NCBI RefSeq assembly: GCF_028823615.1
Contig: NZ_JAPEHT010000019.1
Coordinates: forward strand, 1 to 35,608
DNA length: 35,608 nucleotides
Source of the DNA: Planococcus sp. A6
GTDB taxonomy: Bacteria; Bacillota; Bacilli; Bacillales_A; Planococcaceae
Reading direction: 5' to 3'
Shown: one piece after another, positions 1 to 35,608 of the stretch
How the letters are laid out: each line of letters opens with the position of its first letter
Position numbering within the stretch: position 1 is the stretch's first letter
Translations under genes and position numbers: made by a program
The notes under the pieces: model-generated
Databases searched by the model: none
What the model saw: the letters and a program-made list of their open reading frames with translations, nothing else
What the model was told of the DNA's origin: nothing

Positions 1-24
1 GAAACCGTATTTTTCGAAGCTTAT

Positions 25-120
25 CGCTCGCTTTCCGTGGGGCGGGAATCGAGCCTCCTCGTCACTTCGTTCCTGCGGGGTCTCTCAAACCCGCTAGTCC
101 CACAGGAGTCGAGCAAACGC
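25..120. repeat. Imperfect-dyad intergenic repeat element
   Basis: This non-coding stretch has two arms that are imperfect inverted copies. The left arm, with GCTCG, CCGTGGGG and GCGGG at about 27-46, pairs in outline with CCCGC, GTCCCACAGGAG and TCGAGC at about 90-114. The text between (GAGCCTCCTCG, TTCCTGCGGGG) is also GC-rich and self-complementary. Transcribed, it would fold into a long hairpin. From memory, similar GTGGG/CAGGAGTCGAGC elements recur between genes in Bacillaceae and Planococcaceae. Copy number in this genome cannot be judged from one window. Confidence 0.55.
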
Positions 121-222
121 TTCTCCAAATACTCAGATAGAACATTGATTTTTGAATGTAGAAATGGTGATTTCCTTTTTCATTCATAGCGGATTATAGA
201 CTTCTTCAACACTCTGGAAAGA

Positions 223-247
223 AGAGCTCATCCGTGAGCTCTTTTTT
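223..247 (+). terminator. Rho-independent terminator at window left edge
   Basis: A perfect 8-bp stem (AGAGCTCA 223-230, TGAGCTCT 235-242) has a TCCG loop and a T run at 243-247. The T run favours the + strand, so it would end an upstream gene outside the window. The T run also contains the stop codon of the convergent GNAT gene, so the hairpin may serve both strands. Confidence 0.75.
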
Positions 248-743
248 AGTGGATTCCATTTATTGTGCTTCTGCGTTCGAGCAGGACATTGTCACGCCAG
301 ATGCCGTCTCGCTTTCCGATGCGCTCACGGACACCGACTTCACGGAATCCGTTTTTCTTATGAAGCCGGATGCTTGCTTCGTTTTCAGGGAAGATTTTCG
401 CTTCCAGAGTCCAAAAGCCTTGTTGTTCCGAAGCCTGAATAAGGGCTTGCATAAGCTTGTGGCCGATGCCTTCGCCCGAATATATAGGATCGACATAGAT
501 GCTCACTTCCCCGACACCCGAGTAAACCGTGCGTTTTGATACAAGTGAAAGCTTGCAAAAGCCACGTATTTGCGTTGCTGATTCAATAACCAAACGGCAA
601 TTGCTTGTTTCGCTATCGCTCCAGAGTTCATAACTAGGCGCTTTGGTTTCGAAGGTAGCGAGCCCGCTGTCCATGCCCGCTTCATAGATCTGCTTGATTT
701 CCGGCCAATCCGACTCCACCGCTGGCCTGATGATGTATTCCAT
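246..743 (-). CDS. GNAT N-acetyltransferase, ArsN1/phosphinothricin-acetyltransferase-like
   Basis: A 165-residue cytosolic GNAT protein that should transfer acetyl from acetyl-CoA to a small amine. The acetyl-CoA-binding region is at about 79-101 (EVSIYVDP, then SGEGIG). FPENEAS (118-124) and WRDNVLLERRS (149-159) match the conserved C-terminal part of phosphinothricin acetyltransferases and the arsinothricin-resistance enzymes ArsN1. Those enzymes acetylate the amino group of glutamate-mimicking antibiotics. A longer frame opens at 797, but the ATG at 743 has GGAG at a good distance and begins at the usual family N-terminus. It is divergent from the MarR gene and its candidate promoter shares an operator with it. 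GNAT membership is clear; arsinothricin as substrate is inferred from resemblance and from the cysteine-rich neighbours. Confidence 0.85.
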   Translation of the reverse strand: MEYIIRPAVESDWPEIKQIYEAGMDSGLATFETKAPSYELWSDSETSNCRLVIESATQIRGFCKLSLVSKRTVYSGVGEVSIYVDPIYSGEGIGHKLMQALIQASEQQGFWTLEAKIFPENEASIRLHKKNGFREVGVRERIGKRDGIWRDNVLLERRSTINGIH

Positions 744-775
744 ATCCATCACTCCGATTCTTATAATTAGATTAA

Positions 776-820
776 ATATTAAAATAAATACTTGCAACTT
801 GCAAGTTTATTTTGTATGCT
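776..820. promoter_or_regulatory. Divergent promoters sharing one 17-bp MarR-type operator
   Basis: A perfect dyad, ACTTGCAA-C-TTGCAAGT, lies at 790-806. Rightward, TTGCAA (792-797) is followed after 17 bp by TATGCT (815-820), placed for the MarR gene at 840. Leftward, TTGCAA (799-804, self-complementary) is followed after 17 bp by TAATAT (776-781 on the minus strand), placed for the GNAT gene. Each half-site therefore doubles as one -35 box, so one bound dimer would block both promoters. A related dyad precedes the flavoprotein. The geometry is read directly; assigning it to this MarR protein is inference. Confidence 0.7.
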
Positions 821-839
821 ATCACTAGAGGTGTTGAAG

Positions 840-1286
840 ATGGAAAACAAACGGGAACTTTTTCAAAGCATGGTTAAACGCTTTGGCTTGTTGAATAAAA
901 ATTGCTGTACAGTTGACGATGTGGAAATCAGCTTGGTGCAAAGCCATATTCTTTATGAGATCGACCGACGGGAATGGCCATCCATGCAACAAGTGGCGGA
1001 TGCACTGGCGACCGACCTGTCAACTTTCAGTCGGCAAGTGCAAAGTTTGATGAAGATAGGCTTGGTCACAAAAGTGCCGTCTTCTGCGGATAAACGAATC
1101 TCGGTGCTGGGTTTGACAGAAGAAGGCCAGAAAGTAGCGCTTGCCATCCAGCGCGACATGGAGGAACATCTCGAGGAAATCTTCTCGCATATGACCGAAT
1201 TTGAACAGGACATGGTGCTGCAATCGATAAAATTACTGAACGAGGCGATGGCGAAATCATCCGTTTGCTGTAAACCGATGTATTAA
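840..1286 (+). CDS. MarR-family regulator with two vicinal cysteine pairs
   Basis: A 148-residue winged-helix DNA-binding protein of the MarR family. The recognition-helix region is near residues 50-72 (MQQVADALATDLSTFSRQVQSL), followed by the wing (SSADKRISVLGLTEEG). Two adjacent-cysteine pairs stand out: Cys22-Cys23 near the N-terminus and Cys143-Cys144 near the C-terminus, both in the regions that form the MarR dimer interface. Such pairs suit binding of arsenite-like metalloids or a disulfide switch. The ATG at 840 is chosen because GAGGTG (828-833) precedes it; an upstream in-frame start at 792 lies inside the operator. It probably represses itself, the divergent acetyltransferase and the downstream flavoprotein. 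Confidence 0.85.
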   Translation: MENKRELFQSMVKRFGLLNKNCCTVDDVEISLVQSHILYEIDRREWPSMQQVADALATDLSTFSRQVQSLMKIGLVTKVPSSADKRISVLGLTEEGQKVALAIQRDMEEHLEEIFSHMTEFEQDMVLQSIKLLNEAMAKSSVCCKPMY

Positions 1287-1298
1287 GTTCGAATTAAT

Positions 1299-1315
1299 AC
1301 TTGCAATAATCAAGT
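1299..1315. promoter_or_regulatory. Second MarR-type dyad before the flavoprotein
   Basis: ACTTG (1299-1303) and CAAGT (1311-1315) are spaced to give a 17-bp dyad, the same length as the operator at 790-806. The left half (ACTTGCAA) is identical to that operator. It lies 25 bp upstream of the flavoprotein start. I see no convincing -10 box here, so it may act as a roadblock or secondary site. Confidence 0.55.
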
Positions 1316-1340
1316 TTTTTAACAATAAGGAGGCCAAAAC

Positions 1341-2705
1341 ATGAACACTCAAACAAATTGTTGTTCAGCCACTCCACAACGCATCCAAATCGAAAGAATA
1401 AAAAATACAGCGCCGGAATTGCCGGTCGTTGTCATCGGGGCAGGGCCAATCGGTTTGGCTGCTGCCGCCCATTTATCGCTGGCGGGTGAAAAGTTTTTGG
1501 TGCTTGAAGCTGGTGACCGAATCGGCCATCACGTGCTGCAATGGGGACATGTCCGTTTGTTCTCTCCTTGGCAATACAATATCGATAAAGCCGCGCGAGC
1601 CTTATTGGACCGCTCTGGCTGGAATGCCCCAGGGGATGACAAGTTGCCGACAGGAGCCGAGCTGGTGGAAGATTATTTGATGAAGCTGGCTGCTGTTCCC
1701 GAAATCGAACCGTACATTCGCCTCAATGCACGTGTCAGTGCCATCAGCCGAAAACATCAAGACAAGATGAAGACGGCGAATCGCGAGCATCAGCCTTTTG
1801 TGATCTATGTAGAGACTGAGGATGCGGAAATGGAGCGGATTGAAGCGAAAGCCGTCATCGATGCCACAGGAACTTGGGGCCAGCCGAATCCGCTTCAAGC
1901 CGACGGGGTTTGGACTCAGAGTGAACGCCGCCAACAAGAGCGCATTTTTTACGGCATCCCGGATCTACATGGCAAAGACCGCGAGCGGTTTGCCGGAAAA
2001 CAGGTAGCCGTCATAGGTGGTGGCCATTCTGCCATTAATACTTTATTGGATCTTGCCGCACTTGAGGATGCAGGACATCAAGTGAAAAGCTCCTGGATCC
2101 TGCGCAAGCCGAAAATTGAGGATGTCTACGGCGGCGAAGCAGATGATGCGCTCGAGGCAAGAGGTGAATTAGGTGCGCGTGTCCATGAATTGGTGGATTC
2201 GGGGCGTGTGGAAATCTTTACGCCGTTTCGGATAGAGCAGGTTTCTCGAAAAGATGGAAAGCTTTCCTTAATGGGTGATTGGCAAGGAAAAATCCATTCG
2301 ATTGAAGCAATCGATGAAATCATCGTCAATACGGGCAGCCGCCCTGATTTCTCTTTCTTGAAGGAACTCCGTTTGAAGATCGATAATGCCACGGAAAGCA
2401 TCGAAGCACTCGCTCCGCTGATCGATCCGAACGTCCATAGCTGCGGAACGGTCCGGCCGCACGGCGAAAAGGAATTGCGTCAGCCGGAACAAGGATTCTA
2501 CATCGCCGGCATGAAAAGCTACGGACGCGCGCCGACTTTTTTGATGGCGACCGGCTATGAACAAGTCCGCTCCATCGTCGCTTATATCAATGGAAACATT
2601 GAAGCTTCCGAGAAAGTGGAACTGGAGTTGCCGGAAACGGGCGTCTGCAGTTCCGGCGTTTCCAAAAATGGCCGTCAGCCGATTGCTATCGGCGGCTGCT
2701 GCTGA
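1341..2705 (+). CDS. FAD/NAD(P)-binding oxidoreductase with cysteine-rich termini
   Basis: A 454-residue flavoprotein of the two-dinucleotide-binding fold. The FAD-binding glycine motif GAGPIGLAAAAHL is at about 33-45 and the NAD(P)-binding motif VIGGGHSAINTLLDLA at about 222-237. A GSRPDF segment and a terminal YIAGMKSYGRAPTFL segment are typical of flavin-dependent monooxygenases. Both ends carry extra cysteines: NCC near residues 7-8, and CSSG plus a terminal GGCC. From memory, flavoproteins of this type often sit in arsenic-resistance clusters. The start has AAGGAGG at 1328-1334. It follows the MarR gene by 54 bp, with an operator-like dyad between. The substrate is unknown; thiol- or metalloid-linked oxidation is inferred from the cysteines and context. 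Confidence 0.8.
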   Translation: MNTQTNCCSATPQRIQIERIKNTAPELPVVVIGAGPIGLAAAAHLSLAGEKFLVLEAGDRIGHHVLQWGHVRLFSPWQYNIDKAARALLDRSGWNAPGDDKLPTGAELVEDYLMKLAAVPEIEPYIRLNARVSAISRKHQDKMKTANREHQPFVIYVETEDAEMERIEAKAVIDATGTWGQPNPLQADGVWTQSERRQQERIFYGIPDLHGKDRERFAGKQVAVIGGGHSAINTLLDLAALEDAGHQVKSSWILRKPKIEDVYGGEADDALEARGELGARVHELVDSGRVEIFTPFRIEQVSRKDGKLSLMGDWQGKIHSIEAIDEIIVNTGSRPDFSFLKELRLKIDNATESIEALAPLIDPNVHSCGTVRPHGEKELRQPEQGFYIAGMKSYGRAPTFLMATGYEQVRSIVAYINGNIEASEKVELELPETGVCSSGVSKNGRQPIAIGGCC

Positions 2706-2720
2706 AAGGAGTGGATTGTG

Positions 2721-2918
2721 ATGACAGTCAATCACGGAGGCCGTCTGCAGCCTGCATACTTTAAGTCCTATCTTACGCTCATCGTGTCTTCGCGCGAATG
2801 CAGCCTAGACTGTGCAAAAGAATATACGATCAACACATTTTTCCGCGGAAACCCCGAATTGTATGGGCGGGATAGTAGCAATAGTTTTAAAGAAGCAGTC
2901 AATTCCATGCGCGGTTGA
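2721..2918 (+). CDS. Small cysteine-containing ORF, unknown function
   Basis: A possible 65-residue protein starting 15 bp after the flavoprotein stop, with AAAGGAG (2705-2711) at a good distance from the ATG; a GTG one codon earlier is an alternative. It has CSLDC (a CxxxC pair) near residues 28-32 and no clear membrane segment. I do not recognise a family. Good Shine-Dalgarno spacing, position between flavoprotein and terminator, and shared cysteine richness support a third operon gene. Short length and lack of recognisable homology leave open a degraded or chance frame. Confidence 0.45.
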   Translation: MTVNHGGRLQPAYFKSYLTLIVSSRECSLDCAKEYTINTFFRGNPELYGRDSSNSFKEAVNSMRG

Positions 2919-2941
2919 AAGCAATCCAAAGAAATAAATCG

Positions 2942-2974
2942 AGTGGCGGGGGCGTCTATCTCCGCCACTTTTTT
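2942..2974 (+). terminator. Terminator of the MarR-flavoprotein operon
   Basis: An 8-bp stem (AGTGGCGG 2942-2949, CCGCCACT 2962-2969) with a 12-base loop is followed directly by a T run to 2974. Confidence 0.85.
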
Positions 2975-3108
2975 AGATGGAAAATAAAAATCTAAAATGA
3001 ATAAAAAAAGTCTGTTAATTAATGGGAATATTCATTAAAGTATAAACAGGACTTAAATAGTAAGAAAGTTCAGCGAAAAATTAGAGATGATAGGGTGGGA
3101 GCTAGAGA

Positions 3109-3642
3109 ATGGAAGTTTGGGATTTGTATGACGGGGAGCGGAACCCGCTTGGAAAGAAACATATTAGAGGCAATAAATTGCAGCCTGGTGAGTTCCATAT
3201 TGTTGTGGAAGTGATTACGCTCAATGCAGATGGAAGAATTTTTATGACGCAACGAGATCCGGCAAAACCGCTTCCGATGCTTTGGGAAACGACGGGTGGC
3301 TCTGTAGTGGCGGGGGAAAGCAGTTTGATGGGTGCGCTTCGCGAATTGGAAGAAGAAACAGGATTGCTCGCCAGGCCTGAAGAGCTTCGCTTCCTAGGGA
3401 AAATGAAAGGCGGTAATTATTTTTTGGACAGCTATGTCTGGAGATGCAAAGAGAGCATCGACCTGGATGCGCTTCAGCTTCAACCTGGCGAAGTGTGCGC
3501 CGCGCAGCTGGTCAATTGGATTGAGTTCCAGCAAATGAACCGGGAGCGCTTGATCGTGCCTTCGGTCTATCAGCGCATGGAGCATTATTTCGAGAAATTG
3601 GCCTCTTTTTCGACTTATGCATGGGATGGTTCATTCAGGTAG
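3109..3642 (+). CDS. NUDIX hydrolase
   Basis: A 177-residue NUDIX-fold pyrophosphohydrolase. The full Nudix box (GX5EX7REUXEEXGU) is at residues 64-86: Gly64, Glu70, Arg78-Glu79, Glu82-Glu83 and Gly85 bind the catalytic Mg2+ and the diphosphate. The N-terminal segment (EVWDLYDGERNPLGKKHIRG) resembles the NUDIX group that includes isopentenyl-diphosphate isomerase-like and nucleoside-diphosphate-X hydrolases, so the substrate is not fixed. The start has GGGTGGGAG upstream. It appears to be monocistronic, lying after a terminator and 53 bp before a small membrane protein gene. A small dyad (TTAATG 3019-3024, CATTAA 3033-3038) lies in its upstream region. Confidence 0.9.
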   Translation: MEVWDLYDGERNPLGKKHIRGNKLQPGEFHIVVEVITLNADGRIFMTQRDPAKPLPMLWETTGGSVVAGESSLMGALRELEEETGLLARPEELRFLGKMKGGNYFLDSYVWRCKESIDLDALQLQPGEVCAAQLVNWIEFQQMNRERLIVPSVYQRMEHYFEKLASFSTYAWDGSFR

Positions 3643-3695
3643 TTGGAGGCAATACGTAAATTTGCAGAAAGCTAAAATGCAAAAGGGGCGATAGG

Positions 3696-3935
3696 ATGAT
3701 GAAAAAATTGCTCAGTTTATTTTTTGTAGAAGACACCGATAAACAAGACGGCGGCAAAGATGGATACTTTATGGTTTTCGCAGCGTGGGGATTGATTCTG
3801 TTGGCGAATGGCATTTCTGAATATTTTATTGGAAACGCATTGATCGACAACTGGTTTGTGATTTTGATGATCGGGCTCGTAGTATTTTTCGCTTCAGAAG
3901 TTTTTAGTAAAGAAACTAGCGAGGAGGGCGATTGA
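3696..3935 (+). CDS. Small two-helix membrane protein
   Basis: A 79-residue protein with a charged N-terminal segment (EDTDKQDGGKDG) followed by two predicted membrane helices at about 24-43 (YFMVFAAWGLILLANGI) and 50-69 (NWFVILMIGLVVFFASEVF), ending in an acidic tail. The start has GGGGCG/ATAGG upstream; a second ATG follows at once. It ends 1 bp before the HIT gene, so the two are probably co-transcribed. I do not recognise a characterised family. Confidence 0.75.
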   Translation: MMKKLLSLFFVEDTDKQDGGKDGYFMVFAAWGLILLANGISEYFIGNALIDNWFVILMIGLVVFFASEVFSKETSEEGD

Positions 3936-3936
3936 A

Positions 3937-4422
3937 ATGAGAACGATCACCTTGGCAAATGGCGAAACCGTCGAAGTGGAATGTCTGAGCTGCGCGTTGG
4001 TGGATGGCTTGATCGAACCGGAAGGCGGAGTCGTAGTGGAGACGGCGCATTTCCACGCCCATCAAGATGTGGCTTATCCCATTCCCGGCTTGATTATCCT
4101 TGCATCAAAGCGCCATTTGAAAAGCTTGGATGAATTGACGGAAGAAGAGCGGGTGGATTACATCACGGTCCTGTCAGAAATTCGCAAAGCGCAGCGAAAC
4201 GTCCTGGGCATCGAGTCGGTCTATTATTTCTATAATGAAGACACGACACATCATTTCCATACGTGGATGGTGCCGCGGTATGAATGGATGTATGAGTTCG
4301 GGCGTTCCGTCGAATCGGTGCGGCCGGTGCTTTTGCATGCACGAAATGAAATGAACGATGAGGCAAATCTAAGGAGTGTCAAGCAAACGATTGCAGCCTT
4401 GACGGAAGAACTGAAACGATGA
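3937..4422 (+). CDS. HIT-family hydrolase
   Basis: A 161-residue histidine-triad protein. The motif HHFHTWMVPRY begins at residue 105; HIT proteins use the middle histidine of HxHxH as nucleophile to cleave nucleoside phosphoramidates or dinucleoside polyphosphates. The first triad position reads THHFH, a mild deviation also seen in other family members. A CLSC pair at residues 16-19 may bind zinc. GAGGAGGGCG precedes the ATG. It lies 1 bp after the small membrane protein and overlaps the amidohydrolase by 4 bp (ATGA), so translation is probably coupled. The natural substrate cannot be read from the sequence. Confidence 0.85.
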   Translation: MRTITLANGETVEVECLSCALVDGLIEPEGGVVVETAHFHAHQDVAYPIPGLIILASKRHLKSLDELTEEERVDYITVLSEIRKAQRNVLGIESVYYFYNEDTTHHFHTWMVPRYEWMYEFGRSVESVRPVLLHARNEMNDEANLRSVKQTIAALTEELKR

Positions 4423-5174
4423 AGAAAGTGAAAATCTTCGACGCCCATTTACATATTATCGACCCGCGATTTCCGTTGACCGAAAATCAAGGCTATTTGC
4501 CGCCTGCATTCACCGCTTCGAATTATGTGGCCGCTGTAGAAAACTTCGAAGTAACCGGAGGCGCCATCGTGTCGGGCTCGTTCCAAGACTTTGACCAATC
4601 GTATTTAGTGGATGCACTTGATACGCTCGGTGACCGGTTTGTCGGCGTGACGCAATTGCCGGCAGACACATCGGACGAAGAAATCCTTAATTTGCATGGA
4701 AAAGGTGTTCGTGCCGTACGGTTTAATGTGAAGCGCGGCGGTTCAGAAGCGATCGAGCGGCTCGATCATTTCGCAAGGCGTGTCCATGAGATCTCCGGAT
4801 GGCATGCTGAGTTGTACATCGATTCAAAAGATCTCGGAGAGTTGAAAGACACCATCAGCAAGTTGCCGGCAGTTTCCATTGATCATCTCGGTTTGTCGAA
4901 ACAAGGATTCCCCGAACTGTTAAAGCTGGTGGAACAAGGCGTTAAAGTAAAAGCGACTGGATTCGGGCGAATTGATTTCGAACCGTCTTACGCAGTCCAA
5001 GCCATTCATGATATTAATCCGGAGGCCTTGCTATTCGGCACGGACCTGCCGTCGACTCGGGCAAAATCACCATTTCAAGCGAGTGATGTCACAGTTATCC
5101 AAGAAACTTTGGGTGACATCGAAGCGGAGAAAGTTCTCTACGAGAATGCATTGAAATGGTATGGAATTGAATAA
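4419..5174 (+). CDS. Amidohydrolase-family metal-dependent hydrolase
   Basis: A 251-residue TIM-barrel protein of the amidohydrolase-2 type. It shows the first-strand metal ligands DAHLHI (His10, His12), His129, a strand-6-like SIDHLGL (Asp155-His156) and the strand-8 Asp209 in FGTDLPS. Members include decarboxylases and lactonases such as 2-pyrone-4,6-dicarboxylate hydrolase; the substrate here is unknown. It starts inside the HIT stop codon (ATGA) and is the last gene before a terminator, so it belongs to the membrane protein-HIT-amidohydrolase operon. Confidence 0.85.
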   Translation: MKKVKIFDAHLHIIDPRFPLTENQGYLPPAFTASNYVAAVENFEVTGGAIVSGSFQDFDQSYLVDALDTLGDRFVGVTQLPADTSDEEILNLHGKGVRAVRFNVKRGGSEAIERLDHFARRVHEISGWHAELYIDSKDLGELKDTISKLPAVSIDHLGLSKQGFPELLKLVEQGVKVKATGFGRIDFEPSYAVQAIHDINPEALLFGTDLPSTRAKSPFQASDVTVIQETLGDIEAEKVLYENALKWYGIE

Positions 5175-5185
5175 GGTCTATCTCG

Positions 5186-5225
5186 AGCCAGCATCCTGTC
5201 AATTCGGCAGGTTGCTGGATTTTTA
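5186..5225 (+). terminator. Terminator after amidohydrolase operon
   Basis: CCAGCA (5188-5193) plus CCTG pairs with CAGG plus TGCTGG (to 5218), with one internal mismatch region, and is followed by ATTTTTAT. Confidence 0.75.
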
Positions 5226-5239
5226 TATTTAGAAAGCTC

Positions 5240-5270
5240 TTGCGCTTTACGTTAACGTCAATGGTAAGCT
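5240..5270 (+). promoter_or_regulatory. MerR/LiuR-like operator in a 19-bp promoter spacer
   Basis: The near-palindrome TTTACGTTAACGTCAA (5246-5261, one mismatched pair) closely resembles the LiuR-type MerR operator of branched-chain and fatty-acid degradation genes. It fills the gap between a weak -35 (TTGCGC 5240-5245) and a weak -10 (TAAGCT 5265-5270) spaced 19 bp apart, the long spacer typical of MerR-controlled promoters. The dyad is clear; the promoter boxes are poor matches. Confidence 0.6.
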
Positions 5271-5306
5271 TTAACTATCGAAAAAATCAGACAAAGGGGA
5301 TGGGAG

Positions 5307-5690
5307 ATGAAAACGATACGCGAAGCCGCAGAGGAATTCGGGGTGACCACGCGGACGATCCGCTATTACGAGGAACTAGGCATGCTGAAGCCAGAGCGAA
5401 CAGATTCCAATAAGCGGCTGTTTTCGAATGCCGAAATCGCGAAACTCAAGCTCATCGATCGAGGCAAAAAATACGGTTTCACACTAGAGGAAATCAAGGA
5501 AATGGTGCTGCTGTTCGATGCTGACCGCTCGGGCAAGAAACAGCTCGAACGCACAATCGAGTACGGCAAAAAGCAGATAGAGGAAATGGAGCGCCGCATC
5601 GAAGAGCTTGAAAAGACGAAACAAGAGATGGAGTCTTTGCTAGGGGAGTTTAACGAAAAATTATCGAAACTGAAGGGGATGGCAAAATGA
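5307..5690 (+). CDS. MerR-family regulator, LiuR-like
   Basis: A 127-residue MerR protein. The N-terminal winged helix (1-70) contains TIREAAEEFGVTTRTIRYYEELGML, the family signature. It is followed by a long dimerisation coiled coil (about 80-122) rich in Glu, Lys and Leu. There is no cysteine-rich metal-binding tail, which fits an acyl-CoA-responding (LiuR-like) rather than a metal-responding member. GGGGATGGGAG precedes the start. Its stop overlaps the ligase start by 4 bp (ATGA), so it heads the fatty/branched-acid operon and probably controls it through the dyad at 5246-5261. Confidence 0.88.
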   Translation: MKTIREAAEEFGVTTRTIRYYEELGMLKPERTDSNKRLFSNAEIAKLKLIDRGKKYGFTLEEIKEMVLLFDADRSGKKQLERTIEYGKKQIEEMERRIEELEKTKQEMESLLGEFNEKLSKLKGMAK

Positions 5691-7189
5691 ATATTTCACA
5701 ATTGCTGGAGCGGAATGCACGGAAATATCCGGAACAAGAGGCGCTGGTGGGGATGGGGCAGCGTTTAACGTTCCGTGAAGTGGACAAAATTGCGAATAAC
5801 TTGGCGCACTCACTGATGAAACGGGGTATCAGCAAAGGGGACAAAATCGTCTTGTTCATGCCGAATGTACCGGAATTCGTTGTAACCTATTTTGCTGTGC
5901 AGCGTATCAACGCGATCATCGTGCCGATCAGTGCAAAACTCGGGCCAAAAGAAATCGGCTATATCTTGGAACATTCGGATGCCAAAGCGCTTTTCGTTCA
6001 TGAACTGATATTTGATGCTGTAAAGTCACTGGAAACGAATGGATTGCTTTTGGTCAAGTCCGGGCAAGCAGTACCTGGCTGGGAAGCATTCGCCGACTTG
6101 ATAAGAACGGAAACGGAAGAAATATTATCTTCCCATGCACAGGACGACGAGCCATCGACGATTCTCTATACGTCCGGAACGACCGGCAAACCGAAAGGCG
6201 TCCTGTTCAGCCATCGCAATGTGCTGACGGTTGCGCAGATGATTTGTGTCGAAATGGAGATGAAACCGGATAGCCGCCTGCTCCATATGATGCCGCTCAG
6301 CCATTCTGCACCGCTCCACTTGTTTTTGGTGGCCGGAATGATCGTCGGCGCGAAGCATGTGCTCGTCCCGACGTTCACGCCGGACTTGTTGCTTGATACG
6401 GTCGAAGGGGAACGGACGACCCATTTCTTCGGTGCGCCGGTCGCTTATCTCATGACCGCCAAACATCCAGAGGTCGGCCAGCGCGATTTGTCTTCGATGA
6501 AATGGTGGATTTACGGAAGTGCACCGCTGTCTGCGGGAGAAGTGAAATTCGTCCAAGAATCATTCCGTACCAATAATTTGGTCTGCGTGTATGGCCTGAC
6601 AGAAGCAGGGCCGAGCGGAACCTTGATGACGGGGCCGGAACATACGGAAAAAGCGGGGAGCATCGGCAAACGCGCCGCGCTCCATACCGAAATCCGCATT
6701 GTGGATCTGGACGGGCAGGACGTTGCACCCGGCGAAGTCGGGGAGATCCTGCTCCGGGGCGAAGGCAATATGCTCGGCTATTACAAGAACGAGGAAGCGA
6801 CGAAAGAAACCTTTATCGGCGATTGGCTGAAAACAGGCGACTTGGCGAAATTCGATGAAGACGGATTTATTTGGGTTGTCGACCGCAAGAAGGATTTGAT
6901 CATTTCAGGCGGTGTCAATATTTACCCAAAGGAAATCGAGGAAGTGCTCATTACGCATCCCGATATCCATGAAACCGCAGTAATCGGCGTGCCGCATGCG
7001 GAATGGGGCGAAACGGTAAAAGCATATTTCGCCGCATCGCGTGAATTGAGTGCAGAGGAGATTAAAGCATTCGCAGGAAATGAACTGGCAAGCTATAAAG
7101 TGCCGAAGCTCATCGAACAAGTCGAAGCATTGCCACGCAACGCATCCGGCAAGATCCTCAAGCAGCCGTTGCGGGAAGGACGTGTTTAA
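5687..7189 (+). CDS. Class I adenylate-forming acyl-CoA ligase
   Basis: A 500-residue AMP-binding enzyme that activates a carboxylic acid with ATP to an acyl-adenylate and then forms acyl-CoA. The P-loop YTSGTTGKPKG is at about 159-169 and YGLTEAGPSGT near 302. GWLKTGDLAKFDEDGFIWVVDRKKDLIISGG at about 380-410 contains the ribose-binding Asp and hinge residues. PRNASGKILK near the C-terminus carries the catalytic lysine. Length is normal for medium/long-chain or branched acyl-CoA synthetases. It overlaps the MerR gene by 4 bp and is followed immediately by the dehydrogenase, so its product may be that enzyme's substrate. Chain specificity is not visible. Confidence 0.9.
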   Translation: MNISQLLERNARKYPEQEALVGMGQRLTFREVDKIANNLAHSLMKRGISKGDKIVLFMPNVPEFVVTYFAVQRINAIIVPISAKLGPKEIGYILEHSDAKALFVHELIFDAVKSLETNGLLLVKSGQAVPGWEAFADLIRTETEEILSSHAQDDEPSTILYTSGTTGKPKGVLFSHRNVLTVAQMICVEMEMKPDSRLLHMMPLSHSAPLHLFLVAGMIVGAKHVLVPTFTPDLLLDTVEGERTTHFFGAPVAYLMTAKHPEVGQRDLSSMKWWIYGSAPLSAGEVKFVQESFRTNNLVCVYGLTEAGPSGTLMTGPEHTEKAGSIGKRAALHTEIRIVDLDGQDVAPGEVGEILLRGEGNMLGYYKNEEATKETFIGDWLKTGDLAKFDEDGFIWVVDRKKDLIISGGVNIYPKEIEEVLITHPDIHETAVIGVPHAEWGETVKAYFAASRELSAEEIKAFAGNELASYKVPKLIEQVEALPRNASGKILKQPLREGRV

Positions 7190-8863
7190 ATGGTCGTCTT
7201 GAAAGGTGCCGCACCGAGCGGCGAACGCAATTTCTATGAAAATGACGAGACCTTGAAGAAAATATTGGGACAACAACTGCCGGAGGATTTTCTCCGCTAT
7301 GCACAACGTGAGCTGCAATCATTCGGCAAACTTGCTGCGGGCGATATCGACGAACGCGCACGCTATACCGACCGGGAAGGCGCACCGAAGCTCGAGAAAT
7401 ACAACCGTCTCGGCGAAGACATTTCACACGTCTGGGTCAATGAAGGCTATAAAAAGACAGTCGATGAAACCTACAGAACCGGTATTGTCGGCTATGTCCA
7501 TAAGGAAATTCCGGAGCTTGGGAGAAAAGGCAATTACGTTTACAGCTTTTCGCAAGGCTATTTATTATCGCAATCGGAACCCGGCTTTTATTGTCCGGTG
7601 ACGTTGACGATGGCGACAGCTTATTTACTTGACCATTATGCAGATGAAGCACTGAAGAGAAAGTTCATGCCGCATGTCTGTGCGACAGGGGACACGGAAT
7701 TATTTGAAGGAGCGACTTTCTTGACTGAACGCCAGGGCGGTTCGGATGTCGGGGCGAATGTCGTGCAGGCCCTTGAGACCGATGACGGTTACCGCTTATA
7801 CGGGGAAAAATATTTCGCGTCGAATGCCGGTATGGCGGGGGTGGCGATGGTGCTCGCCCGCATGCCAGGGGCACAGGAAGGGTCGAAGGGGCTGACATTG
7901 TTCGCGGTGCCGTGGAAAGTGGACGGCGAACTGAACGGGATCAAGATTCGCCGCTTGAAAGACAAGCTCGGTGTACGAGCGGTGCCTTCCGGCGAAGTCG
8001 AGTTCGACGGTGCGAAAGCATATATCGTCGGCGACCCGAAACATGGCCTTAAGTATATGATGGAAGCGTTGAACTTGTCGCGCATCTGCAACGCGGTCGC
8101 CTCGATTGGCATCATGAAGCGCGCGCTTGATGAAGCAGCGGAATACGCCGAACGCCGCAACGCGTTTGGAAAAAAACTCACCGATTTCCCGATGGTGCAG
8201 GACAGCCTGATGAAGCTGCGTGCCAAGCAGGAATTTGAAACAGCGGCAATCTTCGATTTGATTGGCTTGTACGACCACGTCACAGAGGGCAGCGCGACAC
8301 AAGAAGAACAAGTACTGAACCGCTTACTCATCGCGATTTTAAAGAAAGAATCAGCGGAACAGGCGATCCATTTCTCTCACGAAGCGATCGAGATGCACGG
8401 CGGCAATGGCTATATCGAGGATTTTGTCACACCGCGCCTATTGCGCGACGCACAAGTGCTCACCGTTTGGGAAGGCACGGCAAATATTCTTGGGCTCGAG
8501 CTGATCCGCCTCGTTAATAAATTATCAGCGCATGAAATATTCATCGACCATATCCAAAAACGCTTGGTAAAGCTGCAGGCGAGCGCTGATGTGGAATTGC
8601 TGAAAGAGAAAACGAAAGAGCTTAGTGAGGAGCTGACGGCGTTTGCCGGATTCGATGCGGCGCTGCAAAGCTTCGAGGCGAAGAGCCTAATGAAGAAAAT
8701 GGCGCAGCTTTTCGAGAACACTGTCGCGCTTGAATGGGCTGAAAAACATGGCGGCATGTATGCGCCGCTTGCGGAAATTTTCACCGAAGTGACATGGAAC
8801 ACAAGAACAATAGGAGGGGAAATGAAGACCGTGAACTATTTTAAAGAAGTGATGGATAAGTAA
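7190..8863 (+). CDS. AidB-type acyl-CoA dehydrogenase
   Basis: A 557-residue FAD-dependent acyl-CoA dehydrogenase of the long AidB class. It has the segment FYCPVTLTMATAYLL, the FAD/substrate loop LTERQGGSDV (about 177-186), RLKDKLGVRAVPSGEVEF, MHGGNGYI (about 401-408) and VWEGTANI (about 426-433), each with a close counterpart in E. coli AidB, plus a C-terminal helical extension. AidB proteins differ from ordinary acyl-CoA dehydrogenases in having an extra N-terminal domain and poorly known substrates. The ATG follows the ligase stop with no gap. Operon position suggests oxidation of the CoA ester made by the ligase. DNA repair, reported for E. coli AidB, is less likely here. Confidence 0.88.
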   Translation: MVVLKGAAPSGERNFYENDETLKKILGQQLPEDFLRYAQRELQSFGKLAAGDIDERARYTDREGAPKLEKYNRLGEDISHVWVNEGYKKTVDETYRTGIVGYVHKEIPELGRKGNYVYSFSQGYLLSQSEPGFYCPVTLTMATAYLLDHYADEALKRKFMPHVCATGDTELFEGATFLTERQGGSDVGANVVQALETDDGYRLYGEKYFASNAGMAGVAMVLARMPGAQEGSKGLTLFAVPWKVDGELNGIKIRRLKDKLGVRAVPSGEVEFDGAKAYIVGDPKHGLKYMMEALNLSRICNAVASIGIMKRALDEAAEYAERRNAFGKKLTDFPMVQDSLMKLRAKQEFETAAIFDLIGLYDHVTEGSATQEEQVLNRLLIAILKKESAEQAIHFSHEAIEMHGGNGYIEDFVTPRLLRDAQVLTVWEGTANILGLELIRLVNKLSAHEIFIDHIQKRLVKLQASADVELLKEKTKELSEELTAFAGFDAALQSFEAKSLMKKMAQLFENTVALEWAEKHGGMYAPLAEIFTEVTWNTRTIGGEMKTVNYFKEVMDK

Positions 8864-8864
8864 A

Positions 8865-8902
8865 AAAATCACCCGCTCCAATTTTTTGCAGCGGGTGATT
8901 TT
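8865..8902. terminator. Terminator after the MerR-ligase-dehydrogenase operon
   Basis: A perfect 13-bp stem, AAAATCACCCGCT (8865-8877) with AGCGGGTGATTTT (8890-8902), encloses a T-rich loop. It could act on both strands. Confidence 0.85.
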
Positions 8903-9024
8903 CTGTCTAGTAAGCAGTCAGGCATATGGTAAGCTGAATTCAGGAGTGACAATAGACATACAACAGCAGAACCTTTTCATCCAGCAAGCGTCCAGTTATT
9001 AACATATTGAAAAGGGGTGGGCAG

Positions 9025-9216
9025 ATGGGCTTCTGGTACATGCTGTTGTTATTCATCGGAATTTGTTTGTTTTTTGCAGGGATTTTGCCGAAAAGAGGAT
9101 TTCCGCTCGTTGTGAAAACCGGCTTGCTCGTTGGCGGTGCTCTATGCATTGGCTTTTCCTTATTCATGTTCTCGCCGGGGAGCGCGGAAATCATGGCGGA
9201 TTTGCTTGGTTTATAA
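9025..9216 (+). CDS. Small two-helix membrane protein
   Basis: A 63-residue protein with two hydrophobic helices, about 4-21 (WYMLLLFIGICLFFAGIL) and 29-48 (VVKTGLLVGGALCIGFSLFMF), separated by PKRGFP. The ATG at 9025 is preferred to an upstream TTG because AAAGGGGTGGG lies just before it. It precedes the phosphatase pair by 21 bp and may share their transcript. No family recognised. Confidence 0.7.
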   Translation: MGFWYMLLLFIGICLFFAGILPKRGFPLVVKTGLLVGGALCIGFSLFMFSPGSAEIMADLLGL

Positions 9217-9237
9217 ACGGAAATGGAGTGATTTCAA

Positions 9238-9786
9238 GTGACGAAGATTTACATCATCCGGCATTGTGCCGCTTCTGGACAGGAGCCGGGGGCAGAGCTT
9301 ACGGAAACCGGAATGGCACAAGCTATAGAATTAAGCGGATTTTTGAGTGAGCTGGGGATCGAGCGGATTGTCTCGAGCCCGTATACGCGAGCCGTCCAAT
9401 CGATCGCACCGTTAGCAGAAGCGTTGGCTGTAGAAATCGAAACCGATGAGCGTTTGAAAGAACGGGTCTTGAGTTCAGGAAACCTTCCCGATTGGTTCGA
9501 ACGCTTGAAGAGCACGTTTGATGACCACGAGCTTGTGCTTGAAGGCGGAGAATCCAGCAGACAGGCACTGGACCGTATTTCACAAGTCGTGGAAGAGCTT
9601 GAAAAAAGTGGCCAAACAGCAGCAATCGTTACTCACGGTAATATTATGGCTTTGCTTCTGTCGTGTTATGTAGAGGGCTTCGGATTTGAAGGATGGCGTG
9701 CTTTAAGCAATCCGGATGTGTTTGTTTTAACTGATGCGCCAGATGGAAAGAGCGGGGAACGATTGTGGAATGAGGAATCTCGATGA
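9238..9786 (+). CDS. Histidine phosphatase family protein
   Basis: A 182-residue member of the phosphoglycerate mutase-like histidine phosphatase superfamily. The N-terminal motif is IIRHCAASGQ: His9 is the phospho-acceptor, but the usual RHG reads RHC here. SSPYTRAVQS supplies the second arginine, the acid Glu lies in LEGGESS, and the second histidine is in VTHGN. The fold dephosphorylates small metabolites or phosphoproteins; the substrate is unknown. It starts with GTG at 9238 after GGAGTG. It overlaps the following HAD gene by 4 bp (ATGA), so the two phosphatases are translationally coupled. Confidence 0.85.
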   Translation: MTKIYIIRHCAASGQEPGAELTETGMAQAIELSGFLSELGIERIVSSPYTRAVQSIAPLAEALAVEIETDERLKERVLSSGNLPDWFERLKSTFDDHELVLEGGESSRQALDRISQVVEELEKSGQTAAIVTHGNIMALLLSCYVEGFGFEGWRALSNPDVFVLTDAPDGKSGERLWNEESR

Positions 9787-10448
9787 TTCAAGCGGTGCTG
9801 TTTGATTTGGACGGGACCTTGCTCAATCGGGATGCTTCAGTGGTGTCGTTTATCGACGATCAATACGAACGGATGCATGGATCTCTCGGGCATATTCCAA
9901 AGGACGTGTATGCCGAGCGCTTTATTGAATTGGACAGGCGGGGCTATGTGTGGAAAGACCGGGTCTATGCCCAGTTGATCCAGGAATTTGACATCGAACA
10001 GACAACGGTGGAACTTTTATTGGAAGATTATCTCGCCCATTTTCGTTTCCATTGCCATCCTTTCGATGGCCTTCAAGCAATGCTGGAGAGCTTGAAACAA
10101 CAAGGCGTGAAGCTAGGAATTATCTCGAATGGCAAAGGAAAGTTCCAGATGGATAATATTAAAGCCTTGGGAATCGAGAAGTGGTTTGATGTGATCTTGA
10201 TTTCTGAAAGCGAGAATTTAAGAAAGCCCGATCCGCGGATTTTTGAAAGAGCGATGGCCAGCTTGAATGCCTTGCCTTCCCACAGTTTGTTTGTCGGGGA
10301 TCATCCAACGACGGATGTAGAGGCCGCTAAAAATGCCGGCATGATCGGGGTATGGAAGAAAGATGCTGGGTGGAATGAAGCCGCGGCGGATTATGCTATA
10401 GATGAGTTGGACGAAGTGAATAGGATCGTCCAAGAGTTAAATGCATAA
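9783..10448 (+). CDS. HAD-superfamily hydrolase
   Basis: A 221-residue haloacid dehalogenase-fold phosphatase. Motif I is FDLDGTL (Asp8 nucleophile, Asp10 acid/base), motif II is IISNG, Lys is in LRKPDPRIF (motif III), and motif IV is GDHPTTD. The helical cap lies between motifs I and II (about 17-90), as in the phosphoglycolate phosphatase/beta-phosphoglucomutase group. It overlaps the histidine phosphatase gene upstream by 4 bp. A specific substrate cannot be assigned. Confidence 0.88.
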   Translation: MIQAVLFDLDGTLLNRDASVVSFIDDQYERMHGSLGHIPKDVYAERFIELDRRGYVWKDRVYAQLIQEFDIEQTTVELLLEDYLAHFRFHCHPFDGLQAMLESLKQQGVKLGIISNGKGKFQMDNIKALGIEKWFDVILISESENLRKPDPRIFERAMASLNALPSHSLFVGDHPTTDVEAAKNAGMIGVWKKDAGWNEAAADYAIDELDEVNRIVQELNA

Positions 10449-10503
10449 AATCAACTTTTGTAGAAGCTAGGTTTCATCAAACTTGCAAAGGAAGTGGCGG
10501 TGC

Positions 10504-10797
10504 ATGAAAGCAGTCTTATTATGGGGCAATTTATTGTTCAGCGGCTTTATGGCCATTTCGATTTCCATGTTTTTTGCGGAAGGGGCCATCGCGGAGAACT
10601 ACACGGACAAGCGCTTCGTTGCACCTGAATTTCTCTGGATGATTCCGCTATGGGTAGTGGAGGCAATTTTAGTCGTGATCTATTTCTATAAGAAGAAAGC
10701 AGAATCGGTTTCCTACCCAGTCATTTTATTGATTAACCTCGCGCTGTGGGTGAGCATTTTCCTCAGCGCATGGGTATGCCTGCGCTGGGCAGTTTAG
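10504..10797 (+). CDS. Small membrane protein, three predicted helices
   Basis: A 97-residue protein with hydrophobic segments at about 3-23 (AVLLWGNLLFSGFMAISISMFF), 42-60 (FLWMIPLWVVEAILVVIYF) and 70-93 (VILLINLALWVSIFLSAWVCL). The ATG at 10504 is chosen over an upstream TTG because AAAGGAAG lies 9-10 nt before it. No family recognised. It stands between the HAD gene and the flavin oxidoreductase, same strand, without a clear terminator on either side. Confidence 0.7.
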   Translation: MKAVLLWGNLLFSGFMAISISMFFAEGAIAENYTDKRFVAPEFLWMIPLWVVEAILVVIYFYKKKAESVSYPVILLINLALWVSIFLSAWVCLRWAV

Positions 10798-10893
10798 CTT
10801 CAGTGACACAATGAAATGCGATCTCTGAGCATTTTCGTACGCCTTCCGAAATTTGAGCGTTACAATAGGGGAGGTAAAGGAGTGCTTATAGAT

Positions 10894-11901
10894 ATGACAC
10901 AAAAAACATTTCAGCAGATTCCTGTGGCGGTGCTCGATTTGGCGCCAGTCAATGAAGGCAGCAACGCAACGGAATCATTTGCAAATAGCGTAGAACTTGC
11001 GCAGCACGTAGAGAAACTTGGATTTAACCGCTACTGGCTGGCGGAGCACCACAATATGCCAGGCATCGGCAGCTCGGCAACGTCTGTGTTGATCGGGCAT
11101 ATCGCCGGAAAAACCAACTCGATCCGCGTCGGTTCAGGCGGCGTCATGCTGCCAAACCACGCACCTTTGGTCATTGCGGAGCAATTCGGGACGCTCGCGT
11201 CATTGTATCCGGATCGCATCGACCTCGGCCTTGGCCGTGCGCCTGGCAGTGACCAGGCGACCGCTTATGCTTTGCGCCGTACGCTACACAGCACAGGTGA
11301 TGAATTCCCACAGCAAGTGATGGAATTGGAGAATTATTTCTCCGATAAACCGGTCGGCCGTGTCAAAGCGTACCCGGGAACAGGCATGGACATTCCGCTC
11401 TGGCTACTGGGCTCGAGTGGATTCAGCGCACAACTCGCTGCGCAAAAAGGCTTGCCGTTTTCATTCGCCAGCCATTTCGCTCCGGACTTCACGATGCAGG
11501 CGCTGCAGTTGTACCACCAAAACTTCAAGCCATCTGCCGCTTTGAAAAGCCCGTATGCAATGGTTGGCGTGTCACTGATTGTGGCTGATACGCAGGAGCG
11601 TGCAGAATGGCTCGCCACTTCTTCGCAACAGCAGATGTTCGCATTGATGAAAGGCGAACCGACGACTTTCCAACCGCCGATTGATGATCTTGGCTCGGTA
11701 TGGACGCCACGTGAAATTGTCATGTTCCGGGATAAACTGAAATCCGAATCGATGATTGTCGGCACGCCAGAAGTGGTGCGCGAGAAGCTTGAAGCATTTG
11801 TCTCGAAAACCCGCGCCAACGAAGTCATCGTCAATTCACCAATTTTCTATCAGGAAGACCGCCTGCATTCATATTCGTTGCTTGCGGAAATGATGGAATA
11901 A
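10894..11901 (+). CDS. LLM-class (luciferase-like) flavin-dependent oxidoreductase
   Basis: A 335-residue TIM-barrel protein of the bacterial luciferase-like family, using FMN or F420. Recognisable segments are [15 protein letters not shown] at the N-terminus, [26 protein letters not shown], the FMN-region [42 protein letters not shown], and [25 protein letters not shown]. These match the group represented by many Bacillus alkanal monooxygenase-like proteins of unknown substrate. The ATG at 10894 fits the family start; a GTG at 10882 with GGGGAGG upstream is an alternative. It ends at a strong terminator. Confidence 0.88.
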
Positions 11902-11905
11902 CCTG

Positions 11906-11933
11906 AGCACCAGCCCTGAGCTGGTGCTTTTTT
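11906..11933 (+). terminator. Terminator after LLM oxidoreductase
   Basis: A perfect 9-bp stem AGCACCAGC (11906-11914) / GCTGGTGCT (11920-11928), loop CCTGA, followed by a T run to 11933. Confidence 0.9.
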
Positions 11934-11938
11934 CAATA

Positions 11939-11970
11939 GAAAATCCCCCTCCGGTTAAGAAGGGGGGGCA
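11939..11970 (-). terminator. Terminator of the acidic repeat protein gene
   Basis: CCCCCT (11945-11950) pairs with AGGGGG (11961-11966); read on the minus strand it is followed by ATTTTC. It lies just beyond the minus-strand stop at 11972. Confidence 0.65.
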
Positions 11971-11971
11971 A

Positions 11972-12244
11972 TCAGTGAAGGTCTCGGGATTTGGCTTCGT
12001 CGTGCTTCATGATTTGCATTTCGATATCTTCATCGTTCCGTGCATAGTCTGGGCCGCCTTCGCCGATCATGTTCAAGATCGAATCGAATTCCTCAGCGAG
12101 CCAATCTCTCAATTCCTTCGGTTCTGTGTCTTCGTCGATTCTTGCATAGTCCGGGCCGCCTTCGCCGATCATGTTCAAAATCGCATTGAACTCTTCGTCG
12201 AGCCGCAATTCGACTTCTTTCCGTTCTACCCATTTGCGTTCCAT
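11972..12244 (-). CDS. Acidic protein with a 34-residue internal duplication
   Basis: A 90-residue, strongly acidic, probably cytosolic protein. Residues 16-41 and 50-75 are near-identical copies offset by exactly 34 residues (102 bp). Their shared core ILNMIGEGGPDYAR (22-35 and 56-69) is unchanged, and each core is followed by a DEDxE tail. AGGAGGAGG lies just before the ATG, and a TATAAT box is at 12306-12311 on the same strand. I do not recognise the family. The conserved core repeated twice suggests a binding module. The opposite strand is also open here, but it lacks a comparable start signal. Confidence 0.75.
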   Translation of the reverse strand: MERKWVERKEVELRLDEEFNAILNMIGEGGPDYARIDEDTEPKELRDWLAEEFDSILNMIGEGGPDYARNDEDIEMQIMKHDEAKSRDLH

Positions 12245-12394
12245 GACGATATCCTCCTCCTGTTAAAATCGCAAGAACGACGGACCATCTCTATATTCAT
12301 CTTTTATTATACAGATTATTCTGTCTTTTTAATATTAATTTGACTTGAAGGACTGAAACGATTTTTGCCGAAATGAACCATCAAGGAAAGGTGT

Positions 12395-13171
12395 GTGGCA
12401 GCAGTGAAAAATGCGATAAAAGAACTGGTTGGCGAGTCTTCAGGCCGTGTCAGTGTGGCAATTAAATTCCGGTCAAGCCGAGTGAACATCAATAGCGGTG
12501 ACACGATGCGTGCAGCCAGTACAATCAAATTGGCCCTTTTATTCGAAGCGTGCCGTCAAATCGCAAATGGCACGCTATCGGGCGACCGGAAAATTGCATT
12601 CGGGGACAAGCCGACTGGAGGAGCAGGCGTGCTGGACCATCTGCCATCACTTAAAGAATTAGCCTTATGGGATGTATTGACCTTGATGATTATCGTTTCC
12701 GATAATACCGCCTCGAATGCGGTGCTGGAGTTGCTTGGGAAAGATGCCGTTAACCAGGCGTGCAACGCGCTGGATTTGCAAAATACACGAATCGAACGGA
12801 AATTCATGGATTTCCAAGCGGCTGAAAAAGGGCTTGATAACCGGACCAGTGCAAGCGATATGGTTTGTCTATTGGAAGCTTTCCTGATGCAAGGCGTCTT
12901 GCCGGAGCGGGAGCGAAAACGGGCCATGGAAATATTGGGCAATCAGCAAAGCCGCAAACTGACAGCGGCGATCGAAGAAGAGGCCGTGCAGTTTTACGGC
13001 AAAGCCGGTGAACTGGCTGGCCTGCAGGCGGATGTCGGGATTTTAGTGGAAGGAGAAAATGTCGCCATGGCTGCAATTTTCGTGGAAGGGGCAGGTAATC
13101 CACTGGAAGCCCATCATTTGATCGCGAATATCGGGCTCTTAATCCATCAACAGATGAAATCGGCCACTTAA
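12395..13171 (+). CDS. Serine hydrolase of the class A beta-lactamase fold, cytosolic
   Basis: A 258-residue penicillin-recognising-enzyme-type hydrolase. SxxK is Ser42-Thr-Ile-Lys45 (the acylated serine and its base) and SDN is at 102-104. The third motif, normally KTG, reads KAG at 203-205. A clear Glu166-type omega-loop motif (ExxLN) is not evident. There is no signal peptide, unlike secreted beta-lactamases, so a role against beta-lactams in the cell wall space is doubtful. An intracellular esterase or amidase is more likely. It starts with GTG after AAGGAAAGG. It appears monocistronic and is followed by a two-way terminator. Confidence 0.82.
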   Translation: MAAVKNAIKELVGESSGRVSVAIKFRSSRVNINSGDTMRAASTIKLALLFEACRQIANGTLSGDRKIAFGDKPTGGAGVLDHLPSLKELALWDVLTLMIIVSDNTASNAVLELLGKDAVNQACNALDLQNTRIERKFMDFQAAEKGLDNRTSASDMVCLLEAFLMQGVLPERERKRAMEILGNQQSRKLTAAIEEEAVQFYGKAGELAGLQADVGILVEGENVAMAAIFVEGAGNPLEAHHLIANIGLLIHQQMKSAT

Positions 13172-13181
13172 GGAATTTTAA

Positions 13182-13218
13182 AAATCCCCCTGGCCAATTT
13201 CTAGGCGAGGGGGGATTT
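13182..13218. terminator. Bidirectional terminator between convergent genes
   Basis: AAATCCCCC (13182-13190) pairs with GGGGGATTT (13210-13218) around an interrupted loop. It serves both the hydrolase and the convergent membrane-anchored protein gene. Confidence 0.75.
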
Positions 13219-13222
13219 AGGC

Positions 13223-14101
13223 TTATTCAGCTAAATACTGTTGCATCGATTCAAAAAAGCGTGAAGATGTCTGCTCGAACCATTCAGAATACACCGATTC
13301 CGGATCTTCTGGAATGGTATAGGCAAGCTCGGTCCGCAAATCATCCGTCAAGGCCATCTTTTGGCGCGGGCCATCCGGCGTCAACCAATTGAATTGCGCG
13401 CGGCGGTTGGCGTTGGCGAATTGGACCCAATCGGTCTCGGTTTCAGATGAGTCGAACAGCGCTTCGCTTGAAATGAGCATCCAGCTTTCGCTTTGGTGTT
13501 TCGGCGGGAGCCATAAGCTCTTTTCCATCACGCCTTCTTCGACAGGGAAATCGTAGATCTCATGGCGCAGTTCCTGCACGCGTTCACCGTTTCCAAGCGA
13601 CAAGCCACGGGACACATAGATATTGCCTTGCAAGGTTTCGGTGTCTGCGCTGCGAATGACGCCGAACGGGTTGCGCGTGGCATCAGTGCCGTAGGTTTCT
13701 TCCTCTTGCTGCAGCATCGTGTCTTCATTCCAGCGGGTAATCATGGCATCTTCCACACCGCTGCGGTTCATCGAAAACGTAAACGGCATCCAGCCGGTAT
13801 TTTCGACTTTGTCGAAGAGGAGGACATCACCGTTGGGCAAAGTTTCTTCCGTAATGGCCAGCGAACCGATTGACAGGGTCAGGAAGGTCAAAGGATAGAT
13901 GTCAGTGGTGACATTTCCGTCTGTTTCCGTCTGTACTTTGCCGAGCGTGATGAAGGTCGGCTTGTCGATGCTGAGCTCAACGTCTTCGTGGGTATAAAGA
14001 GTTTCTTCATTTTTCAAAAACATGACTGCTGTAAAAATGATCAGCGCCATGAAAAACAAAGTAATAATCAATATGACAATCTTTCTGAACAAAATTTCCA
14101 C
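13223..14101 (-). CDS. Membrane-anchored protein of unknown function
   Basis: A 292-residue protein with one N-terminal membrane helix (about 8-29, VILIITLFFMALIIFTAVMFL) and a long, mostly acidic outside domain. The outside part mixes beta-strand-like stretches (PTFITLGKVQTETDGNVTTDIYPL) with a C-terminal helical region ending ESMQQYLAE. I see no catalytic motif, lipobox or sortase signal, and recognise no family. The start follows GAGGTGG. It lies downstream of the amino acid ABC operon on the same strand with about 90 bp between and only a weak hairpin, so limited read-through is possible. Confidence 0.8.
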   Translation of the reverse strand: MEILFRKIVILIITLFFMALIIFTAVMFLKNEETLYTHEDVELSIDKPTFITLGKVQTETDGNVTTDIYPLTFLTLSIGSLAITEETLPNGDVLLFDKVENTGWMPFTFSMNRSGVEDAMITRWNEDTMLQQEEETYGTDATRNPFGVIRSADTETLQGNIYVSRGLSLGNGERVQELRHEIYDFPVEEGVMEKSLWLPPKHQSESWMLISSEALFDSSETETDWVQFANANRRAQFNWLTPDGPRQKMALTDDLRTELAYTIPEDPESVYSEWFEQTSSRFFESMQQYLAE

Positions 14102-14193
14102 CTCAAATTTCGGGTATTTCCTGCACTACCGATTATAGCACGAGGGAAACCCGAAAACGGGTGGAGTTTTGAGCATCACATGAACGTTTCCCG

Positions 14194-14916
14194 TTACAGT
14201 ACTTTATCCAGGAAATCGCGTGCGCGTTCGCTCGCCGGGTGTTTGAAAAAGCTTTCAGGCTCGCCTTCTTCGACAAGGACGCCATGGTCCAAAAACAAGA
14301 CGCGGTCTGCGACTTCTCTGGCAAAGCCCATCTCATGGGTGACAACGACCATCGTCATGCCGGATTTTGCAAGATCTTTCATGACCTCTAATACTTCCTT
14401 GACCATTTCCGGGTCGAGTGCCGAGGTCGGCTCATCGAACAGCATGAGTTCCGGTTCCATGGCAAGTGCGCGTGCAATCGCGACACGCTGCTTCTGGCCG
14501 CCGGACAAGCTATTTGGGTAAGCATCGGCTTTTTGAGCCAGGCCTACGCGCTCGAGCAATTGGCGCGCCTTTTCTTCGGCGTCGTATTTTTTGACGCCTT
14601 TCGCTTTCATCGGGGCATACATTAAATTTTCCAGCACCGTCATATGGGGAAAGAGATGGAAATGCTGAAACACCATGCCGATTTGCTGGCGGATTTTATG
14701 AATTTCTTTTTTGGAGGCGGTCAAGTTCTTGCCGTTGATTTCGATGCTTCCTGAGCTCGGTGTCTCCAGTAAATTCAAGCAGCGCAGAAAAGTCGATTTG
14801 CCGGAGCCGGACGGGCCGATGATCGCGACAACTTCGCCTTTTTGGATGCTGGTTGAAATATCGCTCAATACGAGGTTGTCCCCGAATTTTTTCGATAAGG
14901 CTTGTACATCAATCAC
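14194..14916 (-). CDS. artR: Amino acid ABC transporter ATP-binding protein (ArtR/GlnQ type)
   Basis: A 240-residue ATPase that drives uptake through the ArtQ-like permease. Walker [10 protein letters not shown] is at 34-42, the Q-loop in [11 protein letters not shown] near 82-91, signature LSGGQ at 137-141, Walker B ELMLFDEP at 156-163, and the switch histidine in VVTHEMGFA. Sequence and length match the polar amino acid family; B. subtilis ArtR is the same length. It overlaps the permease gene by 8 bp. The symbol assumes arginine, based on the three matching subunit sizes and a candidate ARG box; glutamine or cystine remain possible. Confidence 0.85.
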
Positions 14917-15568
14917 TAAGCTTCAATCTCCTTTCGACCATGCGTCCGATTACCGTTAAGCCCATGACCAGGCACCAATAGATCAGGCCGACAAACAATA
15001 GCGGCTCAAAGTTGCGGAACAAGTCTGCCCCGACCACTTGGGCGCGGCGCATCAAGTCCAGATAGCCGATCGTCGAGACGATGGCGGATTCTTTCGTCAA
15101 GGTAATGAATTCATTCATCAAGGCAGGCAGGATATTCTTCAGTGCTTGCGGTAAGATAATGTCTTTCATCATCGCGCCGTACGGGACGCCAAGAGCCTGT
15201 GCTGCTTCGAGCTGGCCTTTGTCGACCGCTTGGATACCGGCGCGGATGATTTCCGAAATATAAGCGGAGGAGTTCAATCCGAACGCGAGAATTGCAGATA
15301 GAAACGGCGAGATGTCATAGCCGGTCAATTGAGGGATCGAGTAATAAATGATCATCAGCTGCAAAATAAGCGGCGTTCCGCGAAAAATCGACGTATAAGC
15401 ATCGGCGAACCATCTCAGCGGCTTTGCTGAACCGATTTTAAACAGTGCCAGCAAGGTCCCGAGAATGGAGCCGAGAATGATTGCGAAAAAGACGAATTTT
15501 AAAGTCACCCAAATCCCTTCGAGCATGAAGGGGATATACGGGACGATTTGTGAAAAATCAAGATTCAT
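14909..15568 (-). CDS. artQ: Amino acid ABC transporter permease (ArtQ/GlnP type)
   Basis: A 219-residue inner-membrane permease of the His/Glu/Gln/Arg family. About five membrane helices are visible, starting with [26 protein letters not shown]. The EAA loop that docks the ATPase is [34 protein letters not shown] at about 140-173. It probably forms a homodimer. It begins 31 bp after the binding-protein gene and overlaps the ATPase gene. Length equals B. subtilis ArtQ. Confidence 0.85.
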
Positions 15569-15599
15569 AACAGTTCCAACTCTTTTCTAAAGGCGAATT

Positions 15600-16370
15600 T
15601 TACTGCTCGTCTGTGAGCCATTTGTCTTTTAATTCATCGAGTTTGCCGCTCTCTTCCATTTCAGCGAGGACGGCGTTGACTTCATCCACCAAGTCACTGC
15701 CTTTTGGGAAGGCAACAGCCATGCCAGGAGAAGCAGTCGTCGGGTCGTCGAATGCATCAAGCCCTTGTGCTTCGATATAGCCGAGCGCGACTTGCTTATC
15801 CATATAAGCAGCATCGATGCGTCCGGAAAGAATCTCCTGGATCAACGCGCCGGAATCGTCGAGTGCCTTCAGTTCGAAATCGATTACTTCATCCTCGATG
15901 ATGCTCTTCGCGCCTTCTTCTTGGATCGTGCCGAGTTGTACGCCCACCGTCAATCCTTCCAGATCTTCAAGTGTCTCGAGGCCAGAGCCTTTTTGGGAGA
16001 CGAACATTTCACCAGAATGGTTGTATTCCGTGGAGAAGTCGACGTTTTCCTTGCGGGCATCCGTCGCGGACATGCCGGCCAACACCAGGTCGACACGGTC
16101 ATTTTGCAAAGCGCCGATCAAGCCGTCAAATTTCATATCGGTGATTTTCAGTTCAACACCGAGTTCATCTGCGATATAATTGGCAAGGTCGATATCAAAC
16201 CCGACGATGTCCCCTTGTGGGTTGCGTGATTCAAATGGCGCGAACTCAGCGGATGTGCCCATTTCCAATACTTCTTTGTGCTCGGCAGCTCCCGTCGCTG
16301 TGTCTTCTTGGCCGCAAGCTGTCAACAGCAGTGCAGAAACGCCGCCTGCAAGTAAATATGATTTCTTCAT
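15600..16370 (-). CDS. artP: Amino acid-binding lipoprotein of ABC transporter (ArtP-like)
   Basis: A 256-residue family-3 solute-binding lipoprotein. The signal peptide ends in the lipobox LLTAC, with Cys19 as the lipidated residue. The mature part begins with the typical MGTSAEFAPFESRNPQGDIVGFDIDLANYIA segment, which contacts the alpha-amino acid, then LVLAGMSATDARKENVDFS with the arginine that binds the ligand carboxylate. The ATG at 16370 is preferred to upstream frames because GGAGGG lies just before it. It is the first gene of the artP-artQ-artR operon. A possible promoter on this strand is TTTACT, 16 bp, TAAGAT. An ARG-box-like site lies further upstream. Confidence 0.87.
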   Translation of the reverse strand: MKKSYLLAGGVSALLLTACGQEDTATGAAEHKEVLEMGTSAEFAPFESRNPQGDIVGFDIDLANYIADELGVELKITDMKFDGLIGALQNDRVDLVLAGMSATDARKENVDFSTEYNHSGEMFVSQKGSGLETLEDLEGLTVGVQLGTIQEEGAKSIIEDEVIDFELKALDDSGALIQEILSGRIDAAYMDKQVALGYIEAQGLDAFDDPTTASPGMAVAFPKGSDLVDEVNAVLAEMEESGKLDELKDKWLTDEQ

Positions 16371-16456
16371 AATAATTCCCTCCGTTGTATGTTTATTCGA
16401 TAAAATGAATCTTAACACGACGACACAACAAGTAAAAGAGTTTTTATACATATTTA

Positions 16457-16474
16457 TGAATAATTATTAATTCA
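16457..16474. promoter_or_regulatory. Candidate ARG box (ArgR/AhrC site)
   Basis: TGAATAATTATTAATTCA, an 18-bp imperfect palindrome between artP and pcp. The left 14 bases match TGAATwwwwATTCA with one difference, and a second overlapping register also fits partly. It is about 87 bp upstream of the artP start and 30 bp before pcp. It supports arginine as transporter substrate, but AT-rich DNA can give such matches by chance. Confidence 0.45.
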
Positions 16475-16503
16475 AATAGTTCAGAAAATTGGAGTGTGAA
16501 AAG

Positions 16504-17106
16504 ATGAAAAGTTTGCTTTTGACAGGATTCGAACCTTTTTTGGAATACACGGTCAACCCAACGATGAGAATTGCGGAGAAATTGGACGGCGAACAGATTG
16601 GCGGATACCGCATCATCAGCCGTATCTTGCCGGTCGATTTTAATCATTCAGGTGAACTGATAGTGCAATGGATCGATGAGTTGAAGCCTGATGCAGTCGT
16701 TTCTTTGGGGCTCGCAGCTGGCCGCTACAAGATTACGCCTGAGCGTGTCGCACTTAATGTCAAAGATGGCGATGCGGATAATGAAGGCTACCAGCCGGTC
16801 GATGAACCGATTTCTGCACAAGGGCCCGCCGCTTATTTATCGACCTTGCCGGTACGCAAGATGACACAAGCATTGCTTCAGGGGGGATTGCCGGCGGAGA
16901 TTTCCAATACAGCTGGTGCATATCTATGCAATAATATTATGTATGAGGGACTTCATTACGCAGCCACGAACAAGCCGGAAATGCTGTCGGGCTTTATCCA
17001 TATCCCGGCGGATCACCAATTGGCAATTGAACACGGAAAGCTGCCGAGCTGGTCCCATGAAGACTTATTGCGCGGCGTGCGGATTTGTTTGGAAACGATG
17101 GATTAA
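16504..17106 (+). CDS. pcp: Pyroglutamyl-peptidase I
   Basis: A 200-residue cytosolic cysteine peptidase (family C15) that removes N-terminal pyroglutamate from peptides. The catalytic triad is in place: Glu80 in ITPERVALN, Cys142 in AGAYLCNNIMY and His166 in GFIHIPAD. The N-terminal LLLTGFEPF is the family hallmark. Length is near the usual ~215. ATG at 16504 is chosen because GGAG (about 16491) precedes it; an in-frame non-ATG start at 16489 lacks a site. It is divergent from artPQR and followed by a terminator, so monocistronic. Confidence 0.93.
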   Translation: MKSLLLTGFEPFLEYTVNPTMRIAEKLDGEQIGGYRIISRILPVDFNHSGELIVQWIDELKPDAVVSLGLAAGRYKITPERVALNVKDGDADNEGYQPVDEPISAQGPAAYLSTLPVRKMTQALLQGGLPAEISNTAGAYLCNNIMYEGLHYAATNKPEMLSGFIHIPADHQLAIEHGKLPSWSHEDLLRGVRICLETMD

Positions 17107-17134
17107 AGTTGAATAAAAAATGAAAATCGAAAAC

Positions 17135-17162
17135 ACAGAGCCTTTGCGCTCTGTCTTTTATT
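17135..17162 (+). terminator. Terminator after pcp
   Basis: ACAGAGC (17135-17141) pairs with GCTCTGT (17148-17154), followed by CTTTTATT. Confidence 0.75.
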
Positions 17163-17206
17163 ATGTGCAGAAATAGATGGGAGAGAAATTCACAGCAAAA
17201 GAGTGA

Positions 17207-17226
17207 ATATTCTTATAGAATATAAT
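17207..17226 (+). promoter_or_regulatory. Dyad overlapping the exporter operon -10 box
   Basis: ATATTCT-TAT-AGAATAT (17207-17223) is a perfect 7-3-7 inverted repeat running into TATAAT (17221-17226). The -35 region is weak. A repressor or response-regulator site is plausible, but no regulator gene lies next to it in this window. Confidence 0.45.
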
Positions 17227-17288
17227 GGCATTTTTTGTGAATTGAAGTAGGATAGATTTAACAAGAGTTTTAGGAATGGAGGTGCCTT

Positions 17289-18221
17289 ATGCTTGAAACG
17301 CAGCAACTGACAAAAAAATTCAAAGATACCATTGCGGTCGATGACGTGAGTTTGGTGCTTAGGCAAGGGGAATCGGTTGGGCTATTGGGGCCGAACGGGG
17401 CTGGCAAGTCCACGGCGATTGCCATGATTTCCACGTTGATGAAGCCGAGCTCGGGAGATGTGAAGCTTAACGGCAAGAGCGTGTTGAAAAAGCCTGGTGA
17501 AATGCGCCGTGTGCTTGGCGTCGTGCCGCAAAAAATAGCCTTATACGAAGAGTTGAGCGCTTATGAGAACTTGAAGTTCTTTGGCCGGCTTTACGGATTG
17601 TCGGGAAACAAACTCGAACAGCGCATCGATTATGTGCTGGAACTCGTCGGTTTGGCAGACCGAAAAAAAGAGCTGGTCAAAAATTATTCTGGAGGCATGC
17701 AGCGGAGGGTCAATTTGGCAGCAGCGATGATGCATGAACCGGAAGTGCTGATCATGGACGAACCGACAGTCGGCATCGATCCGCAATCGCGCAACCACCT
17801 GTTAGAGACAATTCGCAAGCTCAACCAGGACGAAGGAATGACGGTCCTCTATACGAGCCATTACATGGAAGAAGTGGAAAAGCTCTGTGACCGCGTCTAC
17901 ATCATGGACCACGGAAAAGTCATCGCGGAAGGAACGAAAGAAGAGCTCAAAGCGATTTTGTCGGATCAGGAAACGGTGTTGATCGATTTCGACCAAAATT
18001 ATCCGGAACTCTTCACGAAACTCAGCGAAATAGAAGGGGTTCAGCAGGCGACAGCTGAGGAGCATAGCTTGAAGCTGATCATCCCGAAAGGAACAAGATT
18101 GCTTGCGGCTTTGTTCCACGAAGCGGAACGCTACGGGGCCCAAGTGGTCAACGTCAATGTCCAGACGCCGACCCTTGAAGACGTATTCCTGCGGCTGACT
18201 GGTCGCAAATTAAGGGACTGA
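17289..18221 (+). CDS. ABC exporter ATP-binding protein (LnrL/DrrA-like)
   Basis: A 310-residue ATPase of the drug-export ABC-2 type. Walker A GPNGAGKST is at 34-42, signature YSGGM at 133-137, Walker B VLIMDEP at 153-159, and the switch histidine is in LYTSHYMEEVE. The C-terminal extension (about 225-310) ending TPTLEDVFLRLTGRKLRD is typical of DrrA-like exporters. GGAGGTG precedes the ATG. It is followed by two permease genes. Subunit sizes and order resemble B. subtilis LnrL-LnrM-LnrN, which exports linearmycin-type polyenes, but no two-component gene pair lies beside it here. Confidence 0.88.
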   Translation: MLETQQLTKKFKDTIAVDDVSLVLRQGESVGLLGPNGAGKSTAIAMISTLMKPSSGDVKLNGKSVLKKPGEMRRVLGVVPQKIALYEELSAYENLKFFGRLYGLSGNKLEQRIDYVLELVGLADRKKELVKNYSGGMQRRVNLAAAMMHEPEVLIMDEPTVGIDPQSRNHLLETIRKLNQDEGMTVLYTSHYMEEVEKLCDRVYIMDHGKVIAEGTKEELKAILSDQETVLIDFDQNYPELFTKLSEIEGVQQATAEEHSLKLIIPKGTRLLAALFHEAERYGAQVVNVNVQTPTLEDVFLRLTGRKLRD

Positions 18222-18234
18222 GGAGGGGAGCTTT

Positions 18235-19494
18235 ATGGGCGCTTTTTTAATAAAAGACATCATGTTATTGCTCCGCGACCGTTCCGAACTATTGATACTT
18301 TTAGCAATGCCTTTTTTACTCATTGCAATTCTCGGCTTTTCACTGCGCGGCATTTTTTCAGGTGACCTGGAAGCTTTGGAAATGGACATAGCGCTTGTGT
18401 CACAAGAGGACGAAGCGCAGGCAGTGGCGTCGCTTCAAAGTGATATCGAGGAAATGGGGCTGCCACCGGAGGAAAAACAAGCGCTGAAACAGGCGGCTGA
18501 ATCGGCCAGTCCGCAAACGATGCTCGTCTCCCTTCTGGAAGATGAGAGTTTGAGCGAATTGGTAACGATTGAACGGATGAGCCGGGCAGAGGCGCAAGAA
18601 AGCCTGGATGAAGAAACGGTGGATGCGGTCATTACCTTGCCGCAAGGGTTCACAGAAGGTTCCTTGAGAAATATGCTGTTTGGCGAAAGCGCAAGCGGCG
18701 AACTGGAATTGCTGGTAGCGGATTTATCATCTCCGCAGACAGATGTTCTCAAGTCCATCCTCAACGAATTTGTGCGCACCGTAAATTTTGAAGGATCGAT
18801 TTCCAGGCTGTCGGGACAACAATCGGCAGCGGAAGTATCTGGTGGCATTGAAACGATCACTGCACGTCAGCCGATCACTTCGTTTCAATACTATACGATC
18901 GGCATGGCCGTCATGTTTGTGTTGTTTGTCGGATCCACGATTGCCGGACAGGCGAATCTAGAACAAAAACAGATGGTTTTCGACCGGATCCGTTTGTCGA
19001 ACCGGCCGCCGTTGCTGTATTTGAGCAGCAAGGCCATCGCTGCAGCGGCAATTGTCACCGTGCAGCTTACTTTATTGTTTGGCTTGTCGGCGTTGTTGTT
19101 CCGGACGTTTGCAGCCGATTCCTGGGCTTTTTGGTTGGGGATTGCCATCATTTCCATCGTACTGGCATTATCGGTCGGTTGCCTCGCCGCTCTGATGGTC
19201 GCTATAACCTTGAGACTTGAGAGCGATGCCGTGCCAGCGATTTTCTCAGGCGGTATCATTTCCCTAATGGCGTTTGTCGGCGGCAGTTTTATGCCGCTTG
19301 ATGGCATGCCGGAAATGCTTCGGACGATCGGTAATTGGACCCCGAACGGAGCAGCGCTGTCCGCCTATTTTTCCTGGCTATTAGAACCTGAGCTCGGCCA
19401 ATTGACAGGTCCGCTCTTGCGGATCGCAGTCGTAGCAGTAATCTTCTTGCTATTGGCACTTGCCATATTTCCGAGAAAGGGGGGAGCGGCATGA
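18235..19494 (+). CDS. ABC-2 family permease (LnrM-like)
   Basis: A 419-residue membrane subunit. One N-terminal helix (about 17-37, ELLILLAMPFLLIAILGFSLRGIF) is followed by a large outside domain (about 40-215), then about five helices including FQYYTIGMAVMFVLFVGSTIAG and a final AVVAVIFLLLALAIF. This layout is that of ABC-2 type-3 permeases such as LnrM and YhgE-like exporters. GGAGGGGAG precedes the ATG, 13 bp after the ATPase gene. Its last 4 bp overlap the next permease (ATGA), so the pair probably forms a heterodimer. Confidence 0.85.
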   Translation: MGAFLIKDIMLLLRDRSELLILLAMPFLLIAILGFSLRGIFSGDLEALEMDIALVSQEDEAQAVASLQSDIEEMGLPPEEKQALKQAAESASPQTMLVSLLEDESLSELVTIERMSRAEAQESLDEETVDAVITLPQGFTEGSLRNMLFGESASGELELLVADLSSPQTDVLKSILNEFVRTVNFEGSISRLSGQQSAAEVSGGIETITARQPITSFQYYTIGMAVMFVLFVGSTIAGQANLEQKQMVFDRIRLSNRPPLLYLSSKAIAAAAIVTVQLTLLFGLSALLFRTFAADSWAFWLGIAIISIVLALSVGCLAALMVAITLRLESDAVPAIFSGGIISLMAFVGGSFMPLDGMPEMLRTIGNWTPNGAALSAYFSWLLEPELGQLTGPLLRIAVVAVIFLLLALAIFPRKGGAA

Positions 19495-20594
19495 AAGCTG
19501 TGTTCTTACTGCAATGGCGCCGTTTTTACCGAAAACCCCTGCTCGTGTTGGCGATGTTCGGGCTTACCGTCATTTTCGTCTCTGTTACAGCGGCAGGCGG
19601 GCAAAGCGGGCCGCAAATGATTCCCGTCTATGCGGATGAATCAATGAACAATCAGCAAGCACAAACTTGGATCGAACGCTTGAACGGCGAAGAACAATTC
19701 CAGTTTGAATTAATGCCCGAATCCGAAGCCCGTTCGTATGTAGCGGAAGGAGACGTCTCCCAAGCCGTCAATTTGCTTGAAGCCGATTACCGTTTGCTTG
19801 TCGGCAGGGAAGATCCGGCGCGTTTTGCCTTGGATTCGTTCCTGAGACGCATCTATTCAGAAGAATTGCGTCTCGAAAATGCGGAGCAAACGACACCAGG
19901 AATCAGGGCGGAAATGGAGTCGGCCTTGTCTGATCCGGCGTTAACGCTATCGGTTGAATCGCTGCAAGGCGAGGAAGACAGTTTTCAATACAACGGGCAA
20001 CTCCAGCTATTGTTTGGCATGACCTTGTTCTTTGTCATCTATACAATCATGTTCAGCCTGGTGCGCATCGTGGATGAAAAGAGGACAGGGACCTGGAGCC
20101 GGATGATCATTTCGCCGGTCCGCAAATGGCAGATGTATCTTGGCCATCTGGGCTATAGTTTTTTGATCGGGTTTTCCCAGATCACCCTTATTTTTCTGCT
20201 GTTCCGCTTTGCGTTCGGTTTTGAGCTGGGGGACCGGTTCTGGCTATTGATCGCCATTGCGGCGTGCTACACATTTTCCATCGTCGCACTCGGGCTGTTG
20301 ATTATCTCACTCATTACCAAACCGCAGCAGCTTGGTGCCGTCATTCCGATTGTCGCGACAGGAATGGCGATGGTGGGCGGTGCGTTCTGGCCGATTGAGC
20401 TGGTGACCAATGAAATCCTGCTCGCGGTCTCGAAAGCATTGCCCATCACGTACGGTTTGCAGGCCTTAACAAGTGTCGCCGTCTATGGAAACGGCCTGAA
20501 GGCGGTCGCGATTCCGTTATTGCTGCTGCTTGGTTTCGGCAGCATCTGCATGGCGATTGCTATCCGTTTGATGGAATGGCGCAGCGCTTCATAA
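19491..20594 (+). CDS. ABC-2 family permease (LnrN-like)
   Basis: A 367-residue partner permease with the same topology: a first helix at about 17-34 (LVLAMFGLTVIFVSVTAAGG), an outside domain to about 170, then LLFGMTLFFVIYTIMFSLVRIVDEKRTGTWSRMIISPVRKWQMYLGHL, which contains the coupling segment that meets the ATPase, and further helices to the end. It is translationally coupled to the previous permease by ATGA and ends the operon at a strong terminator. The substrate is not deducible; lipid-like or membrane-active compounds are typical for this group. Confidence 0.85.
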   Translation: MKAVFLLQWRRFYRKPLLVLAMFGLTVIFVSVTAAGGQSGPQMIPVYADESMNNQQAQTWIERLNGEEQFQFELMPESEARSYVAEGDVSQAVNLLEADYRLLVGREDPARFALDSFLRRIYSEELRLENAEQTTPGIRAEMESALSDPALTLSVESLQGEEDSFQYNGQLQLLFGMTLFFVIYTIMFSLVRIVDEKRTGTWSRMIISPVRKWQMYLGHLGYSFLIGFSQITLIFLLFRFAFGFELGDRFWLLIAIAACYTFSIVALGLLIISLITKPQQLGAVIPIVATGMAMVGGAFWPIELVTNEILLAVSKALPITYGLQALTSVAVYGNGLKAVAIPLLLLLGFGSICMAIAIRLMEWRSAS

Positions 20595-20627
20595 TAAAAA
20601 AAGAATCGCTATGTGCGATTCTTTTTT
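20595..20627. terminator. Bidirectional terminator between exporter and HAD genes
   Basis: A perfect 9-bp stem AAGAATCGC (20601-20609) / GCGATTCTT (20615-20623) flanked by A and T runs on both sides. It serves both convergent operons. Confidence 0.88.
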
Positions 20628-21285
20628 AAATAATTTCCCAATTGCGTTCAGAGGCGAGTGTTCGCAGTCGCGGTTCGGGACGCACAGCGACGGGATTGCC
20701 GACAAGTTCCAGTACAGGTACATCTGACAGGCTGTCGCCGTAGGCATAGCTGTTTTTCCAATCGATTGCTTGATTGCCAAGTGCTTCCAAGATCTTTTCG
20801 GTTTTGAGCGGCCCCTGGATATGGATAACAGGTGTCCTGTGTGCAAGAATATCTGCTTCATAAGGAACTTCTGTGCCGATGATTTTCTCAATCGGCAATT
20901 CCTTCGTTACGGCATGCAAGAGCGGCGTGAATGCGCCGGAGACGAGCATGCAATAGTCTTCGTTGGAGACGTGCTGCTTTAGGCGCTCGACGACTTCGTG
21001 GTTGAAATCATCGTGCATGAGCGAGGCAATTTCGCCGAAATATTCTTCCAGTTCTTGTTTGGAAAAAGTCTCGAGTGCGGCCAGATACGCCTGGACTGAA
21101 CGAGCCCGCATTTTCGCTTCCGGGTAGATTTTCAGTTTATGGCCGATATACGGCGGCATGATGGCACGGTAAAATTTACGGTATCTGCGGCTATGGATCG
21201 GGTGGTTCTTTAGATGGTTCATCATCAATTGAAATGTTTCTTTTGCATACAAAGTGCCATCGAAATCGAATATGGCGACGCGCAT
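20626..21285 (-). CDS. HAD-IB family phosphatase
   Basis: A 219-residue HAD phosphatase of the SerB-like IB branch. Motif I is FDFDGTL (Asp7, Asp9), motif II is LVSGAF, the lysine is in GPLKTEKI and motif IV is YGDSLSDVPVL. The helical cap between motifs I and II is rich in basic residues (HSRRYRKFYRAIMPPYIGHKLKIY). Relatives dephosphorylate phosphoserine, sugar phosphates or lipid-linked phosphates; no specific substrate can be claimed. It is monocistronic, reading into the terminator at 20595-20627. Confidence 0.85.
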   Translation of the reverse strand: MRVAIFDFDGTLYAKETFQLMMNHLKNHPIHSRRYRKFYRAIMPPYIGHKLKIYPEAKMRARSVQAYLAALETFSKQELEEYFGEIASLMHDDFNHEVVERLKQHVSNEDYCMLVSGAFTPLLHAVTKELPIEKIIGTEVPYEADILAHRTPVIHIQGPLKTEKILEALGNQAIDWKNSYAYGDSLSDVPVLELVGNPVAVRPEPRLRTLASERNWEII

Positions 21286-21412
21286 AGAATCCCTCCACTC
21301 TCATTTTCCTGCTGTTTCCATCATAGCGGAAATCTCCAGTTTTCACCAAGCATGTTTAGTCGTTTTCTTCACAAGGGTATGGAAAAGAAACAATGAAGCT
21401 GGAGGGGTAGAC

Positions 21413-21706
21413 ATGGCAAAACAACGAATTACGGTCGGTTACGTAGAATTGACGCAAGACGAATCGGACCGCCTGTTTGAACAAGTAAAAGAATCGAGAG
21501 GCATCGACTCATACGGAGAACTCCAAAGTTTGATGGAAGACTACGATGCGACTGTCGAAGAGCCGGTCAAGCAACCGCTCAAGGAAGTGCTCGATGAAGA
21601 GGAAGCACCGGAAGAACCTGCGCAGCAAGGCATGCGTTATATCAATATTTTCAACGCTATCGAAGCTGATGAAAGCTACCGCATTGAAGCATCAAACCAG
21701 GAATGA
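21413..21706 (+). CDS. Small acidic protein of unknown function
   Basis: A 97-residue, acidic, soluble protein. The N-terminal part (RITVGYVELTQDESDRLFEQVKESRGIDSYGELQSLMEDY) looks folded as strand plus helices. A low-complexity acidic linker follows (EEPVKQPLKEVLDEEEAPEEPAQQ), then a short C-terminal segment. GGAGGGG lies before the ATG at 21413; a longer in-frame opening to 21254 lacks such a signal. No family recognised. It is divergent from the HAD gene and ends at a terminator shared with the glyoxylate operon. Confidence 0.75.
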   Translation: MAKQRITVGYVELTQDESDRLFEQVKESRGIDSYGELQSLMEDYDATVEEPVKQPLKEVLDEEEAPEEPAQQGMRYINIFNAIEADESYRIEASNQE

Positions 21707-21713
21707 AAGATAG

Positions 21714-21748
21714 AAAAGGGAGATCCGATTTCGGATCTCCCTTTTTTT
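21714..21748. terminator. Bidirectional terminator, acidic protein / glyoxylate operon
   Basis: GGGAGATCCGA (21718-21728) pairs with TCGGATCTCCC (21731-21741), flanked by AAAA and TTTTTTT. It ends one base before the stop codon of the convergent zinc-ribbon peptide gene. Confidence 0.88.
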
Positions 21749-21877
21749 CTATTCGTCTTTATTTGCGATGCAGCGTTCGCATTCGTAGATGATCGATTCC
21801 CGGCGTTCCTTGATTTCACAACCGCATTCCCGGCATTCTTTTCGTGTACGCGTCTCAAATGTTTGCATGTTTTTCAT
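21749..21877 (-). CDS. YhfH-like zinc-ribbon micropeptide in the glyoxylate operon
   Basis: A 42-residue protein with four zinc-ligand-like cysteines: CRECGC (Cys15, Cys18, with Cys20 following) and CERC (Cys33, Cys36), spaced as in a treble-clef or zinc-ribbon knuckle pair. Layout and length resemble the YhfH family of Bacillus, whose function is unknown. GGAGGAGATC (21881-21890) sits 4 bp before the ATG, an excellent Shine-Dalgarno site. It begins 18 bp after the malate synthase stop and ends at the operon terminator, so it is the third gene of aceA-aceB. The protein is inferred from the DNA and too short for most gene finders. Confidence 0.82.
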   Translation of the reverse strand: MKNMQTFETRTRKECRECGCEIKERRESIIYECERCIANKDE

Positions 21878-21895
21878 AGTGATCTCCTCCAGTTT

Positions 21896-23488
21896 TTAGT
21901 TTAGTTTTTCGTACCCTGGCAGCGTCAAGAATTCAGCAAAATCACTTTGCAATGTGAGACTTGTAAACAACTCGCGGGCTTCCGCGTAGTGTCCGGCATT
22001 ATAGCGCTCTTCGCCGACCGCTTGTTTGATCAAAGCATCTTCTTCTTCGATGACTTCGTGGAACAAGCTGACGTCGACTTTACGTCCATCCTCTAGGACG
22101 CCTTTCGGATGGCGGATCCATTGCCACACTTGGGAGCGGGAAATTTCCGCTGTCGCTGCATCTTCCATCAAATTATTGATCGGTGCAGCGCCGTTTCCGG
22201 AAAGCCAAGAGGCGATATATTGGATGCCGACTGAGATATTGGAACGCAGGCCATCTTCGGTGATCGATCCTTCAGGAACTTCGACCAGCTGTTCTGCGGT
22301 CACGTGGACATCGTCGCGCTGTTTGGCGATCTGGTTCGGTGTCGGCATGTATTTGTCGAATTGCTCCATCGCCGTCTGGACCATGCCAGGGTGGGCGACC
22401 CACGTGCCGTCATGGCCGTCCGTCACTTCACGGCGCTTGTCTTCAGCGACTTTGTTGAAAGCGGCTGTGTTGGCAACGTCATCGCCTTTGACCGGGATTT
22501 GAGCAGCCATGCCGCCCATTGCCGGAGCCCCTCTTCGGTGGCAGGTTTTGATGCACAGCGACGTATATGCCTTCATGAATGGGACCGTCATTGTCACTTG
22601 GGAGCGATCCGGGAAGATATAATCCGGATTGTTGCGCATGCGCTTGATGACCGAGAAGATATAGTCCCAGCGGCCACAGTTGAGGCCAGCTGAATGATCT
22701 CGCAATTCGTAAAGGATTTCGTCCATTTCGAATGCTGCCATGATCGTCTCGATCAACACCGTCGCCCGGATCGTGCCTTGCGGAATGCTGAGCTCATCTT
22801 GTGCAAAGATGAATACATCGTTCCAAAGGCGCGCTTCCAGATGGCTCTCAAGTTTCGGCAAATAGAAGTAAGGGCCAGTGCCGCGGTCAATCAATTCTTT
22901 GGCATTATGGAAAAAATATAGCCCGAAATCGACCAGGCTGCCGGAAGTCGGCTTTCCATCAATGAGTAGGTTCTTCTCCGGTAGATGCCAGCCGCGCGGG
23001 CGCACCATTAAGACTGCCGTTTTTTCATTGAGCGCATATTTCTTGCCAGTTTCAGGAATTTCAAAATCAATTTGCCGGCGAACCGCGTCCCGTAAATTGA
23101 CCTGTCCGTCGATGACGTTGTACCAGCTTGGTGCTGTTGCGTCTTCGAGGTCAGCCATGAACATCTTCGCGCCAGAGTTCAGCGCGTTGATGAGCATTTT
23201 GCGGTTGGTTGGGCCGGTGATTTCCACACGGCGGTCTTTCATATCTTCCGGAAGGGGAGCGATCTTCCAGTCCCCTTCACGAATTTCATTCGTTTCAGGT
23301 AGGAAATCAAGCTTTTTGCCGCTATCGAGTTCTTGTTGGCGCACCTGGCGTTTTTCCAGAAGTTCGATCCGACGCTTGTCGAAACGAGTGTGCAGCTTTT
23401 CAATGAACTCCAGCGCTTCAGGAGTCAGGATCTCCTCCATGCCAGGAACCGCTTCACCTGTAATCTGTACATTCGATTTCGTCAGCAA
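21896..23488 (-). CDS. aceB: Malate synthase A
   Basis: A 530-residue enzyme that condenses glyoxylate with acetyl-CoA to malate, the second step of the glyoxylate shunt. Family segments are intact: [24 protein letters not shown], the signature [15 protein letters not shown] and the active-site neighbourhood RATVLIETI with [26 protein letters not shown] is also present. Length matches E. coli AceB. It begins 5 bp after isocitrate lyase and shares its promoter. No terminator follows before the zinc-ribbon peptide gene. Confidence 0.95.
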
Positions 23489-23493
23489 TCAAA

Positions 23494-24786
23494 TCACCCT
23501 TTCACTGTCTGGAATTGTTCGGTTTCAGTCGAGCCTTTCATCGCCGTCGTTGAACTAGTTCCGCCGGAAACGATTTGTGAGATCTCATCGAAGTAGCTTG
23601 TGCCCACTTCGCGCTGGTGGCGAGTTGCTGTGTAGCCTTTTGATTCTGAAGCGAATTCAGCTTGCTGCAATTTCGAGTAAGCAGCCATGCCGTTGTCTTT
23701 GTAGTCGTAAGCCAGTTCGAACATGCTGTGGTTGAGTGCATGGAATCCTGCAAGTGTAACGAATTGGAATTTATAGCCCATCTTGCCAAGTTCAACTTGG
23801 TATTTCGCGATGGTATCTTCATCAAGCTTCGCAGCCCAGTTGAATGAAGGCGAGCAGTTGTACGCAAGCATCTTGCCCGGGAATTGTGCATGGATGGCAT
23901 CTGCGAATTGCTGAGCTTCTTCCAAGTTCGGGTGGGAAGTTTCACACCAGATCAAGTCAGCGTATGGTGCATATGCAAGGCCGCGTGCGATTGCTTGGTC
24001 GATGCCTGGGTTTGTGCGGTAGAAGCCTTCCGGTGTGCGTTCGCCGGTGATGAACTGGTGGTCGCGCTCATCGATATCGCTTGTGATCAAGTCTGCTGCA
24101 TCTGCATCCGTACGGGCGATGATGAGTGTCGGAACGCCCATTACGTCAGCTGCAAGTCTAGCGGAAACAAGGTTTTTCACTGCGTTTTGAGTCGGAAGCA
24201 ATACTTTACCGCCCAAGTGTCCACATTTTTTCTCGGAAGCGAGTTGATCTTCAAAGTGAACGCCAGCTGCGCCAGCTTCGATCATCGACTTCATCAATTC
24301 GTATACATTAAGGGGGCCGCCAAATCCAGCTTCAGCATCTGCGACGATCGGTGCGAACCAGTCGAAGCCTTCCGTGTTTTCGACACTGTCAATTTGGTCT
24401 GCACGCTGCAATGCGCGGTTGATTTTGCGGACAACATCAGGAACCGAGTTAACTGGATACAAGCTTTGATCCGGGTACATCTGTCCAGCGGAGTTTGCAT
24501 CTGCCGCTACTTGCCAGCCGCTCAAGTAAATGGCTTGTAACCCTGCTTTCACTTGCTGTACCGCCTGGTTGCCGGTAAGTGCGCCGAGAGCGTTTACGAA
24601 AGGCATTTCGTTAATCTGGCGGTAGAGGCGATCTGCACCGCGTTTCGCGAGTGTATGCTCGATCATGACCGATCCACGGAGTTTGACAACATCTTCCGCT
24701 GTATATGGACGCTCGATGTTCTCCCAGCGTTTATCTTCCTGCCATGTTTTGTTCAGTTCCTCGATTTGCTGTTGTTTGTTTACCAT
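23494..24786 (-). CDS. aceA: Isocitrate lyase
   Basis: A 430-residue enzyme that splits isocitrate to succinate and glyoxylate, bypassing the CO2-losing steps of the TCA cycle so that acetate or fatty acids can feed growth. The catalytic loop [11 protein letters not shown] is at about 184-194, and the metal/substrate segments [18 protein letters not shown] and [16 protein letters not shown] are present. The ATG at 24786 fits the family start, with AAAGGG about 10 nt before it; the frame stays open to 24828 but without a better site. First gene of aceA-aceB-yhfH-like. Confidence 0.95.
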
Positions 24787-24826
24787 TCCAACCATCCCTT
24801 TCCGGTGTAGAAATATTTTTAAAATC

Positions 24827-24866
24827 AACTGTATTAATACAGTTTGTTTTGATGTATATTAATATA
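24827..24866. promoter_or_regulatory. Paired palindromes between aceA and the LytTR gene
   Basis: A perfect 18-bp palindrome AACTGTATTAATACAGTT (24827-24844) is followed by a 12-bp palindrome TATATTAATATA (24855-24866). Their centres (24835.5 and 24860.5) are exactly 25 bp apart and both contain TATTAATA. The first lies 41-58 bp before the aceA start. They look like a two-site operator or promoter region. I could not place confident -35 and -10 boxes, and which regulator binds is unknown. Confidence 0.6.
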
Positions 24867-24966
24867 TAACAGAATATTCAGCCTGTCCTGAAAAAATGAC
24901 AAAAGCCGATATAGGCGGATAAAAGGCGGAATATTCGGATGAATGGACTTGAAAGGGGAAATGGCC

Positions 24967-25617
24967 ATGGCAAACACTGTATTGGAACAGGTAGGATTCA
25001 TCATCGGAGACTGGATTCCGAAAGAGGCGTCGATCGCTGTTGCAGCCGATAATCGGTATATTTACTATAAAGCGGGCGTCCATGATCTCTCCATTAAAGA
25101 AGGGCAGCCAGTATCATCCGGCACCATCGCGGCTCGTGTCGCTAAAGAAGGCAGCAAAGTCGAAATGTATGTCGAAGAAGCTGTCCTCGGATCTGCTTAT
25201 TACGGCATTGGCTACCCGATTACCATCGACAACCGAGATGCCGTGCTGGTCATCACTTTGCCGCCCGATTATGTGGTAGGGAGAAAAAAGCCGCTCGCCT
25301 TTTTGACGGGCAAGCAAGATGACAGTTGGCGCCCGATTCCCGTGGAGAAAGTATCCCATATCGAAAGCAGCCAAAAGAAAACCTGGTTCTATGCAGACGA
25401 AGATCCTTATTGTTCGAGCCATACGCTGAAGAACCTGAAAGAACAACTGCCTGATTATTTCTTGACTGTCCATCGTTCATTTATCGTCAACGTGCATTAT
25501 ATAGAAGAAATCGCAAAAGACGTCGCTTCGAATTATGTTTTGACTTTGCGTGACGGCTCGACGATTCCCGTCAGCCAAAACTACACAGCCGAAGTGCGCA
25601 GCCGTCTCGGATTTTAA
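24967..25617 (+). CDS. LytTR-domain transcriptional regulator with N-terminal sensory domain
   Basis: A 216-residue protein with two parts. The N-terminal ~110 residues (ASIAVAADNRYIYYKAGV, EGQPVSSGTIAARVAKEGSKVEMYVE, LGSAYYGIGYPI) form a sensory domain of the type found in front of other Bacillota regulators. The C-terminal ~100 residues (IPVEKVSHIESSQKKTWFY, then FLTVHRSFIVNVHYIEEI and GSTIPVSQNYTAEVRSRLGF) are a LytTR DNA-binding domain. There is no phospho-acceptor receiver. The ATG at 24967 has AAAGGGG 8 nt upstream; earlier in-frame ATGs at 24943 and 24961 are worse placed. It is divergent from aceA, suggesting a local regulator of the glyoxylate shunt. Confidence 0.82.
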   Translation: MANTVLEQVGFIIGDWIPKEASIAVAADNRYIYYKAGVHDLSIKEGQPVSSGTIAARVAKEGSKVEMYVEEAVLGSAYYGIGYPITIDNRDAVLVITLPPDYVVGRKKPLAFLTGKQDDSWRPIPVEKVSHIESSQKKTWFYADEDPYCSSHTLKNLKEQLPDYFLTVHRSFIVNVHYIEEIAKDVASNYVLTLRDGSTIPVSQNYTAEVRSRLGF

Positions 25618-25707
25618 CAATTTTTACAATTCGTTCGGCAGGAAATGGGGGCGGCAAGTGGAATACACTATGCAGAACATAAAACGAGGGGAAAGGTGGA
25701 GGCTGAT

Positions 25708-26013
25708 ATGACAATCTGGCCTAAATCCAAGCTCGGCAATATATCTGTTGTCTTCACGGTCGTCCCGCTGCTATTGGCACTGGTCATCGCCCTTGCCGGC
25801 GCATTCCAGGAGTTGCCGCTGGCGTTTGAAGGGGAAATGACCGATAATTTGCTTTTGACGTTTCTGCTGCTGATGTCCCTTGCTTCATTTGTCGTTGCGT
25901 TGGTCTCTGGCATTACTTCGATGTTGATCCGGAGGGAACGTTCCATGGCAGTCATTGCTTCGATTGTCGTCTCCATCGTCGCGCTCGTCGTTTCGTGGAG
26001 CTGGTGGGTATAA
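25708..26013 (+). CDS. Small membrane protein, three predicted helices
   Basis: A 101-residue protein with hydrophobic segments at about 13-32 (VVFTVVPLLLALVIALAGAF), 47-68 (LLLTFLLLMSLASFVVALVSGI) and 78-98 (MAVIASIVVSIVALVVSWSW). The ATG at 25708 is preceded by GGTGGAGG. No family recognised. It lies 90 bp after the LytTR gene and may be read with it. Confidence 0.72.
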   Translation: MTIWPKSKLGNISVVFTVVPLLLALVIALAGAFQELPLAFEGEMTDNLLLTFLLLMSLASFVVALVSGITSMLIRRERSMAVIASIVVSIVALVVSWSWWV

Positions 26014-26028
26014 GTTTCTTCGATTAAA

Positions 26029-26059
26029 AAAACCGTTGAGAAATCTCTCAACGGTTTTT
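26029..26059. terminator. Bidirectional terminator
   Basis: A perfect 13-bp stem AAAACCGTTGAGA (26029-26041) / TCTCAACGGTTTT (26046-26058), loop AATC. It separates the convergent membrane protein and M50-like genes. Confidence 0.9.
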
Positions 26060-26070
26060 GGTAATTCATT

Positions 26071-26637
26071 TTATTCTTTTTGATATTGCTTAACCTTCTC
26101 AAGTATTTCTTCCTGTTCCTTATCGGCATCTGATGTGGATGGAATGAAAGGATTTTCGTTGTAATCCATCCGTTTCCCATACCGCAACATCTCGTAAATA
26201 ATCATGCCGTTATTGGGCATGCCCCCTTGCATTTTCATCGGCACCACATCAAACAATAGGTAAAAAATAGCGTAGAAAATAAATCGATCCCAAAAAGTCA
26301 TGAATGACTGTAGGACGCCATTAGCAAGGAGCGCATTGAGTGACAATGCCAGAACAAGCGTCATCATGATAGGGCTCCCATATAAAAAAATATAAGCGAA
26401 TTTATTGTCTCTCTTCAATGAATCGTAAGAAAACCAACTGTACAATTGATAGTACTTGCGTACATCGAATATCCCGATTTTAAAAACACGTGGTCCTGAG
26501 CCGATCGTCAGCCTCGGATTTTTCACCCCGACAACGCCGCTGGCAATCAGATATCCCGTTTCCCTTATGAGAATCGTTAATGGCAGTATGATAAAAGCGG
26601 AAATCACGAGTGAAATAAAATCAGAAAAACCGAACAT
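26071..26637 (-). CDS. Site-2-protease (M50)-like membrane protein with degenerate active site
   Basis: A 188-residue membrane protein. Residues 8-50 follow the M50 pattern of a first core helix with the zinc motif, then a G-x-GP-x-x-F strand: LTILIRETGYLIASGVVGVKNPRLTIGSGPRVFKIG. Where active proteases have HExxH, this protein has RETGY (25-29), so both zinc-binding histidines are lost and the glutamate kept. The third-helix NxxPxxxxDG region reads FDVVPMKMQGGMPNNGMII, losing the aspartate. It is therefore probably a non-proteolytic homologue. The C-terminal tail is charged and soluble. AAAGGAG precedes the ATG at 26637. It stands alone. Confidence 0.65.
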   Translation of the reverse strand: MFGFSDFISLVISAFIILPLTILIRETGYLIASGVVGVKNPRLTIGSGPRVFKIGIFDVRKYYQLYSWFSYDSLKRDNKFAYIFLYGSPIMMTLVLALSLNALLANGVLQSFMTFWDRFIFYAIFYLLFDVVPMKMQGGMPNNGMIIYEMLRYGKRMDYNENPFIPSTSDADKEQEEILEKVKQYQKE

Positions 26638-27103
26638 CGAATTCTCCTTTCTGTCTTTGTTAACAACAAAAAGTATATAAATAGGATTATTATGCAAAAT
26701 AAAAACACCAAAAAGAAGCTTCCGCTCTCTTGGTGTTACTCCAGCTCAATTGTCTGGCTCACTCTACCGAATTATTAAAATATGGGACAATCAATCACTG
26801 GAAAAGGGGCGACATTCGCGCATGAACGATGGCCTGACCCTGTTATGGAGCAGAATTAATTCTATGGTTTTATGATAGCCATTGATGTAGGCGATGTCAA
26901 AATATCCAACACCTTATATTAAGGGGAATGTAGCAATTGATGACTGCCCAATGGATAGAAGTCAGGAAAGTGAAAGATTTACTTACTGTATAATGAAATG
27001 TAAAAATGCTGTAATAATAACAAAAAAATGATTGTTATTTTTAATAAAAGGGTACTTAAGTAGTGGTGGATATAAAAATAAAACAGGAAAGTAGGGAGGT
27101 AAA
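26638..27103. other. Gene-poor stretch with an orphan minus-strand terminator
   Basis: No convincing gene here. AACACCAA at about 26703 and TTGGTGTT at about 26730 form a hairpin that, read on the minus strand, ends in TTTTTATTTT: a terminator with no gene in front of it. Immediately upstream on that strand a short frame ends RVSQTIELE-stop at the hairpin but meets two stops a few codons earlier, so it looks like the eroded end of a lost gene. Near the LysM gene, TATAAT (26989-26994) lacks a good -35, and an AT-rich hairpin (AATAACAA/TTGTTATT) lies at about 27015-27041. Confidence 0.5.
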
Positions 27104-27949
27104 ATGACTGAACTTCATTTGACACCTGTCCCTCCAGCCAAGAAGAAAGTGCCACAAATGCCGAAAGGGAAGAAACGGCTATCTAAAGTTCTCTTATCAT
27201 TTGCGCTAGTCTCATCCGCAGCAGCGGCAGGCCCTATCATGTCACCCAGTGCAGCTACTGAAGTGGCCAGTTATTACATTGTCCAAAAAGGAGATACTTT
27301 CTACAGCATCGCGAAAAAGTATGGCTTGGTAGTAGAGCAGCTGATGGCAGCGAACTTTACGACCAGCACCAAAATCATCGTTGGGCAAAAACTTGCCATC
27401 CCGCATAAAACCCAACCATGGTCTGGAAACCAGGAAGATTTGAATGCAAGAAATTATCAAGTGGTCAAAGGGGATACTTTGTACTCCATTTCCAAACGAA
27501 CAGGCGTGTCGATCGACAGCATCAAGAAAATGAACAATTTGACATCAGACTTGATCATAATCGGGCAAGTCTTGACCTTGTATCCTGATGTTGGGGTGAT
27601 TGAACGGACTTCCGCAACGTACTATGTGAAGTCAGGCGATACGAAATACACGTTGCGCAATAAATTCGGCAACACCATCACTTTGCCCAGCGGAGAATTG
27701 CAAGTGCTTCAGCCGCTTAAAATCACTGGGAAAGTTCTTGAACTCACCACTGAAGAACCTTTCGGGCTGGCAGATGGCCGTGTGATCGAAGTGAAAGTCG
27801 GCAATGATTACTATGCGGTCAACCTTTACCAAGGAAATGAGCCCATCCAGCATCTGGCGGATCGCAATGATCTTAGGCTGACATTTACGGTCGTACGGGT
27901 CGGCGAACGCTATGAAATGGTTTCCTATGCGGTGCAAGAACTGGAATAG
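27104..27949 (+). CDS. LysM-domain protein with N-terminal membrane segment
   Basis: A 281-residue protein. A basic N-terminal region (residues 13-28, KKKVPQMPKGKKRLSK) precedes a hydrophobic segment at about 29-50, so it is either secreted or membrane-anchored. Two good LysM repeats follow at 57-100 (YYIVQKGDTFYSIAKKYG) and 118-160 (YQVVKGDTLYSISKRTG); these bind peptidoglycan N-acetylglucosamine. A third, incomplete copy starts at 173 (YYVKSGDTKYTLRNKFG) and leads into a C-terminal domain without known motif. No catalytic domain is visible, so a wall-binding or accessory role is likelier than hydrolysis. AGGGAGG precedes the start; a strong terminator follows. Confidence 0.85.
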   Translation: MTELHLTPVPPAKKKVPQMPKGKKRLSKVLLSFALVSSAAAAGPIMSPSAATEVASYYIVQKGDTFYSIAKKYGLVVEQLMAANFTTSTKIIVGQKLAIPHKTQPWSGNQEDLNARNYQVVKGDTLYSISKRTGVSIDSIKKMNNLTSDLIIIGQVLTLYPDVGVIERTSATYYVKSGDTKYTLRNKFGNTITLPSGELQVLQPLKITGKVLELTTEEPFGLADGRVIEVKVGNDYYAVNLYQGNEPIQHLADRNDLRLTFTVVRVGERYEMVSYAVQELE

Positions 27950-27980
27950 CAAATGGAGTAGGCGTTTGGAAGGCTAGCGA

Positions 27981-28017
27981 AAAAATCACCCCGAACTAAT
28001 TGTCGGGGTGATTTTTT
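27981..28017. terminator. Bidirectional terminator after LysM gene
   Basis: AAAAATCACCCCGA (27981-27994) pairs with TCGGGGTGATTTTT (28003-28016), loop ACTAATTG. Shared with the convergent methyltransferase gene. Confidence 0.9.
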
Positions 28018-28035
28018 ATGGCCGTGCATTGTATT

Positions 28036-29283
28036 TCATGCTTGTTGAAATTTCTTCCCGGCATAAGGTGGCATCCCTGTTTTTTCACAGACGAGGATTT
28101 CCCGCAGGAACAACGACTTTTTCGCGATGCAGCGGTCAGTTATCGTGAACCCTGCTTGTTCGATCATATGGTCGATCGGTTCAATGGTGACAACGAGCAG
28201 TTTTTCGGTGACCGGCAAAGCGTGTTTCAGGATTTCCTGTTGTTCATCGGGGGTTGCGTGGGTGTACAGATTATAAGGCATGTCGATGATGGCGACGTCG
28301 TATTGCTCTGTAATGTCGGCAATTGCGCCCAAGTCGACCGACCCCGACAAGCCGAAATGCACAATGTTTTCCCGCGAACCGTCAACGACGAGTGGATTGA
28401 TGTCCCGGCCGACGATGTCGATCCCCATCGATAAAGCTTTGTCAACGACGAGTGGATTGATGTCCCGGCCGACGATGTCGATCCCCATCGATAAAGCTTC
28501 AACGAGCACTGTCCCGATGCCGCAGCAAGGGTCGATCGCTTTAACTCCCTTCGGATCCGGCACGGCAATATTGGCGATGGCGCGAGCGGTTTTCGTGCTG
28601 AGCGCAGTTGAGTATTCACGCGGTTTTTGCTGGTGCTTGAACCAGACGGATTCGCTCAATTGATAGATTCCGAAGTGCCAGCGGCCATCATATGGAATCA
28701 ACCCGAATATGATATCGGGGTTGTGGACATCGGCTTTTCCTTTAATGACAAAGCCGATTTGGCGCTCCATGTCACGCTTTTCGTCAAAATCCACTTGCTC
28801 AGCCGCGTCCAAGCCGTTGATTTTCGGAAAGATCACTTTAAATGTAGAATCTACCATGTCCAATCCACCAGCCCGTTTTACAATATCCGCGAACTCGGCT
28901 TCTTCAAACAAGAGCTCGATTCGTTCCTTGATGAATGGGCTCCGGCCTGGAGCGATGGCACGGCTGCTTTTGATGACTTTTTCGCCAGTGTCTTCACCGA
29001 AAAATGCACGCATTTCCAATTGGCATAAATCCTTCTCGTCTTGATGATATGCATAGGTATATATAAATCCGCCTGTTGGCGATAATGGTTTCAATTCATC
29101 CCGTCCTTCTTGAAGCTTGTTATCTTGAACAGTATACCAATTGTCTCGAATCAAAAGCGATAAATGCGGATAATGGGCTTCCAAATGGTGAGTTAGTTTA
29201 TGAAACAACAGAGACGCCTCACCAAAGGAGGAATAACAGGAGTTGAGCCGAATTGTAAAGCTAGAAGAAACTGGAAACATCAC
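28036..29283 (-). CDS. TRM11-type SAM-dependent RNA methyltransferase with internal duplication
   Basis: A 415-residue protein. From about residue 70 (GGFIYTYAYHQDEKDLCQLEMRAFFG) it matches Bacillus TRM11-like RNA methyltransferases. Motif I DPCCGIGT (251-258) binds SAM and DMPYN (334-338) takes the place of the [DN]PP[YF] catalytic motif. Between them, residues 262-281 and 282-301 are the same 20 residues (EALSMGIDIVGRDINPLVVD), the second copy starting Lys instead of Glu. The doubled element carries GRDINP, whose Asp normally holds the SAM ribose. The first ~69 residues are an extension not usual in this family. The start (GTG/ATG) lacks a strong ribosome site and may be further in. Confidence 0.8.
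   Translation of the reverse strand: MMFPVSSSFTIRLNSCYSSFGEASLLFHKLTHHLEAHYPHLSLLIRDNWYTVQDNKLQEGRDELKPLSPTGGFIYTYAYHQDEKDLCQLEMRAFFGEDTGEKVIKSSRAIAPGRSPFIKERIELLFEEAEFADIVKRAGGLDMVDSTFKVIFPKINGLDAAEQVDFDEKRDMERQIGFVIKGKADVHNPDIIFGLIPYDGRWHFGIYQLSESVWFKHQQKPREYSTALSTKTARAIANIAVPDPKGVKAIDPCCGIGTVLVEALSMGIDIVGRDINPLVVDKALSMGIDIVGRDINPLVVDGSRENIVHFGLSGSVDLGAIADITEQYDVAIIDMPYNLYTHATPDEQQEILKHALPVTEKLLVVTIEPIDHMIEQAGFTITDRCIAKKSLFLREILVCEKTGMPPYAGKKFQQA
28381..28500. repeat. Two 60-bp tandem copies inside the methyltransferase gene
   Basis: Positions 28381-28440 and 28441-28500 are identical at 59 of 60 bases; only the last base of each unit differs (T versus C). The unit is 20 codons, so the reading frame is kept. 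The near-perfect identity means a very recent event or an assembly error. Confidence 0.97.
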
Positions 29284-29318
29284 TTTTGGATTTCTAAATC
29301 AGTTGAAGGGGTGGACGG

Positions 29319-29963
29319 ATGAAAAACATCGGTGTATTGCCGTTAATCGGCATGATCCTTATGGCGATCCTGTCATTCGCCAATTTTTCTGGAGTCGAAA
29401 TTGCGGGACTTGCCGTGATCATCGGCATCATTTTCTTTTTCGTCATTAAACGGAGAGAAAAGCAGTCTTCGCGCGAAAGTGGATTGGACCTTCGGAACGT
29501 GCGGCAGAATTTGAAACACAAAGGCATCTGGCTGTGGATCCTTCTTCCGGTCGTGATGAATTTGGTCAGCATCGGCATTGCCCTCATCTTTTTGCCTGGC
29601 TATCTCGTGCATGTCGTCGCGAGAACGGAAGCTTTTCTATCCTGGGATTTGCTGTTACTGCTGGTTTTTCAACTAGCCTTTTTTGCCTTGGGGGAAGAGA
29701 TCGCGTGGCGTGCTTTTTTCCAAAATCAGTTGGGCAAAGCGATGTCCATTCTTCCGGCATTGCTGCTATCGTCGTTGCTCTTTGCGCTCGGCCATGCCGT
29801 TTTAGGAGATGCGTCTATCGTTATATATGATTTATTCTTTGTATTCATCAATAGCTTGCTTTTCGGGATTGTCTTTTACAAAACAGGCAATGCCTGGATA
29901 AGCGCCATGTCGCATTTTTTGGCGAATTTTTCGTCCGTGGTATTCTTTTTATGGATTTATTGA
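29319..29963 (+). CDS. CPBP-family intramembrane metalloprotease
   Basis: A 214-residue multi-pass membrane protein of the CPBP (Rce1/CAAX protease) family. The motifs are complete: EExxxR as Glu126-Glu127-Arg131 (GEEIAWRAFF), FALGHA with His159, and HFLAN with His199 and Asn203. About six to seven helices are visible, with a basic loop (KRREKQSSRESGLDLRNVRQNLKHKG) after the second. Bacterial members cleave or guard membrane peptides, including bacteriocin immunity; no bacteriocin gene is nearby, so the function is open. GAAGGGGTGG precedes the ATG. Confidence 0.88.
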   Translation: MKNIGVLPLIGMILMAILSFANFSGVEIAGLAVIIGIIFFFVIKRREKQSSRESGLDLRNVRQNLKHKGIWLWILLPVVMNLVSIGIALIFLPGYLVHVVARTEAFLSWDLLLLLVFQLAFFALGEEIAWRAFFQNQLGKAMSILPALLLSSLLFALGHAVLGDASIVIYDLFFVFINSLLFGIVFYKTGNAWISAMSHFLANFSSVVFFLWIY

Positions 29964-30062
29964 GTTGATAGATGAATAGAAATCCGGGGATTTTTGGTGT
30001 GGATAAAAAAGATGATACATAAGCTGGCCTATAGCCTATTTTGTTGCTGAAGATGATGGCCG

Positions 30063-31439
30063 CTATGCGAAGATCTTCCCGGGATTCAATAGATTCTCCG
30101 GGTCGAGCATGTGTTTCATGTTTTTGAAAAGAACCAATGCTTCGCCGTGCTCACTTTCCTGGAATTTTTGCTTGCCGAGGCCAACTCCATGTTCGCCTGT
30201 GCAACTGCCGCCAAGTTCAATGGCACGGAACGCCAGCTGATCGTTAATTCCGAAAGCCAATTGTTTTTGTTCTATGGATTCAGGGTCATAAACGATGCAC
30301 GTATGAAAATTACCGTCACCGATATGCCCGAGGAGCCCACCTTCCAACCCGCTCGCTTCGATCAATTCACGGCCGAGTTCGAGAAGGTCAGGTAACTTGG
30401 AAATCGGTACACAAACGTCACCGCCCGTGACAGAAACGCCGGGCTGGTGGCGATAAGCATAGGCCATTTCATGGCGTGCTTTCCAGATTTTGCCGCGTTC
30501 TTCAGCATCGGCCGCGACATGCCAATTATGCGCACCCAAATCCTCCATGAGTTCCTCGGCGAGGCGGGCGTCTTCAATGGCCGACTGCGTCAGTCCGGCA
30601 AATTCAAAGAACAGCGAATGTTTTTCAGGAAGCCCATAGCCGCCGTATTCATTGACCTTTTTAATGCTCGGGGCATCGACGAATTCCATACGCTGCACCG
30701 GGATGCCCATCAATAGCACACTGTTCGCCGCTTCGGCACATTCGCGCGGCGTTTCGAAAGTACACGAGGCCGCAATGGTATGTTCCGGGATGGCGTGGAG
30801 CTTCAATGTGATTTCGGTGATGATGCCGAGCGTCCCTTCAGAGCCGACAAATAATCCGCCGACTGAATAGCCGGAAGAAGATTTCTTCGCTTTCGTTCCG
30901 GTATGGATGATGCTGCCGTTTGCCAGCACGACTTCCATGTCCAGGATCTGGTCGCGCATGACGCCGTAGCGGACGGCGGTAGTGCCACTCGCGTTGGTTG
31001 CTGCCATGCCGCCGATCGATGCATCCGCACCGGGATCAATCGGAAACTGCAGGCCATGCCGGTTGATGCGCTGGTTCAAGGCGAGACGTGTAATGCCGGG
31101 CTGAACAGTCACGAGCAAGTCTTCGGGTGCAAAATGAAGCACTTGATTCATCCGTTCAAAATTAAGCGAAATGCCTTTTCTGATCGGTATGGCGGATCCT
31201 TCGAGACCAGAGCCGGCACCAAAAGCCGTGACCGGAATGTGATGGTCTTTCGCAATCAAGAGCACCGCCTGGACATCTTTTGTACTTTCGGGGAAACAGA
31301 CCACGTCGGGTTCGACAGGATGGTGATCGGATTCATCGTGGCTATGGCGATAGCGTTCGCCTTCGCTTGTGGATAATTGGCCGGGGTTCAAGCGGCCTGA
31401 TAAGATTTTGATCCACTCGTCATTCGTTTTAATGGACAT
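30063..31439 (-). CDS. FAD-linked hydroxyacid oxidoreductase (GlcD/D-lactate dehydrogenase type)
   Basis: A 458-residue FAD enzyme that oxidises a 2-hydroxy acid such as D-lactate or glycolate. The FAD-binding domain shows PVEPDVVCFPES, TAFGAGSGLEGSAIP (71-85) and GADASIGGMAATNASGT. The C-terminal cap domain has GHIGDGNFH, with histidines near the active site, and GGSCTGEHGVGLGK. No GlcE or GlcF partner gene is present, so it may pass electrons directly to quinone like single-subunit D-lactate dehydrogenases. AAAGGAG precedes the ATG. It is divergent from the GntR-TRAP operon, which suggests that the transporter imports its substrate. Confidence 0.9.
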   Translation of the reverse strand: MSIKTNDEWIKILSGRLNPGQLSTSEGERYRHSHDESDHHPVEPDVVCFPESTKDVQAVLLIAKDHHIPVTAFGAGSGLEGSAIPIRKGISLNFERMNQVLHFAPEDLLVTVQPGITRLALNQRINRHGLQFPIDPGADASIGGMAATNASGTTAVRYGVMRDQILDMEVVLANGSIIHTGTKAKKSSSGYSVGGLFVGSEGTLGIITEITLKLHAIPEHTIAASCTFETPRECAEAANSVLLMGIPVQRMEFVDAPSIKKVNEYGGYGLPEKHSLFFEFAGLTQSAIEDARLAEELMEDLGAHNWHVAADAEERGKIWKARHEMAYAYRHQPGVSVTGGDVCVPISKLPDLLELGRELIEASGLEGGLLGHIGDGNFHTCIVYDPESIEQKQLAFGINDQLAFRAIELGGSCTGEHGVGLGKQKFQESEHGEALVLFKNMKHMLDPENLLNPGKIFA

Positions 31440-31574
31440 TTGAACAACTCCTTTTCTATTTATACAAGAGCATGCACTGGCTTTTTCTCGCGAGGTGGAA
31501 CGGTAACTTAAAAGTATAGGTTCTTCAACGGAAAAAGGATATGTCTAAAATGTGAATTTATTCTGAAATTTATG

Positions 31575-31621
31575 TTTACAAATAAAAATGAGTATTCTAT
31601 ACTTTCTGTATACAGTATACA
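31575..31621 (+). promoter_or_regulatory. Promoter and FadR-type operator of the GntR-TRAP operon
   Basis: -35 TTTACA (31575-31580), 17-bp spacer and -10 TATACT (31598-31603) form a good SigA promoter. Just downstream, over the likely start site, lies the perfect dyad TGTATAC-A-GTATACA (31607-31621). The T-G-T-A-x-A-C form is typical of FadR/VanR-type GntR operators, and its place would block transcription when bound. Confidence 0.8.
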
Positions 31622-31653
31622 CTGTGTAAGTTTTGGATGGGAAGGGAGGAATC

Positions 31654-32319
31654 ATGAGAAAAATCGTCAAGCAGCCGACGTTGGCTGAACAGGCATACGA
31701 ATCCATCAAGAAAATGATCATCAGCGGAGAATTGAAGCCGGGGGAAGAATTGCCGGAAGAAAAGCTGGCAGCTGAACTGGGCATCAGCCGGACGCCGCTG
31801 CGGGAGGCGCTGAAGAGACTCGCTGTTGATGCGCTTATCGAGTTGAGGAAAACGAAACCGGCGCTCGTCGCCAAATTTACCCACCAGGACGTCAAGGAAA
31901 TCATGGAGCTCAGGAGATTGCTTGAGATTTACGGGATTGAAGGGTTGTCGAAAGCAGATCAACAGCATGTCTTAAAGGAATTGCGCTATGCCCATGAACG
32001 TCAATGGGAAGCGATTCAAGCGCATGATTTTGCGGAATTCATGGATTGGGATCAATGGTTCCACGACCAATTCTATGAATACCACCCGAACAAGCGCTTG
32101 CGTGAATTGATCCACGCAGTGAACACAGGGGGCAGCCGTGCGTTCTTGCTGTTGTCTAAAAAAGTATTCGATAGTGCTGTGATCGCCCACCAAGAACACG
32201 GTGCCATCATTGAAGCGTTGGAACAAGGGGATTTGGAGAAGACTAAAAAACACTTGGCTGCCCACCTCGACAATATCGAGGACAGGCTGCTGAAATACAT
32301 TTCACAGGAGGAACTATGA
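31654..32319 (+). CDS. GntR-family regulator, FadR/FCD subfamily
   Basis: A 221-residue repressor. The N-terminal winged helix (about 8-75) contains LAEQAYESIKKMIISGELKPGEELPEEKLAAELGISRTPLREALKRL with the recognition helix at 44-57. An all-helical FCD ligand domain follows (about 80-210), with metal/ligand residues in DWDQWFHDQFYEY and a later AHQEHGAIIEALEQGD, AAHLDNIE. FCD regulators sense carboxylic acids such as lactate or gluconate. GGGAGG precedes the ATG at 31654; an in-frame opening at 31633 is less suitable. It overlaps the DctP gene by 4 bp (ATGA), so it controls its own TRAP operon and perhaps the divergent oxidoreductase. Confidence 0.9.
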   Translation: MRKIVKQPTLAEQAYESIKKMIISGELKPGEELPEEKLAAELGISRTPLREALKRLAVDALIELRKTKPALVAKFTHQDVKEIMELRRLLEIYGIEGLSKADQQHVLKELRYAHERQWEAIQAHDFAEFMDWDQWFHDQFYEYHPNKRLRELIHAVNTGGSRAFLLLSKKVFDSAVIAHQEHGAIIEALEQGDLEKTKKHLAAHLDNIEDRLLKYISQEEL

Positions 32320-33341
32320 AAAAACTTACAGGACTAATTTTACTTATGCTCGTATTGATCCTTGCCGCTTGCGGCCGGCCGGACAGCGGCAGTTCATCAG
32401 GCGACGAAGGCGGAGACGGCGAAACGTATACGATCCGCCTTGCCCATTTAGTGCCGGAAGAGCAATCATCCCATGTGGCAGCAGTCGATTTTAAAGAAAA
32501 ACTGGAGTCCGAATCTGACGGACGCATTAAAGTCGAATTGTATCCAAATGGCCAGTTATATGGCTCTGACCGTGAAGCAATCGAAGCGGTTCAACTAGGC
32601 AATATCGAAATGACCATTCCAGCGGTTGCTGCGATGGCTTCATTCAACGAAAAGTTCCAGGTGTTCGATTTGCCGTTCTTGTTCAATAACAACGAAGCTG
32701 CATATAAAGCGCTTGATGGGGAGCTCGGCCAGGAATTGATGGCTGATTTGGAAAGCAATGGCTTGAAAGGGCTGGTCTTCGGTGAAAACGGCTTCCGCCA
32801 CGTATCCAATAACGAAGGGCCGATTGAAAAGCCGGAAGACATGGAAGGCTTGAAGATGCGTACACTCGAGAGCCCGCTTCATACCGATACATTCAACGCG
32901 TTCGGTGCCAATGCTTCGCCATTTGCATTCGGCGAATTGTACACGGCCTTGCAGCAAGGCACGTATGATGCAATGGATTGCCCAATCTCACTTTATTACA
33001 CGAATAAATTTTATGAAGTACAAGATTACCTGACGTTGACTGGCCATGTCTATGCAGCGACTTCTCTTCTCATGAACGATGATTTCTACAACGACTTGCC
33101 TGAAGATCTGCAGGAATTGTTGATGGAAGCATCTGAAGAATTCCGCGATCAACAACGCGAACTTGCCCAGCAACAAGACACTGAGTTCATGGATCAGTTA
33201 GTGGCAGAAGGCATGCAGATTAACGACTTGACTGACGAACAACGCGACGCATTCCGCGAAGCGGCTGCACCGGTTTACGAAAAATACGAAGGCCAGATCG
33301 GGAAAGATTTGATCGACAGAGCACTTGAGGCGAATAACTAA
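32316..33341 (+). CDS. TRAP transporter substrate-binding lipoprotein (DctP)
   Basis: A 341-residue DctP-family binding protein. The signal peptide ends in the lipobox LILAAC (lipidated Cys19), followed by a Ser/Gly/Asp-rich linker and the domain start TYTIRLAHLVPEEQSSH. Arg182 in GLKMRTLESPLH is the conserved residue that binds the ligand carboxylate. AFGELYTALQQGTYDAMDCPI is the usual cleft region. It captures organic acids outside the membrane for the DctQ/DctM permease. It is coupled to the GntR gene by ATGA and followed by an intra-operon hairpin. The ligand is probably a dicarboxylate or hydroxy acid. Confidence 0.9.
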   Translation: MKKLTGLILLMLVLILAACGRPDSGSSSGDEGGDGETYTIRLAHLVPEEQSSHVAAVDFKEKLESESDGRIKVELYPNGQLYGSDREAIEAVQLGNIEMTIPAVAAMASFNEKFQVFDLPFLFNNNEAAYKALDGELGQELMADLESNGLKGLVFGENGFRHVSNNEGPIEKPEDMEGLKMRTLESPLHTDTFNAFGANASPFAFGELYTALQQGTYDAMDCPISLYYTNKFYEVQDYLTLTGHVYAATSLLMNDDFYNDLPEDLQELLMEASEEFRDQQRELAQQQDTEFMDQLVAEGMQINDLTDEQRDAFREAAAPVYEKYEGQIGKDLIDRALEANN

Positions 33342-33355
33342 GCAATGACAGATGA

Positions 33356-33390
33356 AAAATCAAGGACGTGGTTCCTTGATTTTTCTTTTT
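33356..33390 (+). terminator. Intra-operon attenuator hairpin between dctP and dctQ genes
   Basis: A perfect 11-bp stem AAAATCAAGGA (33356-33366) / TCCTTGATTTT (33373-33383) with loop CGTGGT runs into TTTTCTTTTT. It lies in the 65-bp gap after the binding-protein gene. Partial termination here would give more binding protein than permease. Confidence 0.75.
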
Positions 33391-33406
33391 AGAAAGGAAG
33401 ATTCTG

Positions 33407-33901
33407 ATGATGAAGAAATTCGCGAAAGCAGAAGAAGCATTATTGGTGCTGACGCTTGTTGCGATGGTCGCCTTGATTTTCGGCCAAGTGGTGGGGCGCT
33501 ACGTATTCTCCAACGCGCCGAGCTGGACGGAAGAAATGGCGCGCTATATCCACATTTTCCAGGTATGGATTGGCGCAAGCTATGCAGTGAAATTGCGTGA
33601 ACATATCCGAGTCGAAGCATTCATTACCCGCTTTCATGGGCTTACGAGAAAGATTTTGGAGACCATCTCTTTAATGATTTGGTTTGCGATGGCGTTATTC
33701 CTGGCTTATTTTGGAACCCTTCTTGTCATGCAAAGTTTATCTAACGGCCAAGTCACGCCAGCGATGCAATTGCCGATGTGGATTCCGTTCCTGGCGATTC
33801 CGATCGGCGGCATCGGCATGTGTATCCGTTTGATTGTGCAATTGCGCCAAATTTGGAAAGGCGATTACGAAATGCATAAAGACGGGGGTGTTCAGGCATG
33901 A
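33407..33901 (+). CDS. TRAP transporter small permease (DctQ)
   Basis: A 164-residue membrane protein with four helices, at about 12-32 (LVLTLVAMVALIFGQVVGRYVF), 44-62, 85-106 (TISLMIWFAMALFLAYFGTLLVM) and 126-145 (PFLAIPIGGIGMCIRLIVQL). The WTEEMARYIHIFQVWIGASYAVKLREHIRVE segment after the first helix is the DctQ hallmark. AAAGGAAG precedes the ATG. It overlaps the large permease by 4 bp (ATGA). Confidence 0.9.
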   Translation: MMKKFAKAEEALLVLTLVAMVALIFGQVVGRYVFSNAPSWTEEMARYIHIFQVWIGASYAVKLREHIRVEAFITRFHGLTRKILETISLMIWFAMALFLAYFGTLLVMQSLSNGQVTPAMQLPMWIPFLAIPIGGIGMCIRLIVQLRQIWKGDYEMHKDGGVQA

Positions 33902-35160
33902 CGATCGCCCTGCTATTCGGAACTTTGTTTGTCTGTTTATTGATTGGCGTGCCGATCGCCATCGCACTCGGCGTGTCGGCGCTAACGGCCATTTACTTCG
34001 GTACGACGATGCCACTGAGCATTATTACGCAAAAAGCGTTTACTTCACTTGATTCATTCCCATTGCTTGCGATTCCGTTCTTCATGCTTGCCGGAGTCCT
34101 GATGGGCAAAGGCGGCGTCTCGAAGCGCTTCTGGATGACTGGCGGGCTCAGCATGGTGACGATTGTTGCCTGTATGTTCTTCGCTGCGATATCCGGCTCC
34201 GGCCCCGCAACCGTTGCGGCAATTGGAGGCTTCATGATTCCAGCGATGGTGGCACGGAAATACAGCGGTGGTTTTGCTTCTGCTATTGCGGCATCTGCCG
34301 GCTCGATTGGCGTCATGATTCCACCGAGCATTCCGTTCGTCTTATACGGCGTCATCGGCAGTGTATCTGTCGGCAGCATGTTTTTGGCGGGTATTTTGCC
34401 GGGGCTTCTTGTCGGTTCTGCGTTGATGCTGACGGCATATTTAATTTCGAAAAAGCGCGGTTATAAACCGGAACCCGGCAAAGAATCGGAGTTTCATTTA
34501 AAGGATGTCGGAAAAGCGTTCTGGGATGCTAAATGGGCATTGCTGATTCCCGTTATCATCCTTGGCGGCATCTACGGCGGGGTGTTCTCGCCGACAGAAG
34601 CGGCAGTTGTCGCGGTCGTATATGCCATCATTATCGGGAAATTTGTCTATAAGGAACTTAGCTGGCAAGGCTTGTATGAAAGTTTCCGCGAAACGATTGT
34701 CATCAATGCGACGACGATGATCATCATCGGGTTATCGGTATCTTTCGCCTATTTCATGACAATCCAGCAAATACCGGGTGAGATTTCCGATTATTTAACG
34801 GCTTTATCGACCAATCCATTCGTTATTTTGCTCGCCATTAATGTATTATTGCTCGTAGTAGGAATGTTTATCGATACGATTTCAGCACTAGTTGTCCTGA
34901 CGCCAATCCTGCTTCCAATCGTGACGGAAGTGGGCGTGGACCCTGTCCATTTCGGCGTCGTGCTCGTCGCGAACTTGGCGATCGGCTTTGTTACACCGCC
35001 ACTCGGCGTCAATTTATTTGTGGCCTCGAGTGTGGGCGGCGTCAAGTTCGAGCGAATCGCTTATGCGGTCCTGCCATTCTTATTCACAATGATCATCTGT
35101 TTGTTGGTTATCACGTTCGTTCCGCAGCTTTCCCTATGGCTGCCAGGTCTTTATGAATAA
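33898..35160 (+). CDS. TRAP transporter large permease (DctM)
   Basis: A 420-residue membrane protein of the DctM subfamily, the ion-coupled transport subunit. About eleven or more helices are visible. Family segments are FPLLAIPFFMLAGVLMGKGGVSKRFW, AAISGSGPATVAAIGGFMIPAM, AASAGSIGVMIPPSIPFVLYG, GVFSPTEAAVVAVVYAI and NLAIGFVTPPLGVNLFVASSVGG. It starts in the DctQ stop and completes the GntR-DctP-DctQ-DctM operon. No clear terminator follows before the aminotransferase gene, 35 bp on. Confidence 0.93.
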   Translation: MTIALLFGTLFVCLLIGVPIAIALGVSALTAIYFGTTMPLSIITQKAFTSLDSFPLLAIPFFMLAGVLMGKGGVSKRFWMTGGLSMVTIVACMFFAAISGSGPATVAAIGGFMIPAMVARKYSGGFASAIAASAGSIGVMIPPSIPFVLYGVIGSVSVGSMFLAGILPGLLVGSALMLTAYLISKKRGYKPEPGKESEFHLKDVGKAFWDAKWALLIPVIILGGIYGGVFSPTEAAVVAVVYAIIIGKFVYKELSWQGLYESFRETIVINATTMIIIGLSVSFAYFMTIQQIPGEISDYLTALSTNPFVILLAINVLLLVVGMFIDTISALVVLTPILLPIVTEVGVDPVHFGVVLVANLAIGFVTPPLGVNLFVASSVGGVKFERIAYAVLPFLFTMIICLLVITFVPQLSLWLPGLYE

Positions 35161-35195
35161 GGGCTATTTCTAATTTAAGAAAGGTTGTTTTTTCT

Positions 35196-35608
35196 ATGAG
35201 CATGACAATTAACAAACGGGCGGAGTCGATTGTCTTTTCAGGCATTCGCCAATTCGCCAACCAAATGGTGGATTATCCGGATGCGGTCAATTTGACGGTC
35301 GGCCAGCCGGATTTCCCGACGCCGGATGCGGTCAAGCAGGCAGGAATCGATGCCATCCGCAATAACCAGACCAATTACACGCATAACGCAGGCGTGCTGG
35401 AGTTGCGCAAAGCCATTCAATCTTTTTTCAAGGACAGCTACGGCTTGTCTTATCGGACAGAAGACGAAATCATTGTTACGAATGGCGCGAGCGAAGGCTT
35501 GGACTCCGTTTTTCGGACGATTCTGGAAGAAGGCGATGAAGTCATCTTGCCGGCACCGACCTATTCCGGGTATGGGCCATTAGTGGAACTATGCGGCGGC
35601 AAAGTCGT
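35196..35608 (+). CDS. PatA-type aminotransferase, 5' part only
   Basis: The first 137 codons of a pyridoxal-phosphate class I/II aminotransferase, cut by the window end. IRQFANQMVDYPDAVNLTVGQPDFPTPDAVKQA, NYTHNAGVLELRKAI, TNGASEGLDSVFRTILEEGDEVILPAPTYSGYGP closely follow B. subtilis PatA, which acts in lysine/diaminopimelate or aromatic amino acid transamination. The PLP lysine lies beyond the window. AAAGG lies 12 nt before the ATG; a second ATG follows at 35202. It is on the same strand as the TRAP operon but may have its own control. Confidence 0.85.
   Translation, partial: MSMTINKRAESIVFSGIRQFANQMVDYPDAVNLTVGQPDFPTPDAVKQAGIDAIRNNQTNYTHNAGVLELRKAIQSFFKDSYGLSYRTEDEIIVTNGASEGLDSVFRTILEEGDEVILPAPTYSGYGPLVELCGGKV

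What the first reader, a model, noticed from the sequence alone, without database searches (positions are those of the whole stretch)
28381..28500. In-frame 60-bp tandem duplication inside the SAM-binding fold of an RNA methyltransferase
The unit repeats with 59/60 identity and adds a second copy of the beta-strand and loop that carries GRDINP, directly after motif I. It should disturb SAM binding, yet the frame is preserved. It is a very recent slippage event, a phase-variation-like switch, or an assembly artefact.
Basis: seen in the sequence. Interest (0 to 1): 0.72.

Follow-up and report, generated by a model that had tools for sequence, protein, structure and literature searches.

The report
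False 60-base repeat from genome assembly
The repeated 60 bases in this methyltransferase gene are most likely an error made when a draft genome was pieced together, because the same draft carries other repeats of nearly the same length, one of which breaks a gene the bacterium should need to live.

Summary
In detail: window 28381-28440 and 28441-28500 are 59/60 identical, in frame in a minus-strand TrmG10/Trm11-like methyltransferase gene. The window is contig C110 of a 265-contig Planococcus draft, G000.

No relative examined has the repeat: 0 of 88 other distinct homologues has a residue in the 20 extra columns, and 44 of 44 other matching genus genomes are one unit shorter.

The repeat is not special to this gene. 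About 1.20 Mb of G000 (81 pieces) holds 12 two-copy near-exact repeats with periods of 57-63 bases. Controls of about 1.21 Mb distinct sequence hold 0 of 50-70 bases. Nine of the 12 were compared with relatives and are single-copy wherever the match is informative. Three start at contig coordinates 10,003, 10,005 and 10,007. One frameshifts the only ispE found, in a genome without a detected HMG-CoA reductase.

The best reading is assembly error: overlapping pieces of about 59 bases laid end to end without merging. Which assembly step did it is not shown, and three side tests of it gave nothing or failed. Raw reads would settle it. Interest is low.

The parts
28036..29094 (-). TrmG10/Trm11-like RNA methyltransferase gene (352 residues as assembled, 20 of them from the repeat). 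The mechanical ORF runs to 29283.
   Evidence: ORF; Pfam UPF0020 E 3.5e-12; TIGR01177 E 3.3e-21 but 76 bits against a cut-off of 316.55; PDB TrmG10 chains E 7e-14, searched with the P. citreus protein. The start at 29094 is inferred from homology.
28441..28500 (-). first copy in reading order (EALSMGIDIVGRDINPLVVD), directly after motif I
28381..28440 (-). second copy in reading order (KALSMGIDIVGRDINPLVVD); runs on into GSRENI as in the relatives
   Evidence: relatives hold this stretch once
28440..28440 (.). the joint: the one base not explained by either copy (coding-strand A), read as the seam of two uncollapsed overlapping pieces
   Evidence: comparison with relatives; the reading as a seam is inference

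Best explanation
The repeat is an assembly artefact of the draft genome. Shown: the sampled third of this draft holds 12 two-copy tandem repeats of about 59 bases, in several unrelated genes and intergenic stretches, and the sampled sequence of other genomes holds none of that size. Inferred: two pieces of sequence that truly overlap by about 57-62 bases were laid end to end, sometimes with a stray base, instead of being merged on their overlap, so the shared stretch appears twice. Here the result is 60 bases, in frame by chance; elsewhere in the same draft it is 59 and breaks the frame. In the living cell the methyltransferase gene is most likely single-copy and ordinary.
For: (1) 12 two-copy near-exact repeats in 81 pieces (about 1.20 Mb, a third) of G000: periods 57 (4), 59 (4), 60 (1), 61 (2), 63 (1); mean 59.1, s.d. 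1.8. (2) 0 of 50-70 bases in 1,247,727 control bases, of which 39,715 are shared between control sets: 20 pieces of G005/G020, 20 pieces of five other drafts, 80 genome-contig loci. (3) Nine of the 12 compared with relatives; every informative relative is single-copy. (4) Three of 12 start at contig coordinates 10,003, 10,005 and 10,007; simulated chance of any 3 of 12 within 5 bases 2.7e-5, a test chosen after seeing the numbers. (5) The 59-base repeat on C194 splits ispE into two frames; G000 has no other ispE match over the cut-off and no HMG-CoA reductase match. [quoted passage not shown] (6) Of seven repeats that lie wholly inside a coding frame, as I read the translations, three shift the frame. 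(7) The rest of the methyltransferase shows no decay: 0 private changes at columns invariant in the 35 other members of its clade.
Against: No raw reads were seen. The joint carries one base that a plain exact overlap does not supply, and the 12 joints range from 3 shared bases to 6 unexplained bases. Contig ends do not show shared words of about 60 bases: of 60 ends from the 41 pieces then held, two gave hits, of 28 and 30 bases. About 1.3 kb next to the counterpart of the window's right end in P. citreus has no close match in G000, so no contig overlap could be measured there. My own prediction that contigs C203 and C211, slightly short for their rank, would hold a repeat in their tails failed, 2 of 2. 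So the assembly step is not identified. Four of the seven coding repeats keep the frame, against about one in three expected by chance; the number is too small to weigh.
Confidence: 0.95

Rival explanations
1. A real, very recent tandem duplication in this strain, made by replication slippage between short repeats. The single-copy stretch is flanked by TCGTTGA, 57 bases apart, in this strain.
For: The frame is kept; TCGTTGA flanks the stretch in G000 and in G020; AlphaFold2 still builds the fold with one copy looped out (mean pLDDT 80.9 against 86.9 for the P. citreus protein).
Against: Slippage at TCGTTGA would give 57 bases, not 60. Eleven other repeats of the same size lie elsewhere in the sampled third of the draft, three at nearly one contig coordinate, one inside the only ispE found.
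Confidence: 0.03
2. A phase-variation switch: cells alternate between one-copy and two-copy methyltransferase by gain and loss of the unit.
For: Two near-perfect adjacent copies could recombine. No positive evidence from any call.
Against: 0 of 88 other distinct homologues has two copies; 44 of 44 other genus genomes with a match are one unit shorter. Phase-variable repeats are usually short units in many copies, and a 60-base unit would not switch the frame (general knowledge). No second genome of this strain was available.
Confidence: 0.005
3. A biological, genome-wide process in this strain that makes tandem duplications of about 59 bases, for example a defect in processing DNA flaps.
For: 12 repeats of one size in about 1.20 Mb and none in controls; nine of the 12 shown to be absent from relatives.
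Against: Known slippage and flap mutants give a wide range of lengths with flanking short repeats (recalled). Here 4 of 12 joints have neither shared nor extra bases and 4 have unexplained bases; three nearly share one contig coordinate; ispE is broken.
Confidence: 0.015

Closest known systems
False duplications in genome assemblies (PMC9516828, passages read; PMC2864568, search listing only)
   Same: A second copy exists only in the assembly. PMC9516828 names systematically piled-up erroneous reads and incorrect gap filling among the causes, and finds false copies inside coding sequence.
   Different: Those reports concern vertebrate diploids, with allele-derived copies as the major source. 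Here the copies are about 59 bases, adjacent and of nearly fixed length, in a bacterium.
Archaeal TrmG10 tRNA (guanine(10)-N2)-dimethyltransferase (PDB 6zxv, 6zxw, 6zxy)
   Same: The P. citreus counterpart matches it over residues 106-243 at E 7e-14.
   Different: Bacterial; the window protein is below the TIGR01177 cut-off; the motif reads DMPYN in all 30 aligned rows, where TrmG10-like enzymes have a DPPY-type motif (recalled). Substrate untested.

Membership tests
Assembly-made tandem duplication | Recurs at one characteristic length elsewhere in the same assembly | tested here: met
   12 two-copy near-exact repeats with periods 57-63 in about 1.20 Mb of G000; four other repeats there are short ones of 15, 18, 18 and 37 bases
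Assembly-made tandem duplication | Absent from close relatives and from other assemblies scanned alike | tested here: met
   0 of 50-70 bases in about 1.21 Mb of distinct control sequence; nine of 12 loci single-copy in every informative relative. Three loci (C216, C227, C229) not compared.
Assembly-made tandem duplication | Biologically untenable instances | tested here: met
   the only ispE over the cut-off is frameshifted; no HMG-CoA reductase match
Assembly-made tandem duplication | Traces of the overlap at contig ends or in contig sizes | tested here: not met
   no shared terminal words near 60 bases among 60 contig ends; contig-size prediction failed 2 of 2. Not a required feature, but it would have named the step.
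Assembly-made tandem duplication | Reads support one copy only | not testable with these tools
   no raw reads held
Phase-variable methyltransferase | Copy number varies between relatives | tested here: not met
   88 of 88 other distinct homologues are single-copy
Phase-variable methyltransferase | Mixed copy numbers within the strain | not testable with these tools
   no reads and no second genome of the strain
TIGR01177 (TrmG10-like methyltransferase) | Score over the curated cut-off | tested here: not met
   76 bits against 316.55; related to it, not filed as a member
Pfam UPF0020 (RMKL-like methyltransferase domain) | Score over the gathering cut-off | tested here: met
   46.9 bits against 22.3

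The most novel reading that the evidence does not exclude
The strain really carries some 30-35 fresh tandem duplications of about 59 bases (12 in the sampled third of the genome, scaled up), made by a length-measuring process not described before, and tolerates the one in ispE by some bypass.
Probability: 0.015. Interest if true: 0.75.

Novelty: not a real feature. Interest (0 to 1): 0.07.

Why it matters
The repeat would mislead anyone who reads it as a switch or a new protein variant. The wider result is practical: if the sampled third is typical, this draft holds some 30-35 false repeats of about 59 bases, some of which break genes on paper, including ispE. Protein records derived from it should be treated with care. 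A scan for private tandem repeats of one length is a cheap check that could be run on other drafts before such features are interpreted.

Tried and rejected
Slippage at flanking microhomology: TCGTTGA flanks the single-copy stretch, 57 bases apart, but the unit is 60 with an unexplained base. This reading was dropped after the other 11 repeats were found.

Gene decay: no clear sign. Private changes at columns invariant in the other 35 clade members: 0 for this gene. Against P. citreus there are 55 differences over the stop-to-stop frame with one copy left out. Polarised with G020 (L083), 15 fall on the G000 side (6 nonsynonymous, 9 synonymous), 34 on the P. citreus side (7 and 27), and 6 are unresolved (my tally). 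The G000 share of nonsynonymous changes is higher, but the numbers are small and I ran no test.

Scaffold gaps turned into repeats: in the first 61 pieces the only N outside three unheld contigs is one single base. Shared overlaps at contig ends: not found. Contig adjacency at the window's end: no neighbour found. Ranked contig sizes as a sign of removed gaps: the prediction failed for C203 and C211. Finding the genome in print: one search, 0 papers. Papers on short false tandem repeats in bacterial drafts: the listings named none, which is a weak negative because only the top 10, 8 and 3 papers were listed.

Rows left out of the count of 12: other tandem repeats in G000 at L120 (period 37), L184 (15) and L198 (18) and at L259 (18). 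Control rows outside 50-70 bases: L035 (39, twice) and L063 (42); a looser setting also gives their double periods 78 and 84. The second batch of G000 was scanned with looser settings; its four counted repeats pass the stricter ones too. Some control pieces overlap each other by 39,715 bases in all.

Alignments for the folds: I first listed 33 rows and 32 rows; both were turned back for a stop in L030. I then left out L030 and also L055 and L076, which I thought likely to hold a stop too.

Full report
WHAT IS THERE. Window 28381-28440 and 28441-28500 are a tandem repeat, 59/60 identical. They lie in frame in a minus-strand gene and add 20 residues after motif I of a SAM-dependent methyltransferase. 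The protein is related to UPF0020, to TIGR01177 below its cut-off, and to archaeal TrmG10 (searched with the P. citreus protein).

WHERE IT IS. The window is G000:C110:1-35608, in a draft of 3,521,403 bases in 265 contigs. The best match in genome contigs is Planococcus citreus DSM 20549 (L002), and the genus search found 45 further genomes of the same genus, so G000 is a Planococcus by inference; its name is not given.

RELATIVES. In 78 of 80 genome-contig loci the motif I region could be read and shows one copy (L059 and L069 gave no motif). In the genus, 45 of 46 genomes match, G000 included; G019 has no match. In 44 of 44 others the matched span is 52-68 bases shorter than in G000. Of 110 loci, 108 gave a usable frame and 89 distinct sequences; none of the 88 others has a letter in the 20 extra columns.

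THE TEST THAT DECIDES. If assembly made the repeat, others of like size should occur in this draft and not elsewhere. I scanned 61 pieces of G000 including the window (925,108 non-N bases) and then 20 more (275,965 bases). The near-exact two-copy repeats, given as period/exact run, are: C110:28381 60/59; C200:18720 61/60; C220:10392 57/58; C190:11882 57/56; C191:6246 63/57; C194:10005 59/62; C197:5073 59/60; C213:16614 61/61; C216:10007 57/57; C224:11915 57/57; C227:10003 59/59; C229:2634 59/60. Mean period 59.1, s.d. 1.8. Controls: 400,000 bases of G005 and G020, 296,421 bases of five other drafts and 551,306 bases of 80 genome-contig loci gave 0 repeats of 50-70 bases; 39,715 of these bases are shared between sets. 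The chance that all of the first eight fall in G000 by sampling alone is 0.001. That figure ignores the tight length, which is the stronger point.

RELATIVES AT THE OTHER SITES. C200: 9 of 9 single-copy. C220: 3 of 9 informative (G020, G037, G043), all single-copy; the others differ in this stretch. C190: 5 of 5. C191: 3 of 5 informative (G029, G020, G001), all single-copy. C194: 5 of 5. C197: 5 of 5. C213: 3 of 3 with a match, of 5 relatives searched. C224: 1 of 1 sister piece on hand.

EFFECT ON GENES. Seven repeats lie wholly inside a coding frame as I read the translations. C110 (this gene), C190, C216 (reads as smc) and C224 (reads as ribBA) keep the frame. C194 (ispE), C227 (reads as a PucR-like regulator) and C229 (reads as an ABC substrate-binding protein) lose it. 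Names other than ispE and this gene are my reading of the translation, not a family search. The other five touch gene ends or intergenic sequence. ispE appears as two abutting fragments, one over the cut-off (269 bits) and one not (76 bits); a third match, on C91, is weak (19.4 bits). The genome gave no match to HMG-CoA reductase, while the same search finds it in 5 of 14 control genomes, so the mevalonate route looks absent and IspE should be needed. The abstract start of PMC3340893 (listing) says IspE is essential by genetic methods.

COORDINATES. Three of 12 repeats start at 10,003, 10,005 and 10,007 of their contigs. In two million random placements a fraction of 2.7e-5 had any three within five bases. 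The test was chosen after seeing the numbers. A biological process does not know contig coordinates.

HOW IT PROBABLY AROSE. Two overlapping pieces were set end to end without merging an overlap of about 57-62 bases. By period minus exact run, 4 of 12 seams have neither extra nor shared bases, 4 have unexplained bases (1, 1, 1, 6) and 4 have shared bases (1, 1, 1, 3), which may be chance. The program step is not shown, and three side tests of it gave nothing or failed.

IF IT WERE REAL. AlphaFold2 on the two-copy protein (30 rows) gives mean pLDDT 80.9 with residues 203-221 below 50; strand 2 is formed by residues 225-231, from the second copy. The P. citreus protein (29 rows) gives 86.9 with strand 2 at 206-211. 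So one copy could loop out. All other rows have a gap there, which favours this answer.

VERDICT. An assembly artefact, confidence 0.95.

Noticed in passing
L187:10005-10125 (G000 contig C194): The only ispE found over the cut-off in this draft is split by a 59-base tandem repeat; single-copy in 5 of 5 relatives.
   Followed up: yes
L252:10007, L187:10005, L261:10003: Three of the repeats start within 5 bases of contig coordinate 10,005, as if pieces had been cut near 10 kb with about 60 bases of overlap.
   Followed up: partly
G019 (search): One of 46 genus genomes, a single 3.3 Mb contig, has no DNA match to this methyltransferase gene, so the gene may be dispensable or strongly diverged there.
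   Followed up: no
window 28036-29094: The Bacillales homologues share an invariant IIDMPYN motif (30 of 30 aligned rows) where TrmG10-like enzymes have a DPPY-type motif (recalled).
   Followed up: no
L120:3062 (G000 contig C80): A 37-base tandem repeat with an exact run of 34, of a different size from the 12 counted; perhaps a natural repeat array.
   Followed up: no
window 35608 (right contig end): About 1.3 kb of P. citreus sequence next to the counterpart of the contig end has no close match in G000, so the draft may lack it or the strains differ here.
   Followed up: no
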